DNA of 64,000 nt from Bacteroidia bacterium (GTDB lineage Bacteria > Bacteroidota > Bacteroidia > NS11-12g > UBA9320): the NCBI GenBank assembly GCA_018402155.1, contig JAGYJG010000001.1, positions 2,252,501 to 2,316,500 of the forward strand. The letters run 5' to 3'. The stretch's first letter is position 1, and each line of letters begins with the position of its first letter. Positions 1-64,000 of this stretch are shown in pieces. Below the pieces are notes generated by a model, which made no database searches, was not told where the DNA came from, and was given only the letters and a program-made list of their open reading frames with translations. The position numbers were made by a program, and so were the translations under genes.

Positions 1-666
1 GGAAATTCGTGTTGCTAACATTGCATTTGCAGCATATTTTGTCATTTCAGCGCTAGGTATATCCATAAATACAAGAGGATGACCGTTCATTATAAATGGC
101 TTGTACAGTTTTCCCATGGTGTCTTTTGCCTTTTCAGTATCTACACCTACTACTATTCTGTCTGGTTTCATAAAATCATCTATAGCGGCACCTTCTTTCA
201 AAAATTCAGGATTGCTAGCTATATCAAAACCAATATTTACACCCCTTTTATCTAACTCTGCTTGCACAGCACTACGTACCTTCTCTGCTGTGCCCACTGG
301 TACAGTACTTTTAGTTACCACTACACCATAGTTATTCATGTGTTTACCTATTTGTGAAGCGACTTTAAGTACATATTGTAAATCTGCACTACCATCTTCT
401 CCTGGGGGTGTTCCCACTGCAATAAAAGCAACATCTGCACCTTTTATGCTACTAGGCAAATCCGTGCTAAAGTGAAGTTTTCCTTTTTTGTAATTACGGC
501 TTACCATAGGTTCTAAGCCTGGTTCATAAATGGGCATTATACCATTCCTTAAACCCTCAATTTTCTTACTGTCTACGTCAATACAAGTAACGTCTGTCCC
601 TACTTCTGCCAAACAAGTTCCGGTAACTAAACCAACATATCCCGTTCCGATTACTGCTATTTTCAT
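1..666 (-). CDS. ugd: UDP-glucose 6-dehydrogenase, N-terminal part (cut by window edge)
   Basis: The reverse strand is open from an ATG at 664-666 to the window edge without a stop, giving 222 residues. The start has the Rossmann loop IGTGYVG (residues 6-12) followed by a TDVTCIDVD strand. Further on are a STVPVGT motif and [10 protein letters not shown], all typical of UDP-glucose/GDP-mannose dehydrogenases, which oxidise a UDP-sugar to a uronic acid for surface polysaccharide. The family is usually about 440 aa, so the catalytic-cysteine half lies outside the window. The UDP-glucose assignment over UDP-ManNAc or GDP-mannose is inferred from the wording of the motifs. Confidence 0.9.
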
Positions 667-797
667 TTACTTTATTTTCTAAAGTGAGCAAAGATATTCA
701 AGGATTTGTTTAGACCTCGTTTTTTTTGAAGAACTCAAACGAAATTCCTTTAGAATTTAAGTAGAGTATTACTAATTAATGTGTTATTTTGCACAGT

Positions 798-1550
798 ATG
801 AATAAGTATTTTCTGATTTATTTAACACTACTTTTAAAGATAAGTGTTATGGCACAGTCAGACATGAAAACAGAGCAAGGCTTTCTCTTTGTACCCCATG
901 TAGCTTTTAATTCTCCTGGTGCCGAACTCAAAGAAAGGTTTGGTAATTTTACATCCCTTGGTTTAGCAGTTGATTATAAGTTGAAGAGTAACTTGGTCAT
1001 TGGATTAGACTATGATTGGTTTTTTAGTGACAATGTTAAAGACAATGGAATCTTTAGTAATATCGGTGGGCCTAGCGGAAACATTATTGATGAAAATGGA
1101 GACTTTGCAGTAATCCAGCTCAATATGAAAGGTAACTATGCTACAGTAAATGTTGGGTATCTACTAAATCTTTCAAAAAAGGAACCAAACTCCGGATTGT
1201 TACTCTCGGTGGGGGTTGGAGCGATGCAGCACCGCATAGACATAATATCATCGCAAGTAACTATACCTCAACTTAATGATGAATATGAGTATGGGTATGA
1301 TCAATTAACCTATGGCTTCGCTACAAAACAATATATTGGATATCAGCACCTTACTGAAAAAAATAAATATCAATTTAGGATTGGAGTTGAATATAATCAA
1401 GGTTTTTTACAAGGTAGGAGAACTTGGGATTATAACGCCAATATTTCAGGACTTTCTAAACAATTTGCAACAACTGCAGTATTGAAATTCGGATTGGTGG
1501 TGCCAGTTTTTACTAAGAAAGCCAAAGACGAAGAGTTCTTTATAGACTAG
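798..1550 (+). CDS. Predicted outer-membrane beta-barrel protein with signal peptide
   Basis: A 250-residue protein begins MNKYFLIYLTLLLKISVMAQ, a clear signal peptide ending at an Ala-Gln cleavage site. I chose the ATG at 798 rather than the in-frame TTG at 789 because it places the charged n-region directly at the start. The mature part has alternating hydrophobic strands (for example NMKGNYATVNVGYLLNL and YQFRIGVEYNQGF) and ends in a strand region like small 8-stranded barrels. I do not recognise a named family. It ends 4 bases before the Kdo transferase start, so the two are probably one operon for outer-membrane construction. Confidence 0.8.
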   Translation: MNKYFLIYLTLLLKISVMAQSDMKTEQGFLFVPHVAFNSPGAELKERFGNFTSLGLAVDYKLKSNLVIGLDYDWFFSDNVKDNGIFSNIGGPSGNIIDENGDFAVIQLNMKGNYATVNVGYLLNLSKKEPNSGLLLSVGVGAMQHRIDIISSQVTIPQLNDEYEYGYDQLTYGFATKQYIGYQHLTEKNKYQFRIGVEYNQGFLQGRRTWDYNANISGLSKQFATTAVLKFGLVVPVFTKKAKDEEFFID

Positions 1551-1554
1551 TCCA

Positions 1555-2757
1555 GTGTTTCGCTTAGCCTACATAACCGCTGCACGCTTAGCTAAACTGT
1601 TTCTGCCTTTAGCTGGCCAGATTAATGAAAAAGTTAATTTTTTTGTAAACCAACGAAAAAATGCAAAAGGCTTATCTCCTAAAGCGAGAAAATACTGGAT
1701 ACATTGTGCTTCACTAGGAGAGTATGAAATGGCTATACCCCTCATAGAAAATATTTTACTTAAACACACTAAAAAAGAAATCTTAATTACTTTTTTTTCT
1801 CCTAGCGGTTATACCCAAGCTATAAAAGGTGCATTTTCTGATCTCATAATGTACATACCTCTAGACGATTTGGCGCTAGTAAAACAGTTTTATAACCAAT
1901 ACAAACCTCAAATAGCCATTTTTATTCGCTATGATTTATGGTACAATTTTATTTTTGAGGGACAAAAAAGAGATGTTAAATTTTATCTTATTAATGCCCG
2001 TTTTGGTGCCCATCATTTTATTTTTGGGCCATTTGGTAAGCCATATTATAACCTACTTAAGAATTTTAGAGGAGTGTATACTTCAGATGCCGATAGCCAA
2101 CGACTATTAGTGTCTAAAGGCATAAGTGCTTTTCTTGCTGGAGACACTCGGTATGACCGCGTGAGTGATATAGCTAAAAAGGCAAATCTGAATGTGCCTA
2201 TAGCTAATTTTGTAGGCGGTAGGAAAGTACTACTAGTAGGATCTTCGTGGCAGCCTGAAGAAGACTTGATAGCACAATTATTGCTTTGTGAACCAAAAAA
2301 TTTAGCCATTATAATAGCTCCTCACGATGTAAAACGCTCCAATGGTATTGTCCAACAATTGAAAGATTATCTACCAAAGAAATATACTAATGGAGATTTT
2401 GGAAATGAAGATAGTATTTTAGTACTTGATACTATGGGAATGCTCTCCTCATTGTATCAGTACGCGGATTTTGCATTGGTTGGCGGAGGTTTCTCCGGAG
2501 CGTTGCACAACATACTTGAACCAGCTGTTTGGGGTTGTCGTATTTTTTTTGGACCTAAGGTAGAAAAATTTCCAGAGGCACAGGATTTTATAGATTCAGG
2601 ATTTGCATCCATAATTAACGAAAATGAACTATTCATAAACGAAATTATTCGACTACTTGACGATGAAAAGGAGTTAAATAGCATCAAATTAAAGACTAAA
2701 GCCTATACCAAAAGTAAAATAGGCGCTACCTTTCGGATAATAAAAAATCTAGCATAA
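1555..2757 (+). CDS. waaA: 3-deoxy-D-manno-octulosonic acid (Kdo) transferase
   Basis: This 400-aa protein with a GTG start is a GT30-family Kdo transferase, which adds Kdo from CMP-Kdo to lipid A at the inner face of the cytoplasmic membrane. The N-terminus is hydrophobic, like the membrane anchor of WaaA. The segment HCASLGEYE holds the expected catalytic Glu (residue 56). The C-terminal half has GSSWQPEEDL and then GGGFSGALHNILEPAVWG with a downstream FGPKVEKFPEAQDF, the CMP-Kdo-binding signature. It closely follows the barrel gene. Length is slightly under the roughly 420 residues of proteobacterial homologues, as is usual in Bacteroidota. Confidence 0.92.
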   Translation: MFRLAYITAARLAKLFLPLAGQINEKVNFFVNQRKNAKGLSPKARKYWIHCASLGEYEMAIPLIENILLKHTKKEILITFFSPSGYTQAIKGAFSDLIMYIPLDDLALVKQFYNQYKPQIAIFIRYDLWYNFIFEGQKRDVKFYLINARFGAHHFIFGPFGKPYYNLLKNFRGVYTSDADSQRLLVSKGISAFLAGDTRYDRVSDIAKKANLNVPIANFVGGRKVLLVGSSWQPEEDLIAQLLLCEPKNLAIIIAPHDVKRSNGIVQQLKDYLPKKYTNGDFGNEDSILVLDTMGMLSSLYQYADFALVGGGFSGALHNILEPAVWGCRIFFGPKVEKFPEAQDFIDSGFASIINENELFINEIIRLLDDEKELNSIKLKTKAYTKSKIGATFRIIKNLA

Positions 2758-3045
2758 TTTGTTTTTTTGAATTATCATCTGCGTATGATTAATTATTTGA
2801 AGTAAAGATATTTGTGAATCATTTTAGCCTATATGATTTTAGAAATATAGCTTGTGTGCCAAATCCTGTAAAATTAACACCACACGGTGAGTTTAATTGT
2901 TTGGTCTTATTTCTCGAGTATAGTATGCTGAAGTCTAATAGAATAAGGCCTTAAAATCTTTTGTTTTTTCTCATTGTAGAAAGAGATAATTAACCGTTGC
3001 GCTCGATGATAGGTAATAATCAATACTTAGTTTAATTCATATTTT

Positions 3046-3906
3046 TCAGTTTTCTTCACCTTTGTAGTAGGTGACTAGCACACTTTGACTGAGTTTGTTG
3101 ATAGGCGAAAGAGGATGTGTGGTATAGCGGTCTATGGCCTTTAGAAGCAACGTGAAATAATGGTTTTTCCAAAGGCGTTGCAACCTAATAAACATACCGT
3201 AGTAGCGGAATTTAACAGATTTGAAGTAACCTTTTGCTTGCTCCAACTCTTTATTTGACAGTGCACGGTCGTCTGCTTCATCAAGATACTTTTTCCACGC
3301 GGATTTTTGAAGTATACTTGGCCTATAATTAGAATCCGCTGGATTACCTACTGGAACTAGATTTTGGAGGTAGTCTAAAAATGGATTATTTTCTATAGGT
3401 TCTGTAAAATAGGCAGTCCCCCCGGGTTTCAATACACGATATGCTTCACTCAGAGAAGATTTTACACCCAATATTGGTAAATGGTGCAATATTGTACAAC
3501 CGACTACTATGTCAAACTCTTCATTGTCGAAGGGTAAGTCGTTTATATTACCTTGTACAAAGGTGCAATCTGCTTTGTTTTGCAGCGCAATTTTTCTAGC
3601 AAGTTTAATTAAATCACTGCCTATATCTATGCCAACAACTTGTGCACCTAGCTTGGCCATGAATATAGAAAACTCACCTCTGCCAGAACCGAAGTCTAAT
3701 ATCTTTAAACGCTCACTACTATTCTCTATTTGGGCATTGATAATACTCAGTAAATCTTTTTGGCTTTCGGAAAGCCAGAGGTTGTCCAAATTAAATGAAG
3801 TTGGGTTGACTGCCATTACATCTAGTAGTTCTTTTCCGTATACCCGATTCCATCTATATTGGTCCTTGTAGGTATGATCTATTTTTTTAGAGCTTATATT
3901 AGACAA
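3046..3906 (-). CDS. Class I SAM-dependent methyltransferase
   Basis: A 286-aa protein starts at TTG; no in-frame ATG precedes the conserved region. Residues 69-79 read ILDFGSGRGEF, the glycine-rich SAM-binding motif I, followed by the acidic VGIDIG strand (Asp94). FDIVVGCTILHHLP and YRVLKPGGTAYFTEP are the motif II/III signatures of the Methyltransf_11/25 group. The roughly 100 C-terminal residues are family-specific and I cannot tell the substrate; ubiquinone/menaquinone-type, lipid or small-molecule methylation are all possible. It is transcribed toward the Kdo transferase and diverges from the next gene. Confidence 0.85.
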   Translation of the reverse strand: MSNISSKKIDHTYKDQYRWNRVYGKELLDVMAVNPTSFNLDNLWLSESQKDLLSIINAQIENSSERLKILDFGSGRGEFSIFMAKLGAQVVGIDIGSDLIKLARKIALQNKADCTFVQGNINDLPFDNEEFDIVVGCTILHHLPILGVKSSLSEAYRVLKPGGTAYFTEPIENNPFLDYLQNLVPVGNPADSNYRPSILQKSAWKKYLDEADDRALSNKELEQAKGYFKSVKFRYYGMFIRLQRLWKNHYFTLLLKAIDRYTTHPLSPINKLSQSVLVTYYKGEEN

Positions 3907-4003
3907 TTTCCAATCTTTTATTTGTGTTCAAAATTATGGTAATGTACTCAGAGAATGGCAGTAAACTGTGTGTTTTTTTATCTAATACCATACATTCGCC
4001 CCT

Positions 4004-4951
4004 ATGCAAAATAGAGTAACCAAACTTTTTGGAATACAGTATCCCATTATACAGGCAGGAATGATATGGTGTAGCGGGTGGCAACTCGCAAGTGCAGTAA
4101 GCAATGCCGGTGGTCTAGGCATACTTGGCGCTGGCAGTATGTACCCTGATGTATTGAGACAGCATATTACGAAATGTAAAGAAACAACAAATAAGCCTTT
4201 TGCGGTAAATTTACCGCTGCTATATCCTGACATAGGCCAACATATTGCCACAATTTTAGACCTTAAGGTTCCTATTGTTTTTACCTCGGCCGGCAATCCC
4301 GCTACCTGGACCGAAACGCTAAAAAATGCAGGAATAAAAGTAGTACACGTAGTGAGCAATGAAAAATTTGCAAAAAAAGCAGAGGAATGTGGTGTAGATG
4401 CAGTCGTAGCAGAAGGTTTTGAAGCTGGTGGACACAATGGCAGGGAAGAAACAACTACACTAGTGCTTATACCTCAAATTAAAAATGCAGTAAAAATACC
4501 TGTGATTGCTGCAGGAGGAATAGGAACAGGAAAAACCATGTTAGCGGCAATGGCCTTGGGAGCAGACGCAGTGCAAATTGGTAGTAGATTTGTGACGAGT
4601 GAAGAAAGTAGTGCACACATTAATTTTAAAAATGCAGTAGTACAAGCAAAAGACGGTAGTACACAACTTAGCCTCAAAAAACTTACCCCGGTAAGGCTAC
4701 TGAAAAACAAATTTTGGGAGGAAATAGCCGCTGCTGAGTCAAGTGGGGCAAGCGCAGCGACTTTGGCCGAAATGCTAGGTAGAGCTCGCGCAAAAAAAGG
4801 AATGTTTGAAGGAGACTTAGAAGAAGGAGAATTGGAAATAGGACAAATTAGTGGATATATTGATCAAATCAAACCCGCTGCTAAAATTGTTCATGAAATA
4901 GTATTAGAATTTAATAACGAGATACAAAGGCTAACTAACATCCGTTTGTAA
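4004..4951 (+). CDS. Nitronate monooxygenase / FabK-like flavoprotein
   Basis: A 315-aa TIM-barrel flavoprotein of the 2-nitropropane dioxygenase family. It begins FGIQYPIIQAGM, carries the segment EAGGHNG with the conserved catalytic His (residue 144), and then IPVIAAGGIGTG and ALGADAVQIGSRF, which bind the FMN phosphate. Family members either oxidise toxic alkyl nitronates or act as enoyl-ACP reductase II (FabK). The fold cannot separate these two, although the short length and context favour a nitronate monooxygenase annotation. The next gene begins 11 bases after its stop and is probably co-transcribed. Confidence 0.85.
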   Translation: MQNRVTKLFGIQYPIIQAGMIWCSGWQLASAVSNAGGLGILGAGSMYPDVLRQHITKCKETTNKPFAVNLPLLYPDIGQHIATILDLKVPIVFTSAGNPATWTETLKNAGIKVVHVVSNEKFAKKAEECGVDAVVAEGFEAGGHNGREETTTLVLIPQIKNAVKIPVIAAGGIGTGKTMLAAMALGADAVQIGSRFVTSEESSAHINFKNAVVQAKDGSTQLSLKKLTPVRLLKNKFWEEIAAAESSGASAATLAEMLGRARAKKGMFEGDLEEGELEIGQISGYIDQIKPAAKIVHEIVLEFNNEIQRLTNIRL

Positions 4952-4962
4952 ATAATAAGAAT

Positions 4963-5589
4963 GTGAATGATCGTATAAAACGATATCTGATAGACGGAGA
5001 AGGTGATACCTTAGACTACAAGCAAGAGATAAGTAGCGCTCAGAAAATAGCAAAAACTATGGTGAGTTTTGCAAATCATAAGGGCGGTACCCTTCTAATA
5101 GGTGTAAGGGACAATAGAACCATAGCAGGTATACGAACAGAAGACGAGAAGTATATGTTAGACCTTGCTGCCTCGTTTTACTGCAAACCGGAGCTTTCTT
5201 TAGAAATAGTTGAACATTCTATTGGTGGCAAGGTCATATTGGAGTGTAAAGTGCCCGAAGGTATTGACAAACCATATAGCGCAAAAGGGGATGATGGAAA
5301 GTGGTGGGTATATTTACGAAATAAAGACAAAAGTTTGCTAGCCAGTAAAATTGTTGTAGATGTACTAAAAAGGCAAGCAAGTAATAAGGGAACAATGATA
5401 CGCTATGGAAAAAATGAAGAATTACTGCTGAAATACTTGGAAGAGAACGAACGGATAACGCTAAATGAATTTAAAAAAAAGGTCAATATTAGTAGGTGGA
5501 GAGCCTCCAAGATTCTTGTAAATCTCATTAGCGCAGGGGTTATTTTAAACCATACCCATGAAAAAACAGAGTTCTTTACGTTGTCATAA
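4963..5589 (+). CDS. AlbA_2/Schlafen-type putative DNA-binding protein
   Basis: A 208-aa protein with a GTG start. Residues about 10-130 form an AlbA_2 (Schlafen AAA_4-like) domain: LDYKQEISSAQKIAKTMVSF, then NHKGGTLLIGVRDN, then the PYSAKGDDGKWWVYLR strand. The last 70 residues (ENERITLNEFKKKVNISRWRAS region) look like a winged helix-turn-helix. Proteins of this build are usually called putative transcriptional regulators or ATP-binding proteins, but the real function is unknown. It is likely co-transcribed with the upstream flavoprotein. Confidence 0.8.
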   Translation: MNDRIKRYLIDGEGDTLDYKQEISSAQKIAKTMVSFANHKGGTLLIGVRDNRTIAGIRTEDEKYMLDLAASFYCKPELSLEIVEHSIGGKVILECKVPEGIDKPYSAKGDDGKWWVYLRNKDKSLLASKIVVDVLKRQASNKGTMIRYGKNEELLLKYLEENERITLNEFKKKVNISRWRASKILVNLISAGVILNHTHEKTEFFTLS

Positions 5590-5625
5590 GCCAATAAAAG
5601 TGGTTATTGTTTCGTTATTTATTAC

Positions 5626-5633
5626 TAAATTTG
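5626..5633 (+). promoter_or_regulatory. Bacteroidota-type -7 promoter box upstream of porG-like gene
   Basis: TAAATTTG matches the TAnnTTTG box of the Bacteroidota primary sigma factor. A TTG triplet at 5607-5609 sits 16 bases upstream as a possible -33 element. The box lies 17 bases before the ATG at 5651 and could start the porG-like/uppS/bamA transcript. Confidence 0.45.
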
Positions 5634-5650
5634 CGTTCTAAAGCCAAACA

Positions 5651-6610
5651 ATGGCAAGATTTCAAAGAACAAAAATGCTGAGATTAATAAGAAAATATAG
5701 TAACATCGTTGTAGCTACTGCGCTACTTTTGGTAGGTAGCACATTGCCAACAAATGCTCAACGCTGGTTTAAAACAAGCTCACTAGAATTCGGATTATTG
5801 GGTGGTATGAGTCATTACTCTGGAGATCTTACCCAGTCCTTTTTAGAAACTAAAGGATTTAAACCTAGTGTAGGTATTATCTCTCGTTATAGTCCAGGGG
5901 AGCGTTTCACCTTTAGACTAAGTGCTCAGTATGGCAGCATAGAAGGCAGAGATGATTGGTACGAAGATCCCAACTCTCCAACTCGAAGAAACCTAAGCTT
6001 TAGGTCAGACCTTTGGGATTTTACAGGGGCTTTAGAGGTAAATCTTATACCTATGGTAGCCAGAAGAAAATCAGGTGTATATCCCTATCTTTTCACTGGT
6101 GCTAGTGTGTTTAGGTTTAATCCAGAGGCGCAGTTTACATATGAACCTGGTAATGCAATGGAGAGCTATTTGACTCCAGAATTATATGGACAGTTGGCCG
6201 ACAGAGATGGTGAATATATTGAATTGCAACCTCTAGGCACCGAAGGTCAGCAAACTACAGAGTTTAACGATCGAAAGAGATACGCTCTAACTCAAATCGC
6301 CATTCCTGTAGGGGGTGGATTGAAATTTAAAATGAATCATAAATGGACTTTTGGTTTGGAATATGGCGTTCGTTTTACATTCACAGACTATTTGGACGAT
6401 GTAAGTGGAACCTATGTGGACCCTGTCCGTCTGCAAGGTCAGTATGGTCCAATGTCTGCTGCACTTTCTAACAGATCGCCACAGTTTGAGCCTGCAACGT
6501 TGGAAGGTACATCACGTGGAGATTCCGATAAATATGACTTATATGGTCTGCTCGGTATTTCACTTACCTACAGATTATACGGTAATAGGCCTGTTTGTCC
6601 AACATTTTAA
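5651..6610 (+). CDS. PorG-like outer-membrane protein (DUF6089 family), copy 1
   Basis: A 319-aa protein with an N-terminal signal (hydrophobic stretch about 16-35, ending NAQ) and a beta-barrel-like body. The signature FGLLGGMSHYSGDLTQ with a later FRLSAQYG and the FTDYLDDVSGTY segment near the C-terminus match DUF6089. That family includes PorG, an outer-membrane component of the type IX secretion machinery in Porphyromonas. In Porphyromonas porG also lies beside bamA, as here. It is followed by a second, shorter paralogue. The role in T9SS is by family and context; which of the two copies is the true PorG cannot be told from sequence. Confidence 0.8.
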   Translation: MARFQRTKMLRLIRKYSNIVVATALLLVGSTLPTNAQRWFKTSSLEFGLLGGMSHYSGDLTQSFLETKGFKPSVGIISRYSPGERFTFRLSAQYGSIEGRDDWYEDPNSPTRRNLSFRSDLWDFTGALEVNLIPMVARRKSGVYPYLFTGASVFRFNPEAQFTYEPGNAMESYLTPELYGQLADRDGEYIELQPLGTEGQQTTEFNDRKRYALTQIAIPVGGGLKFKMNHKWTFGLEYGVRFTFTDYLDDVSGTYVDPVRLQGQYGPMSAALSNRSPQFEPATLEGTSRGDSDKYDLYGLLGISLTYRLYGNRPVCPTF

Positions 6611-6665
6611 TAGAAAATACTGGTGATTAACTCCATTTTTACCACACTTGGAGTAACATCTCAAT

Positions 6666-6673
6666 TACTTTTG
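6666..6673 (+). promoter_or_regulatory. Bacteroidota-type -7 promoter box upstream of second porG-like gene
   Basis: TACTTTTG, a full match to TAnnTTTG, lies 31 bases before the GTG start at 6705. A TTG about 15 bases upstream is a weak -33 candidate. It would give the second porG-like gene, uppS and bamA their own transcript. Confidence 0.45.
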
Positions 6674-6704
6674 CGTATCATTTGAGAAAAAGGTACATCG
6701 TACG

Positions 6705-7481
6705 GTGAAAAAAGTAGCATTATACATAATTTTTTGTTGGACTATTCAGCCAATCCTTGCACAATCTTGGGAGGTAGGTGCTATGCTTGGAGGGTCAAAT
6801 TACCATGGAGATATTGCTTATAATATCGTACCTCAAGAGACCAATCTATCAGGTGGAGCATTTTTTAAATATAATTTTAATGAATTTTGGGCCATACGAC
6901 CTACCCTTTCTTACTTGAAAATAAGCGGAGCCGATAGTAATTTTAGCGAATATAGACTGCGTAATTTGAGTTTTAGGAATAATATTTATGAGTTTTCAAG
7001 TGTAGTAGAGTTTAATTTTAAACCTTTTAGTAATAGAGCCATTCACAATAATACAAGTGTATATACATTACTCGGAATTGCATTGTTTCTTCACCGGCCA
7101 GAGGCCTTACTTAATGATAAGTGGGTAGAGCTACAGCCATTACAAACTGAAAACCAACGGTATCGGTTGATGCAAATTAGTATACCTATGGGTGCAGGTA
7201 TAAAACACGCTCTTACTCCCAATATTATTGTTGGTTTTGAAGCAGGTTGGCGCAAAACGTTTACTGACTATCTAGATGACGTGAGTACCACTTATGCTAA
7301 CTTAAACACAGGCGGCGAAACCTATCAAGCTTTAGCAGACCGCTCATACGAAGTGAGTGAAAATGGAAATAGATTGGCCTCCCAAGGAGATTTACGTGGC
7401 GATCCAAATTTGAAAGACTGGTATTTTCAAACAGCATTTTCTATCTCTTATCGTTTTACCCCTATACAGTGCCCCTTTTAG
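6705..7481 (+). CDS. PorG-like outer-membrane protein (DUF6089 family), copy 2
   Basis: A 258-aa paralogue of the preceding gene, started by GTG (GTG AAA AAA) with a short signal peptide ending ILAQ. It shares the same skeleton: GAMLGGSNYHGDIAY, a RNLSFRNNIYEFSSVVEFN strand pair, HALTPNIIVGFEAGWRKTFTDYLDDVSTTY, and a C-terminal ISYRF strand. It lacks about 60 residues relative to copy 1. Position just before uppS and bamA fits the conserved T9SS/outer-membrane biogenesis neighbourhood. Probably an outer-membrane barrel serving T9SS or a divergent duplicate of it. Confidence 0.8.
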   Translation: MKKVALYIIFCWTIQPILAQSWEVGAMLGGSNYHGDIAYNIVPQETNLSGGAFFKYNFNEFWAIRPTLSYLKISGADSNFSEYRLRNLSFRNNIYEFSSVVEFNFKPFSNRAIHNNTSVYTLLGIALFLHRPEALLNDKWVELQPLQTENQRYRLMQISIPMGAGIKHALTPNIIVGFEAGWRKTFTDYLDDVSTTYANLNTGGETYQALADRSYEVSENGNRLASQGDLRGDPNLKDWYFQTAFSISYRFTPIQCPF

Positions 7482-7499
7482 ATAAAGAAAATAACGTAA

Positions 7500-8243
7500 A
7501 TGAGTAAAGAAAGCATAGACCAAAATCGACTACCCAAGCATATTGCTATAATAATGGACGGAAATGGGAGATGGGCCAAAGAAAAAGGTAAGTTTAGAAT
7601 ATTTGGCCATGAAAACGGCGTAAAAGCCGTGCGTGAAGTATCAGAAGGCTGTGCAGAACTAGGTATAGAGTGCCTCACACTATATGCTTTTAGTACAGAA
7701 AATTGGAATAGACCTAAAATAGAAGTGAATGCGCTGATGACTTTGCTGGTAAGGACTATAAAAAGTGAAACTAAAACATTGATGAAAAATGGCATCAAAC
7801 TAGATGCCATAGGCGATAGAAGTAATCTGCCAGATGATTGCAAAAAAGAACTGCAGGAGGCAATAGACTCTACAAAAAATAATGTAGGAATGACACTCAT
7901 ATTAGCACTAAGTTATAGTGCGAAATGGGATATTGTGAACGCTACAAAAACGATAGCGCAAAAAGCAGCGAGTGGAGAAATAAACGTAAGCGATATAGAC
8001 GAGGAACTAATAGATAAAACCTTGACTACTCACAAATATCCCCACCCAGAGCTTATGATACGTACAAGCGGAGAGCTGCGTATTAGTAATTTTTTGCTTT
8101 GGGAAATAGCCTACAGTGAGCTTTACTTTACAACAGTATTGTGGCCAGACTACAGAAAAGAACATCTCTATGAAGCAATTATTGATTTTCAAAGTAGAGA
8201 AAGAAGATTTGGTAAAACTAGCGAACAACTCGGTAAACGATAA
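7500..8243 (+). CDS. uppS: Isoprenyl transferase (undecaprenyl diphosphate synthase)
   Basis: A 247-aa cis-prenyltransferase that condenses isopentenyl diphosphate with farnesyl diphosphate to make the C55 carrier lipid for peptidoglycan and LPS. The N-terminal HIAIIMDGNGRWA motif contains the catalytic Asp (residue 20). LYAFSTENW and, near the end, IRTSGELRISNFLLW with AYSELYF are the substrate-binding signatures. Length is normal for the family. It starts 18 bases after the porG-like gene and bamA begins 8 bases after it, so it sits inside an envelope-biogenesis operon. Confidence 0.96.
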   Translation: MSKESIDQNRLPKHIAIIMDGNGRWAKEKGKFRIFGHENGVKAVREVSEGCAELGIECLTLYAFSTENWNRPKIEVNALMTLLVRTIKSETKTLMKNGIKLDAIGDRSNLPDDCKKELQEAIDSTKNNVGMTLILALSYSAKWDIVNATKTIAQKAASGEINVSDIDEELIDKTLTTHKYPHPELMIRTSGELRISNFLLWEIAYSELYFTTVLWPDYRKEHLYEAIIDFQSRERRFGKTSEQLGKR

Positions 8244-8251
8244 AATATACT

Positions 8252-10753
8252 ATGCGAAAAATACTTTTAACACTACTTATTGTCCGTAGCGTTTGCACAT
8301 TTTCTCAGGGTTTAGACCCTATGAATACAGTCATTATTGATTATGATAATCCTAAGAAATATGAAATTGGTGGACTTACCGTTTCTGGAAACGAATTTAC
8401 TCCTACCAATGTCATTATTCTAGTAACCGGTTTGCGTGCCGGACAATCTGTAACTGTGCCTGGAGACGACATCTCTCAGGCTATCGAAAAATTATGGAAA
8501 CAAGGTCGATTTAGTGATATTGAGGTGGTAATCACTAAGACGGAAGGAACTAAAATATTTCTTAATATTATAGTTTCCGAAAGGCCTCGACTCAGTAAGT
8601 ATTCTATTAAAGGTTTGCGCAAGGGTGAGACCAATAATATACGTGATGAAATAACCTTAAAAAAAAATCAACTCATAACAGAAGACCTTATCAATGCTTC
8701 TCGTAGAGAAATAAAAGCATACTTCTATGAGAAAGGGTACTATGCCGTAAATACATCTTTTCAGCGTGAAGAAGATAACGAAAAACCAAACTATCAAGTA
8801 CTTCGTATCGATATAGATAAAGGGAAAAAGATGAAGTTGCAAGACGTTAAGTTTGTAGGAAACCAAAATATAGAAGACAAAAAACTACGGAAACTGCTCA
8901 AGCCCAAACGGATGTATAAAAAATTTAATCCATTTGCTTCATCTAAGTTTGTAAAAGAAACGTACGAAGAGACTAAACCTCTTTTATTACAGAAGTATAG
9001 TACCCTAGGCTACCGCGACGCTACCTTGCTATATGACTCTATAGTGCAAGTGGCAGAAGATAGGGTAGAGCTGCGCATAGGAGTAAGTGAGGGAAGAAAG
9101 TACTATTTTAGAAACATAACCTGGACTGGAAATACCAAGTATAGAACATCGCTACTTGACACCCTTTTGAGTATCAAAAAAGGAGAAGTTTATGACCAAT
9201 CTCGCTTGGAAAGTAAGCTCTTTATGAGCGAAAATGGTTTTGATATATCTAGTTTATATATGGATGATGGCTACTTATTTTTTAATGTAAACCCTGTTGA
9301 AGTGCTAGTAGAAGGAGATAGTATAGATCTAGAAATGCGCATATATGAAGGTAAACAAGCTACAGTAAACCGAGTGACTATAGTAGGAAATGATAAAACT
9401 AGTGATTTTGTAGCGCTTCGTGTTATTCGAACTAGGCCTGGTGATAAATTTAGCCGAAGTGATATTCAACGTAGTATGCGGGAATTGTCTCAACTTGGAT
9501 TTTTTGACCCAGAAGGTTTGGATGTTAATCCACAACCAAACCCTCAAAATGGAACTGTAGATATAGAATATAAGGTGACTGAAAAACCTAGTGACCAGAT
9601 AGAAGCGTCAGGTGGTTGGGGTGGTTTTGGTGGGTTTGTTGGAACCTTGGGGCTTACTCTCAATAATTTTAGCTCCCGAAAAATATTTAAAAAAGGTGGC
9701 TGGGACCCAATACCTGCAGGCGATGGTCAAAAACTATCATTGCGTGCCCAAAGTAATGGTCCTCAGTTTCAAGGCTATAACTTCTCTTTTACTGAACCAT
9801 GGTTGGGTGGTAAAAAACCAAATTCGCTCAGCGTTAGCTTATTCCACAACGTTCAATCTACTTTTTCATTTGAAAAAAATAGACCCAAATTCACTACCTC
9901 TGGTATTACCATCGGTTTTGGTAAACAACTCAAATTTCCGGATGACTATTTTTCCTTTCAATCTTCTGTAACCTATCAACGTTATGGGCTAAATGATTGG
10001 GCAAATTTCGGCGCAGCAGAACTTGGATTTACCAATGGAATTGCTAATAACATAAGTTTTACCAATATCATTGCTCGAAATAGTACAAATCATCCCATTT
10101 ACCCTACCGAGGGAAGTACGTTTAGTGCCAGTATCCAAATGACACCACCCTATTCTTTATTGGGAAGTAAAAAAGATTTTACAGATGTGAACCTTTCGCA
10201 GCAAGAAAGATATGAGTGGATAGAATTAGTGAAGACTAAATTTAGTGGGCAGTGGTTTTTAGGCATTGGCGAGGGAAAACGCAAGCTAGTGATATCGCCA
10301 GCTTACAGATTTGGTGCGGTAAATCAATGGAATAGAGATGTAGGTCAATCGCCTTTTGAGCTTTTTCGTGTTGGTGGTAGCGGTCTGTCTAACTTTGTTT
10401 TGTATGGTACAGATATCATTTCTCAGCGGGGATTTGACGAAGGTAGAGTAAGTGACCCAACAAGAGGGCAGGGTTCATTACCTATTTTTACGAAGTATAC
10501 ATTAGAAGTCAGATATCCACTCACCGTTGGTCAATCATCTACCATTTTTGCTCAAACATTCTTAGAAGCTGGTAATGCTTATAATAATTTTGAAGAGTTT
10601 AATCCTTTTGATGTGCGAAGAGCGGGAGGACTAGGTGTGAGACTATTTTTACCCATGTTTGGCCTACTTGGTGTAGATTATGCATGGCCCATGGATCCTC
10701 TACCCGGACAAACAGGCGGACAGTTTCACTTTTTTATAGGCCAGCAGTTTTAA
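8252..10753 (+). CDS. bamA: Outer-membrane protein assembly factor BamA
   Basis: An 833-aa Omp85-family protein. A short signal peptide is followed by repeated POTRA domains up to about residue 440 (segments such as IGGLTVSGNEFTPTNVI, KLQDVKFVGNQNIEDKKL and ATVNRVTIVGNDKTSD mark domain starts). The rest is the 16-stranded surface-antigen barrel: GGWGGFGGFVGTLGLTLNNF begins it, FNPFDVRRAGGLGVR follows, and the chain ends in FHFFIGQQF with a terminal aromatic. It inserts barrel proteins into the outer membrane. The uppS-bamA order is common in Bacteroidota; no skp/ompH gene follows here. Confidence 0.96.
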   Translation: MRKILLTLLIVRSVCTFSQGLDPMNTVIIDYDNPKKYEIGGLTVSGNEFTPTNVIILVTGLRAGQSVTVPGDDISQAIEKLWKQGRFSDIEVVITKTEGTKIFLNIIVSERPRLSKYSIKGLRKGETNNIRDEITLKKNQLITEDLINASRREIKAYFYEKGYYAVNTSFQREEDNEKPNYQVLRIDIDKGKKMKLQDVKFVGNQNIEDKKLRKLLKPKRMYKKFNPFASSKFVKETYEETKPLLLQKYSTLGYRDATLLYDSIVQVAEDRVELRIGVSEGRKYYFRNITWTGNTKYRTSLLDTLLSIKKGEVYDQSRLESKLFMSENGFDISSLYMDDGYLFFNVNPVEVLVEGDSIDLEMRIYEGKQATVNRVTIVGNDKTSDFVALRVIRTRPGDKFSRSDIQRSMRELSQLGFFDPEGLDVNPQPNPQNGTVDIEYKVTEKPSDQIEASGGWGGFGGFVGTLGLTLNNFSSRKIFKKGGWDPIPAGDGQKLSLRAQSNGPQFQGYNFSFTEPWLGGKKPNSLSVSLFHNVQSTFSFEKNRPKFTTSGITIGFGKQLKFPDDYFSFQSSVTYQRYGLNDWANFGAAELGFTNGIANNISFTNIIARNSTNHPIYPTEGSTFSASIQMTPPYSLLGSKKDFTDVNLSQQERYEWIELVKTKFSGQWFLGIGEGKRKLVISPAYRFGAVNQWNRDVGQSPFELFRVGGSGLSNFVLYGTDIISQRGFDEGRVSDPTRGQGSLPIFTKYTLEVRYPLTVGQSSTIFAQTFLEAGNAYNNFEEFNPFDVRRAGGLGVRLFLPMFGLLGVDYAWPMDPLPGQTGGQFHFFIGQQF

Positions 10754-10797
10754 TCATAAAAAAGTTCTTTTATTTATACAAAGAATAGTAAAAGGCC

Positions 10798-11343
10798 GTA
10801 AAAGTTATCTCGGCTATTTTCCTATTTAGTTGCTTCTCTGCATGTATCCCAACGGTTACTTGTAGTGAGCCACAGCCTAAAGGGTCTGGCAATTTATCGA
10901 AATTTATAAGCCGCCTAAAGGGTGAATATTCCGGCTTGGCTAATCATTCTGTCTTTGTAATTGGTGACACGTGGATTGAACACAGGTATAAACTAGAACA
11001 AAAACTAAATGCCACCCAACCAGATAGTGGATCGCAACTTCTTAACCCTCGTTTATATTCATTAGCAACCGAAAATAATTTAATAAAGCCGGCTAATGAC
11101 AGTTTGTTAACACCTATTTATTTTATTGACACTATATTTCAGATGAATAATGATAATATTGTAAGGAGATTTAAAAGCTATTATTTTTTGAATAATCGGT
11201 ATGATCACGAAATTTGGGAAGTAAATAAAATAGAAGTATTAAAAGGACAGCAAAACTGGATATTGAAAAGTTGGAAATATAGCAGACTCAGCGCAGGAAA
11301 CGGTTGCACCTTGCAGCTTTGTTACAACAAACAGCTTAAATAA
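10798..11343 (+). CDS. Putative lipoprotein of unknown function with no canonical start codon
   Basis: The first ordinary start is a TTG at 10936 (135 aa), but the same frame is open back to a stop at 10789. Read from 10798, it encodes V-KVISAIFLFSCFSAC, a convincing lipoprotein signal with lipobox FSAC. No ATG, GTG or TTG exists upstream in this frame; the codon at the expected start is GTA, one base from GTG. Either the start has been lost, a base is misread, or a rare start is used. The body (GEYSGLANHSVFVIGDTWIEHRY, W-rich C-terminus) matches no family I recognise. It follows bamA and may be a degenerate tail of that operon. Confidence 0.5.
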   Translation, partial: VKVISAIFLFSCFSACIPTVTCSEPQPKGSGNLSKFISRLKGEYSGLANHSVFVIGDTWIEHRYKLEQKLNATQPDSGSQLLNPRLYSLATENNLIKPANDSLLTPIYFIDTIFQMNNDNIVRRFKSYYFLNNRYDHEIWEVNKIEVLKGQQNWILKSWKYSRLSAGNGCTLQLCYNKQLK

Positions 11344-11466
11344 TTTATAAAAATTAAGGTTTTAGCGACATCGAAATATTTGTATTGCTAAAGAAAAATT
11401 GACTGTAATGGCAGCTTACTTGTCCAAAAACTCAAACATCAGTCTCCTATACCACTGATTTTAACC

Positions 11467-11847
11467 CTAGCGTGGGTTGTGTCTGAAGTAATATACCAGC
11501 ATATTGCCAGAATTTTTATTAGTGGCAAGTGGGATATTATGTACGTCGCATAGTCTGAGTAGCATAGATATATCCACGTCATGTGGGTGTTTGTCTAGTG
11601 GATCCCTAAAAAATATAAGTGCGCTTATTTCTCCGCGAGTAATCATAGCACCTATTTCAGCATCTCCACCCATCGGACCCGAAGCCACGCGTTGCACCTT
11701 GGTAACTCCAGCGTCTACTAACATTTTTCCTGTAGTACCTGTGGCTATTACGTCTATATTTTCCTGGTTAAAAAAATCAAGCCGTTTCAGTACAAAAGAA
11801 ACCATATCAGCCTTTTTCCCATCGTGAGCTATAAGTGCAAATTTCAT
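11467..11847 (-). CDS. mgsA: Methylglyoxal synthase
   Basis: A 126-aa protein that converts dihydroxyacetone phosphate to methylglyoxal in the cytosol. I use the ATG at 11847, giving MKFALIAHDGKK, rather than an in-frame TTG 30 bases upstream. Conserved elements are IAHDGKK, ATGTTGKML, the SGPMGGDAEIGAMI active-site loop and FFRDPLDKHPHDVDISMLLRLC with the phosphate-binding residues. It lies 4 bases downstream of a hydroxyacyl-CoA dehydrogenase-like gene and is probably co-transcribed with it. Confidence 0.95.
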   Translation of the reverse strand: MKFALIAHDGKKADMVSFVLKRLDFFNQENIDVIATGTTGKMLVDAGVTKVQRVASGPMGGDAEIGAMITRGEISALIFFRDPLDKHPHDVDISMLLRLCDVHNIPLATNKNSGNMLVYYFRHNPR

Positions 11848-11851
11848 AGGC

Positions 11852-12514
11852 TTACTTTTCTGTTGCAAAACTAGCAAGATATTCTGTTTTGAGCAGGTGA
11901 CAAATTTTATATCGCTCGTCTTTAGTATCTTGATAGAGCGCTTCTAATGTTTCATAAACGTGGTCTAGCCCAATTTCTTGACTCCAAGCAAATGGACCTT
12001 TTGGGTACGCTGTTCCCAGACGCATACCAAGGTCTATGTCCTCTCGCGATGCCGTACCCTCTTGCACCGTGTAGTAAGCTTCATTTATAATCATGCATAC
12101 GATGCGCGGAGTTACTAAGCCTACTCGGCTCTTCACAAAACGGGTTTCTAAGCCGAGTTCTTTTAGTTTTTCTGTGGCTATGGCTTCATCATTTGGGTGG
12201 GTTGCACAGCATTCTACCAATGGTCTGTTAATGAATGTGGGCAAAGTATTCATACCAATAATGGTGGTAGAGGGTAATGTACCAAGCTCAGCATAAAGCT
12301 CCTCTAGCTGCACTTTTACGGTGCCTACTACTATTAATTTATTTTCTAGATGTATATATTGACTTATTTGTTCCGGGGTATCATCAAAATCAAGATCAAA
12401 AAGTATATCGTATTTATCTATTTCTGTACCTTTGAAGGGTACAATGGGGTGAGTAGAGATGAGCTGTCTCAATTCCTCCAATTGATTGGGCTGCCCTTTT
12501 GCTGCTATATACAT
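11852..12514 (-). CDS. 3-hydroxyacyl-CoA dehydrogenase-like protein, N-terminal Rossmann part degenerate
   Basis: A 220-aa protein; the start is set at ATG 12514 because a promoter fits just upstream and the earlier TTG reading would overlap it. The second half (FINRPLVECC, FVKSRVGLVTPRIVCMIINEAYYTVQEGTASREDIDLGMRLG and GPFAWSQEIG) is the C-terminal helical domain of 3-hydroxybutyryl/hydroxyacyl-CoA dehydrogenases. The N-terminal part is short and lacks the GxGxxG NAD loop. Full enzymes are about 280-300 aa, so it may be catalytically altered. Pairing with mgsA is notable but unexplained. Confidence 0.75.
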   Translation of the reverse strand: MYIAAKGQPNQLEELRQLISTHPIVPFKGTEIDKYDILFDLDFDDTPEQISQYIHLENKLIVVGTVKVQLEELYAELGTLPSTTIIGMNTLPTFINRPLVECCATHPNDEAIATEKLKELGLETRFVKSRVGLVTPRIVCMIINEAYYTVQEGTASREDIDLGMRLGTAYPKGPFAWSQEIGLDHVYETLEALYQDTKDERYKICHLLKTEYLASFATEK

Positions 12515-12521
12515 TGCGAAG

Positions 12522-12551
12522 CAAAGGTATAGCCCAAAACTGAATAGCAAA
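12522..12551 (-). promoter_or_regulatory. Promoter of the HADH-like/mgsA operon
   Basis: On the reverse strand TTTG (12548-12551) is followed by 18 bases and then TACCTTTG (12522-12529), a good match to the Bacteroidota consensus TTTG-N17-20-TAnnTTTG. Only 7 bases separate the -7 box from the ATG, so the transcript should be nearly leaderless. The divergent RidA gene starts a few bases beyond the -33 element. Confidence 0.6.
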
Positions 12552-12558
12552 AAATATA

Positions 12559-12939
12559 ATGTCTAAAAAAATAATTAGTACCGCAAATGCTCCATCGGCT
12601 ATAGGGCCTTATTCTCAAGCAATATTGGCTGGAGATACTTTATACTGTAGTGGACAAATTGCCATAAATCCTGAAACAGGAAATTTGGTTTTGGATAATA
12701 TAGAGGTAGAAACCCACCAAGTAATGAAAAATATTGAAGCAGTTTTGGATGCTGCTCAAATGTCATTGAAAAACGTGGTGAAATGCTCTATTTTTATGAG
12801 TAGTATGAATCATTATAAAACTATAAACGAGGTGTATGCCACATATTTTACAGATAATCCGCCGGCTAGAGAGGCGGTAGCAGTCAAAACTCTTCCTAAA
12901 GATGTAAATGTAGAAATTAGCGTTATTGCAGTGAAATAA
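12559..12939 (+). CDS. ridA: RidA family reactive imine/enamine deaminase
   Basis: A 126-aa protein of the YjgF/YER057c/UK114 family that hydrolyses 2-aminoacrylate and similar imines, protecting PLP enzymes. Signatures are NAPSAIGPYSQAI at the N-terminus, YCSGQIAINPETG in the middle and NPPAREAVAVKTLPKDVNVEISVIAVK at the end, with the conserved Arg (in PAREAV) and acidic residue of the active site. Length is typical. It is divergent from the HADH-like gene. Confidence 0.93.
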   Translation: MSKKIISTANAPSAIGPYSQAILAGDTLYCSGQIAINPETGNLVLDNIEVETHQVMKNIEAVLDAAQMSLKNVVKCSIFMSSMNHYKTINEVYATYFTDNPPAREAVAVKTLPKDVNVEISVIAVK

Positions 12940-13072
12940 GCTATTTCTTGCTCTAATTTCTAAAAAAAACACATGAACACATCTAAATACAGAATATTTG
13001 TAGCAGTGACTTAAGTACAATAATTATACCCCGAGCAATATTTGCAAGGCACTAAAAAATACGAAAAAAGTA

Positions 13073-13804
13073 ATGGTAAAAATAAAAAATCAAGTACCCA
13101 ACATTCTCACTTTAGCCAATTTGATATGTGGTACGCTAATTATTATTGCGGGATTTCAACTACAATTTGCAACCGTGGCTTGGTTAGCTGCACTAGCCAT
13201 CATATTCGACTTTTTGGATGGTACAGTAGCTCGATTATTGGGCGTTACTTCATCTGTAGGCAAGGAGCTAGACTCTATGGCAGATATGGTAAGTTTTGGT
13301 GTAGCACCCGCTTTAGTGTTGTATAACTATTGGCAGAACGAACTTTTTGAGGGAGACATAACATCTCTATGGGACACCTCATCTTGGAACAATTTATTGA
13401 TATACTTTCCGCTGCTTATTTCTGCGTTTGCAGGTTACAGATTAGCGAAATTTAATATTTCTGAACAAGCTGCAGACTATTTTCAAGGGCTGCCAACACC
13501 GGCACTAGCGGTGGCGTGTTTCGCACTTCCATTGGCAGCAGAACAGCACCAGTGGTCCAATGTTATGTTCACTCATCCCATATTTATCATTGGATTCTGT
13601 CTACTAGGAGGAATATTGTTAGTGAGTGATTTTAAACTGTTTTCACTAAAACTGGGTTCTAAAAATACCAGACTCAATCTGTGGAGACTAGCATTGGTAA
13701 TAGTGTGTATTGTGCTAATTTTATGGTTACATTTTGTGGGAGCATTTTTATGTTTAGTCGTTTATCTTATCTTTTCCATATTAACTCAGAAAATCATAGC
13801 CTAA
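13073..13804 (+). CDS. pssA: CDP-diacylglycerol-serine O-phosphatidyltransferase
   Basis: A 243-aa multi-span membrane protein. Residues 46-71 carry the full CDP-alcohol phosphatidyltransferase signature D-x2-DG-x2-AR-x8-G-x3-D-x3-D (Asp46, Asp49, Gly50, Ala53, Arg54, Gly63, Asp67, Asp71). VSFGVAPALVLY right after it is typical of the PssA subclass, which makes phosphatidylserine, the precursor of phosphatidylethanolamine. Several hydrophobic helices follow, and the C-terminus is hydrophobic. The start is ATG at 13073. Confidence 0.92.
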   Translation: MVKIKNQVPNILTLANLICGTLIIIAGFQLQFATVAWLAALAIIFDFLDGTVARLLGVTSSVGKELDSMADMVSFGVAPALVLYNYWQNELFEGDITSLWDTSSWNNLLIYFPLLISAFAGYRLAKFNISEQAADYFQGLPTPALAVACFALPLAAEQHQWSNVMFTHPIFIIGFCLLGGILLVSDFKLFSLKLGSKNTRLNLWRLALVIVCIVLILWLHFVGAFLCLVVYLIFSILTQKIIA

Positions 13805-13846
13805 AATTCCTTATTTGTTCTTTACTTTGCTCTAAATTAAAATAGC

Positions 13847-15118
13847 ATGGCAGACAAAATATTTGACCTTATAGCATTAGAATTAGAACGTCAGCAGCAC
13901 GGTATAGAGCTCATAGCCTCCGAAAATTTCACCTCAGAAAATGTGATGAAAGCAGTAGGGAGCGTACTAACTAATAAATATGCAGAAGGGCTTCCAAACA
14001 AGCGATACTACGGAGGGTGTGAGATAGTAGACCAGGTAGAGCAGCTAGCCATAGATAGAGCCAAACAACTCTTTGGAGCCGCCTGGGTTAATGTACAACC
14101 CCATAGTGGGGCACAGGCTAATGCTGCAGTTATGCTGGGCATACTTCAAGCAGGAGATCAGATTCTAGGTTTTGATTTATCGCACGGCGGGCACCTTACA
14201 CATGGAAGTTCTGTTAATTTTTCTGGAAAACTCTATACACCTGCTTTTTATGGAGTAGAAGAGGATTCTGGTCTCATAGATATGGACAAGGTAGAAGCTA
14301 AGGCAAAATCGGTAAAACCAAAACTCATTATCTGTGGGGCTTCTTCATATTCTAGAGACTGGGATTATGCCAGATTTAGAAAAATAGCAAACGACGTAGG
14401 AGCACTTTTGCTTGCTGACATATCACATCCTAGCGGGCTTATAGCTGCGGGCTTGCTCAATGATCCTTTGCCACATTGCCACATCGTAACTACCACTACA
14501 CACAAAACACTTCGTGGGCCACGCGGTGGTATGATTATGATGGGAGAGGATTTTGATAATCCGTGGGGTCTTACCACACCAAAAGGTGAGGTGAAAAAGA
14601 TGAGTGCAGTGCTAGACGGAGCGGTGTTCCCAGGTACACAGGGCGGCCCATTAGAGCATGTAATTGCTGCAAAGGCCGTGGCGTATGAAGAAGCACTACA
14701 ACCTAGCTACAAGGCGTATGCAAAACAAGTCATACTTAATGCTGCTGCACTGGCGAAAGCTATGGTAACTAGAGGATACAAAATCATCTCTGGTGGTACA
14801 GACAACCATATGATGCTCATAGATTTGAGACCCAAAAATGCAGAATTAACTGGAAAATTGGCAGAAAACGCCTTAGTGAAAGCAGATATTACGCTCAATA
14901 AAAATGCTGTACCGTTTGAAACTAGGTCGCCATTTGTGACCTCCGGTATACGCATAGGAACACCAGCTATAACAACTCGTGGAATGAAAGAGCATCATAT
15001 GGAACGTGTAGCAGACCTAATAGACCGCGTGCTGATGAATCCAAAAGATGACAACAACCTATCTTCGATAAAAAAAGAGGTAAATACATGGATGAAAGAT
15101 TTCCCGTTGTACGGATAA
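13847..15118 (+). CDS. glyA: Serine hydroxymethyltransferase
   Basis: A 423-aa PLP enzyme that interconverts serine and glycine with transfer of a one-carbon unit to tetrahydrofolate. The N-terminus reads [17 protein letters not shown], and [11 protein letters not shown] and [11 protein letters not shown] follow. The PLP lysine is Lys220 in [14 protein letters not shown]. The length and all signature blocks are normal. It is an independent unit: a terminator follows the gene. It feeds the one-carbon pool used by MetF encoded at 54.6 kb. Confidence 0.97.
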
Positions 15119-15140
15119 GTCACGTCTTGTTTAATATTAA

Positions 15141-15173
15141 AAAAGGCATCAACGCAAAGTTGGTGTTTTTTTT
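15141..15173 (+). terminator. Rho-independent terminator after glyA
   Basis: GGCATCAAC-GCAAA-GTTGGTGTT forms an 8-9 bp stem with two wobble pairs and a 5-base loop, followed by a run of eight or more T. It lies 22 bases past the glyA stop. Confidence 0.7.
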
Positions 15174-15241
15174 GGCCCCTAAAATCTAATTTGTCTTATA
15201 ACGAAGCTGGTGCAGCTGCTAGCAAAAAGTAACTAAGTTAG

Positions 15242-16060
15242 TTAGGGTAGGGTTCTAGAAAAACCAAAACGCATACCGTAATTATGAGTAAGAGTAGGAA
15301 TAAATAGGGATTGCAGGCCTTGAATGGTGGCAAATAGATTGAAATTATTAAGTCTATATTCTGCGGATTCCTGCCAGAGTAAGCCAGTAAAATTTCCATA
15401 ACCTAAACTCGAATACAATTCAAACTTTTTACTAAATTTTTGACTCAAACCGAGCGTGCCGGAGATACCATATCTGCCTAAATCTATTGCTCTGATATCT
15501 GCTATTAATGTGCTCTTTTCATTAATTTTATACTTCCAAGCGATGTGTATTCTACTAGGCAATGAAACCCAATTCATCGGTGATCGTGCATTATCTAAAA
15601 CAGACAGATAATTGCTATCAATATACTGATTCAGTGAATTCGTGTCTCTTACTAGGTCATATCCTATACCAGTAAAACGGAAGTTAGTATCTAAATTAAG
15701 GCGTGAAATATCAAACAGACGAGTCATGTTTAGGTCGTGTATGCTTACGCTTATAGTCTGCTTCTTATTAAAGTGGTAATCTACATCAAAATCCAAAACA
15801 ACACCAATACCTTGAGGCGAGTTAGTTTTTTTTTCAGAAATCATAAAATCTTGTGTAATAACATCAATATACTCACCCTTTGGCGCAGTATACAGCGACA
15901 TTTCTTTGGCAGAAACAGATCTAAAATCCGATACAGCATTTAAACCAAAGGAGAGTTTACTTTGAAATGTCTTGGTATTACATATACGGTATGAAGCTCC
16001 TGCTGCATATCCGCTGTAGCGCAAAAAACGTAAATTATTAGTTTGTAAAGTCGTGTTCAT
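15242..16060 (-). pseudogene. DUF5723-like outer-membrane protein, C-terminal fragment after frameshift
   Basis: This 272-residue reading frame is the C-terminal two thirds of a DUF5723-like barrel protein. Upstream of its first ATG the frame reads LFFFGNAAHM, the conserved core of this family, and continues from the N-terminal half located in another frame (16057-16461). Adding one A to the A5 run at 16080-16084 (T on the coding strand) joins them as SYFFFGNAAHM. The fragment has no signal peptide of its own, and many amphipathic strands (for example WVSLPSRIHIAWKYKI). I infer one broken gene of about 407 aa. Confidence 0.75.
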
Positions 16061-16461
16061 ATGAGCTGCATTTCCAAAGAAAAATAGCTCAGAGATAGGT
16101 TTTTACCAGTGTAGCCAGTCATAGATGCTGCACTAGTATATATCCCCCACTTCTTATTTAGTTTATACTCTGCTCTTAGAAATGCTCTACTATGTAAGTT
16201 TACCCTTTTTTTATCTCCATCCAAGAATGTTTGTTTCGCTTTTGCTGTGAAGGACGATCTAAGTAAGATATCACTAAACATAGTAGTATTTATAACATTA
16301 GAATTTGCACTGCCTTCTAGGCTAATTTGAATGCTTTTAGGTTCCCACGCTTGGTTAAACCTATTTCCTAAAAAACTGAAACTATCTAACTGTTGACCAA
16401 AAGCAGCATCAGAAGCAACAGCAGAAATAAATAGAAGGAAGACTTTAAAAATTGTTTTCAT
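16057..16461 (-). pseudogene. DUF5723-like outer-membrane protein, N-terminal fragment before frameshift
   Basis: A 134-residue frame that begins MKTIFKVFLLFISAVASDAAFGQ, a signal peptide, and runs through SFLGNRFNQAWEP and AEYKLNKKWGIYTSAASMTGYTGKN before ending at a premature TGA. The last residues (SLEMQLI) are out of frame with the family. The two halves are parts of one gene; see the C-terminal fragment. Its start overlaps the end of the upstream lipoprotein gene by 17 bases, showing tight co-expression. A true protein of 134 aa seems unlikely because a barrel could not be completed. Confidence 0.75.
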
Positions 16462-18484
16462 AGATAAAATTTGCCCCTAGTTTTAAATATATGGTGTAGT
16501 CATTGAACATCTTGAATCGTTTAGCATCCTCGGTACTAAAGATAACGTTAACGTCTACTGATTCTGACATTCGGAGTAGATTCATCTCGTTTTGATTGAG
16601 AGCTATTACTATTTCACTTTCAGCAGGAGTTAATGTTTTGCCTGTAATTGGGTCTATTTCTGCTGCCGCCATTTTTTGATTATCTTCTATTGTTTTGCTG
16701 AAGAGTGTTATACCTTGTGTATTTTTAAATTTTAGAATAAGTCCAGCTTCAATAGGGAAATCATTTTTTGCGACCAGTACAATTTCACCTTCTTTCACTT
16801 TCTCTAATTGATTTTCCTCTGTGTTCAAATTTCGATTTAAATGAAGGGTTAAACTATCTAGACCAAAATACAGGGGTGCTATCAACCGAAAGTTTAGTGT
16901 CAATTTGCTTTTTTCAAAAGCAAAATCATTTAAGTCAACTGTTCCGTTTGGATTTATATTAGCACGTATCTCGGGCACAATTTTATGTGGAATATTTTCT
17001 AAAAACTGCTTGATGTTAGAATTTGATTTGTGCAAGATAATGTCCTTCTCTACAGGGGTCCAAGGTGGATTTGTGGCTTTATCTAGGCGTATATTTTTTA
17101 GGCTATTTGTGGTTAGATTTACCGCACGACCACTTTGAGCGTTAATACCTCGGATAGATGAAACGTTTATATAACTTTCAATTCCGAAACTATTGAAAAA
17201 ATTTAAGTCTACGCGTGCGTCTTCAAGATTTAATTTTCCACTGAAATTAGAAAATGCATTTAAATTCAATGTATCTGTTAAGGTAAAGTTGTGTCTCCCA
17301 GGATCTCCAATAATAAGTGCAGGTTTTACATCTATCAAGCCAAATTCAATCTTGATTTTATCGGTAAGTGCTAAAGATCTTTCAATTCCAGAATATGCTA
17401 TCCGCGCAACTAATTCATTGTAAATTAAGTTGTAGTTAGGTTCTGTATTTTTGCTTTTACCCCATAAATATATTACAAAACCGTCTATTGGAAACCGCTC
17501 TTCTACATATACTACACTTCCTTTTGGTGCAGGTGGAATGGTCCACTGCTGCTGTATACTACCCGGCTCATTTTCCTTAAAACTATTGGGTATTTTGTAA
17601 TCTAGAATGATAGCTTCCTCTATTGATGATTCTACTTTCATCAAAATACTACCAGATTTCACATACACTTGTGTCAATTGTGCACCACCAAAAGTATACT
17701 GTGTTTCTTCATCCCGTTCTATTAGGTTTTGCGCAGGAAATATAGCAGTGGCTTCTTCTGGTTTTAGCCCTCTTACGGTTATAGTTGTACGTATTCCTTG
17801 GGTTACATCTATGAGCACAGCCCCATTACTAGCTTTTGTTTTTACTCTTTTTACTATGAGCTCCATTACGCCGTCTACCGTTTGCCCAGCTAAGTTGTAG
17901 CTGTCTTGCACAGTTGCACCCGATAGTAAGTTGTAAAATTCTCCAGACACGATTACCTTCTTATCTGCTTCATTGCGGAGCTCAAACTCCAACACCTCAG
18001 CATCTACTGGCAAGTCATTGCTTATTGATATGTCAATATATCCCTCCTTGAATGTAGCCGTAGTAAAAAACTCTTCGGTGACATCCAAAACAGTCCCTTC
18101 ATTAGTTGTAATATCTTGCTCGTCTAAATTTGTTGTTTGTCCATTGAGAAACAAACTCGCTGGATAAAGCTCCAATAGAGTCAATGTATCTGTAAAAGAA
18201 CGATCCTCCAATTCTAGGTTCGTCAACGAAACCTCTATCGACTCCACGCGGTCAGGTATCACTAAAATATCTTCTAAATTGCTAATGCCATATTCATTCT
18301 CAAATACAACACTAATTGCACCGTCTGCATCTTCAGATAAAAAGCTGTCTGCTAAAATATCGCTGAGACTTAACTCTGCTTCTAGCAACGGTAAAATCCA
18401 CGTACTTTCTGACTTAAATTTTTCTTTTCTACACGCAGACAAGAGAATAAGTACTCCCAATACTATCAGATAAATACGTTGCAT
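16445..18484 (-). CDS. Large surface/periplasmic lipoprotein of unknown function
   Basis: A 679-aa protein beginning MQRIYLIVLGVLILLSACRK, with lipobox LSAC (Cys18). The body is rich in beta-strand-like repeats (LTLHLNRNLNTEENQLEKV, VLEFELRNEADKKVIVSGEFYN) and contains no catalytic motif that I can see. I do not recognise a characterised family. Overlap of 17 bases with the downstream DUF5723-like barrel gene suggests that the lipoprotein and barrel act together in the outer membrane. Confidence 0.75.
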   Translation of the reverse strand: MQRIYLIVLGVLILLSACRKEKFKSESTWILPLLEAELSLSDILADSFLSEDADGAISVVFENEYGISNLEDILVIPDRVESIEVSLTNLELEDRSFTDTLTLLELYPASLFLNGQTTNLDEQDITTNEGTVLDVTEEFFTTATFKEGYIDISISNDLPVDAEVLEFELRNEADKKVIVSGEFYNLLSGATVQDSYNLAGQTVDGVMELIVKRVKTKASNGAVLIDVTQGIRTTITVRGLKPEEATAIFPAQNLIERDEETQYTFGGAQLTQVYVKSGSILMKVESSIEEAIILDYKIPNSFKENEPGSIQQQWTIPPAPKGSVVYVEERFPIDGFVIYLWGKSKNTEPNYNLIYNELVARIAYSGIERSLALTDKIKIEFGLIDVKPALIIGDPGRHNFTLTDTLNLNAFSNFSGKLNLEDARVDLNFFNSFGIESYINVSSIRGINAQSGRAVNLTTNSLKNIRLDKATNPPWTPVEKDIILHKSNSNIKQFLENIPHKIVPEIRANINPNGTVDLNDFAFEKSKLTLNFRLIAPLYFGLDSLTLHLNRNLNTEENQLEKVKEGEIVLVAKNDFPIEAGLILKFKNTQGITLFSKTIEDNQKMAAAEIDPITGKTLTPAESEIVIALNQNEMNLLRMSESVDVNVIFSTEDAKRFKMFNDYTIYLKLGANFIYENNF

Positions 18485-18545
18485 TCAGCAAATAAAGAGT
18501 TAAATAGCATTGTTTTATTAAGTTTGTTCTAATATTTACACGAAT

Positions 18546-19193
18546 ATGTCGTCTCATCACTTTGTAAAAGATGGGCAGGAACCTGCTCTTATCATTGCCA
18601 ACGGTCAGATGTGCTCCTATAATCTACTCACCTCACTTCTCGAGTGGTGTCCTTATATTGTTGTTTGTGACGGCGCATATGCTCGGGTCAATGATCTTCA
18701 AATAATACCCGATGTAGTTATCGGAGATTTTGATAGTATTGGGGAGACTCAGACTCATTTGCACACTCATTTTATTCGGGTAAATGACCAAGAAACAACC
18801 GATTTAGAAAAAGCACTCTTTCATCTGGTAGAAAAAGGCTATACCGATATTAATGTGCTTTGGGCTACAGGTCTTCGCCTAGATCACACCATTAACAATT
18901 TTGCAAGTTTGGCCAAATTCCAAAACCTTCGATGCGTGCTGATTGATGATTATTCTCGTACCTTCATTTTGCCAAAATATTTTACTAAACGCTATGAAAC
19001 CGGCCAAAAACTATCGCTTATCCCGCTGCACACTTGTACTGGTATTGTGACCAAAAATCTGAAGTACAACTTGCACAAGGAGGAGCTTAGCTTCGGTCAA
19101 AGAAGTGGAACAAGCAATGAAGCCATTGGACAAGATTTGGTGGAAATAAGTTACAAAACAGGACTGCTAGCGTTGGTAGAAAGCATAGACTAG
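18546..19193 (+). CDS. thiN: Thiamine pyrophosphokinase
   Basis: A 215-aa enzyme that transfers pyrophosphate from ATP to thiamine. Signatures: VVCDGAYARV, PDVVIGDFDSI (acidic metal-binding motif), QETTDLEKAL and the WATGLRLDHTINN block that binds the substrate. The C-terminal SLIPLHTCTGIVTKNLKYNL segment is the thiamine-binding domain. It diverges from the large lipoprotein gene. With thiL at 39.2 kb, the window encodes both routes to thiamine diphosphate. Confidence 0.92.
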   Translation: MSSHHFVKDGQEPALIIANGQMCSYNLLTSLLEWCPYIVVCDGAYARVNDLQIIPDVVIGDFDSIGETQTHLHTHFIRVNDQETTDLEKALFHLVEKGYTDINVLWATGLRLDHTINNFASLAKFQNLRCVLIDDYSRTFILPKYFTKRYETGQKLSLIPLHTCTGIVTKNLKYNLHKEELSFGQRSGTSNEAIGQDLVEISYKTGLLALVESID

Positions 19194-19268
19194 CACTTAC
19201 TTCTTGTCGTGTAAATCAAACTAACTATACTGAAATCCTAAAATGGTTTAACTAATACTTATCTAGCC

Positions 19269-20744
19269 TTAGCGGCTATAGTTTGGTGCCTCTTTAGTAA
19301 TGGTGACATCATGCGGGTGACTCTCTCGTATACCAGAACCGGTGATATGCGTAAATTGAGCCTCTTGAAGCACTGCAATGGTTGGTGATCCTGTATATCC
19401 CATACCTGCTCGCAAGCCTCCAATGTACTGAAAAACTACTTCAGACATCCTTCCCTTGTAAGCTACGGTACCTACTATTCCCTCTGGTACAAGTTTTCCA
19501 ATTTCAGCTTCAGCATCTTGAAAATAACGGTCTGTCGAACCTTTTTTCATAGCCTCTATTGATCCCATACCGCGATAACTTTTTACTTTTCTGCCTTCAT
19601 AAAAAGAAATTTCTCCAGGAGCTTCCTCGGTTCCAGCAAATAAGCTTCCAGCCATGATACTGTCTGCACCAGCTACTATTGCTTTTACCAAATCACCGCT
19701 ATAGCGTATTCCTCCGTCTGCTATTATCGGTACGCCAGTTCCTTTTAACGCAGCGGCACATTCCATCACAGCATTCAGCTGTGGTACTCCTATGCCCGCT
19801 ATGATGCGGGTGGTACATATCGAGCCAGGGCCTACCCCCACTTTTACTGCATCAGCACCGTTGTCTGCCAAATATTTTGCCGCTGCGCCTGTAGCTACAT
19901 TGCCCACTATTACTTGCAAATCAGGAAATTTTGCTTTTACTTTTTTAAGCTCCTTTACTACACCTAGTGAATGTCCATGGGCAGTGTCTATAGCTATTAC
20001 GTCTACGTCCTCTTTTACAAGAGCGGTCACACGCTCTAATGTATCTGCTGTTACCCCCACAGCAGCACCTACCATCAGTCTGCCAAACTCATCTTTGCAA
20101 GCATTGGGGTGGTTTTTTACTTTTTGTATATCTTTGAAGGTAATAAGTCCTAGTAGCCTATTGTCTGCATCTACTACCGGTAGTTTTTCTATCTTGTACT
20201 CTTGTAATGTATGCTCAGCCTCTTTTAAATCTGTCCCCTTGGCCGCAGTTATAAGATTCTCTGTTGTCATTACCTCGGCTATTTCAGTGCTTAGATCTAC
20301 TTGAAAACGCAAGTCTCTATTTGTGATGATACCGATTAATTGATTTTGATCATTTACAATAGGTATTCCCCCAATTTTATTTTCCCTCATTACCTGTTGA
20401 GCATCTGCTAAAGTATGAGTCTTACTCAGTGTTATGGGGTCTTTTATCATACCACTTTCTGAGCGTTTTACCTTTTTTATCTCTGCAGCTTGTTCAGCTA
20501 TAGTCATATTTTTGTGTACTATCCCTATGCCACCCTCTCTAGCTATAGCAATAGCAAGCTCAGATTCTGTCACGGTGTCCATTGCGGCACTTATTATGGG
20601 TATGTTGATGGTGAGTTTTCGGGTTAATCGGGTTTTTGTATTAGCATCTCGGGGCAATATTTCCGAGTAGCGAGGAAGAACCAAAACATCATCGAAAGTC
20701 AAACCTTGGTATGCGATTTTTGAGGAAGAAGTATGTTGAGACAT
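19269..20744 (-). CDS. guaB: IMP dehydrogenase
   Basis: A 491-aa enzyme oxidising IMP to XMP, the committed step of GTP synthesis. The ATG at 20744 (MSQHTSSSKIAYQGLTFDDVL) is used rather than an upstream start that adds 15 atypical residues. The barrel is interrupted by a CBS-domain pair (about residues 90-210). The catalytic Cys is near residue 310 in GPGSICTTRII, the flap holds YRGMGS, and the C-terminus includes VFQYIGGLRAGMGYTG. Family length is normal. Confidence 0.97.
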   Translation of the reverse strand: MSQHTSSSKIAYQGLTFDDVLVLPRYSEILPRDANTKTRLTRKLTINIPIISAAMDTVTESELAIAIAREGGIGIVHKNMTIAEQAAEIKKVKRSESGMIKDPITLSKTHTLADAQQVMRENKIGGIPIVNDQNQLIGIITNRDLRFQVDLSTEIAEVMTTENLITAAKGTDLKEAEHTLQEYKIEKLPVVDADNRLLGLITFKDIQKVKNHPNACKDEFGRLMVGAAVGVTADTLERVTALVKEDVDVIAIDTAHGHSLGVVKELKKVKAKFPDLQVIVGNVATGAAAKYLADNGADAVKVGVGPGSICTTRIIAGIGVPQLNAVMECAAALKGTGVPIIADGGIRYSGDLVKAIVAGADSIMAGSLFAGTEEAPGEISFYEGRKVKSYRGMGSIEAMKKGSTDRYFQDAEAEIGKLVPEGIVGTVAYKGRMSEVVFQYIGGLRAGMGYTGSPTIAVLQEAQFTHITGSGIRESHPHDVTITKEAPNYSR

Positions 20745-20868
20745 ATGCAAATATGTGAATTTGTTATTTGCCGAACAAAGGTAGGCCATTTTACTGCTTT
20801 ACACGTTTTTTATTAATATAATTGTTCAAAATAGGTTTTGGAAACTTGTTGTCACCAATGTGTTACTT

Positions 20869-20967
20869 GCATTTTGCTATCGATTTTAATTCCTTTATTA
20901 AGAAAATGAAATTATAACATTCTTTAAATAGAGATCATAATACGCTCAAAATCGATGAGCAAAATGC
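20869..20967. repeat. Imperfect inverted repeat with 19-20 base arms
   Basis: Arm 20869-20887 (GCATTTTGCTATCGATTTT) is the reverse complement of arm 20948-20967 except for one extra G in the second. The arms are separated by 60 bases of AT-rich sequence. It sits between the T9SS cargo gene stop and the guaB start. It could be a long stem-loop at the end of the upstream transcript or the ends of a small mobile remnant. I see no second copy in the window. Confidence 0.55.
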
Positions 20968-21000
20968 TTGAACGAGAACAGTAAAACCCGTGACGAAATA

Positions 21001-21672
21001 CTATAATTTGTGCAGCAACTTAGAAAAGGATTGCCCCCCCTCTAGCTTTATAACATAAATTCCTTTAGGTAAATCAGCTAGGCTGATGCTAGAACCCGAA
21101 ACCATGTGCTCAGACTTCTTTAAACTACCTAATATGTCATAAATCAATATGGTTCTTGTTCCTCCATCAGAAAAAGAGACAGTCATTTTATCTACTACGG
21201 GATTAGGGTACGCATCAAACGTTATTTTATTATTCACTCGCTCTAGCGAAAGTGTTCCTGCACGCATCTTTAATCTAAAAGAGTCCCTTATAGATGGATT
21301 TTTCACCGAGTGAGTAACTATCCAAGCTGAAGCATCTCCAGTGGTATTGTAAAAAGAAAAACCTAATTTGAAGTTCATTTTATCTCCTTTTGGTATAGTT
21401 ACCCGATACGGAGTTGTTGGGTTTACTATACAAAGTTCACCGCTACAAACGGTGACATCCCACTCGCTAGGCTTGTCTAGACCGGTTAGATTCCATTCAA
21501 AAAGAGTGTCCGTATTATCGGTCGCATCATTTTGCAGATACGATGATAGGTTATAATCAAAATCAGAGTTCAATGCCCAATCAGCAGAGTCTTTTACAGA
21601 GAAAGAAATTTGCGCTGCTACATAATTTGAAATGGCAATAAATGCTAAAAGTAGACTGATTATTTTGTTCAT
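21001..21672 (-). CDS. Secreted protein with T9SS type A sorting domain
   Basis: A 223-aa protein. The signal peptide MNKIISLLLAFIAISNYVAAQ is followed by about 120 residues resembling an Ig-like or beta-sandwich domain (DWALNSDFDYNLSSYLQND, VTVCSGELCIVNPTTPYRVTI with two cysteines). The last 75 residues, FDAYPNPVVDKMTVSF to GIYVIKLEGGQSFSKLLHKL, form a type A sorting domain that sends the protein through the type IX secretion system to the cell surface. The function of the passenger is unknown. The gene precedes guaB on the same strand. Confidence 0.85.
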   Translation of the reverse strand: MNKIISLLLAFIAISNYVAAQISFSVKDSADWALNSDFDYNLSSYLQNDATDNTDTLFEWNLTGLDKPSEWDVTVCSGELCIVNPTTPYRVTIPKGDKMNFKLGFSFYNTTGDASAWIVTHSVKNPSIRDSFRLKMRAGTLSLERVNNKITFDAYPNPVVDKMTVSFSDGGTRTILIYDILGSLKKSEHMVSGSSISLADLPKGIYVIKLEGGQSFSKLLHKL

Positions 21673-21684
21673 AACGTTGGGTAT

Positions 21685-22248
21685 TTAGGCGGCTTCAGCT
21701 TCTACAGCTTCTACCTCTGGTATCATTCGTTTAAGTAAGTTTTCTATGCCTGCTTTCAAGGTTAGGGTACTACTAGGGCAACCACTGCATGAGCCCTTCA
21801 TAGTTACAGTTACTACACCCTCCTCAAAGCTTTTAAAATCTATAGCGCCACCGTCCATTTCTACTGCCGGTCTTACATGGTCTTCGAGCAATTGTTTTAT
21901 TTTGGTTACTACAGCAGACTCCTCTTCTTCTGTTAGTACTTCTTTAAGTACAACAATCGGTTTTTCAGCCTCCAGATATTCTTGGACAAATTTTTTGAGC
22001 TCCGGGATGATGTCAAACCAATCATAATCAGCTTTTTTTGTGACTGACACAAAATTATTCATAATGAAAACTCCCTTTACAAAATCAAATCCAAAAAGCT
22101 CCTTAGCCATTGGGCACTCCTCAGTTCCCTCATTACTTCTAAAATCAATACTGTCATTTGGCAATATCATTTTATTTGCAACGAATTTCATTGACTCAGG
22201 ATTGGGTGTCTTTTCAGAATATATCGTAAGTACGTCTTGTAGTTCCAT
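21685..22248 (-). CDS. NifU/Nfu family Fe-S cluster scaffold protein
   Basis: A 187-aa protein. The N-terminal half (YSEKTPNPESMKFVANKMILP) is the Nfu N-terminal domain and the C-terminal half is the NifU C-terminal domain with the Cys pair GSCSGCPSSTLTLK (about residues 152-156) that binds a transient 4Fe-4S cluster. It delivers clusters to apo-proteins. The gene is followed by the T9SS cargo gene 12 bases later and lies close to a helicase with a predicted Fe-S cluster, although direct partnership is not implied. Confidence 0.92.
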   Translation of the reverse strand: MELQDVLTIYSEKTPNPESMKFVANKMILPNDSIDFRSNEGTEECPMAKELFGFDFVKGVFIMNNFVSVTKKADYDWFDIIPELKKFVQEYLEAEKPIVVLKEVLTEEEESAVVTKIKQLLEDHVRPAVEMDGGAIDFKSFEEGVVTVTMKGSCSGCPSSTLTLKAGIENLLKRMIPEVEAVEAEAA

Positions 22249-22330
22249 GTTATTTTAACGGTTCAAAAGTAAGTATTGTTTTGAGAACATTCAAATCTGT
22301 TTTTGGTCATGTTTTAATCCCAATGAATGC

Positions 22331-25300
22331 TTATTGATTAGCCCTTAGTGTATCAAAACGTTTGGCCTGCAATGAGTTAAAACTGCACCACTGACAGTTT
22401 TCTTCATCACATCCTTGCTCAAACTCTAGGTTTTGTATTTTCTTGAATGTCTCTACTATCTGTCTTTTTACAAATGTATATTCATCCTCGTTTATCATAA
22501 TTTTAATCTTGTTCTGTTTATCATTTTCATCTGGTTCTATGAAATCTATCTCTCCTGATAGTACCGTTATATTTTGAGATTTATCACTTTCTATCAATGC
22601 TTTATAAAACAATATCTGTCTCCAATAGTCGCCTCCATATCGTTTTTCGAAATTCTGCTCATCTGGGTTGTCTTCTAGTATTACGGGTGGTTTCACCTTC
22701 TTTATACCATACTTATGTTGACCTGTTTTGTAATCTACTACATGGGCTACACTGTCTTTCACCACTACCTTGTCTAATTGACCTCTTATAGGAACTCCAT
22801 CTAGTTCACAGTTCTTATAAAATATCTCAGTTCTTATATCGTCTGTTACATCCCAATTGTCTTTATTGGTGTCATAGTAGCTTCCTAGTATTTGCTGGCC
22901 GTAATAGGTTCTTCTTTCCAATCCTTCTCTTGTAAATGACTCCTTGTTTGCGTGCAGATAGCTTACAAATGCTTTTTGCATGTTGCTTTTTTCTTCTTCC
23001 TCGCTTAATTCTTTGTGTCTATTCTTGTACAGAACATCTAGCGCACTATGCACAGCAGATCCAAATACTGTACTTTCATTTCTAGCTGCAGGCACTCGCA
23101 ATATATTTTGATAAAAAAATGCAACTGGACATTTTAAATAACTATTCAAATTTGTTGCACTTAACCTAAAGTTTTCTACCTCTTTTTTTACAAAGTCCTG
23201 TTGTACCAAGCTTATGTAGCCATCGTTGCGTTCAGCCAACATGAAATCAAAGAAATGAATTAGGTCTTCTTCTTTTGCTTCTTGTTTTAAACTCTGAGCT
23301 GCTCCACTTTCCTCTAGCTCTACAACAAATAGACTTTTGGTCAAGTCCTTATCTTTATCGTCTTTAAGTGCGTAGCTTATTTCTATGCTCTTTCGTGCCC
23401 GTGTGAGTGCTACGTAAAACAATCGTCGTGCTTCCTCTTCAGTTGCTTTTTTTGGCTCTCCGGGTATCAGTAGATTTAACTTATAGGGTAAGGTCATACT
23501 GTCTTTTTCCCATTTCGTTTCAGTACATCCAAGTAAAAATACATAATCATATTCCAACCCTTTAGACCCGTGCACTGTCATCAAGTTTACTCCACCTATG
23601 CCGTGTATTATTTTTGTAAGCTTTAGACCTAGGTTGTTTTCCTTTAGCAATTCTATTTTGTGAAGATAATTAGCTAAAGTGAGGTAGGGTGCCCGCGCTG
23701 TTTCTTCTTTCAAAAAGTTGTAATATGTTTTCAAACATTGTATTTGGAATGTTGCATCTTTGGTGTTTAATGCTCTAGAAATAAAACCCATTTTTGACAT
23801 CACTCGCTCTCCTAGAGTTTGCAACGTGATATTGTGCATCTCTTTGAGCCAATATTCTACATCTGCTACAAAATTTCGTAATTCATTTTTGGCATTTGGC
23901 ACTATTTCGAAATCTACTGCTAAGCTATTAAGCTGATCTCGCCACCCTCTGCTTCGGTCTTTACTCAGCATATTACTCATACGGGCTAAATCTATGGCTG
24001 TAAGGTGCTCAAAATTATGGTAGTGTAATATATTAAAAAGCAAGTGCTGCCCAGAATCCAATTGCTGGCTCTCTAAGTTTAGATAGGTCAAAAAGTTGTT
24101 GAGTTGATGCACTAGTGGCACTTCCAACACGTCTTGGGTTTTAGCTACATTGTAGCTTATGCCCTCCGCTTCTAAGTATTTAATAAGTTCTTCGCTTTGC
24201 GAATGGTTGCGGTACATTATACCTACATTGCTAAGTGATACCCCTTCTGCCTTTAGTTGTTTGAGTTTTGCGGTGATGCTAACTATCTCCTGAAATGTGT
24301 TGGGGTACTCCACTACTTTTAGGGCATTTGGTATGTCGGCTACCTCCTCATTTGCGGCAACTATCTCTTTATTTAAGTTTGGGACTTTGCCAACCAAGCG
24401 CTCATCATTGTGCTTTATAATTGCATTGCTACCGTTTAGTATACTCTGGCTAGATCGGTAGTTTTGGTCTAGTATGATAAGCTTTATGTCCTTTTCATAG
24501 CGCTTATAAAATTCAAAAATATTTTCAACGTTTGCTCCTTGAAACTTGTAAACTGATTGGTCATCATCTCCTACTACAAAAACATTGGGGTTTTCCCAAT
24601 AGTTTATTAAAGTGTAGAGTAGGTCATTTTGAGATCCGTTGGTGTCTTGGTATTCATCTACCAAAAAGTAGTGATACATCTCTTGGTACTTAAGCAAAAG
24701 ATCCTCGTTGCTTTTGAGTGCATCTAGTACCCAAGCTATCATATCATTGAAGTCATAGCGTTTTCGCTCTTTTAGTTTTTCATTATACCGATCTAGTAAG
24801 CTAGAAGCTTCTCTTAATTTTTCTAAAGGCACTTTGTCTGCAGTATATGTTCTAAGGTTCAGATTTCCTTTCTTGTTGGCGCCTGAGTTTCTCTTGTAAA
24901 GGTAGTTTTCGTCGGTGAGCATATCTTCTAACTTGGCATCTACCTGGGCTTTTACATTTTTAGAGGTTAATCCATCTTTTTTCATCAACCCAAAAAGTTT
25001 TAACAATACCTTCACATCGTAGTACACATCTCCAACGTATCGCTTTATTTTACTTGTGTGTGGCAGCTCGTCTATGATTTCACGCATTACCTCCATTACC
25101 TCTAAGTCAGAAACAGGGTCTAGATCTTGCACCCCGAAAATGTCTTTATTCTCTTGTATTACAGTATTACAAAATCCATGATAAGTATACACATTCACCT
25201 TATACGATTCAGAACCTATAAATTGATTCAATCTAAGACGCAATGCCGTAGTGGCAGCCTCTGTAAATGTAAGGCAAAGGATGTTTTCAGGATTCGTATC

Positions 25301-25450
25301 TGTGTGTTTCAGTATGCTGGCTACACGTGCACCTAGCACCTGTGTTTTGCCAGTACCGGGTCCTGCGACTACCATCACTGCCCCATCAACCGTGTCTACC
25401 GCTTTTTTTTGATTATTGTTAAGTTTTTGATAAATATTATCGTATGTCAT
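22331..25450 (-). CDS. UvrD/RecB-type DNA helicase with C-terminal PD-(D/E)XK nuclease and Fe-S cluster motif
   Basis: A 1039-aa superfamily 1A helicase. The ATG at 25450 (MTYDNIYQKLNNNQ) is the likely start. Motif I is GPGTGKTQ, motif II is VDEYQDTN, and LTRARKS near residue 690 is motif VI. The last 270 residues form a RecB-like nuclease: SATNLNSYLKCPVAFFYQ, FGSAVHSALD, then VVDYKTGQH. Four cysteines (one near residue 773, three in CDEENCQWC near 1017-1025) match the Fe-S staple of AddB and Cas4-type nucleases. It probably resects or repairs DNA ends as a single subunit. Confidence 0.88.
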   Translation of the reverse strand: MTYDNIYQKLNNNQKKAVDTVDGAVMVVAGPGTGKTQVLGARVASILKHTDTNPENILCLTFTEAATTALRLRLNQFIGSESYKVNVYTYHGFCNTVIQENKDIFGVQDLDPVSDLEVMEVMREIIDELPHTSKIKRYVGDVYYDVKVLLKLFGLMKKDGLTSKNVKAQVDAKLEDMLTDENYLYKRNSGANKKGNLNLRTYTADKVPLEKLREASSLLDRYNEKLKERKRYDFNDMIAWVLDALKSNEDLLLKYQEMYHYFLVDEYQDTNGSQNDLLYTLINYWENPNVFVVGDDDQSVYKFQGANVENIFEFYKRYEKDIKLIILDQNYRSSQSILNGSNAIIKHNDERLVGKVPNLNKEIVAANEEVADIPNALKVVEYPNTFQEIVSITAKLKQLKAEGVSLSNVGIMYRNHSQSEELIKYLEAEGISYNVAKTQDVLEVPLVHQLNNFLTYLNLESQQLDSGQHLLFNILHYHNFEHLTAIDLARMSNMLSKDRSRGWRDQLNSLAVDFEIVPNAKNELRNFVADVEYWLKEMHNITLQTLGERVMSKMGFISRALNTKDATFQIQCLKTYYNFLKEETARAPYLTLANYLHKIELLKENNLGLKLTKIIHGIGGVNLMTVHGSKGLEYDYVFLLGCTETKWEKDSMTLPYKLNLLIPGEPKKATEEEARRLFYVALTRARKSIEISYALKDDKDKDLTKSLFVVELEESGAAQSLKQEAKEEDLIHFFDFMLAERNDGYISLVQQDFVKKEVENFRLSATNLNSYLKCPVAFFYQNILRVPAARNESTVFGSAVHSALDVLYKNRHKELSEEEEKSNMQKAFVSYLHANKESFTREGLERRTYYGQQILGSYYDTNKDNWDVTDDIRTEIFYKNCELDGVPIRGQLDKVVVKDSVAHVVDYKTGQHKYGIKKVKPPVILEDNPDEQNFEKRYGGDYWRQILFYKALIESDKSQNITVLSGEIDFIEPDENDKQNKIKIMINEDEYTFVKRQIVETFKKIQNLEFEQGCDEENCQWCSFNSLQAKRFDTLRANQ

Positions 25451-25542
25451 AAGTGAAGGGTGCAAGGTCTCTTATTATGTCTACATTAACAAATAATTAT
25501 TTTTTTAAAAAAATGACTTGGAACTTTAAATACAATACCATA

Positions 25543-25550
25543 CTTTCGTT
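25543..25550 (+). promoter_or_regulatory. Possible -7 box of the first giant adhesin gene
   Basis: TACTTTCG differs from TAnnTTTG by one base; a TTG (in ACTTGGAAC) lies about 20 bases upstream. It is 28 bases before the ATG at 25579. No GCAACC-N16-GTCTAA pair is present here, unlike the second adhesin gene. Confidence 0.3.
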
Positions 25551-25578
25551 TTCTACATTTAATCAAAAAACAAACAAA

Positions 25579-28500
25579 ATGAAAAAACATCACTATTTTC
25601 TGAAAGGTTTTTTAACCTTATTATTGCTATGGACAGTAGGTTCTGTCAGCGCACAGACTTATTGCGCTAGCAATGCTACTTCACAATTTGACTCTAAATG
25701 CGATAGAGTAGAACTCGTTGGGAATACAGTAACTATAGACGAAAATTCTTCTGCTGCTGGATGTCAAGTATATACAGACAATACAAATGTGGCAGCTGCT
25801 GATTTGTCTCCTGGAGGTATTTATACTGTGACCATAACTCAAGGCACTTGTGGTGGCAACTACACAAGGAGATCAAATGCTTGGATTGATTTTAATAATG
25901 ACGGTGATTTTACAGATCCTGGAGAGATGCTTAGCAACGGATCGGGAACCGGCGTAAATGCCATAACATTTACTGTGCCGTGTAACGCAGTTGCAGGAAA
26001 TACTAGAATGCGTGTTATTGTAGTGGAACAGGGTTTTAATCTGACAAATCCATGCGGAACGTATACTTGGGGTGAAACCGAAGATTATACTGTAGATATA
26101 CAAGCTCCTTCAGGTGGCCTTTCGTCTAACTTTTTTGCCCCTGACACAGCTTTTGTTGGTACTTTAGTGACTTTTGTAAACAGCAATCAGTCTGGTTATA
26201 TATCGCACAATTGGACAGTTGATGGTTCTCCATACACTACTACAAATGCATCTCATATTTTTAGTTCTACAGGATCTTATTCAGTTAAGTTAGTTAGCGA
26301 AAATTGCTTGGGTAAGGATTCTACTACCAAGACGGTAGTGATCATAAACCCAACAGCTCCACCAGTTTCAAATTTTGTATCGGACAAAAACTTAGTTGAG
26401 TTATTTGAGCCGTTCAAACTAATAGATTTAAGTTCTAATGGTGCTACGTATTGGGATTGGGTAATCAGCAATGGAGTAGATACTATAGATGGTGATGATC
26501 AACCCGACTTACGCGGAGGTGATCCTCGTGTACATAAAAATCCAAGTGTTCTAACGGGCAATTATGTTGGTGCAGTAGATATAGGTACGTGGTCAGTAAC
26601 ACTTACTGCTAGTAACTCCATACCGGGTTCTTCTCCGCTTACCAAGACGGCATACATTACAGTACAGCGATCTAGCTACAATATGGGAGCAGCTACGGCA
26701 CTACCAGCAGGTATTATAACTACGTCAAGTGGTGTGTTGTATGATAAAGGCGGGCCATTTGGCAACTATTCTCCAAATGAAACACTAGAAGCACTTATAG
26801 CCCCTTGTGGTGCACAAAGTGTGACATTGGATTTTTCTGTATTTGAAGTAAATGCAAATGCGACACTACGTATATATGATGGAGTAAATGCATTAGGCAC
26901 CGCACTGCATCCTGGCAACGGATTTACGCTAGGTAATGAGCCTACTGGTTCTATAACGGCTAATTCAGGAGCTATGTATTTACTTTGGGTAGCAACAGCA
27001 GGAGCAACTACAGATGGATTTGAAGCGAATTGGACTTCGGTAGCTGGTACAAGTGCAGCGCCTGTAGCCAATTATGTATTGCCAGGTACAACATTATTTA
27101 ACGCAGTACCTGTTACTTTTGAAAACACGTCAGCCAATGCACAGGGTAGTACTGCATTTGAGTGGACACTCAGCGGTCCAGAGACGGGTACGTATAACAC
27201 AAGAGACTTTGGATATACCTTCCTATCCAACGGTAACTATACCCTTTCTCTCAAAGTTACTTCTTGCGATAACCAAGTGAGTACTTCAACCCAAAGTTTC
27301 ACAGTAGTTTCACCAACTACGCCTACTAGTTTAGATTTTGTTGCAGATAATCAAAGACCATCGATAGGCGATGCAGTTACAATAACAGCTACAAGTGATA
27401 AGGCAAACAATTGGGTTTGGGATATTTACCCAGTAACTGGTTGGACAATAGATGCACAGGGCAATACGTCCAATGAGCGTTCGTTTACTTTCAATCAGCC
27501 TGGAGCGTATACAGTACAATGTAGAGGGTATAACTCTACGAATGAAGCAGCATCAGAGGCGACGGTAGTAAAAACATCGTATATAATAGTGGTAGAACAC
27601 TGTACACCTATTATAGGAGTAACTACTTCTTCAGATGTAGGAATAAGCTTTGTAGGAGTAACCGATCCAATTTCAGGAACATCGTTTGAAAATGCTAGTA
27701 CAGCAGGAGATGCCTATACGGACTATTCAGAATTAGGAGCTATTGATTTGAACTTTGGAGGAACGTACAATTTTGAGGTACGCAGAACAACCAATGTAAA
27801 TTCAATGTCGCGTAAAATATGGATCGATTGGAATGTAGATGGAGATTTTGATGATGCAGGTGAAGAAGTAGCGATGGAAGCTACGGCGAACACTATGTCG
27901 TGGACGGGTTCGTTTACGGTTCCTGATGCATCTACTGCTTTTGAGGCGAATACTCGAATGCGGGTAGGAGTATCGTATGATACAGACCTTAATGAGCCTT
28001 GTGGCGCAGCGTCTAATCCAAATGCAAACCGTGTAGGAGAGTTTGAAGATTACTTGATACGAGTAGTAAATGATGGTGACGCTCCAATCATCACCTTAAA
28101 CGGTTCAGATACTGTATTTGTAGAGCAAAATGCACTTCCAGCGTATGTTACAGACGGAGCTACAGCACTAGATCCTTCGCAAGGTGATGTGTCAGCAAAT
28201 TTGGTAATGACCTCAGACCTAGATCAAACCCTTGCAGGTGTTTACTATGAAGTATGGAATGCAATGGATGCTTCTGGCAACCCTGCAAAACCAGCAATAC
28301 GCGTAATCTACGTAGTAGCTGACCAAACAGCGCCAGTAATTACGGTAAATGGTAGTGCAGATACAACAATAGAAGTAGGGACACCTTGGGTAGACCTAGG
28401 AGCTACAGCACTAGACAACAAGGAAGGAGATCTTAGCTCTGCTATCATCACCTCGGGTAGTGTGAATGAAAATCTTTTGGGTAACTATACTATAACATAC

Positions 28501-29619
28501 GATGTGCAAGATAACCAAGCAAATGCTTCATCAGCAGTACGTATAGTACGAGTGGTAGATACACAATCGCCAATTATCGACAATGCTAGTGCAGATAAGT
28601 CAGGTGCTTGCTGGAAAGTAGAGGTACAGTTACGAGATATTTTTGCAGATATCACCACGGCAAGTGATAACTATAATAGCTTGGGAAGTGGACTATTATT
28701 CAAAGCTAATCCGGCATCGCCACAAGGAGGAGCAGCAGTAGACACTCGTTTTCAAGGTACTACATCAGTAACATATACAGCTACAGATGAGAGCGGCAAT
28801 GTAACTACACAGTGTGTAGATTATGTAGTGCGTGATTATGTTCCACCAGTTATTGATTTGCGTACGCTAGATGTTGTAAAACATGATGTAAATACGCCTT
28901 ACACACCGGTAAGTGCTGTAGCTACAGATAATTTGTATTCCAATACTCAAATCAGTTTGACCTCGTCATCTAATGTAGATCCTTACACATTGGGAACCTA
29001 CCAAGATACCTATGTTGCAACAGATGCAGCAGGAAATAGAGCGACTAAAGTAAGGACAGTAAACGTGGTAGACGAGATAAGCCCTGAGATCAGTGGGAAG
29101 TCTGGAGGGGTTCTAAGAGTAGGAGTAGGTTCTGCTGTAAATGCAGTAGACTATATTACTTTCACAGATAACTATGATGCCCCAGGTGATTTATTTGCTA
29201 ACCATACATTGATATACAATGACATCAATATGCAAGAAGCAGGTAATTACTCTGCGGTATTCCAAACAGTAGACAACTCTGGTAACATGTCTGACAAATT
29301 TACTCTTGTGGTAGATGTACAGTATTACTACGATGTTATCACAAACAGTGTGAATGATGTAAGTTTAGATGATTTACTACGAGTGAATCCAAATCCAACA
29401 ACTGGAGATGTGAATATCACAGTAAATCTTCCAGAGAACGAAGAGATCAATCTAGCGGTATTCAACACAATGGGTCAGCAAGTGGCTTTAGTGAAAAATG
29501 GTAAAGCACAAAACGGAACATTCAACGTAAGCCTAGCAAATCAAGCAAATGGAGTATACTACGTGAAAATGAACGTACAAGATAAGATCATTACTAAGAA
29601 AGTAATATTGAACAAGTAA
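25579..29619 (+). CDS. Giant multidomain T9SS surface adhesin, copy 1
   Basis: 1346 aa from ATG 25579, with a clean signal (MKKHHYFLKGFLTLLLLW..SVSAQ). Order of domains: GEVED (about 27-175, ending WGETEDYTVDI), PKD (184-255), PKD (257-362), CUB-like (367-490), PKD (492-577), PKD (579-674), second GEVED (674-832, GEFEDYLIRVV), two DUF5011-type Ig-like domains (834-994), HYR-like domain (995-1090), further Ig-like domains, and a C-terminal type A sorting domain (about 1268-1346, NPNPTTGDVNITV). This is a surface-exposed adhesive protein carried by T9SS. The residues after about 179 are almost identical to those of the next gene, so the two arose by duplication. The start is not at the earlier ORF opening, which is out of character. 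Confidence 0.85.
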   Translation: MKKHHYFLKGFLTLLLLWTVGSVSAQTYCASNATSQFDSKCDRVELVGNTVTIDENSSAAGCQVYTDNTNVAAADLSPGGIYTVTITQGTCGGNYTRRSNAWIDFNNDGDFTDPGEMLSNGSGTGVNAITFTVPCNAVAGNTRMRVIVVEQGFNLTNPCGTYTWGETEDYTVDIQAPSGGLSSNFFAPDTAFVGTLVTFVNSNQSGYISHNWTVDGSPYTTTNASHIFSSTGSYSVKLVSENCLGKDSTTKTVVIINPTAPPVSNFVSDKNLVELFEPFKLIDLSSNGATYWDWVISNGVDTIDGDDQPDLRGGDPRVHKNPSVLTGNYVGAVDIGTWSVTLTASNSIPGSSPLTKTAYITVQRSSYNMGAATALPAGIITTSSGVLYDKGGPFGNYSPNETLEALIAPCGAQSVTLDFSVFEVNANATLRIYDGVNALGTALHPGNGFTLGNEPTGSITANSGAMYLLWVATAGATTDGFEANWTSVAGTSAAPVANYVLPGTTLFNAVPVTFENTSANAQGSTAFEWTLSGPETGTYNTRDFGYTFLSNGNYTLSLKVTSCDNQVSTSTQSFTVVSPTTPTSLDFVADNQRPSIGDAVTITATSDKANNWVWDIYPVTGWTIDAQGNTSNERSFTFNQPGAYTVQCRGYNSTNEAASEATVVKTSYIIVVEHCTPIIGVTTSSDVGISFVGVTDPISGTSFENASTAGDAYTDYSELGAIDLNFGGTYNFEVRRTTNVNSMSRKIWIDWNVDGDFDDAGEEVAMEATANTMSWTGSFTVPDASTAFEANTRMRVGVSYDTDLNEPCGAASNPNANRVGEFEDYLIRVVNDGDAPIITLNGSDTVFVEQNALPAYVTDGATALDPSQGDVSANLVMTSDLDQTLAGVYYEVWNAMDASGNPAKPAIRVIYVVADQTAPVITVNGSADTTIEVGTPWVDLGATALDNKEGDLSSAIITSGSVNENLLGNYTITYDVQDNQANASSAVRIVRVVDTQSPIIDNASADKSGACWKVEVQLRDIFADITTASDNYNSLGSGLLFKANPASPQGGAAVDTRFQGTTSVTYTATDESGNVTTQCVDYVVRDYVPPVIDLRTLDVVKHDVNTPYTPVSAVATDNLYSNTQISLTSSSNVDPYTLGTYQDTYVATDAAGNRATKVRTVNVVDEISPEISGKSGGVLRVGVGSAVNAVDYITFTDNYDAPGDLFANHTLIYNDINMQEAGNYSAVFQTVDNSGNMSDKFTLVVDVQYYYDVITNSVNDVSLDDLLRVNPNPTTGDVNITVNLPENEEINLAVFNTMGQQVALVKNGKAQNGTFNVSLANQANGVYYVKMNVQDKIITKKVILNK

Positions 29620-29682
29620 ATCGATTGTTATAAAAATAATCTAATGGATAAGGCCCGACAAACGTCGGGCCTTTTTTATTTT
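26115..29682 (+). repeat. Long direct repeat, copy 1 (about 3.57 kb)
   Basis: Nearly identical to 30537-34104 at a constant offset of 4422 bases, with no insertions or deletions noted. It runs from the first PKD domain through the stop codon and terminator. Differences are few and clustered, for example near 26724, 28284-28300 and 29292-29310. The 5' boundary is not sharp: identity grades in across about 60 bases. Confidence 0.9.
29650..29677 (+). terminator. Rho-independent terminator after first adhesin
   Basis: AAGGCCCGAC-AAAC-GTCGGGCCTT is a perfect 10-bp stem with a 4-base loop, followed by a T run. An identical copy follows the second adhesin. Confidence 0.9.
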
Positions 29683-29802
29683 CGTTTCCTAATGAAACGT
29701 ACAAAGTACTCTATCCTCAAGATATACAACGAGTTAAGACTTTTAGTAGAATATTGTCATGTATTTTTTTTGTATATTATAAGAGAAATGATGTTTTTTT
29801 TT

Positions 29803-29830
29803 GCAACCATTTTGTGAAAGTCGTGTCTAA
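29803..29830 (+). promoter_or_regulatory. ECF-type promoter of second adhesin gene (GCAACC-N16-GTCTAA)
   Basis: GCAACC at 29803-29808 and GTCTAA at 29825-29830 with 16 bases between, preceded by a T-tract. The AAC in the -35 and GTC in the -10 are typical of extracytoplasmic-function sigma factors. The same pair and spacing occur before the ECF sigma gene at 34116-34143. Confidence 0.65.
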
Positions 29831-29883
29831 CTTTGTACTTTTAGATTTCAATTTAAGCAAACACTAATAAATAATAAGTAAAT

Positions 29884-32800
29884 ATGAAAAGAAACATTAC
29901 AAAATTTGGCTTTAACGGCATCAGTAAAACTATTATGCTCTGTTTTGCAGCAGTATTCTGTTTTACGACTAACACATCAGCCCAATACGCTACTCCTAGC
30001 GGACATTATTATGGCACTTGTTGGACTAACGGTACGTTTACCTACGAGAGGTGGTCTGCTATTGATAATATCCGAATAGAAGACGGATCAGGAAATGAAA
30101 TTTATAGTAAATCTGGTGTAGGAAACCAGTGCCAACCTGTAAATACTGCTGGCTCACATTACTATTTAGCAGAGCCAACATCAGCATTTTCATTAGCAGC
30201 GGGAGCAAATTATACATTGTTTATCACTACTACCAATAGGTTGGGAGCAAATCGTTCAAGCGCTGGTATTTGGTTTGATTTTAGTGGCAATGATAACTTT
30301 GGAGATGCAGGAGATTTATTTATTGCCCGAACGAACTTCCCTATAAATAGTGAGCAAGCTATACCTTTTAGTGTTCCTTGTAACATATCCAATGGCGACG
30401 TTCGTTTGCGTATTAGAACGGATGATAATTTCACAACTTGGCAGCAAAATCAGCACACAAATGGCGGGTTATTTACAGCACCTACTTTTGCGTATGGTGA
30501 GTCTCATGATTATACATTTACTTTAGGTACTCCAGCAGGTTTAAGTAGTAACTTTTTTACCCCTGATACAGCTTTTGTTGGTACTATTGTAAATTTCGTA
30601 AACAGCAATCAGTCTGGTTATATATCGCACAATTGGACAGTTGATGGTTCTTCATACACTACTACAAATGCATCTCATATTTTTAGTTCTACAGGATCTT
30701 ATTCAGTTAAGTTAGTTAGTGAGAATTGTAATGGTAAGGATTCTACTACCAAGACGGTAGTGATCATAAATCCAACAGCTCCACCAGTTTCAAATTTTGT
30801 ATCGGACAAAAACTTAGTGGAGTTATTTGAGCCGTTCAAACTAATAGATTTAAGTTCTAATGGTGCTACGTATTGGGATTGGGTAATCAGCAATGGAGTA
30901 GATACTATAGATGGTGATGATCAACCCGACTTACGCGGAGGTGATCCTCGTGTACATAAAAATCCAAGTGTTCTAACGGGCAATTATGTTGGTGCAGTAG
31001 ATATAGGTACGTGGTCAGTAACACTTACTGCTAGTAACTCCATACCGGGTTCTTCTCCGCTTACCAAGACGGCATACATTACAGTACAGCGATCTAGCTA
31101 CAATATGGGAGCAGCTACGGCACTACCAGCAGGTATTATAACTACATCAAGTGGTGTGTTGTATGATAAAGGCGGGCCATTTGGCAACTATTCTCCAAAT
31201 GAAACACTAGAAGCACTAATAGCCCCTTGTGGTGCACAAAGTGTGACATTGGATTTTTCTGTATTTGAAGTAAATGCAAATGCGACACTACGTATATATG
31301 ATGGAGTAAATGCATTAGGCACCGCACTGCATCCTGGCAACGGATTTACGCTAGGTAATGAGCCTACTGGTTCTATAACGGCTAATTCAGGAGCTATGTA
31401 TTTACTTTGGGTAGCAACAGCAGGAGCAACTACAGATGGATTTGAAGCGAATTGGACTTCGGTAGCTGGTACAAGTGCAGCGCCTGTAGCCAATTATGTA
31501 TTGCCAGGTACAACATTATTTAACGCAGTACCTGTTACTTTTGAAAACACGTCAGCCAATGCACAGGGTAGTACTGCATTTGAGTGGACACTCAGCGGTC
31601 CAGAGACGGGTACGTATAACACAAGAGACTTTGGATATACCTTCCTATCCAACGGTAACTATACCCTTTCTCTCAAAGTTACTTCTTGCGATAACCAAGT
31701 GAGTACTTCAACCCAAAGTTTCACAGTAGTTTCACCAACTACGCCTACTAGTTTAGATTTTGTTGCAGATAATCAAAGACCATCGATAGGCGATGCAGTT
31801 ACAATAACAGCTACAAGTGATAAGGCAAACAATTGGGTTTGGGATATTTACCCAGTAACTGGTTGGACAATAGATGCACAGGGCAATACGTCCAATGAGC
31901 GTTCGTTTACTTTCAATCAGCCTGGAGCGTATACAGTACAATGTAGAGGGTATAACTCTACGAATGAAGCAGCATCAGAGGCGACGGTAGTAAAAACATC
32001 GTATATAATAGTGGTAGAACACTGTACACCTATTATAGGAGTAACTACTTCTTCAGATGTAGGAATAAGCTTTGTAGGAGTAACCGATCCAATTTCAGGA
32101 ACATCGTTTGAAAATGCTAGTACAGCAGGAGATGCCTATACGGACTATTCAGAATTAGGAGCTATTGATTTGAACTTTGGAGGAACGTACAATTTTGAGG
32201 TACGCAGAACAACCAATGTAAATTCAATGTCGCGTAAAATATGGATCGATTGGAATGTAGATGGAGATTTTGATGATGCAGGTGAAGAAGTAGCGATGGA
32301 AGCTACGGCGAACACTATGTCGTGGACGGGTTCGTTTACGGTTCCTGATGCATCTACTGCTTTTGAGGCGAATACTCGAATGCGGGTAGGAGTATCGTAT
32401 GATACAGACCTTAATGAGCCTTGTGGCGCAGCGTCTAATCCAAATGCAAACCGTGTAGGAGAGTTTGAAGATTACTTGATACGAGTAGTAAATGATGGTG
32501 ACGCTCCAATCATCACCTTAAACGGTTCAGATACTGTATTTGTAGAGCAAAATGCACTTCCAGCGTATGTTACAGACGGAGCTACAGCACTAGATCCTTC
32601 ACAAGGTGATGTGTCAGCAAATTTGGTAATGACCTCAGACCTAGATCAAACCCTTGCAGGTGTTTACTATGAAGTATGGAATGCAATGGATGCTTCTGGC
32701 AATCCTGCAGAACCAGCACTACGCGTAATCTACGTAGTAGCTGACCAAACAGCGCCAGTAATTACGGTAAATGGTAGTGCAGATACAACAATAGAAGTAG

Positions 32801-34041
32801 GGACACCTTGGGTAGACCTAGGAGCTACAGCACTAGACAACAAGGAAGGAGATCTTAGCTCTGCTATCATCACCTCGGGTAGTGTGAATGAAAATCTTTT
32901 GGGTAACTATACTATAACATACGATGTGCAAGATAACCAAGCAAATGCTTCATCAGCAGTACGTATAGTACGAGTGGTAGATACACAATCGCCAATTATC
33001 GACAATGCTAGTGCAGATAAGTCAGGTGCTTGCTGGAAAGTAGAGGTACAGTTACGAGATATTTTTGCAGATATCACCACGGCAAGTGATAACTATAATA
33101 GCTTGGGAAGTGGACTATTATTCAAAGCTAATCCGGCATCGCCACAAGGAGGTGCAGCAGTAGACACTCGTTTTCAAGGTACTACATCAGTAACATATAC
33201 AGCTACAGATGAGAGCGGCAATGTAACTACACAGTGTGTAGATTATGTAGTGCGTGATTATGTTCCACCAGTTATTGATTTGCGTACGCTAGATGTTGTA
33301 AAACATGATGTAAATACGCCTTACACACCGGTAAGTGCTGTAGCTACAGATAATTTGTATTCCAATACTCAAATCAGTTTGACCTCGTCATCTAATGTAG
33401 ATCCTTACACATTGGGAACCTACCAAGATACCTATGTTGCAACAGATGCAGCAGGAAATAGAGCGACTAAAGTAAGGACAGTAAACGTGGTAGACGAGAT
33501 AAGCCCTGAGATCAGTGGGAAGTCTGGAGGGGTTCTAAGAGTAGGAGTAGGTTCTGCTGTAAATGCAGTAGACTATATTACTTTCACAGATAACTATGAT
33601 GCCCCAGGTGATTTATTTGCTAACCATACATTGATATACAATGACATCAATATGCAAGAAGCAGGTAATTACTCTGCGGTATTCCAAACAGTAGACAACT
33701 CTGGTAACATGTCAAAGAAATTCACACTTCTTGTAGATGTACAGTATTACTACGATGTTATCACAAACAGTGTGAACGATGTAAGTTTAGATGATTTACT
33801 ACGAGTGAATCCAAATCCAACAACTGGAGATGTGAATATCACAGTAAATCTTCCAGAGAACGAAGAGATCAATCTAGCGGTATTCAACACAATGGGTCAG
33901 CAAGTGGCTTTAGTGAAAAATGGTAAAGCACAAAACGGAACATTCAACGTAAGCCTAGCAAATCAAGCAAATGGAGTATACTACGTGAAAATGAACGTAC
34001 AGGATAAGATCATTACTAAGAAAGTAATATTGAACAAGTAA
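29884..34041 (+). CDS. Giant multidomain T9SS surface adhesin, copy 2
   Basis: 1385 aa from ATG 29884. After the signal (ending TSAQ) comes a different N-terminal domain, 40-50 residues longer than in copy 1: GHYYGTCWTNGTFTYERWSA and NYTLFITTTNRLGANRSS, then a diverged GEVED-like part (IWFDFSGNDNFGDAGDLF, FSVPCNISNGDVRLR, YGESHDYTF). From about residue 220 onward it repeats copy 1 (PKD, PKD, CUB-like, PKD, PKD, GEVED, Ig-like domains, HYR-like, type A sorting domain). It carries an ECF-type promoter, so it may be expressed under conditions different from copy 1. Function is inferred to be adhesion or surface coating. Confidence 0.85.
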   Translation: MKRNITKFGFNGISKTIMLCFAAVFCFTTNTSAQYATPSGHYYGTCWTNGTFTYERWSAIDNIRIEDGSGNEIYSKSGVGNQCQPVNTAGSHYYLAEPTSAFSLAAGANYTLFITTTNRLGANRSSAGIWFDFSGNDNFGDAGDLFIARTNFPINSEQAIPFSVPCNISNGDVRLRIRTDDNFTTWQQNQHTNGGLFTAPTFAYGESHDYTFTLGTPAGLSSNFFTPDTAFVGTIVNFVNSNQSGYISHNWTVDGSSYTTTNASHIFSSTGSYSVKLVSENCNGKDSTTKTVVIINPTAPPVSNFVSDKNLVELFEPFKLIDLSSNGATYWDWVISNGVDTIDGDDQPDLRGGDPRVHKNPSVLTGNYVGAVDIGTWSVTLTASNSIPGSSPLTKTAYITVQRSSYNMGAATALPAGIITTSSGVLYDKGGPFGNYSPNETLEALIAPCGAQSVTLDFSVFEVNANATLRIYDGVNALGTALHPGNGFTLGNEPTGSITANSGAMYLLWVATAGATTDGFEANWTSVAGTSAAPVANYVLPGTTLFNAVPVTFENTSANAQGSTAFEWTLSGPETGTYNTRDFGYTFLSNGNYTLSLKVTSCDNQVSTSTQSFTVVSPTTPTSLDFVADNQRPSIGDAVTITATSDKANNWVWDIYPVTGWTIDAQGNTSNERSFTFNQPGAYTVQCRGYNSTNEAASEATVVKTSYIIVVEHCTPIIGVTTSSDVGISFVGVTDPISGTSFENASTAGDAYTDYSELGAIDLNFGGTYNFEVRRTTNVNSMSRKIWIDWNVDGDFDDAGEEVAMEATANTMSWTGSFTVPDASTAFEANTRMRVGVSYDTDLNEPCGAASNPNANRVGEFEDYLIRVVNDGDAPIITLNGSDTVFVEQNALPAYVTDGATALDPSQGDVSANLVMTSDLDQTLAGVYYEVWNAMDASGNPAEPALRVIYVVADQTAPVITVNGSADTTIEVGTPWVDLGATALDNKEGDLSSAIITSGSVNENLLGNYTITYDVQDNQANASSAVRIVRVVDTQSPIIDNASADKSGACWKVEVQLRDIFADITTASDNYNSLGSGLLFKANPASPQGGAAVDTRFQGTTSVTYTATDESGNVTTQCVDYVVRDYVPPVIDLRTLDVVKHDVNTPYTPVSAVATDNLYSNTQISLTSSSNVDPYTLGTYQDTYVATDAAGNRATKVRTVNVVDEISPEISGKSGGVLRVGVGSAVNAVDYITFTDNYDAPGDLFANHTLIYNDINMQEAGNYSAVFQTVDNSGNMSKKFTLLVDVQYYYDVITNSVNDVSLDDLLRVNPNPTTGDVNITVNLPENEEINLAVFNTMGQQVALVKNGKAQNGTFNVSLANQANGVYYVKMNVQDKIITKKVILNK

Positions 34042-34104
34042 ATCGATTGTTATAAAAATAATCTAATGGATAAGGCCCGACAAACGTCGGGCCTTTTTTA
34101 TTTT
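30537..34104 (+). repeat. Long direct repeat, copy 2 (about 3.57 kb)
   Basis: Matches 26115-29682 at offset 4422, including the terminator. The 5' side of each repeat differs, so only the C-terminal part of the adhesin was duplicated or kept homogeneous. Confidence 0.9.
34072..34099 (+). terminator. Rho-independent terminator after second adhesin
   Basis: Identical 10-bp stem and AAAC loop to the terminator at 29650-29677, followed by T6. It lies between the adhesin and the sigma factor, so the sigma gene needs its own promoter. Confidence 0.9.
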
Positions 34105-34115
34105 TGCTTTTTTTT

Positions 34116-34143
34116 GCAACCATTCAGTCATTATGGTGTCTAA
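34116..34143 (+). promoter_or_regulatory. ECF-type promoter of the sigma factor operon (GCAACC-N16-GTCTAA)
   Basis: GCAACC (34116-34121) and GTCTAA (34138-34143) with 16 bases between, exactly as before the second adhesin, and after a T-tract. It lies 17 bases before the sigma factor TTG start, so the sigma probably drives its own transcription. Confidence 0.7.
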
Positions 34144-34160
34144 TATAAAACAAGGGTAAA

Positions 34161-34694
34161 TTGATTAGTGAGGAAGAACTTATACAACGCTGTAAGAACA
34201 ACGATCAGTCTGCTCAAAAAATGCTCTTTGAAAAGTATGCCAATAGAATGATGGCAGTTTGCATGAGGTACTGTAAAAACCGTGAAGATGCTAAAGATTT
34301 GCTTCACGACGGGTTTTATAAAGTTTTTGTAAATATTAAGAAGTTTAAAGGGGATAGTGCTATTGCCACTTGGATGACCAGAGTTTTTATAAACCTAGCG
34401 TTGAATTCACAACGTATAGGGAGAAATAAATATGACCATTACGAATTTGATCCAGCAATGGAGAAAGAATCCGTTGTTGCTGTTTCAGAAGAAATAGACA
34501 CAATAGCCCCAGAAGTAGTGCTTGCTGCACTACAACAACTTCCTGATAAGTATAAAATAGTACTAAACATGTATGCTGTAGAAAGAATGTCTCATAAGGA
34601 AATAGCCAAAAAATTGGGTATAACCGAGGGTTCGTCTAAAAGCAGGCTTTCCAGGGGACGTGTAATGCTAAATACTTTGTTAAAACATAACTAG
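34161..34694 (+). CDS. ECF-family RNA polymerase sigma factor
   Basis: A 177-aa sigma-70 family protein with a TTG start. Region 2 is residues about 20-85 (LFEKYANRMMAVCMRYCKNREDAKDLLHDGFYKVFVNIKKF), then IATWMTRVFINLALNSQR. Region 4 is 115-172 (LQQLPDKYKIVLNMYAVERMSHKEIAKKLGITEGSSKSRLSRGR), a helix-turn-helix for the -35 element. Regions 1 and 3 are absent, the hallmark of the ECF group. It is followed 10 bases later by a probable anti-sigma protein and is itself preceded by the ECF-type promoter. It is the likely regulator of the second adhesin. Confidence 0.92.
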   Translation: MISEEELIQRCKNNDQSAQKMLFEKYANRMMAVCMRYCKNREDAKDLLHDGFYKVFVNIKKFKGDSAIATWMTRVFINLALNSQRIGRNKYDHYEFDPAMEKESVVAVSEEIDTIAPEVVLAALQQLPDKYKIVLNMYAVERMSHKEIAKKLGITEGSSKSRLSRGRVMLNTLLKHN

Positions 34695-34704
34695 AGGCTT
34701 TAGA

Positions 34705-35133
34705 TTGGATAATTTACAACATATCGACGAACTGCTCAGAAAGGCATCCCAAGCGCCCGCCAATGCCTTGGTGAATGACGCTGACTGGGTGGTAGTTGAA
34801 AGAAGATTGAAGCAGAGAAAAAACCGCATTTACGCTGTGTGGTTTTTTCTAGCTTTAATTTCTGTCGGGAGCTTAGGACTATACTTTGGTTCGTTGCCCC
34901 AAACCAATTCAAAAATTCCTTTAACGTCTGAAGCAGAGATTAACCTTAATAAAGGGGAAAAATCGATACAGAATTTGCATAAATCGGTAGTTAGTCAGAC
35001 TGATATTAAAGAGAAAAAATATAGGATTGCAAAGGTATCGAATAGTGGAAAGGAGAAAATTACTGCTCATACTGATACGATAGTTTTTGGAACTGCTAAT
35101 CATCTAGTATCGGATAAAGATGATATACTGTGA
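34705..35133 (+). CDS. Probable anti-sigma protein, N-terminal part of an anti-sigma/barrel gene
   Basis: 142 aa from a TTG start. About 45 residues form a soluble cytosolic region (IDELLRKASQAPANALVNDADWVVVERRLKQRK, similar to the N-terminus of Bacteroidota anti-sigma proteins fused to barrels), then a transmembrane helix (residues 43-63: VWFFLALISVGSLGLYFGSL), then a polar, lysine-rich periplasmic linker. It ends at a TGA inside the 14-base overlap with the next gene. In relatives a single chain continues into an outer-membrane barrel, so this may be the first part of a frameshifted gene. Confidence in the anti-sigma role rests on position after the sigma and on the layout. Confidence 0.65.
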   Translation: MDNLQHIDELLRKASQAPANALVNDADWVVVERRLKQRKNRIYAVWFFLALISVGSLGLYFGSLPQTNSKIPLTSEAEINLNKGEKSIQNLHKSVVSQTDIKEKKYRIAKVSNSGKEKITAHTDTIVFGTANHLVSDKDDIL

Positions 35134-36049
35134 GCAAGAGTATACTGAAAGTATACAAAAGCAAGGCGATCTAAAAGAATATCAATACTCAACTTATGAA
35201 ACAATTGTCCTAAATTCAAAAAAGAGTTTCGCAGATGAAATGTATGAAGATTCCGATACACCATTTAGGGTTAAGAGGTTAGTAAAAAGTATGGAATCAT
35301 TACCTATAGAAACATACTCTGTAGATGCAAGTAGTAGTACAATACAGAAAAATAACTACTGGGAGTTTGGAGTATCGTTTACTCCGGGTTTATCTAATAA
35401 GCTTATCTCAGAAAACAGTTTACTGAGTGGGCTGATTAATCGTAACTATAACGAAGCTGTAGCGAATAGCGAGAGTTCATCTTTTGCCAATACATTCGGG
35501 TTTAATGTGCAATATCATGCCAAATCATGGTTTTTAGCTACAGGTATTTTCAGAACACAGAGAGGTGAAAAGGTGAATTATAATTATCAAATAACAGAGA
35601 GCGTATTTGAGACCGATCAAAAGACATTGGATTATATTCCACTAGACCCTGCGGCATATGAATGGGTAGTATATTCTGGGTCAAATTCTTATCATTTTCT
35701 TGAAATACCTTTAAACGTAGGGTATAAAATGTCAGTTTCACGTAACTTTGAGGTAAGAAGTCAGTTAGGTGTATCTTATATGGCACTGCTCAATAGGGAG
35801 GGTAAAATTGGGAGCTTTAAAACACTGCAGCTACAAGATATCAAAGATTTGCAATTTAACCCACACAATATAGCAGCCAACGTAAAAACGGGGGTTTATT
35901 GGACTAATTCTCATTTTGCTTTGGGAGTAGAGCCTGTGTTTGGTGTTAATTTAAATACGTTACGTTCTGCTGAAACTTCAGCTATAAAGACAAAACCGTA
36001 TGGTTATGGTATTAATATCACAAGTTCGATTAAACTGTTTAAACGATGA
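35120..36049 (+). CDS. Outer-membrane beta-barrel protein of the sigma operon, no signal peptide
   Basis: A 309-aa protein with a PorT/barrel-like C-terminus (WEFGVSFTPGLSN, FGFNVQYHAKSWFLATGIF, FLEIPLNVGYKM, RNFEVRSQLGVSYMALLN). About 80 polar residues precede it and no signal peptide is present, which is incompatible with an independent outer-membrane protein. The frame opens only at 35108 after a TAG. I infer it continues the preceding anti-sigma chain (linker plus barrel) with a one-base shift between 35108 and 35131. The alternative is two translationally coupled proteins. Confidence 0.7.
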   Translation: MIYCEQEYTESIQKQGDLKEYQYSTYETIVLNSKKSFADEMYEDSDTPFRVKRLVKSMESLPIETYSVDASSSTIQKNNYWEFGVSFTPGLSNKLISENSLLSGLINRNYNEAVANSESSSFANTFGFNVQYHAKSWFLATGIFRTQRGEKVNYNYQITESVFETDQKTLDYIPLDPAAYEWVVYSGSNSYHFLEIPLNVGYKMSVSRNFEVRSQLGVSYMALLNREGKIGSFKTLQLQDIKDLQFNPHNIAANVKTGVYWTNSHFALGVEPVFGVNLNTLRSAETSAIKTKPYGYGINITSSIKLFKR

Positions 36050-38466
36050 GGCGGTTAGTATTCTATATAGTCTCTTGTATTACTGTATTTGTAGCGCAGG
36101 CACAGATATTAGCTCCACTAGGTAAAGGTTTACCTGCTGCACCGGACAAAATAGCGAGTCATCAAAGTGGTTTAGCTGCTGCTTTTGACAATAGAGATAA
36201 TCGTATAAATGTACACGTGTGGAATGGAGATTTTTGGTACCCGCTTCCTACACCGGTATTACCTATAACTACTAGTGACTACAAAATCATTGACCTAATT
36301 AGTTTTAACAATGAATTGTACCTTATGTCGGGACATGAATTTAGTTCGGTGAACTCAACTAACAGCATTTTGAAATGGGACGGACAGAAGTGGATTGATA
36401 TGAGCGACAGTACTATAGTGCAAAGTTTCAGTGTTTCACGTCTGTTTATAGAAAACAGTAAACTAAAATGTATTGGAAAATTTAAAAATGGAATAGAGGA
36501 ATCGAATGTAGCAAGTTTAAATGGTACTGTTTGGAAATTAGAAGGTAATCTTATAACTAATAATATACAGCGGGATAACTTTACTAGTATTGTATATCAA
36601 AATAATACTGTTTTTGCTACGGGGACATTTACCAATCCTCAAAATGCCAATTTATCTTTGGTGAAATGGAATGGACAGGAGTGGACGCTTACTGATTTTC
36701 CACCATTTTTAGCAAAAAATATTGCTTTAGGAACCTTTAAAGGCAATATTGTGGCATATGGGACTTCTAATTTTATTACTGCACCTATCAAAATTAGTCA
36801 AGGGGAGAATTGGGCAAACTTAGCAGAGGGTCTGGAGAATTACACAGTAGAGAATGTTTCACAATTTGCCGAGCTCGATGGCCAATTACTGGCATTGGGG
36901 AGTTTTGTGCATAATCAGACAACAGAAAGAAACTATTTAATGTTGTATAACGGTAAAGAATGGAAACCATCGACTATCTCATTGAATAAAATAGATCAGA
37001 TATATAGCGATGGTAAGAGTGTAATGTTAAGTGGCGATTTTGATGACAATGGAATCTTAAGAGGTGTTGGACAGGTAATTGCAGATAAAGCGCAAGTAGT
37101 AACTCGTGTATACAACGATAAAAATAGCAACTGCATAAAAGAGGATGGTGAAGATTGGTTACCACATTATCCGGTACAGTTGAGTGCATTGGATATTATA
37201 CCTACTGAAAATAATGGGGTACTATATGCCCAGATTGAAAAGGACAAGATATACACCATAAATGCAGCAAATTATAATCACTACGTGCCGACGTGCCCAG
37301 CGCTAGAACTAGAAGCAAAAGAATATAAATCGTACTTTACAACTGCTTTTGGCGCTAAGCAAAAAGGTGGAGTGAGTGATGCGAAAATATATTTGACTGA
37401 TAATATTGGAAATAAATATAGTTCTGGAGAGCAACGAAATGCTACACTATGTGTCACAAATCTCGGAAGCCAACCCATAACGGACGCTAAGGTAACGTTG
37501 AATCTACCACTTGGTATTGCTGATTTTACAGCAGACCAAAATCCAGAGACTGTTTTGAATAGCGTAGCAACTTGGACGGTAAGTCTCTCTGCAAAAACCA
37601 ATGTTTGTATAGATCTTGATTACACTCTAGAGGGTTTTGATGACCAAGAACTTCTTGCAAATGTGGAATTAACTGGAGGTGTTATGGACGAAGATGTCGC
37701 TAATAACAGGTCTTCTTTTGTATATTATTCTGGTGAAACTAGGCCCAACAATAAACAGTGTTTGAATGGAAAGCAAATAGAACCTGCTGAAAAAGAATTG
37801 CGTTATAAGATTAATATTTCCAATAATAATTCAGGGGTAGTAAACGCCATTAAGGTAGTAGATGTGTTAGATGAAGATATAGTTAGAAGTGCAGCAGGAA
37901 TTTTTATTACTACGAGTCATCCTGGGGCTACTACATATTCAGACTATGAATTCATTATAAATGAAAGCGGCAATCGTGTGTTGAAAATAGTGACTACTAT
38001 AGAAGGAGTCAGTATAGAGCCATCTACAGATAGTGGGAATAATAGTACTGCTTTCGTAGATTACCAAATTGGTATACGCAGCGACTTGATGAATCGCGAG
38101 GCGGAAATATGCAATACAGCTAAAATATACCTTTCTTTTGCTAATGGGGTTTACGGTGAGGCCATTACTACCAATACTGTATGTAGCTATATGAGCGAAA
38201 CTTTGAGTGTAAATGGTGCAGCGTTACTACCGGTAGAGCTGGAGGGATTAGAAATAGGTCCTAATCCGGTTAAGAGCAGTGTAGCTGTAAAAAACGGCAG
38301 CCATAGAGCAGTGATTGTTAAAATAGCCAACAACTTAGGTCAAGAGTTGAATGAGATAAAAGTGGAGAGGGGTTCAAATGTATCAATTGACGTATCTGGG
38401 TATAGGGCTGGAGTATATTTTATATATGCCAACGGTCTTTTTGCCAAAAAAGTTGTGATACACTAG
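36046..38466 (+). CDS. T9SS surface protein with WxG-type repeat, DUF11-like domain and type A sorting domain
   Basis: An 806-aa protein overlapping the previous stop by ATGA. The signal peptide ends VAQAQ. Residues about 40-340 carry repeated W(N/D)G-x2-W motifs (VWNGDFWYPLP, LKWDGQKWIDM, VKWNGQEWTLT, LYNGKEWKP), which suggest a beta-propeller-like domain. A Ca-binding type stretch VYNDKNSNCIKEDGEDW follows, then a conserved-repeat DUF11-like domain (NATLCVTNLGSQPITDAKVTLNLP) and a C-terminal type A sorting domain (IGPNPVKSSVAVKN..ANGLFAKKVVIH). As the third gene of the sigma operon it is a probable cell-surface cargo regulated by it. Confidence 0.82.
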   Translation: MRRLVFYIVSCITVFVAQAQILAPLGKGLPAAPDKIASHQSGLAAAFDNRDNRINVHVWNGDFWYPLPTPVLPITTSDYKIIDLISFNNELYLMSGHEFSSVNSTNSILKWDGQKWIDMSDSTIVQSFSVSRLFIENSKLKCIGKFKNGIEESNVASLNGTVWKLEGNLITNNIQRDNFTSIVYQNNTVFATGTFTNPQNANLSLVKWNGQEWTLTDFPPFLAKNIALGTFKGNIVAYGTSNFITAPIKISQGENWANLAEGLENYTVENVSQFAELDGQLLALGSFVHNQTTERNYLMLYNGKEWKPSTISLNKIDQIYSDGKSVMLSGDFDDNGILRGVGQVIADKAQVVTRVYNDKNSNCIKEDGEDWLPHYPVQLSALDIIPTENNGVLYAQIEKDKIYTINAANYNHYVPTCPALELEAKEYKSYFTTAFGAKQKGGVSDAKIYLTDNIGNKYSSGEQRNATLCVTNLGSQPITDAKVTLNLPLGIADFTADQNPETVLNSVATWTVSLSAKTNVCIDLDYTLEGFDDQELLANVELTGGVMDEDVANNRSSFVYYSGETRPNNKQCLNGKQIEPAEKELRYKINISNNNSGVVNAIKVVDVLDEDIVRSAAGIFITTSHPGATTYSDYEFIINESGNRVLKIVTTIEGVSIEPSTDSGNNSTAFVDYQIGIRSDLMNREAEICNTAKIYLSFANGVYGEAITTNTVCSYMSETLSVNGAALLPVELEGLEIGPNPVKSSVAVKNGSHRAVIVKIANNLGQELNEIKVERGSNVSIDVSGYRAGVYFIYANGLFAKKVVIH

Positions 38467-39152
38467 GTTGCTACAGCAAGTGAAGCAAGGCTCAAGGTTA
38501 GATTATTGACGTCAAGCAGTACTTCTCCGCATGACTCCATTGTGGAACCAGTAGTTATAACATCGTCTAGCAGTAAAATGTGTTTACCTTCAATTTGTTC
38601 TGGGATTCGAACTCTGAAAAGTTCTTGTGAGTTGATGTACCTTTCGTAGCGTCTTTTCTTTGTTTGTGTTTTATTGTAGCGTTCGCGTGCCACAATATCT
38701 GTAAGCATGGGGATGTTCATAACCTGGCTTACACCTTGGCCGAGAAGTTCACTTTGGTTATATCCGCGAAATTTTTGTCGTGTAGGATGAAGTGGTATAG
38801 GTATAATATAATCTATTTTAGTAAATTGTTTGGATTTTAGAAGTGCGTCACCGAGCCATTTGCCCATTTCGATTCCAAGAGTGATATTTCCATTGTATTT
38901 TAGTTCGTTGAGCAGTTGTTTGACGTTAGTTGTACTTTTGTATACTAGGTGAGCAAATGCTATTTCTACGTTTAATCTGCCCCAAAACTTTCGTGCTAAT
39001 GGATTATCTTTTTGATATCCGAGCTCAAAAATCGGTAGAGTAAAAAGGCACAAATCACAAATGGATTCCTCTTGTTGGCTAAGATATTCATAGCAACAAA
39101 CACAAAGGTTTGGAAAAAGTATTTGTCCTAAAGATGCTATTAAAGTTTTCAT
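38463..39152 (-). CDS. ComF family phosphoribosyltransferase-like protein
   Basis: A 229-aa protein transcribed toward the preceding gene, overlapping by 4 bases at the stops. An N-terminal zinc finger (CVCCYEYLS..CDLC) is followed by a type I phosphoribosyltransferase fold with the PRPP loop ILLLDDVITTGSTMES. The middle has IIPIPLHPTRQKFRGYNQSELL, typical of ComF. ComF proteins assist DNA uptake in competent bacteria, but in Bacteroidota the role is unproven. Confidence 0.88.
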   Translation of the reverse strand: MKTLIASLGQILFPNLCVCCYEYLSQQEESICDLCLFTLPIFELGYQKDNPLARKFWGRLNVEIAFAHLVYKSTTNVKQLLNELKYNGNITLGIEMGKWLGDALLKSKQFTKIDYIIPIPLHPTRQKFRGYNQSELLGQGVSQVMNIPMLTDIVARERYNKTQTKKRRYERYINSQELFRVRIPEQIEGKHILLLDDVITTGSTMESCGEVLLDVNNLTLSLASLAVAT

Positions 39153-39196
39153 TTCGTGTTCAAATTACGTTAAATTAAAGAACTTTGCAAGCAAGA

Positions 39197-40276
39197 ATGT
39201 TCGAGAATAAAGAAACTACTAGTATTGACCAATTGGGAGAGTTTGGTCTGATAGACCACCTCACTCAGCGGTTTACGATATCTAAACCTGAAACAGTACT
39301 TGGAATAGGTGATGATGCGGCGATTTTAGAAATTAGCGGTAAACGGCAAGTTATCAGTACGGATATGTTTATTGAAAACATACATTTTGATATGATGTAC
39401 TCTCCTTTGGTGCATATAGGATACAAGTGTATCTCATCTAGCATAAGTGATATTTGTGCTATGAATGCTCGAGCAAGTCAAGTTATGGTATCTATAGCTA
39501 TATCTAGCAAGTATACGCTTCAAGCAGTAGATGAATTATATGCTGGAATACAAGCAGCGTGTGAGAAGTACGATGTAGAATTAATAGGTGGAGACACGAG
39601 TAGTTCTGTGATTGGAATGTGTATTAATGTGACAGCAATTGGCTACGCAGATGCGCAAAAAATAGTAACCAGAAGTGGAGCAAAAGAAGGGGATTTATTG
39701 TGCGTTTCTGGAGATTTGGGAGGCGCTTATATGGGGTTACAAATTTTGGAGCGTGAGAAACAAGTTTTTTTGGACAATAAGAATATGAAGCCAGATTTAG
39801 AAGGTAAAGACTATATTGTTGGGCGTCAATTGCGTCCTGAAGCGAGAAAAGATATTGTAGATTTATTTCAAGAACTTGGGGTACAACCTAGCTCCATGAT
39901 AGATGTGAGTGACGGGTTAAGTAGTGAGGTTTTTCATCTGTGCAAGCACTCTAATGTAGGAATGAAAATTTACGAAGACAAGCTGCCTATAGATCAGCAA
40001 ACGTATGATACGGCTATAGAGTTCGAATTGGCTCCTACTACTTGTGCTATGAATGGAGGAGAAGATTATGAATTACTTTTTACATTACCCCAGGCGTCTT
40101 ATGACAAAATAAAAAATTCTATGGATATCAGTATCATTGGTTATTGCACTGCACCGCATGAGGGCAAAGAGCTAATCACCAAATCAGGCAATATGGTGGC
40201 GCTAGAAGCTCAAGGCTGGGAAAATTTTGTCGAGACGAATACTAATAAATCTCTTGGAGATGATTCAATACATTAA
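39197..40276 (+). CDS. thiL: Thiamine-monophosphate kinase
   Basis: A 359-aa AIR-synthase-like ATPase that phosphorylates thiamine monophosphate to thiamine diphosphate. The ATG at 39197 (MFENKETTSIDQLGEFGLI) is the better start than the earlier TTG. Motifs are GIGDDAA (ATP/metal loop), STDMFIENIHF, GGDTSSS, the GDLGGAYMGLQIL block and IDVSDGLSSEVFHLC. The C-terminus has GGEDYELLFT. It is divergent from comF. With thiN at 18.5 kb it makes thiamine diphosphate. Confidence 0.94.
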   Translation: MFENKETTSIDQLGEFGLIDHLTQRFTISKPETVLGIGDDAAILEISGKRQVISTDMFIENIHFDMMYSPLVHIGYKCISSSISDICAMNARASQVMVSIAISSKYTLQAVDELYAGIQAACEKYDVELIGGDTSSSVIGMCINVTAIGYADAQKIVTRSGAKEGDLLCVSGDLGGAYMGLQILEREKQVFLDNKNMKPDLEGKDYIVGRQLRPEARKDIVDLFQELGVQPSSMIDVSDGLSSEVFHLCKHSNVGMKIYEDKLPIDQQTYDTAIEFELAPTTCAMNGGEDYELLFTLPQASYDKIKNSMDISIIGYCTAPHEGKELITKSGNMVALEAQGWENFVETNTNKSLGDDSIH

Positions 40277-40986
40277 ATATGTTGACTAAGTAAGGCTTCT
40301 AAATCCTCGGCAGAGTGATAGCCTGTTTTATCATATATTTCTTTACCATCTTTATATAGTTTTATTTGAGGTATGGCATTTATTTTGAAGTGCTCAGTTA
40401 CTTCAGCACTTTTATCTGTATCTACTTTTAATACTGCAAGTTGGTCTCCATACTTGGTTTTCATCGCTTCTATATGAGGGGCCATCATTTTGCAAGGGGG
40501 ACACCAAACCGCTTGGAAATCAACAAGTACTAATTTGTCTCTAAGTATGGCCTCATTGTAGGTTGCCATAGTATATTCTTCAGTCGATTTTTTTGTATCT
40601 TTTACTACAGGATATCCTTCTGATTGCCAGTTAAGTAACCCGCCTTGCAATTCTCGAACGTCGTATCCCATTTCTTGAAGTTGTTTCGCAGCTTTATTGC
40701 TTCGTGCTCCAGACTTGCAATACACCAGTATAGTTTTATTCTTATCAAGTAATGCTGCTTGTTGAATGAAATTTAAATCGTTTACATTTATGTTTTTTGC
40801 ATTTTCAAGATGATTGGCCGAAAACTCTTCTGGCGAACGAACGTCGAGCAATGTATACTCTTTCTCGCTGTTCAGTTTATCGGCGAAGACCTTAGCTTCT
40901 AGTGTTTGGTTGTCTTGTTTATTTGCGCCGCAAGATATAAGCGTGATGATAGCAACTAGTGCTAGACTCATTTTGATACTTTTCAT
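40273..40986 (-). CDS. Rhodanese-thioredoxin fusion lipoprotein
   Basis: A 237-aa two-domain protein. Residues 1-19 are a lipoprotein signal (LISC, Cys19). Residues about 28-130 are a rhodanese domain with active Cys90 in VYCKSGARS. Residues 140-237 are a thioredoxin domain with WCPPC at 161-165 and the cis-Pro region INAIPQIKLY. It probably handles sulfur transfer and disulfide reduction in the periplasm. A fusion of these two enzymes as a lipoprotein is unusual. The gene overlaps thiL by 4 bases at its stop and starts just after the GH3-family gene. Confidence 0.88.
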   Translation of the reverse strand: MKSIKMSLALVAIITLISCGANKQDNQTLEAKVFADKLNSEKEYTLLDVRSPEEFSANHLENAKNINVNDLNFIQQAALLDKNKTILVYCKSGARSNKAAKQLQEMGYDVRELQGGLLNWQSEGYPVVKDTKKSTEEYTMATYNEAILRDKLVLVDFQAVWCPPCKMMAPHIEAMKTKYGDQLAVLKVDTDKSAEVTEHFKINAIPQIKLYKDGKEIYDKTGYHSAEDLEALLSQHI

Positions 40987-42494
40987 GGTGTATTAATTTT
41001 TATTATTTCTTCTATGATTATTCGGTTGTTGCAAAGCTTAGGAATCTTGTGTTGACCTCCTAGCTTTTCTTTACTTTTTAGCCATTTATAGAAAGTATTT
41101 GGTTTACAATTTATAATTTCTAGCGTATCTAAAGCCATATTGGCCAATCTTTTTGATTCGTAGTCAGAGTTGACGGCACACAGTTCTTGATCTAGGATTC
41201 GTGCAAATTCGATCAAACTTTCTGGTTGTTTTCTGAATTCTATGGCCCATTGGTGCCTTCCTTTTTCTTTATTTTGTGCATACACAGGTGCTGCAGTAAA
41301 TTCAGCCACTTCTGCACCTGTTTGATATTGAGCAGCAGTTACAGCCCTTTCAGCATTTTCTACAACCAGTTCTTCTCCAAATGCATTTATAAAACTTTTT
41401 GTTCGTCCGGTAATTTTTATTCGGTGTGGGTTTAGGCTAGTAAATTGTATGGTGTCGCCTATGACATATCGCCAAAGTCCTGCATTTGTATTAATGATTA
41501 AAGCGTAGTCCTTATTTATTTCTACTTCAGCAAGCCAGTATGTTTTCGGATTTTGTTTACCGTACTCTTCAAGAGCTATAAACTCATAAAAAATTCCGTA
41601 GTCGAGCATTAACGCCATATCTTTATCAGGATGATCTTGGATGGCAAAAAATCCTTCTGAGGCGTTATAGGTTTCTCGGTATGCTATGTTACCACCAATA
41701 ACACTGGAAAATTGTGCTCGGTATGGTTCGAAATTTACTCCACCGTGTACATATAATTCTAAGTTTGGCCAAACCTCTAAAATATTCTGTGCTTTTGTCT
41801 TTTCTAAAATACCTCGAAGTAAAAGCAGGGTCCAAGAGGGTACGCCAGAAATGTTTGTGACATTTTCTTTGTATGTACTATCTATCATTTTTTGCATTTT
41901 ATGTTCCCAATTTGGCAACAAGGCGATATCCATACTAGGAGTTGCCAGAAAATGGGCGATAAATGGCATATTATTCATCATAACTGCACTCAAATCACCA
42001 TAGTGTGAGTTTTGTGCCAAATGATTCACTTGGTGGCTTCCGCCAACAATGAGTCCTTTACCTTGAAAAACAGAAGCATTTGGATGATGATAATAATACC
42101 AAGCTAATACATCCCTGCTGCCTCTAAATTGGCATTCTTCTAAGGAATCGTAACTTACGGGAATAAACTTGCTCTTGTCTGATGTAGTGCCGCTAGATTT
42201 TGCAAACCAAGTAATATCACCTGGCCAAAGTACTTTCTGTTCGCCGTGCATCACTCGTTGTATATAGGGTTTTAAATCATCATATTCAAAAAGTGGTACT
42301 CGATTTCGGTATTCATCTATTGTTTTTATTTCGGATAGTTTAAAATCTCTCCCAAATGACGTATTTTTTGCCTTTGCAAGCAGTGATTCAAATACATGTT
42401 TTTGCATCTCCACTCCATGCTCAAAGTTATATTCTATTAAAGGAATTCTCTTTTTGAGATACCACGACATGAATGAGTTGACAAAACCGAGCAT
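40983..42494 (-). CDS. GH3 family acyl-acid-amide synthetase-like protein
   Basis: A 503-aa member of the GH3 (auxin-responsive) family of the ANL superfamily. Signatures: TWFAKSSGTTSDKSKFIPVS (ATP/acyl-adenylate loop), the YRETYNASEGFFAIQ segment, LWRYVIGDTIQFTSLNPHRIKITGRTKSFINAFGEEL, and the C-terminal kinase-like region ending in LGGQHKIPKL. Plant homologues conjugate amino acids to acyl acids; bacterial homologues have no known substrate. It is tightly linked to the thioredoxin-rhodanese gene (starts overlap by 4 bases) and follows the M28 peptidase gene. Confidence 0.88.
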   Translation of the reverse strand: MLGFVNSFMSWYLKKRIPLIEYNFEHGVEMQKHVFESLLAKAKNTSFGRDFKLSEIKTIDEYRNRVPLFEYDDLKPYIQRVMHGEQKVLWPGDITWFAKSSGTTSDKSKFIPVSYDSLEECQFRGSRDVLAWYYYHHPNASVFQGKGLIVGGSHQVNHLAQNSHYGDLSAVMMNNMPFIAHFLATPSMDIALLPNWEHKMQKMIDSTYKENVTNISGVPSWTLLLLRGILEKTKAQNILEVWPNLELYVHGGVNFEPYRAQFSSVIGGNIAYRETYNASEGFFAIQDHPDKDMALMLDYGIFYEFIALEEYGKQNPKTYWLAEVEINKDYALIINTNAGLWRYVIGDTIQFTSLNPHRIKITGRTKSFINAFGEELVVENAERAVTAAQYQTGAEVAEFTAAPVYAQNKEKGRHQWAIEFRKQPESLIEFARILDQELCAVNSDYESKRLANMALDTLEIINCKPNTFYKWLKSKEKLGGQHKIPKLCNNRIIIEEIIKINTP

Positions 42495-42502
42495 TTATAT
42501 TT

Positions 42503-43783
42503 CTATTGAATTGAGCTAAAAGAATGAATAAAATCTCTGATAAGCAGGAAGGACTTATCATAGTACTCGCCTAATACTAGATTTTTGGCATTGTCAGCAG
42601 GAGTGTGATAGTGTTGGTAATCTCCCATCAGATACATAAAAAAGGAAGGTACACCCATTTCTGAGAAAAAATAGTGATCACTATTCGCTGCTTTACCTCG
42701 AGATTTTATCTTTGGTAAATATCCGTTAGCTGTATTTATTTTGGTAAGTGTAGCAAATGCCTTAGGATATACACTACCATTTACAATTGTAGCACCTAGC
42801 TCTCCGGTTCCCATAAGGTCCATGTTGAATACAAACTTAGTTTTAGATAGTGCAACAATGGGATTTTTAACATAATGCAGTGATCCGAGCAAACCAGCCT
42901 CTTCTGCACCAAAGGCAATAAAAGCAATACTGTATTTTTGAGGATTATGGACAAAATAAGTAGCCATATCTAGTAGAAGACTTATTCCGCTTGCATTGTC
43001 ATTGGCACCGTAAAACGTAGCATTTCCCATTTTACCTAAATGATCATAGTGGCCACAAAAAATAATAAAACTATCTGGATAATCTGTTCCCGCTACATAG
43101 CCATAAACATTCTGTGTTGTGTACTGCTCTATAAATTTACTTTCAATTGTAATAGAAATACGTTTAGCCATGCGATTAAACGCTGAGGAGAGTATCCAAA
43201 CCTCTCCATTTTTTGATTGTGCTCTACCTACGCTCCATGTTAATTTGTCTTTTAGAAAAATCAAGGCAGCTCCCGTGACACTATTTTTGATTTCTTCAAT
43301 TGTATTTTGAGCCTCTATATTGTCAGTATTATATTGGTCTATAACTGGTATAAAACCCCTCTCAATTGCACGCTTCACTTTTTTAACAACGGCGTTCTTA
43401 TTTAGCATTTTCTCTGTTACATAAAATAAAGGGCCATTTATATTTACAGAACCACTTTCTGGAGCTATCACGTACTCTTCTCCGGTGACTAATAGACGCC
43501 CCTCTTGTTTCACTTCTGTCTTGATTATCGTATTTACAGATATAGTGAAAAATTGATGATAATTTTGGGTTGCAGGCTTGAGACCTATAGATTTGAATCG
43601 AGACGAAATATAGTCTGCAGCCTTTTTTTCTCCGCTTAAAATGTATCCACGTCCAGCCATATCCTCTGTACACAAATCGCTTATGGTCTGCTGTGCAGCA
43701 ACTCTATTTTGAGAAGAAGAGGAGAAGCTCATTGTTGCACATAGTAAAAAAACCAAAAATCTTATTTCGCCTGTTAAATTCAT
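42503..43783 (-). CDS. M28 family zinc aminopeptidase-like protein, secreted
   Basis: A 426-aa protein with an N-terminal hydrophobic signal. Zinc ligands are visible in order: CGHYDHLGKMG (His, Asp), GANDNASGISLLLDMA (Asp), FGAEEAGLLGS (Glu-Glu), FNMDLMGTGE (Asp), and HYHTPAD (His). The fold is that of M28 peptidases such as Zn-dependent aminopeptidases. It is exported to the periplasm or beyond. A second M28 gene occurs at 55.6 kb. The product of the upstream intergenic region is unknown. Confidence 0.9.
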   Translation of the reverse strand: MNLTGEIRFLVFLLCATMSFSSSSQNRVAAQQTISDLCTEDMAGRGYILSGEKKAADYISSRFKSIGLKPATQNYHQFFTISVNTIIKTEVKQEGRLLVTGEEYVIAPESGSVNINGPLFYVTEKMLNKNAVVKKVKRAIERGFIPVIDQYNTDNIEAQNTIEEIKNSVTGAALIFLKDKLTWSVGRAQSKNGEVWILSSAFNRMAKRISITIESKFIEQYTTQNVYGYVAGTDYPDSFIIFCGHYDHLGKMGNATFYGANDNASGISLLLDMATYFVHNPQKYSIAFIAFGAEEAGLLGSLHYVKNPIVALSKTKFVFNMDLMGTGELGATIVNGSVYPKAFATLTKINTANGYLPKIKSRGKAANSDHYFFSEMGVPSFFMYLMGDYQHYHTPADNAKNLVLGEYYDKSFLLIRDFIHSFSSIQ

Positions 43784-44088
43784 TAGCTTTGCGAATTTAA
43801 TACAAATAAATTGACAGGTAGCGTCTTTATTTTTTATTGTAAAGGCAAAAGGCTTACCTCAATTGTAAATCGTATAGGATAATAAAGGAGGCTTTATAAT
43901 TTAATGATGATTCATAAACAAAAGATTAAGTGCAACTAAGGTAAAGAGCTCTGTAGGATAATTAGCTCAGTAATGGAGGATGTTGGAGAAAACACTACAA
44001 CTGTGAGTGTGAAAATCATAAATAGGCAGAAGAGGTGATAAAAAAGTAGATATAGATACAAAAAATAGGATTACGCATCTTAAAATAC
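43784..44088. other. Intergenic region between M28 peptidase and pnuC
   Basis: The 305-base region between divergently transcribed genes is AT-rich. I looked for a TPP or NAD riboswitch before pnuC and saw no convincing conserved motif. It holds no ORF over 60 codons that I can support. Confidence 0.4.
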
Positions 44089-44652
44089 ATGAGGGAAGTT
44101 ATAGCAATAGAGATAATCAGTGTGATCTTAAACGTTGTTTTTTTAATCTTGTTAATTCAAGAAAATAAGCAATGTTGGTTTTATGGGATAGGAGGCTCTA
44201 TGTCAGGAGCTTATGTTTTCTTTGAAAACGCCTATTATTCCGAAACTATTTTGTATGTCTTTTATGCATGTGTGGGTGTGTATGGGTACTATTATTGGGA
44301 AAAAACTAGCCACAAAAATTTTCGGATTAAAACCTGTCCATGGTGGAAAGTTGGGGCAATGATTATAGGTGCATTTGCTGCGGGTATAGGCCTTGGTTAT
44401 GTGATGACTAAAACGGACGCTTCTGAGCCTTACTACGATGCTATGAGCACTGTTTTTGGCATTTTAGCAACGTTTTTAGAGTTATACAAGTACTTTATTG
44501 CTTGGGGCTTTTGGATAGTCATTAATGCGTACACCATTTGGCTATATGGAATAAAAGATTTAAATTTTCTTGCCTTGCAAATGATTTTATACACTGGATT
44601 ATCAATATATGGTTTGTTTTCATGGTATAATAAATTAGGCAATTTAAGATAA
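44089..44652 (+). CDS. pnuC: PnuC family nicotinamide/vitamin transporter
   Basis: A 187-aa membrane protein with about seven hydrophobic segments (IIISVILNVVFLILLIQ at the N-terminus; WFYGIGGSMSGAYVF; VGVYGYYYWEKT; a C-terminal helix with SIYGLFSWYNKLG). WGFWIVINAYTIWLYG is a hallmark of PnuC, which takes up nicotinamide riboside or, in relatives such as PnuT, thiamine. The actual substrate cannot be told here; the window also encodes two thiamine enzymes. Confidence 0.88.
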   Translation: MREVIAIEIISVILNVVFLILLIQENKQCWFYGIGGSMSGAYVFFENAYYSETILYVFYACVGVYGYYYWEKTSHKNFRIKTCPWWKVGAMIIGAFAAGIGLGYVMTKTDASEPYYDAMSTVFGILATFLELYKYFIAWGFWIVINAYTIWLYGIKDLNFLALQMILYTGLSIYGLFSWYNKLGNLR

Positions 44653-45103
44653 TGAATTTAGACAATAATGTAACTTCTCATGTTTTAAATTGGGTTTTAA
44701 AATTGCTTATTGATATGTTGTTTTTATTGCCCATTGAATTACAGTATTGGAATTAAAATCAGCCGTGACGAAAGATTTTGGGTATGTTTTATTCACTATT
44801 TTCAATACACAGGATAGTTTTTATTCTAAACGTGAGAGGTGTTCATTTCAAAACCAAATAGTATATTTATATAAATGTATCACGAGGCATAGATAATGTT
44901 ACACTAAATAGAGCAACCGTTTTTTGGGATACTTTCATAAGTAATAGTTAATCTTAATTTTGCATCCGCACTAAAAATAACAAAAACATACAAATAAGCA
45001 TTTTCAATCTTGTTGTAAGATGGCAAAATTGTAAAAGACTGTTTGGAATGAAAGATAATTATTCACTCAAAATAAATACAGACACTAAATAAAAATTAAA
45101 CAA
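44653..45103. other. Intergenic region with possible promoter before cyclophilin-pgk
   Basis: 451 bases without a gene I can support. It holds the -7 box at 44955-44962 and otherwise looks like AT-rich non-coding DNA. A GCAACC at 44913-44918 has no matching GTCTAA. Confidence 0.4.
44955..44962 (+). promoter_or_regulatory. Bacteroidota-type -7 box for the cyclophilin-pgk operon
   Basis: TAATTTTG matches TAnnTTTG. A weak TTTC at 44933-44936 sits 18 bases upstream. The box is about 140 bases before the ATG at 45104, implying a long 5' leader. Confidence 0.4.
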
Positions 45104-45661
45104 ATGGAAAATGGACTTTATGCCAAAATGAATACTTCGAAAGGAAGTATAGTGATCAATTTAGAATTTGAAAAAACGCCACTAACTGTTGCGAGTTTTG
45201 TCGGTTTAGCTGAAGGTAAAATAGCGAATACGGCCAAGGAACTTGGCACACCATACTATGATGGTATTACCTTTCACAGGGTTATACCAAATTTTATGAT
45301 ACAAGGAGGAGACCCAATGGGAATGGGCATGGGCGGTCCTGGTTATTCTTTTCGTGATGAAATACATCCAGATTTAAGACACAGTAAGCCGGGTATACTT
45401 TCCATGGCCAATGCAGGTCCGAGCACTAACGGTAGCCAGTTTTTTCTTACAGTAGCGGCCACGCCGCACTTAGACGGCAGACATGCTGTTTTTGGTGAAG
45501 TAGTAGATGGCATGGATGTAGCCCTAGCCATAGCTGACGCACCCCGAGACGGTAGGGATATGCCCAATGACCCTATTTTTATAAATACGATGGAAATTAT
45601 TCGTGTTGGAGAGGCAGCAGAAGCCTTTGACGCGAGTAAAACTTTTGAAGAATTGAAATAA
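45104..45661 (+). CDS. Cyclophilin-type peptidyl-prolyl cis-trans isomerase
   Basis: A 185-aa cyclophilin domain protein that speeds proline isomerisation during folding. Signatures: [48 protein letters not shown] and [14 protein letters not shown]. There is no signal peptide, so it is probably cytosolic. Its stop overlaps the start of pgk by one base, so the two genes are translationally coupled. Confidence 0.95.
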
Positions 45662-46848
45662 TGAAGACAGTAGATTCCTATAATTTTAGGGGCAAACGAG
45701 CGCTAATTCGAGTAGATTTTAACGTTCCACTAACGGATGATTTTGAGATTACCGATGATAGCCGAATGACTGCTGTATTACCTACCATACAAAAAGTTAT
45801 TTCCGATGGCGGTTCGGTTGTATTGATGTCTCATTTGGGTCGTCCTAAAACTGGTCCAGAGGATAAGTTCTCGCTAGAGCACTTGGTTTCTCACCTGGCA
45901 AAACTTACGAATGTTCCGGTCATATTTTCAAATGACTGTATTAGTGGAGAAGCTCTAACAAAGAGCAGAAATTTAGAAATAGGAAGTATTCACTTGTTAG
46001 AAAATCTGCGATTTTATGTGGAAGAAACAGCAGGAGATGCTGCCTTTGCAGCCAAACTAGCAAAACATGGCGATATTTTTATTAATGACGCCTTTGGTAC
46101 AGCACACAGGGCTCACGCTAGTACTGCTATAGTTGCAGATTCTTTTAAAGATAAGTGCTTTGGATTTTTGATGGCCAAGGAAGTAGCAAACGCTCAAAAA
46201 CTTATGCGAAATCCAGAACGACCATTTACAAGTATCGTAGGCGGAGCTAAAGTGAGTGACAAGATATTAATTATTGAAAATTTACTAAATGTTGCTGACC
46301 ACATTATCATAGGCGGTGGCATGGCCTATACATTTAGTGTTGCTAAAGGAGGACGCATAGGTAATTCACTATTTGAAGAAGATAGGGTAGAAAAATGTAC
46401 TGAGATACTTGCCAAAGCTAAAGAAAAAGGGGTACAGCTCCACCTTCCTGCAGACAATTTGTGCGCAGATGCTTTTAACAATGATGCGAACCTCCGCAGC
46501 TGTAACAGTGGTGATATACCTGAGGGCTGGATGGGTTTAGACATTGGTGAAGAAGCTATACAGGCGTTTACTGAGGTGTTGCATAAATCTAAGACAATAC
46601 TTTGGAATGGGCCAATGGGTGTTTTTGAGATGTCAAGTTTTGAAAACGGTACAAAGGCAATAGCCCAAGCTGTAGCCGATGCTACTCGAAAAGGCGCTTT
46701 TTCTCTTGTAGGTGGAGGCGATAGTAGTGCAGCGGTCAAAAAATTTGGTTTTACAGAGAACGTGAGCTACGTCTCAACAGGAGGTGGAGCTTTGCTAGAG
46801 TTTTTCGAGGGAAAGGAACTTCCTGGCATTGTAGCAATAGAAGCATAA
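45661..46848 (+). CDS. pgk: Phosphoglycerate kinase
   Basis: A 395-aa glycolytic enzyme transferring phosphate from 1,3-bisphosphoglycerate to ADP. Motifs: [54 protein letters not shown], and near the end WNGPMGVFE and [10 protein letters not shown]. Length is normal. It begins in the cyclophilin stop codon. Such a pairing of pgk with a folding enzyme is not a standard glycolytic operon. Confidence 0.97.
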
Positions 46849-47100
46849 TTCTAGGCTCACGAGTTGGAATATTTTTGTGTTTTATACTTATGTGGTTTGC
46901 AAATTTAGCCGTGTAATACCTATTTATTTAATATACGAATTGGCCCTATGTAGGGAGGAGAAAATGTGTAATTCAGGAAGGTTAAAAGCATATTTGTAAA
47001 CGGAACTTGCTAGTTGTTTCTAGTCACAATCCAAGGCTATGTACTGAATATAGATTATAACAGGCAATTATATTTTAAGCGTCACTTTCTTGGAGTTATC

Positions 47101-50100
47101 TCAATTCTTAATTAAATCCACTGTTCCGGAAATAGGTTCATCTGCGTTTTGGCCAAGGTAGAGTAAGTAGTAATATGTGCTGCTGGGCAATACTTCTTTT
47201 CTCTTCATGTCGTTGCCATACCAACATTCATTTGGGTTTGGGGTGCTAAATACTAATTCTCCCCAGCGGTTGTAAATCTCAAGCAGGAAGTCTTTACATT
47301 CCAAAAAGTCTCCGTCCATTTTGAAACAGTCGTTTAGTCCATCGCCATTAGGTGTGAAAACATTGTAGAGGTTTATGCTGTATTTCTTTGCTGCTTCTAT
47401 AGTTACCTCTTTACTTATTTGGTCAGAGCACAATGTATTTTCATTTACGAAAAGTTGGATGGTATAATTTCCTATTTCATCATAGTCGTGCTGTGGTTCT
47501 CTTTCGTTAGATGTGTTTCCATCACCAAAATCCCAACGGTATGAAAATCCACCTTCCGATTGATTTTCGATAGTCAGTTTATTGTCGCAGCCGTCAAATC
47601 TTGCACTAAATTGGGCCACACCTTGACCTAGTACTTCTACGGTACGTTGGTAGGTAGAGATGACGTTGCATGTCGCACTATCAATAACGGTGAGTTTTAC
47701 AGTGTAAACTCCGGGCTCCGTAAAAGTGTGTAAGGGGTTTAGCTGGTGTGAAGTGTCTCCATCGCCAAATTCCCAAAAAAACGTGCGCCCCATTATGCTA
47801 AGGCTAGTAAATTGTACATTTAGTGGTGCGCAACCCAGGGTAGGAGCAGCCACAAAATCTGCAATGACTGCGGACCGTATTTGAAGGTCAATTTTAAATG
47901 AGGCATTACTGCACCGTATACTTGAGTTTACTTCAAAAGCTGCACCTGTAGTAGTAGGAAAATCATTTATTTCTCTGGTGTTTACGGCATCATCATCGGC
48001 GGCGGGGCAGCTACTGCAAACACTTTGATACATTACCCCTCGCTTATCAAATCTGCTGGTACCTCCATCTACGTGGTCTGCTGTAGAGTCTCCTCCAAAA
48101 TAGGTAGCATACAAAATAGTTTCAGCATCTTGACCTAAAACTAAGATATAAAAGTCATTATTGTCTGTTTTGGGTTGTACGGCATCTGGCGTAGTTTCTA
48201 AGTTGGCTGTGCTTCCTGAGTTTAAACTGGATTTAGTAGATCCCCATCCAGAGAAATAGATGTGTCCACATACATCTACCAAGAAGGCACTAGGAGCAAG
48301 ATTGGGTTCATTATCTGTATTGCCAAATGTTGTCACAAAATCTTGGTTTTGGAGCAGTGTATCTATACGAAAAATAAATTGGCCTTTTGAGTTTTCTCCA
48401 TATACATTCGGTGTCTTGGTTATATCTCCGGCAGTTTGCCCGGTGGCATATAGTCTACCTTCTTGGTCTTTATCTATGAAATATATTTGATCGTATTTAT
48501 CTGTACCCCAATAGGTTAGTCGTTTTAGCTCCTTGGTTTTCTTGTCTATTATGGCCAGTACGCCATCTGTATTACCAAAAGCTGCAGGCCCTACAGTGCT
48601 GTCTGTGGCGGGTAAATCTGTACTGGTGGTTCCTCCACCTATGTAGATATTTGCTTGGTCTAGTTTTATGCTGTAAAATGCATCGCCTCCGTTTCCTCCC
48701 AAGTAAGTAGCCCACTCCATGGTGCGCATGTCCGGAGATAGTTCAAAAATGTATCCATCGTATGATGTGTTTTTGGTGGTTTGAAATGCCTTGACTGCGG
48801 GCATTGTATCTGAGAGTGTGGTGGTAGCTACAAAAATATGATTATCATCATCGGTGATTACATCACCTCTATAATCATCTGCATAAAAGTTTAGTAAGCC
48901 TACGTGCTTGTTCAAGCCGTCATCTCTGTTGCCACCTACGTAGGTACTGCCAAGAAGGGTTGTGCCATCTTCACTTAGTTTGGATACAAAAATGTCTGCC
49001 CTGCCCCCAAGTTTGGTCTGAAAGGCAAGTTTGTCAACTGCAAAATTGCTTGAAGAGGTACTCCCTAAAATAATTAAATCGTCATTGCGGTCTACGACTA
49101 AACTGTGTGGGAATTCGTTATCACTACCCCCCAAGTAGGTAGCCCAAAGCAACTGGGATCCGGCGCTATCGTATTTAGATATAGATACATCGCAGGGCCA
49201 CGTGCCGGTGCCATTATTGAATGTCTCGTCAAATGCACCTGAGGTAACAGGGTACTGCTCGTTTAAAGAGGGAATTACTTTCACAATACCTCCGGCATAC
49301 AAATTGGCTTTACTATCATACGTGGCGGTATACCCAAAATTGTCACCTGTTGCACCAGAGTAGGTTGAAAAAATGAGTTCTGGGTCAATCACCAAAGGAT
49401 ATTCGGGGTTTATATCTCCGAGTATTTCATAACTTAGTATGCTGTCTGTTAGTACGTATCGCGCATTTATTTCTACTACGGCGTCTTCTAGTTGCTGGTA
49501 CACGAGTAGGCTGCGGTCGGTTATATCACCCGCGGTAGTTTGAATTTGCACTTCACCATTTTCCAAAAGTATGCGAGTAGCTCCTTCTATTGCAATCTTG
49601 ATTTTAGCTACTTTTTCTGGGGTAGGATGAGTAACTGTCCATTGATATTTTAGTCCATTTTGGTTTAGAATTTCAAGATTTATATCGGGGTAGACTTCTT
49701 TATAATTAACTTGCGTAGCTGGGTGTAACTTGCTGGCCCATTGACGAGAATCATTGCCAAGAAAAAAATTATAGTAATGTTTTTGTTTGTGTTTTGTTTC
49801 CAAAATTGGAGCAAGTTCCATGCCTATAAATCTCATACGAACATTGTGCAAAGCCATAGAATCTTTGCGTATTTCAGAGGGGTGGTCATGTTGCCATTTG
49901 CTAATACGATTGTAGTCCTCAGGTCGGGCAAGTATGTAATGTAGTGCATCGCTTTCTAAAATCATATGACCATAAGGTATATCTGCTTTGTAGCGCACGG
50001 CTGGATGCCATTGTCCGCCATTAGGTACAAACTCGTATAGCGTTTTAGTCGCGACCTCCATTGTGGCGATATTTTGTGCTAAACTAAGTATAGCACACAG

Positions 50101-50133
50101 CAATATGGCAAGGGTAAAACTTCCTTTCAACAT
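47101..50133 (-). CDS. Large secreted protein with SBBP repeats, PKD domains and T9SS type B sorting domain
   Basis: A 1010-aa protein with a signal peptide ending SLAQ. The first about 240 residues (YEFVPNGGQWHPAVRYKADIPYG, then HYNFFLGNDSRQWASK) match the N-terminal domain seen before SBBP proteins. Repeats of the type WATYLGGS-x-(N/D) occur from about 270 to 680 (WATYLGGSDNEF, GSTYVGGNRDDG, WATYLGGNGGDAF, YATYFGGDSTADH). Two PKD domains (FFWEFGDGDTS, YRWDFGDGNTS) follow. The C-terminus is the gliding-motility type B sorting domain (VFTPNGDGLNDCF, EIYNRWGELVF, GTVDLIKN). A T9SS surface protein of unknown partner. Confidence 0.9.
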   Translation of the reverse strand: MLKGSFTLAILLCAILSLAQNIATMEVATKTLYEFVPNGGQWHPAVRYKADIPYGHMILESDALHYILARPEDYNRISKWQHDHPSEIRKDSMALHNVRMRFIGMELAPILETKHKQKHYYNFFLGNDSRQWASKLHPATQVNYKEVYPDINLEILNQNGLKYQWTVTHPTPEKVAKIKIAIEGATRILLENGEVQIQTTAGDITDRSLLVYQQLEDAVVEINARYVLTDSILSYEILGDINPEYPLVIDPELIFSTYSGATGDNFGYTATYDSKANLYAGGIVKVIPSLNEQYPVTSGAFDETFNNGTGTWPCDVSISKYDSAGSQLLWATYLGGSDNEFPHSLVVDRNDDLIILGSTSSSNFAVDKLAFQTKLGGRADIFVSKLSEDGTTLLGSTYVGGNRDDGLNKHVGLLNFYADDYRGDVITDDDNHIFVATTTLSDTMPAVKAFQTTKNTSYDGYIFELSPDMRTMEWATYLGGNGGDAFYSIKLDQANIYIGGGTTSTDLPATDSTVGPAAFGNTDGVLAIIDKKTKELKRLTYWGTDKYDQIYFIDKDQEGRLYATGQTAGDITKTPNVYGENSKGQFIFRIDTLLQNQDFVTTFGNTDNEPNLAPSAFLVDVCGHIYFSGWGSTKSSLNSGSTANLETTPDAVQPKTDNNDFYILVLGQDAETILYATYFGGDSTADHVDGGTSRFDKRGVMYQSVCSSCPAADDDAVNTREINDFPTTTGAAFEVNSSIRCSNASFKIDLQIRSAVIADFVAAPTLGCAPLNVQFTSLSIMGRTFFWEFGDGDTSHQLNPLHTFTEPGVYTVKLTVIDSATCNVISTYQRTVEVLGQGVAQFSARFDGCDNKLTIENQSEGGFSYRWDFGDGNTSNEREPQHDYDEIGNYTIQLFVNENTLCSDQISKEVTIEAAKKYSINLYNVFTPNGDGLNDCFKMDGDFLECKDFLLEIYNRWGELVFSTPNPNECWYGNDMKRKEVLPSSTYYYLLYLGQNADEPISGTVDLIKN

Positions 50134-50238
50134 TAGCGAGAAACAAAAATAAGCTTAGTAGTACTATAAAGATATATGAGGGTAAGAATTAGTTGCTTCA
50201 TTTTGAGATAAATAACGTTAATCTGTATATACGTAAAT

Positions 50239-50246
50239 TATATTTG
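50239..50246 (+). promoter_or_regulatory. Bacteroidota-type -7 box before lysS
   Basis: TATATTTG, a full match to TAnnTTTG, lies 19 bases before the ATG at 50266. No clear -33 element is seen. Confidence 0.45.
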
Positions 50247-50265
50247 CACACAGTTTTAAAAAGAG

Positions 50266-51975
50266 ATGGAGTTAAACGAGCAGCAAATTCAACGTAGACA
50301 AGCACTTGACAAATTAAGAGCACTCAACATTAATCCGTATCCTGCGGAGGTATATGCCAAGGATTTTAGCAGTGAGGAAGTGAGTAAACAGTTTGATAAT
50401 GACCCAACGAAATTTGAAAATATTTCATTTGCTGGGCGTATGATGCGCCGTCGTATAATGGGCAAAGCGAGTTTTGCTGAGCTTCAAGATGAGCAAGGAA
50501 GCATACAAGCCTATTTTAATCGAGATGAATTGTGTACTACTGAGGACAAGACTATGTACAATGAGGTATTCAAAAAAATATTAGACATAGGAGACATTGT
50601 AGGAGTAAAAGGATCAGTGTTTCGCACACAAACTGGTGAGCTTTCTATTTTGGTAAAAGAGCTTACTGTACTCAGTAAATCGTTAAATCCGCTACCCATG
50701 CCTAAAGAAGTTGATGGTAAAATATATGATGCATTTACCGATCCAGAGCAGCGTTACCGAAGAAGGTATGTAGACTTAATTGTGAATCCGGGTGTACGGC
50801 AAACTTTTATAAAACGGACAAAAGTAGTAGCTAGTATGCGAAACTTTTTAAACAATAAAGGGTATATGGAAGTAGAAACACCTATACTACAAGCTATACC
50901 GGGAGGAGCAGCTGCAAGGCCTTTTATTACACATCACAATGCCTTGGACATTCCGCTGTATCTGCGTATAGCCAATGAGCTATATCTAAAAAGATTGATA
51001 GTTGGCGGTTTTGAGGGTGTGTATGAGTTTGCCAAGGATTTTAGAAATGAGGGAATGGACCGTACGCACAACCCTGAGTTTAGTCAAATGGAGCTATATG
51101 TAGCCTATAAAGATTATATGTGGATGATGGATATGACAGAGCAAATGCTCCGTCAAATTGCGGTAGACGTTAACGGCACATCGGCAGTTGTTTTTGGTGA
51201 GCATACTATAGATTTTGGGCAACCATTTGAGCGATTGACAATTTTTGGTGCTATAGAAAAATATACAGGAATAGATTGCAGTGCGATGAGTGAAGATCAA
51301 CTTCGCAATACAGCGAAGGAACTTGGCGTAGAGGTAGATGGCAATATGGGAAGCGGAAAATTGATAGACGAGATATTTGGCGAGAAGGTAGAACACCTAC
51401 TAATACAGCCTACTTTTATAATGGATTATCCTATAAGTATGTCGCCACTTACCAAAAAACATCGTAATAATCCAGAGTTGACGGAGCGTTTTGAGCTGAT
51501 AGTAAATGGTAAGGAAATAGCAAATTGCTACAGTGAGTTAAACGATCCTATAGACCAACGCGAGCGATTTGAGGAGCAAGTAAAGTTGATGGAGCGTGGA
51601 GACGACGAGGCTATGTTCATAGATGAAGATTTTCTAACTGCGCTAGAATATGGAATGCCACCTACAGCGGGTATTGGTATAGGCATAGACCGACTAGTAA
51701 TGCTTCTTACCAACAATGTGAGCATACAGGAAGTATTGTTTTTTCCGCAAATGCGCCCAGAGAAAAAAGCTGAAAAATCAGTGGAACTTTCTATTGAGCA
51801 GAAAGCTATAAAAGAAGTTTTGGAAGAGAATGGCGGTTCACTAGAAATGGGCGACTTGAAATCTCGTTTAGATATGAGCGGCAAAAAGTGGGATATAGCG
51901 CTAAAAGGACTTGCCAAATACGGAATAACCGCGGTAAATAAAGTAGGTGACTTGGTATCTGTGGGTTTAAAGTAG
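50266..51975 (+). CDS. lysS: Lysine-tRNA ligase, class II, with C-terminal extension
   Basis: A 569-aa class IIb aminoacyl-tRNA synthetase. An OB-fold anticodon-binding domain comes first ([21 protein letters not shown]), then the catalytic core with motif 2 ([18 protein letters not shown]) and motif 3 ([17 protein letters not shown]). The bacterial core normally ends near residue 500; here about 65 additional residues follow ([39 protein letters not shown]), resembling a winged-helix domain. Such an extension appears in some Bacteroidota LysRS. Confidence 0.96.
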
Positions 51976-52044
51976 AGTTTTTCATATAAAAATACTGTAC
52001 GAGCCTTTTTAGATCGAGCTTAGTAAGTAGTGAGAAAATGTGAT

Positions 52045-52371
52045 TCAGTTCACACTAATTATAGTTGTTTCTATTCGTTTTATATCGGCGCCCGAATCGA
52101 ATATGAATTGAGCTGTATCGCCTTGAAATAGTTTTCTTTCTATACGTATGAAAATGGGATCCTGGACAAGATTAAAGTCAGTGTACCTGTCTATTTTCAT
52201 GGAAACACTATGGGCTGGGGTAGAGGATATATTTACCAATGTACCTACTACCTGATTTTTGCTGCTACTTGCTGCTGAGTAGGTTACTTGAAAATCTGGA
52301 GCTCGAAGGTCTCCTTTTTGGCATGCTGTCAAAAAAAAGACCACCACAAGCAGGGGTAAAATTGATTTCAT
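52045..52371 (-). CDS. Small lipoprotein of unknown function
   Basis: A 108-aa protein beginning MKSILPLLVVVFFLTACQKG; lipobox LTAC gives Cys17. The rest is a single small beta-sandwich-like domain (VVGTLVNISSTPAHSVSMKI, FIRIERKLFQGDTAQFIF), like FxLYD-type domains of extracellular proteins. No family assigned. It lies in a cluster of small lipoproteins between lysS and rsgA. Confidence 0.7.
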   Translation of the reverse strand: MKSILPLLVVVFFLTACQKGDLRAPDFQVTYSAASSSKNQVVGTLVNISSTPAHSVSMKIDRYTDFNLVQDPIFIRIERKLFQGDTAQFIFDSGADIKRIETTIISVN

Positions 52372-52441
52372 TTTCTAAATTTTACAAGAAGTGTACCACA
52401 ATTACAAAATGTAGACAATGAGATAGGCCTAGCGCTTAAAT

Positions 52442-52921
52442 TTATTTATTGCTAATGTAATATTTTTGAGTGAAAGTGGAGTCTATAATTACTCCATTTT
52501 TGTAGTAATAAAAACCGAATGTAAAAGAATCTGACTGAGAGGGTTTTTCTTTCAAATACCACAAATCATTACTGTTTATAGTACGTATTATGGCTGTATT
52601 AAAATCAGATAAATTGTGTTCGCGAGTGATATACACTTGAGAGGTGAGATTTGGTTTAGATCTATAGTTGGGCTCCGAATAGACTAAAATTGAGTCTACA
52701 AACTCCCCTAAATTAGCTGAAGGAAGATATGGATCACAAGCATAGGCGGTATTTATAAATGAAATTGTTGGTTCAGTGGCAAAAATAAAATCTGCGAACA
52801 TGGCAATACGAAAAGAGTCTATATGACTACTAGGTTCCTCTGAGTAAAGTGATACAAACTCAGTACGTAAGTGAGTTAACCGCAACTGCCTTAAAGCTTG
52901 GGGAGGTAGATGGACAATCAT
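52442..52921 (-). pseudogene. Lipoprotein-like protein, main part (frameshifted from its signal)
   Basis: A 159-aa frame starting at ATG 52921 without a signal peptide. Its body (DSFRIAMFADFIFATEPTISFINTAYACDPYLPS, LVYSEPNYRSKPNL, SDLWYLKEKPSQSDSFTFGFYYYKNGVIIDST) looks like a secreted Bacteroidota lipoprotein. Just upstream another frame encodes a perfect lipoprotein signal (52860-52982). The two frames differ by one base, so I infer one gene, 52442-52982, with an extra base somewhere between 52860 and 52920. The G4 run at 52900-52903 is a candidate site. Confidence 0.6.
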
Positions 52922-52982
52922 TGCAATGTATAAAGAGTACTATAAAAATGGGTAATAAGAAAATTAGCAGGAATCTTTTCAT
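52860..52982 (-). pseudogene. Lipoprotein signal fragment belonging to the gene at 52442-52921
   Basis: ATG at 52982 gives MKRFLLIFLLPIFIVLFIHC, a lipoprotein signal with Cys20, followed by about 20 residues and a stop at 52860. It is too short for the main ORF list. It is in a different frame from the downstream body and would join it with a one-base correction. Confidence 0.55.
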
Positions 52983-53133
52983 ATATCAAACTTAGCTAAT
53001 AAAGCGTAACTTAGCTCAGAGATTGCCGAAATTGAGCATTAAAATTTCAGAAGCTTGTCGTGTGTTGTCTGTTTGTAAGAGTAGATTTTTGGAAAATAGA
53101 ACCTTCTTTGATTTCATACGTTAATCCAGCAAT

Positions 53134-53322
53134 ATGAGCGAAGAAAAGAACGATAAATCGACCTATTATACAGGAGAAGCCAAGTTTTCGCCTGTTCCGC
53201 TCAGTGTTTCGTCTCCTATGATAAAGCCCGAAAACAAGGGTAAAATAAAGGCTACTGCAGTAGAAACCATGCAAAAGCAAGCCAATCAGCAGATTGCTAT
53301 GCTTAAAAACAAGCAGATGTAA
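53134..53322 (+). pseudogene. DUF2452-like protein, N-terminal fragment
   Basis: A 62-aa frame (MSEEKNDKSTYYTGEAKFSPVPLSV) ending at TAA 53320. It contains the N-terminal part of a DUF2452-like protein, with a coiled-coil start AVETMQKQANQQIAMLK. The C-terminal part follows in the next frame (53325-53594). One extra A in the A5 run at 53305-53309 would restore IAMLKKQADVIMDQVREIE, a smooth coiled coil. I conclude one gene of about 153 aa. Confidence 0.7.
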
Positions 53323-53324
53323 TT

Positions 53325-53594
53325 ATGGATCAAGTGCGCGAAATCGAGGCACGTTTAGAGGTGTCTTATGGTATTTATCAAGCGGAGATGAAATTCACTC
53401 CACGTATAGGCGAGCGCTATCATTTGTACGAAAAGGGAAATGAAAAAATACTTTCGTTTATTTCTCCGTCAGAGTGGGGGGCCAGCATGCCATATGATTC
53501 TTTTTTGGCTACTGTACTATTATTAGCTGACCGCACTTGGGAGATAGAAAAAAGTGCTTATTCATCAAGCAGCGGTGAGATGATTATTCCTTAG
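53325..53594 (+). pseudogene. DUF2452-like protein, C-terminal fragment
   Basis: An 89-aa frame starting ATG 53325 and open from 53307. It carries the family core: LEVSYGIYQAEMKFTPRIGERYHLYEKGNEK and LSFISPSEWG. This DUF2452-like family has no known function. The frame is off by one base from the N-terminal fragment, so without correction this half would need its own start. Confidence 0.7.
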
Positions 53595-53644
53595 ATTTTG
53601 GGATATATGATGCAAAGGAGTGTCAGTTTTGTACATATACTTCC

Positions 53645-54553
53645 TTATTTAATGCTCACTTCTTCTAATATTCCAAGGTAGTTGACATAGCGACTCACAG
53701 AGATTTCACCTTTTTCTACTGCCTGTATTATTCGACATTCGGGTTCTTCAGTGTGCAGGCAGTTGCTGAACTTGCATTGGCTCAATAGATTTTTCATTTC
53801 AGGAAAATAGTGTGAAACCTGGTTGGGTTCAGTATGTACCATTCCAAAATCTTTTATGCCCGGGGTGTCAATAATGCGGGTATTATTCTCACCTAAAAAC
53901 ATTTGAGCGAATGTGGTGGTGTGGCGCCCTTTATCATAAGAGGCAGATATGGTATTTACCTTTTGATTAGAGCCAGGTAGAAGGGCATTAATAAGTGTTG
54001 ACTTACCTACCCCTGAGTTGCCTGCTAGCAGAACACTTTTTTGGGCTACTTGTATTTTTATTTGGGCTATATCGTTTGGGTCCAAGAAACTAACATTTTG
54101 AATATCATACCCTATGTTGGGGTATAGCTCCAAAAGCATTTTTCGGTGTGTATTTGCTTTACGAGAGTCTAGATCTTTTTTGTTTAAAAAAATTGATACA
54201 GGTATATGATAAGCCTCTGCAGTAGCCAAAAACCGGTCAATAAACCCCTGTGGTGTGTGTGGTTTTGCTGGTGAGGCTATCAAAAAAGCGTGGTCAATAT
54301 TGGCTGCTATAAGTTGGTACTGCTTACTTAGCTTGTTGCTTTTTCTAACTATACAGTTATGTCGTTCACTAATAGCGCTTATGGTATATTCTTGAGCGTT
54401 GTATTCTAATGTTACTTCGTCACCTACCACTACAGGGTTGGTACTTTTTATTTCTAAGGTGCGTATTTTACCGCGCAAGCGGGCTTCTACTTCTTTTCCA
54501 TCCAGCAGTACACGGTACCAGCTTCCAGTACTTTTGGTTACTATACCCTTCAT
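53645..54553 (-). CDS. rsgA: Ribosome small subunit-dependent GTPase A
   Basis: A 302-aa circularly permuted GTPase that matures the 30S subunit. An OB-fold leads (GSWYRVLLDG). The order is G4 NKKD (124-127), then G1 GNSGVGKS (178-185), then G3 DTPG (229-232), the permutation that defines the family. Zinc ligands Cys260, Cys265, His267 and Cys273 close it. metF lies upstream on the same strand, 12 bases away. Confidence 0.95.
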   Translation of the reverse strand: MKGIVTKSTGSWYRVLLDGKEVEARLRGKIRTLEIKSTNPVVVGDEVTLEYNAQEYTISAISERHNCIVRKSNKLSKQYQLIAANIDHAFLIASPAKPHTPQGFIDRFLATAEAYHIPVSIFLNKKDLDSRKANTHRKMLLELYPNIGYDIQNVSFLDPNDIAQIKIQVAQKSVLLAGNSGVGKSTLINALLPGSNQKVNTISASYDKGRHTTTFAQMFLGENNTRIIDTPGIKDFGMVHTEPNQVSHYFPEMKNLLSQCKFSNCLHTEEPECRIIQAVEKGEISVSRYVNYLGILEEVSIK

Positions 54554-54565
54554 TACGGTATTTGG

Positions 54566-55516
54566 TTAAAATACTTGAGAGGCTATCTCTTTTGTACTGG
54601 CGGAAAAGCTCATAGTATAGAAATGTAAAGCAGGAACATTTGCGGCTTTTAATTCCTTACACTGCTGTACGCACCACTCCATGCCTATTTGTCTAGCGGC
54701 ATCATCATCTTTGGCATCGTGTAATTCGCTCGCTAGTGGCTCTGGTATGTCCATATTAAAAATACGAGGCAAGGCACGTAAGTGAATTTTTTTAGTAATA
54801 GGCTTAATGCCCGGAATAATGGGTACGTGAATGTCAGCTTCTCTGCACATATTCACATAGTCAAAATACTTTTGGTTATCGAAAAACATTTGAGTGGTAA
54901 TAAATTTTGCTCCTGCATCTATTTTTCTTTTTAAAAATTTGAGATCACTTTGCATATTGGCAGCATCTATATGTTTTTCGGGATATCCTGCTGCTCCAAT
55001 ACAGAAGTTTGTTTCGGTAGCGTTTTCAAGCTCTTGGTCTTGGTACACGCCGTTATTCATATCACTTATTTGGCGTATTAGGTCAAGTGAATTACCATTT
55101 CCATTCTTTTCTGGAACAAAATTTCTTTCATCTTTCAAATTATCTCCACGCAATGCAAGTACATTTTCTATTCCTAAAAATGCTAAGTCGATTAAAGCAT
55201 TTTCAGTTTCGTCTTTCGTGAAACCTCCACAGATGAGATGTGGTACTGCCTCTACTTGATATTTATTCATAATAGCGGCACAAATGGCCACAGTACCAGG
55301 ACGTTTTCTTGTACTTATTTTGTCGTATCCACCGTCTTTTCGTGTTCTCTCTATGAATTCTTCTCTATGATACGTAACATCTACAAATGCGGGTTTAAAT
55401 TCCATAAGAGGATCTATAGCGTTGTAAAGTGAGTCTATACTCTTGCCTTTTAGAGGAGGGAGTACCTCAAATGAGAAAAGAGTTTTGTCTGGTTTGATAT
55501 AATCCGTGAGTTGCAT
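54566..55516 (-). CDS. metF: Methylenetetrahydrofolate reductase
   Basis: A 316-aa FAD-dependent enzyme making 5-methyltetrahydrofolate for methionine synthesis. Motifs: FSFEVLPPLKGKS at the N-terminus, FVDVTYHRE, AVPHLICGGFTKDETENAL, LALRGDNLKDE, AGYPEKH, KIDAGAKFITTQMFFDNQKYF. Length is as in E. coli. It works with GlyA at 13.8 kb in one-carbon metabolism. rsgA follows 12 bases downstream. Confidence 0.95.
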   Translation of the reverse strand: MQLTDYIKPDKTLFSFEVLPPLKGKSIDSLYNAIDPLMEFKPAFVDVTYHREEFIERTRKDGGYDKISTRKRPGTVAICAAIMNKYQVEAVPHLICGGFTKDETENALIDLAFLGIENVLALRGDNLKDERNFVPEKNGNGNSLDLIRQISDMNNGVYQDQELENATETNFCIGAAGYPEKHIDAANMQSDLKFLKRKIDAGAKFITTQMFFDNQKYFDYVNMCREADIHVPIIPGIKPITKKIHLRALPRIFNMDIPEPLASELHDAKDDDAARQIGMEWCVQQCKELKAANVPALHFYTMSFSASTKEIASQVF

Positions 55517-55568
55517 GTTTTTATTGGTTATGTGGTAGTGTGTGACCTAGAGTGTATAACATCAATTA

Positions 55569-56993
55569 TTATTTTTGGGTTTCGGGTATTAGTTCTTCAC
55601 GCAAATTTAAGATTGTACTTTTATCAATATTACGAAGGGTTTTGGTAAGATAGCGGATAATAAAAGCTTCACCACCGTAGTTGATCTTATCTGGTGTATC
55701 GTTTGGTGTATTGGTGTAGGGTTGATTTCCTGTGGTAATATTTATGCTCGGTGCACCCTTTTGGTAAAACAGGTTAAAATCAGAACGATTCTTGGAACTG
55801 TAAGAGGTGTTTACTTTTTTGATTTTCCTTTTCCATATTTTAGTAGCAGCTAGTATATTACTCCATCCTGGGGCAGTATTAATTCCTTGAATAAAAATCT
55901 CTTTTTGGTTAGAATCTAAGTGACCGATCATATCCAGATTAATAACTGCATTTGGTTCGGTATAAAAAGGGGTACTTTCAACAAAGTACTCTGCGCCCAA
56001 TTGGTTTTGCTCTTCGCCCGTAAGAGCTACAAACACATAGTTATACGTACTGTATTTTTTTGGTTTTTTAGTTATTTCTCTAGCTAGTTCTAGTAGGGCG
56101 GCTACCCCGCTAGCATTGTTATCTGCACCAGGATGCAGTATATTGGCATACTCAGCAGGGGTGTTCGGGCTAGTTCCAGTGCCAAGATGGTCGTGGTGTG
56201 CCACTAAAAATACCGTATGTTTAGACGTGTTATCTACCATGCCAACCACGTTGTGTGCTGGTTTAGATAGCATTAATATGTCAAGGTTCAGTATGATAGG
56301 AAGTGTGGTTGTAGTGCTCAAATCACGGTGTACAAATAAGACAGGCTTTCCAACATTTTTTAAAGTTTTTTCCAATTTACCGCTGGGTATAAGTGCATTA
56401 ATAGTGGTATAAAATAAAACAGCACTTGCTCCCCGTGAAATTGCATAATTAGCTCTCATTTCTGGATTTTTCCACGCCTCGTATCCTTTGCTAGAGCTGC
56501 TTCCTTTTGGTAAATCTATATTAATGAGGACTACTTTACCTTTTACTTTTTTGTTACTATAGTCTTGCTGTTTTAGGCCAGGGTCTTCTATACCGTGATT
56601 TACATTTATAGCCTCTCCAGTGTACCTGCCATTGTTCGCAGATATATTCATAGGAAAAAAGTCTGTAAATAAGGTGAGGGTGTCATTTTCTAAAACTAGT
56701 GAGGATAATGGCTGGGCCATGCGTAAATTTGGAACACCTATGTACTGAAAAAAACCATCGTCACCTCTTGGTTTTAATCCTGCTTTTTCAAATTCTGATG
56801 CGATGTAGTCTGCAGATAGTTTAGCGCCTGGCGTAGTCGTGAGCCTACCCTCTAGGTCAGCACTAGCTAGGTATTCCACGTGTTTCTGTACTCTTATGGC
56901 TACCTGTTTGTCTTTGAACCATGGCCGCTGAGCTATGGCACCAAAAGACAAGAGTAGTAAAAGGGTAGTTGTAGTTATTTTTTTTATAAGCAT
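55569..56993 (-). CDS. M28 family zinc peptidase with PA-like insertion, secreted
   Basis: A 474-aa protein with signal peptide ending AIAQ. Residues 110-230 resemble a PA (protease-associated) domain. Zinc ligands: VAHHDHLGTG (His, Asp), GADNNASGVAALLELA (Asp), TGEEQNQLG (Glu), VINLDMIGHLD (Asp), and a C-terminal SDFNLFYQKGAP and PNDTPDKINYGG. It is a second secreted M28 peptidase of the window (see 42.5 kb). Confidence 0.9.
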   Translation of the reverse strand: MLIKKITTTTLLLLLSFGAIAQRPWFKDKQVAIRVQKHVEYLASADLEGRLTTTPGAKLSADYIASEFEKAGLKPRGDDGFFQYIGVPNLRMAQPLSSLVLENDTLTLFTDFFPMNISANNGRYTGEAINVNHGIEDPGLKQQDYSNKKVKGKVVLINIDLPKGSSSSKGYEAWKNPEMRANYAISRGASAVLFYTTINALIPSGKLEKTLKNVGKPVLFVHRDLSTTTTLPIILNLDILMLSKPAHNVVGMVDNTSKHTVFLVAHHDHLGTGTSPNTPAEYANILHPGADNNASGVAALLELAREITKKPKKYSTYNYVFVALTGEEQNQLGAEYFVESTPFYTEPNAVINLDMIGHLDSNQKEIFIQGINTAPGWSNILAATKIWKRKIKKVNTSYSSKNRSDFNLFYQKGAPSINITTGNQPYTNTPNDTPDKINYGGEAFIIRYLTKTLRNIDKSTILNLREELIPETQK

Positions 56994-57035
56994 ATTATTT
57001 GATTACTAGTAGTATGTAATTATATCTGAAGTAAG

Positions 57036-57043
57036 CAAAGATA
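57036..57043 (-). promoter_or_regulatory. Bacteroidota-type -7 box before the second M28 gene
   Basis: On the reverse strand TATCTTTG matches TAnnTTTG, 42 bases before the ATG at 56993. No clear -33 box. Confidence 0.4.
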
Positions 57044-57248
57044 AGGAGTCCTTCCGTATTTTTAAATTTTGTATTCAAACAAGAACCAAAACATAGAAGG
57101 CCTTACTCTGAAGACGTAACAAGCACTGCTATACCTTTGTTTAATCAATCCGATTAATTTAATAATTTTGGCGTGTTGAGTGTTTAATAATGCTTTTGCT
57201 TTGAGGTAGCGTAGAAATTTAAAAGGAATGTACAGCCAAGAAATCACT

Positions 57249-58061
57249 TTAGAGTATGCTCCAAAGGGTTTTGAGAATAATTACAAAAATGAGAATAGAA
57301 AATATAATTCGAAGATACTTGCTAGAAGCCTTTTGGCCTACACTCACACCCATTGGCGCTGCAAATAGAAGTCCCGCCACAAGGGGTAAAAAAACAGTAG
57401 GTAGTAGGTAACCTATTTGGCCTTGGAGGTGGCTTTCTGGTGCATCTGAGCTTCCATACATAAAGAGCAGGGGTATCATCATAGTGGGTATAACACCTAT
57501 ACTAATTGCTGCAGCTTTTTTGATATTAATTTTTATAAATTGCGTAAAAAGGGGAATCATGATGACACCACCTCCAAGGCCAGACAAGCCAGCGATTATA
57601 CCGGTAAAAGAACCTGTAGCCATTAATTTCCAAAAAGAAGTTTGTGGTTCGATATTCTTTACGGTTGTTTTCACCCATAAAAAACGAACCAATGTAAGAA
57701 GTAACAAAGCGATAAAAAACAGGTTGAATCCACGTTGGTTGTACCAGGAGCCATTGGCTATAGCATACGATATGAGTAAGCTAGCAGGAATAGCTGTAGC
57801 TGCGGTTATTAGTATTTCTTTAGGATAAAATTGGTTTAGTTTATATTGTTTTCTTGTACTGATGGCACCTGCAAAAAAAGTTCCTGCAAAGGAGTTGGCT
57901 AAAATATACTTGGCCAACTCAGGGTCTTCAAATCCGATAGTTGAAAGTACTGAAGATAATATAGGGACAAAAATGATACCTCCACCAACACCGAGCAACC
58001 CACTAAGAAAGCCACCCAAAGCACCAAATACGAGTAGTAATAGTATAAGTGTGTAGTCCAA
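57249..58061 (-). CDS. TSUP family sulfite/sulfonate-type permease (TauE/SafE)
   Basis: A 270-aa membrane protein with 7-8 helices. It starts at TTG, only 4 bases after the S41 protease stop, so it is translationally coupled. It begins with the hallmark GALGGFLSGLLGVGGGIIFVPIL and repeats it in the second half (FTGIIAGLSGLGGGVIMIPLF), showing the internal duplication of the TauE/SafE family. It exports or takes up small anions containing sulfur, but the substrate is unknown. Confidence 0.9.
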   Translation of the reverse strand: MDYTLILLLLVFGALGGFLSGLLGVGGGIIFVPILSSVLSTIGFEDPELAKYILANSFAGTFFAGAISTRKQYKLNQFYPKEILITAATAIPASLLISYAIANGSWYNQRGFNLFFIALLLLTLVRFLWVKTTVKNIEPQTSFWKLMATGSFTGIIAGLSGLGGGVIMIPLFTQFIKINIKKAAAISIGVIPTMMIPLLFMYGSSDAPESHLQGQIGYLLPTVFLPLVAGLLFAAPMGVSVGQKASSKYLRIIFSILIFVIILKTLWSIL

Positions 58062-58065
58062 ATTT

Positions 58066-59691
58066 TTAGTTATTTAGAAGTTTATTTAGTTTGTTGGTGT
58101 CATTTAGCAGTTCTTTTACTTTCGCCCAGTCTTTGTCATCGTCAAAAGCTATTTCTACTTTTCCTTTTTCAAAGTAATAGCGTTTTATTATTTCGTATTC
58201 TAATATTTCTTTGAGCTCCTGCTTATGGTTTTCTAGGTCGTTTTTTTTGGTGCTAGACATAGCTGTTTTTAGTTTTGCTAGCTCTGCATCTAAAAGTACA
58301 AAGTAGTTGTCTTTTTTGGCTTGTTTTTCTAACATTTCTATGTTTTGCTCGGTGCGAGTAGTATATTCATACGCTTTGTCATTGAGGTATGTTTTAAACT
58401 CTGCATAAACCTCTTCGGATATGTCAAATTTCATTGGAAGTTCTGCCGTTGGGTGTTTGCTTCTATACACATTGGCAAAATGAAAAACATGGTTATTTTG
58501 CACTAATGCTTGTGCCACTTCTGAATATTTTTGATTGTCTACAAGTGCATCGGGCTGTATACCTTCTCCGTCGGTTACTATTCTACCGTTTCGTGTAGTA
58601 TATTGTTGTTTTACACTATCAGCTACTGCTACTGCTTTTCCATTTATTTTGTGTTCGTAGTCTAGTCGTTGTATTAGTCTTCCACTAGGTATATAGTATT
58701 TGGCAGTGGTTATTTTCATACTAGTATTATAGGTTAGTCGTTTGGTGGTTTGCACTAGTCCTTTGCCAAAAGAATTGCGTCCCACGAGTATAGCCCTATC
58801 CAAGTCTTGAAGTGCTCCACTCACTATTTCACTGGCGGAGGCGGAACTTTCGTTGATGAGCACTGCTAGTGGTATTTCAGTATCTACCGGGCCGTTTTGT
58901 GTTTTGAATGAGCGGTTATCTTCTTCAAATTTGCCGCGGGTCATTACAATGGTTTCACCGCGTGGTACAAATATATTGACTATTTGTATGGCTTCGTGCA
59001 ATAAGCCACCCCCGTTGTTTCTGAGGTCTAGCACTATTTTGTTGGCCCCTTGTTGTTTCATTTCTACCACGGCATCGCGTACTTCTTTGCCTGCGTTTGT
59101 GGTAAAACTTGTAAGTTTTACATAGCCTATTCCATCTTCTATAATACCATAGTAAGGCACGTTTTTCATTTTTATGTTTTCTCTGGTTATGGTTTTGGTT
59201 AGCGTGCCTTCACCAAGTCGTTCTATTTTTAGCTCTAATGTAGTGCCTGCTTGGCCTTTTAGATATTCGGTTACCTCGCTGGTTTTTTTACCTTTCATAT
59301 CTTCTCCATCTACGGCTAGTATTTTGTCTCCTGGCAGTAATCCTACTTTGTGAGCCGGGAAATCTTCAAGAGGCGACTCTACATATACATAGTTGTCTAT
59401 TCTACGTATAGTTGATCCAATACCGGCGTATGTTCCCGTTACTTGATAACGGTAGTCTTCTGACTGAGCTTCACTATAAAAATTTGTATATGGATCAAGA
59501 GAATTGAGCATGCCATCAATGGCTGCGCGTATTAGTTCTCCTGGTTTCACTTCGTCTACATAGGTAGTATTTACCTCTTTGTATACTTCTGCAAATATAT
59601 CGAGGTTTTTGGCTATTTCGAAGTAGTCTTCTGCCTTAAAAGCTAGAAAACCTAAAGAAGAAAAAAGTAGAATATAAATGAATCTTTTCAA
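58066..59691 (-). CDS. S41 family C-terminal processing protease with PDZ domain
   Basis: A 541-aa protein with TTG start and an N-terminal membrane anchor or signal (FIYILLFSSLGFLAF). A PDZ domain spans about 85-170 (YAGIGSTIRRIDNYVYVESPLE, AHKVGLLPGDKILAVDGEDM). The S41 core has LDLRNNGGGLLHEAI and INESSASASEIVSGALQD, which contains the nucleophile Ser, then NSFGKGLVQ with the catalytic Lys. It cleaves C-terminal tails of periplasmic proteins. The C-terminal about 150 residues are a helical extension. Confidence 0.93.
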   Translation of the reverse strand: MKRFIYILLFSSLGFLAFKAEDYFEIAKNLDIFAEVYKEVNTTYVDEVKPGELIRAAIDGMLNSLDPYTNFYSEAQSEDYRYQVTGTYAGIGSTIRRIDNYVYVESPLEDFPAHKVGLLPGDKILAVDGEDMKGKKTSEVTEYLKGQAGTTLELKIERLGEGTLTKTITRENIKMKNVPYYGIIEDGIGYVKLTSFTTNAGKEVRDAVVEMKQQGANKIVLDLRNNGGGLLHEAIQIVNIFVPRGETIVMTRGKFEEDNRSFKTQNGPVDTEIPLAVLINESSASASEIVSGALQDLDRAILVGRNSFGKGLVQTTKRLTYNTSMKITTAKYYIPSGRLIQRLDYEHKINGKAVAVADSVKQQYTTRNGRIVTDGEGIQPDALVDNQKYSEVAQALVQNNHVFHFANVYRSKHPTAELPMKFDISEEVYAEFKTYLNDKAYEYTTRTEQNIEMLEKQAKKDNYFVLLDAELAKLKTAMSSTKKNDLENHKQELKEILEYEIIKRYYFEKGKVEIAFDDDKDWAKVKELLNDTNKLNKLLNN

Positions 59692-59713
59692 GTGTGTATA
59701 ATATGAGAAGATA

Positions 59714-59721
59714 CAAAGGTA
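59714..59721 (-). promoter_or_regulatory. Bacteroidota-type -7 box before the S41 protease
   Basis: On the reverse strand TACCTTTG matches TAnnTTTG, 22 bases before the TTG start. The S41 and TSUP genes would form one transcript. Confidence 0.4.
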
Positions 59722-59869
59722 ACGAAAATATTTAGGCAGATAATACCAGAGTTACACTTGGTGCATTCATATTATTTTAGACTAAATGGAGCTTAAATTT
59801 CCCGTTGCAAGTAGCTCACTGTTGTAACATTTCGTGTGAAATAAAATTTGATTATTTTTTTAGGTACTA

Positions 59870-60112
59870 CTATGGCACGGGGTCATGTCCGTGGCGCTTA
59901 CTCCATGGGTGGCAGCTTAGTATTCTGCGTATGGCAAGGTATGTGCCTTTTAGTGGTCCATATTTTTGGAGTGCTTCTACTGTATATGCGCTGCAAGTTG
60001 GAGTATAGCGGCAGGTAGCCGGAGTAAATGGCGATATGAATAATTGATAGATACGGATAGGTATCATCAGTAAAAGTACCAGAAGGTTACTCAATCCTTT
60101 TAATAAATTCAT
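59870..60112 (-). CDS. yidD: Membrane protein insertion efficiency factor
   Basis: An 80-aa protein with an N-terminal amphipathic/transmembrane helix ([18 protein letters not shown]) and the YidD signature [37 protein letters not shown] with three cysteines. It helps Oxa1/YidC insert membrane proteins. Its start overlaps the end of rnpA by 26 bases, the usual rpmH-rnpA-yidD order. Confidence 0.95.
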
Positions 60113-60476
60113 CTATAGCTGCTATGAGTTGATGTTCCAATTCTTGGTGTGTGGGTTTTGTAGTACCCAAAAACAGGATACCTAATGCAAATTGTTTGTC
60201 AGTAGGTACTGCATTATATATGCGCTGCTTGTGGAGGCAATATATAGCAAGGATTTGACGTTTTATACGGTTTCGATCTACCGCACGTTTAAATTTTCTT
60301 TTACCAACTGATACCAAGATTTGACAGGGAAAGGGTGTGTGTAATTTGGTTTCGAAAAACGCGAAGAGTAGAGGCACTTTGAAGATACTATTCCCCTTTT
60401 TTTGAAATATAGCGTCAATGGTGGCTTGGTGCGTAAGACGCTCCAGCTTTTCAAAGGTATGTGAAGTCCCCTTCAT
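60087..60476 (-). CDS. rnpA: Ribonuclease P protein component
   Basis: A 129-aa basic protein that aids the RNase P RNA in removing tRNA leaders. Motifs: [20 protein letters not shown], the RNR-type RNA-binding helix, preceded by the [10 protein letters not shown] strand. The N-terminus has the aromatic substrate-binding pocket start [10 protein letters not shown]. rpmH lies 18 bases upstream. Confidence 0.95.
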
Positions 60477-60494
60477 TTGTGGGGAGGTAATGAA

Positions 60495-60656
60495 TTACTT
60501 TTTGTGACGTGGTTCGTCAGACACAGATAGTTTCTTTCTGCCTTTTCTACGGCGAGCAGCTAATACTTTTCTACCGTTTTTGGTAGCCATTCTCTCTCTG
60601 AAACCGTGTTTGTTTCTTCTCTTTCTTCTGCTGGGTTGGAATGTTCTTTTGCTCAT
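60495..60656 (-). CDS. rpmH: 50S ribosomal protein L34
   Basis: A 53-aa protein read on the reverse strand from ATG 60656: [20 protein letters not shown] and then [20 protein letters not shown], the L34 signature. It has the standard length plus a short polar tail. A full -7 box lies upstream at 60702-60709. Confidence 0.97.
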
Positions 60657-61191
60657 CGTATTTTATGTAGTGCTTTATAGCGTATTTTTCTAAAAGGCTT
60701 GCAAAAGTAATGTTTTTCACAAAATATACCAGTCATCTTCTTCATTTTATAAAATTTTCTTCTCACTAGATATTTCTGCGAGTTGCGGCCTGCCTACTTA
60801 CGGATGTTTTAGATTCATTTGGCAGAGCTTTTCGGTTACTATTTTTTATTACAATTGCATATAAATCAGCGCATTTATTTCGGTAGTATACCTAATGGTA
60901 CTTTTTCACTAACGATTTTTTAATTCTAATATTTACTTTGGACTTATTGCACGCTCTTGCGTGTCACTAAATTTTTTTTAGCTTGTTAGATTTATAATCA
61001 TTTTTTCAGTCTATTTTTCCAATGTATAGTAAGGGTGCTAAACTATTGATTATTTCTCGGCTTAATTAGGTTTAGCTAAAAAAATATATTGGGAGGTAGA
61101 GTTTATGCAGGGTATTTTTGTTTCGTTGCAAATTCAATTTTATCGTTAAGTCCTGACGATACTCAATAAAATTCTAAAAATATAAGGCAGT
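60657..61191. other. Gene-free AT-rich region upstream of rpmH
   Basis: 535 bases between the rpmH start and the small lipoprotein stop. Apart from the rpmH promoter I see no supported gene, RNA or repeat. dnaA, which often lies near rpmH in other phyla, is not here. Confidence 0.4.
60702..60709 (-). promoter_or_regulatory. Bacteroidota-type -7 box before rpmH
   Basis: On the reverse strand TACTTTTG matches TAnnTTTG, about 45 bases before the ATG. It would drive rpmH-rnpA-yidD. Confidence 0.5.
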
Positions 61192-61641
61192 TCAATGAGT
61201 ATAGAGTATGTCTGAATTCCACCCATGTAATCTCAGAAGTGTACTGTTGCCATCTCCACGCAAAACGGTTATATCGAATTCTTCTTTACCAGAAACCAGT
61301 GCTTCGCAATTGTCTTTTCCATCTAAGCATAACTTCAAGTCTCTTCGGGACATTTCTAGTGTGTTTTGTGTTGTATTTTCGGATGCTAATAGTTTCGTTT
61401 TAAGGTCTTTACAACCACCGCCGTGGCTATATTCGATATTCATACAATCTCCTATGATGCTTACGTCGCGGATACGAGGTTCTGCATCGTCTTTTGCTTT
61501 TTCGAAACCTCTACTGCTTACTATTACAGACCTTTGGCACTTTTCTGAAGGCAGCTCTTTTTCGCCACAAAGCAGCTCTTTTTCGCCACAAGCGCAGAGC
61601 AGGAAAATGCAAAGGCTTGTAATTTTTAGTATATAGTTCAT
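61192..61641 (-). CDS. Small lipoprotein with a 7-residue repeat beside its lipobox
   Basis: A 149-aa protein from ATG 61641 with signal ILKITSLCIFLLCAC and lipobox Cys. Right after it the 7-residue unit CGEKELL is repeated (CGEKELLCGEKEL). The rest has a small domain with DVSIIGDCMNIEYSHGGGCKDLKTKLLAS and later cysteines. It is related to the neighbouring lipoprotein (61656-62072) and starts 14 bases after that gene's stop, so the two form an operon. No known family. Confidence 0.75.
   Translation of the reverse strand: MNYILKITSLCIFLLCACGEKELLCGEKELPSEKCQRSVIVSSRGFEKAKDDAEPRIRDVSIIGDCMNIEYSHGGGCKDLKTKLLASENTTQNTLEMSRRDLKLCLDGKDNCEALVSGKEEFDITVLRGDGNSTLLRLHGWNSDILYTH
61551..61592. repeat. 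Tandem repeat of a 21-base unit in lipoprotein gene
   Basis: Unit GCAGCTCTTTTTCGCCACAA plus A occurs at 61551-61571 and again at 61572-61592 with one mismatch at the last base. It preserves the frame and duplicates the cysteine after the lipobox. Confidence 0.85.
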
Positions 61642-61655
61642 TATTTTCAGCATGA

Positions 61656-62072
61656 TCAGTTAATTTGAAACGTTTCTGGCCAGTCTTTTATGACGAGTAT
61701 TGCAGGTTTTTCTTCGGTGAGATCTGCAATATCAAAACATTCTGATTGTTTTGTTAAAGCTTCGCACGTTGAACTGTCTCTAAACGAAAACCGCGCCTCA
61801 TATATGGGTGGTAGGGCAAGATTTACAAGTTCGGAAGCTACAAAGTTCATTTCAAATCTATCGCACCCGCCCAAGTAGGTGACCTCCAAAAGCTGTCCGT
61901 CTATGCTTATAGATTCAATGATATGCGTATCATTAGGTCCACTGGTATATAGCTCAGTATCTATAATTACGGCTTTGGGACAGCTCACTATATTTGTCGG
62001 AACTGGCTTGTTTTCGCAAGCGCTAAAGGCAAATAGTATTAGGCAGCTAAGATAGCTAAGTACTTTTTTCAC
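61656..62072 (-). CDS. Small lipoprotein paralogous to its neighbour
   Basis: A 138-aa protein with GTG start and lipobox FSAC (Cys19). The core ISIDGQLLEVTYLGGCDRFEMNFVAS matches VSIIGDCMNIEYSHGGGCKDLKTKLLAS of the next gene at the GGC and VAS/LAS positions, so they are paralogues. Two more Cys (CEALTKQSEC) occur later in both. Function unknown, possibly outer-membrane or periplasmic. Confidence 0.75.
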   Translation of the reverse strand: MKKVLSYLSCLILFAFSACENKPVPTNIVSCPKAVIIDTELYTSGPNDTHIIESISIDGQLLEVTYLGGCDRFEMNFVASELVNLALPPIYEARFSFRDSSTCEALTKQSECFDIADLTEEKPAILVIKDWPETFQIN

Positions 62073-62397
62073 AGAGTAAAGATATGCTGTTTTGAAAAGT
62101 TTACAACTGTAAATAATGTGCTATCTAATTTTTGACAAATAGATGATAAACTGGAAATAATGGAAGCGTGAATTTTACGGGTAGGGTAAACCGCGGCGTT
62201 ATATACTTACTTTATAACTGTCGGCTGGGCTACAAACTTGTTTGAACTACTGAGCATACTGAGACACTGATATTGATTTTAATGGTTGAAACCATGTATG
62301 TAGTTTTTTGATTCAGACAAATAAGTTTGATTTACAGTTTTAAAAAAACATTTTAGTACGCTTTAAAAGCTGTATTTATAACGGAACTTTTATAAAC
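62073..62397. other. Intergenic region between lipoproteins and YifB gene
   Basis: 325 bases with no gene that I can support. A near-match TATCTTTA lies just upstream of the lipoprotein start on the reverse strand. Confidence 0.4.
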
Positions 62398-63936
62398 TTA
62401 GGCACCCCAATTTTCCCTATCCAAGCTTCTGTAGTGTATGGCTTCTGCCAGATGCTCTATGGCTATGTCTTGGCTTCCATCTAGGTCTGCTATAGTGCGG
62501 CTCACCTTTAGTATACGATCATAGGCACGGGCAGATAAATTAAGTTTGGCCATAGCATTCTTTAGTAAAAGAGCACCTTTGCTGTCTATTTCGCAGTACG
62601 TGCGTATTAGATTACTTTCCATTTGAGCATTACTGTATAGCGGCATATTTGTAAAACGTTCATGTTGTAGTTCACGTGCCTTTATGACTCTATCTCGTAT
62701 TGTATTACTCTTCTCCTCGTTACCTCCTTTTTGGTTTAGTTCTTCAAAGTTTACAGGTGTTACCTCTATATGAATATCTATGCGGTCTAGCAGTGGTCCG
62801 CTTATTTTACTCAGGTATTTTTGAACTACACCTGGGGCGCAGACACATTCCTTTTCTGGGTGGTTAAAATACCCGCACGGACAAGGGTTCATGCTAGCTA
62901 CCAACATCATGGAGCATGGGTAGTCTACTGTAAATTTTGCTCTAGATATCGTGATGCGCCGGTCTTCCAATGGTTGTCTAAGAACTTCCAAAACTGTTCG
63001 TTTAAATTCCGGTAACTCATCCAAAAATAGCACTCCATTGTGAGCTAAACTTATCTCTCCTGGTTGAGGATGATTACCTCCGCCAACCAGTGCTACATCA
63101 CTAATTGTATGATGAGGACTACGAAACGGTCGTTGAGCCATTAGTGTAGCATTACTGCCAAGCCTGCCAGCGACAGAGTGTATTTTGGTGGTTTCCAAAG
63201 CCTCGTGTAAATTCATAGGAGGTAGTATTGTATTGAGCCTTTTGGCTAGCATTGTTTTACCTGCACCTGGTGGGCCTATCAAGATAATATTGTGACCACC
63301 GGCGGCGGCTATCTCCATAGCTCTTTTTATATTTTCTTGTCCTTTTACATCGCTAAAATCAAAAATTAACTTTGTAATACTCTCAGCAAATTCATCTCTA
63401 GGATTTACCGTTGTGCGTTCAAATTCCTTGGAACCCTCCAGTAATGCAATTACATCTTTCAAGTTGTCCATTCCGTATACTTCCAAATCTTTTACGATAG
63501 CGGCCTCGCGTGCGTTTTCTTTTGGAACTATTAGTTTTTTATACCCGTCTTTTTGGGCTTGTATAGCTATAGGTAGTGCACCTTTTATGGGTAGTATACT
63601 GCCATCTAGGCTCAGCTCACCCATTATTATTGTTTCTTCTAGCATGTCTGCAGCCATCAGTTCTCCTGCGGCCATCACACCTATGGCTATCGTAAGATCG
63701 TAAGCAGACCCTTCTTTGCGTATATCCGCAGGAGCCATATTTATAACTACCCCTTTTCTAGGGTAGGTATATCCACAGTTTTTCATAGCCGCATTTACTC
63801 GTGGTTGACTTTCTTTTACAGCATTGTCTGGCAGCCCTATTATTTGAGTTTTTGCACCTTGGCCTACATCTACTTCTACGGTGATCAGTTGTGCAGCTAT
63901 TCCATACACGGCACTGCCGTAGGTTTTTATAAGCAT
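62398..63936 (-). CDS. YifB family Mg chelatase-like AAA ATPase
   Basis: A 512-aa protein from ATG 63936. The N-terminal domain ([43 protein letters not shown]) is the ChlI/Lon-like fold. The AAA core has [10 protein letters not shown] (Walker A), FLDELPEF (Walker B region), a zinc-binding [13 protein letters not shown], and the C-terminal helical domain ([19 protein letters not shown]). Relatives are called ComM, which helps DNA branch migration in natural transformation. Role here is inferred. Confidence 0.92.
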
Positions 63937-63942
63937 ATATGG

Positions 63943-63950
63943 CAAATATA
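63943..63950 (-). promoter_or_regulatory. Bacteroidota-type -7 box next to the YifB start
   Basis: On the reverse strand TATATTTG matches TAnnTTTG, only 6 bases before the ATG at 63936. If used, the transcript would be nearly leaderless. Confidence 0.35.
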
Positions 63951-64000
63951 GTTGGAACGTTTCATATGTGGTGACTCTAACGTAGTATTCAACTAAATCA

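Follow-up and report, generated by a model that had tools for sequence, protein, structure and literature searches.

Two matching sites precede an adhesin gene and a sigma factor gene

In the window, by which we mean the whole stretch of 64,000 nucleotides analyzed here, the gene of an ECF sigma factor lies directly behind that of a large surface protein, and the question that this locus raises is whether the sigma factor activates both genes. An earlier note had proposed such a regulation from a motif, GCAACC-N16-GTCTAA, that occurs upstream of either gene. Both copies of the motif proved to be exact, one at adhesin 2 (29803 GCAACCATTTTGTGAAAGTCGTGTCTAA 29830) and one at the sigma gene (34116 GCAACCATTCAGTCATTATGGTGTCTAA 34143), each placed after a T-tract, whose last T is at 29802 in the case of adhesin 2. 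From the first base of GCAACC, the distance to the start codon is 81 bp for adhesin 2 (ATG at 29884) and 45 bp for the sigma gene (TTG at 34161). The identity between the two sites exceeds the 12 bases of the motif and comprises the T-tract and GCAACCATT ... GTGTCTAA; the middle is dissimilar. An intrinsic terminator is located upstream of each site (Table 1), so that adhesin 2 and the sigma operon each need a promoter of their own.

With AAC in the -35 region, GTC in the -10 region, a spacing within the range of about 15–17 bp, a position upstream of the sigma gene and conservation among relatives, the site at the sigma gene is placed in the AAC/GTC class as a putative autoregulated ECF promoter. 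GCAACC would act as the -35 element and GTC(TAA) as the -10 element, 15–16 bp apart and with the T-tract upstream. A promoter scan with the E. coli-type sigma-70 consensus yielded nothing above shuffled sequences, and an Rfam search of the window returned no matches.

Table 1. Features of the locus (positions in the window)
Feature	Position	Strand	Description
Adhesin 1	25579..29619 (probable ATG 25579; longest ORF 25453-29619)	+	C-terminus 99% identical with that of adhesin 2, N-terminus different; upstream region lacks the ECF motif
Intrinsic terminator after adhesin 1	29650..29673	+	Precedes the adhesin 2 site
Putative ECF-type promoter of adhesin 2	29803..29830	+	GCAACC (-35 region), N16, GTCTAA (-10 region); PWM and orthologous sites
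Possible second, primary-sigma type element at adhesin 2	29828..29843	+	TAACTTTG and TACTTTTA; putative function
Adhesin 2, 1385 aa surface protein	29884..34041	+	PKD, GEVED, bacterial-surface Ig-like and T9SS type A sorting domains
Intrinsic terminator after adhesin 2	34072..34095	+	Precedes the sigma-gene site
Putative autoregulatory promoter of ECF type at the sigma gene	34116..34143	+	After T-tract; 12/12 genus orthologs, 56/79 homologues
ECF sigma factor of 177 aa, starting with TTG	34161..34694	+	Sigma-70 regions 2 and 4
Predicted Dma-like anti-sigma factor, N-terminal part	34705..35133	+	~41 aa cytoplasmic helical part, membrane helix from ~residue 42, tether start
Dma-like protein, C-terminal part, other frame	35120..36049	+	Rest of tether and outer-membrane beta-barrel
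Third operon gene, 806 aa T9SS-sorted protein	36046..38466	+	Overlaps preceding stop

Both sites are conserved in related genomes

Orthologs of the sigma factor with 66–81% identity were found in 12 other genomes of the genus. In all 12, the motif is positioned at -44 to -46, and its elements are separated by 15–16 bp of differing sequence; the strict pattern is missing from all six genus genomes that have no sigma ortholog. When the 19 genus genomes were searched for TTTTGCAACY-N13-17-TGTCWAA, 19 matches were obtained, 18 of which lie before a sigma or an adhesin gene, while the reversed control gave none. The nineteenth (G007:C27) appears to sit inside a coding region; this match and another extra one in the relatives (G020:C19) were taken as coding or chance. 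Across Bacteroidia, GCAACC-N15/16-GTC is found 40–62 bp upstream of the start in 56 of 79 homologues drawn from the genome collection, and several of the remaining ones show GTAACC or GCAGC variants. GTC is followed by TAA or TAT in the family of the window and mostly by ATAA or ATTAA in another family. Conservation of this putative promoter class extends well outside the genus.

For the adhesin genes, we employed a PWM trained on the sigma-gene promoters of other species only, with the window excluded. The adhesin 2 site of the window scores 30.5, a value that was reached in none of 20,000 simulated 250-bp regions, and no other site across the whole window exceeds 9.6. Sites 45–95 bp before adhesin genes were likewise detected in G006, G011, G014, G016 (adhesin 1), G017, L126, L128, L140 and G023; those at L142 and L190 are weak, and the PWM was negative at the adhesin gene of L139. 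The region upstream of adhesin 1 contains no ECF site by PWM in this genome, as the earlier note had implied, and none in G006; adhesin 1 of G016 and the adhesin gene of G023 do carry one. Against the proposed regulation stand the weak or missing sites in L139, L142 and L190, as well as G003 and G009, in which the adhesin site is present and a sigma ortholog was not found, though the adhesin contigs of both are incomplete. Since an adhesin gene upstream of the sigma gene occurs in only 15 of the 79 loci, all of them close to the clade of the window, the adhesin would be a lineage-specific target, and the operon of sigma factor, Dma-like protein and third gene would be older.

The adhesin promoters contain an additional element

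TAnnTTTG is the -7 consensus of the primary sigma factor of Bacteroidota (PMC9723704). This sequence is present exactly 8 nt after GTC in the adhesin promoters of six loci, G006, G016 (adhesin 2), G011, G014, G017 and L126, and in none of the 26 sigma-gene promoters; for the promoters of L128, L140, L142 and L190, visual inspection was used. At adhesin 2 of the window, TAACTTTG (29828-29835) overlaps the ECF -10 element, and TACTTTTA (29836-29843) is found at the position where the orthologs show TAnnTTTG. The extra element suggests two promoters or a basal activity, so the adhesin may be expressed from a second promoter as well, and its transcript may be diminished but not abolished by a deletion of the sigma gene.

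It could further be argued that the sigma factor is autoregulated, but that the adhesin is mainly transcribed by the primary sigma factor via the box just downstream, to which the ECF site would merely add. There is a precedent in Flavobacterium psychrophilum, where an adhesin operon is served by two promoters, each for another type of sigma factor (PMC9723704). However, a correctly spaced -33 TTTG is not conserved in the adhesin promoters, and GCAACY...GTC itself is kept at the adhesin, which argues that the ECF site is apparently under selection. We therefore regard a mainly primary-sigma-driven adhesin as possible but doubtful.

The extended motif is rare in the genome, and the strict motif accompanies the sigma ortholog

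The earlier note had left the frequency of the motif in the genome to be checked. In its extended form, the motif is confined to the two places at this locus: GCAACC-N14-19-GTGTCTA matches twice in the 2.49 Mb genome, both times here (control 1), and the 18-base form TTTTGCAACC-N14-GTGTCTAA, searched with at most three mismatches, retrieves the two exact sites and two matches with three mismatches (control 3). When up to two mismatches were allowed in the 12 fixed bases, no enrichment was seen, either in the window (2 seen versus 4.4 expected) or in the genome (107 versus 130 for the reversed control). As degenerate matches are no commoner than in the controls, extra regulon members cannot be claimed from weak sites. 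Rarity by itself is modest evidence, and it is the conservation that settles the question.

AAC/GTC elements are common to ECF promoters in general. The genome encodes other ECF factors (seven matches), one of these paralogues having GCAACC-N13-GTCC upstream of its gene, and the motif might thus be a generic ECF promoter recognized by a different ECF factor in the cell instead of the neighboring one. We consider this quite unlikely, because within the genus the strict motif is limited to members that carry the sigma ortholog, and lies before that gene, whereas other ECF genes exist in all genus genomes.

The site pair is most probably not a by-product of the adhesin duplication

Adhesin 1 and adhesin 2 form a tandem repeat (26127-29682 versus 30549-34104) of 99.1% identity, in which the C-terminal part of adhesin 1 is 99% identical to that of adhesin 2 and the N-terminus is different. 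The adhesin site might accordingly have arisen as a by-product of a duplicated adhesin 3′ end together with the sigma promoter, and conversion tracts can indeed reach so far: in G016 (L115), a damaged sigma-promoter copy (GCAACCTTTCTAATACACTAGCTTTCAA) is located within 230 bp before position 5717, behind the terminator after adhesin 1, which indicates that a conversion tract ran beyond the gene. Nevertheless, the adhesin 2 site of the window lies about 110 bp outside the duplicated block, and G011, G014 and G017, which have a single adhesin gene, possess both sites, with GCAACT-N15-GTCTAA at the adhesin and GCAACC-N16-GTCTAA at the sigma gene. These differing cores and spacers show that neither site was simply copied from the other, which bears out the statement of the earlier note that the pair is not just duplicated DNA and renders an origin by duplication highly improbable. 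A chance pair devoid of function is hardly conceivable: degenerate matches do occur as frequently as in the controls, but the sites are conserved across species at fixed distance from two unrelated genes.

A Dma-like gene follows the sigma factor gene

The sigma factor consists of regions 2 and 4 only (PF04542 and PF08281; TIGR02937 above cut-off) and is shorter than about 200 aa, as is characteristic of ECF factors. A SigP/PG0214-type assignment was rejected, as the protein stays below the cut-off of NCBIfam NF058625 (69.8 versus 130 bits), the model of the PG0214 family of ECF factors, which we take to be SigP.

The reading frame behind the sigma gene changes between 35108 and 35133 in the window, whereas most homologous loci contain a single long ORF; in the relatives, one continuous ORF of about 400–500 aa follows the sigma gene. 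This split could be an assembly error or a real mutation, which are indistinguishable from the assembly. A membrane helix is placed near residue 44 of the relatives' protein; the hydropathy peak starts at residues 41–54 in 36 of 39 Dma-like homologues and at residue 42 in the ORF of the window. In the AlphaFold model of an intact homologue, N-terminal helices (helix 25–65) lead into a disordered tether and then a barrel of eight strands. Residues 65–201 contain many polar residues and nearly all show a pLDDT below 50, and the barrel reaches a pLDDT of about 97, its best PDB matches being OmpA-like barrels (OmpA, OmpW, NspA). PF13568 is above cut-off in the Dma-like proteins of L128 and L190, and a Dma-like gene was recognized by HMM at 66 of the 79 loci. 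The Dma family is described as being built from an N-terminal cytoplasmic part, a membrane helix, a disordered tether and a C-terminal barrel, and its sigma partners are termed ECF21 (PMC13088901). The gene after the sigma factor is thus predicted to encode a protein with the architecture of a Dma-type anti-sigma factor.

The order of sigma, Dma-like and third gene is conserved, and the third gene encodes a T9SS-sorted protein in most loci. A C-terminal type A sorting domain (TIGR04183/PF18962) was found in both the adhesin and the third gene product, the latter barely exceeding the TIGR04183 cut-off. The adhesive function of the surface protein is predicted by analogy.

Proposed regulation and relation to known systems

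Based on the cross-species conservation and the rarity of the motif in the genome, which support the reading of the earlier note, we find it very probable that both sites are promoters read by the neighboring sigma factor, which would be held by the Dma-like protein and transcribe its own operon and the adhesin gene upon an envelope signal. Autoregulation and control of adhesin 2 are well supported by the sequence comparisons, though not proven. In the resting state, the sigma factor would be bound by the adjacent Dma-like anti-sigma factor, a protein predicted to extend from a barrel in the outer membrane to an N-terminal helix in the cytoplasm. An envelope signal would release the sigma factor, as we infer by analogy with Dma proteins. 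The free sigma factor would then transcribe its own operon (sigma factor, Dma-like protein, T9SS-sorted protein), resulting in a feedback loop, as well as the neighboring adhesin 2 gene, whose product would be exported by the T9SS. We regard the locus as a real module of the ECF/Dma type, very probably autoregulated and with a very small predicted regulon.

The Dma proteins of Bacteroides share the adjacent ECF sigma gene and the same anti-sigma domain plan, and dma2 likewise belongs to a three-gene operon; Dma1 and Dma2, however, control vesiculation and glycan-use genes, whereas the locus analyzed here stems from aquatic Bacteroidia, has a T9SS-sorted protein as third gene product and a T9SS adhesin as its presumed target (PMC13088901). 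The SM6 ECF promoters of F. psychrophilum are similar in having a CGT-type -10 element, an ECF and anti-sigma operon among their targets and a link to the T9SS, but cover several T9SS machinery genes, in contrast to the two-site regulon with a T9SS client described here (PMC9723704). SigP of Porphyromonas gingivalis, again an ECF factor, is likewise connected with the type IX secretion system (T9SS), yet acts with PorX/PorY and drives genes of T9SS components (PMC4800418). Within the literature searched, where absence is not proof, no printed precedent of the motif was found; the kind of system is known, and what appears to be new is this member, together with its consensus and target.

Anti-sigma factors of the Dma type were discovered recently, and their experimental study has, in the literature searched, been confined to Bacteroides. 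The locus and the 79 homologues provide a candidate promoter consensus for Dma-paired sigma factors (T-tract, GCAACC, 15–16 bp, GTC) and, for uncultured bacteria of aquatic habitats, link a Dma-like system with surface proteins that the T9SS secretes; the minimal regulon of two promoters makes the relation between sigma factor and target directly testable. A more speculative and rather improbable reading is that the Dma barrel senses a T9SS-exported partner, either the third gene product or the adhesin, and that the locus is a surface switch gated at the outer membrane with a regulon of two promoters. If so, the sigma factor would report on the surface decoration and adjust itself and one giant adhesin, and the split Dma gene in the window would unlink sensing from inhibition.

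Further observations on the adhesin genes

Within one genome (the window, G006 and G016), the two adhesin genes are 99.1–99.8% identical over 3.6 kb, and between species the adhesin DNA is 17–28% different; the N-terminal 200 aa and the promoters of the copies remain different. This pattern is indicative of concerted evolution of the pair. In several draft genomes (G004:C8, G007:C85, G010:C11, G012:C139, G015:C11 and G018:C178), the contig breaks off shortly before the sigma gene, as expected if the repeated adhesin genes broke the assembly. Elsewhere in the window, the sole tandem repeat detected comprises two copies of a 21-bp unit at 61551-61591.
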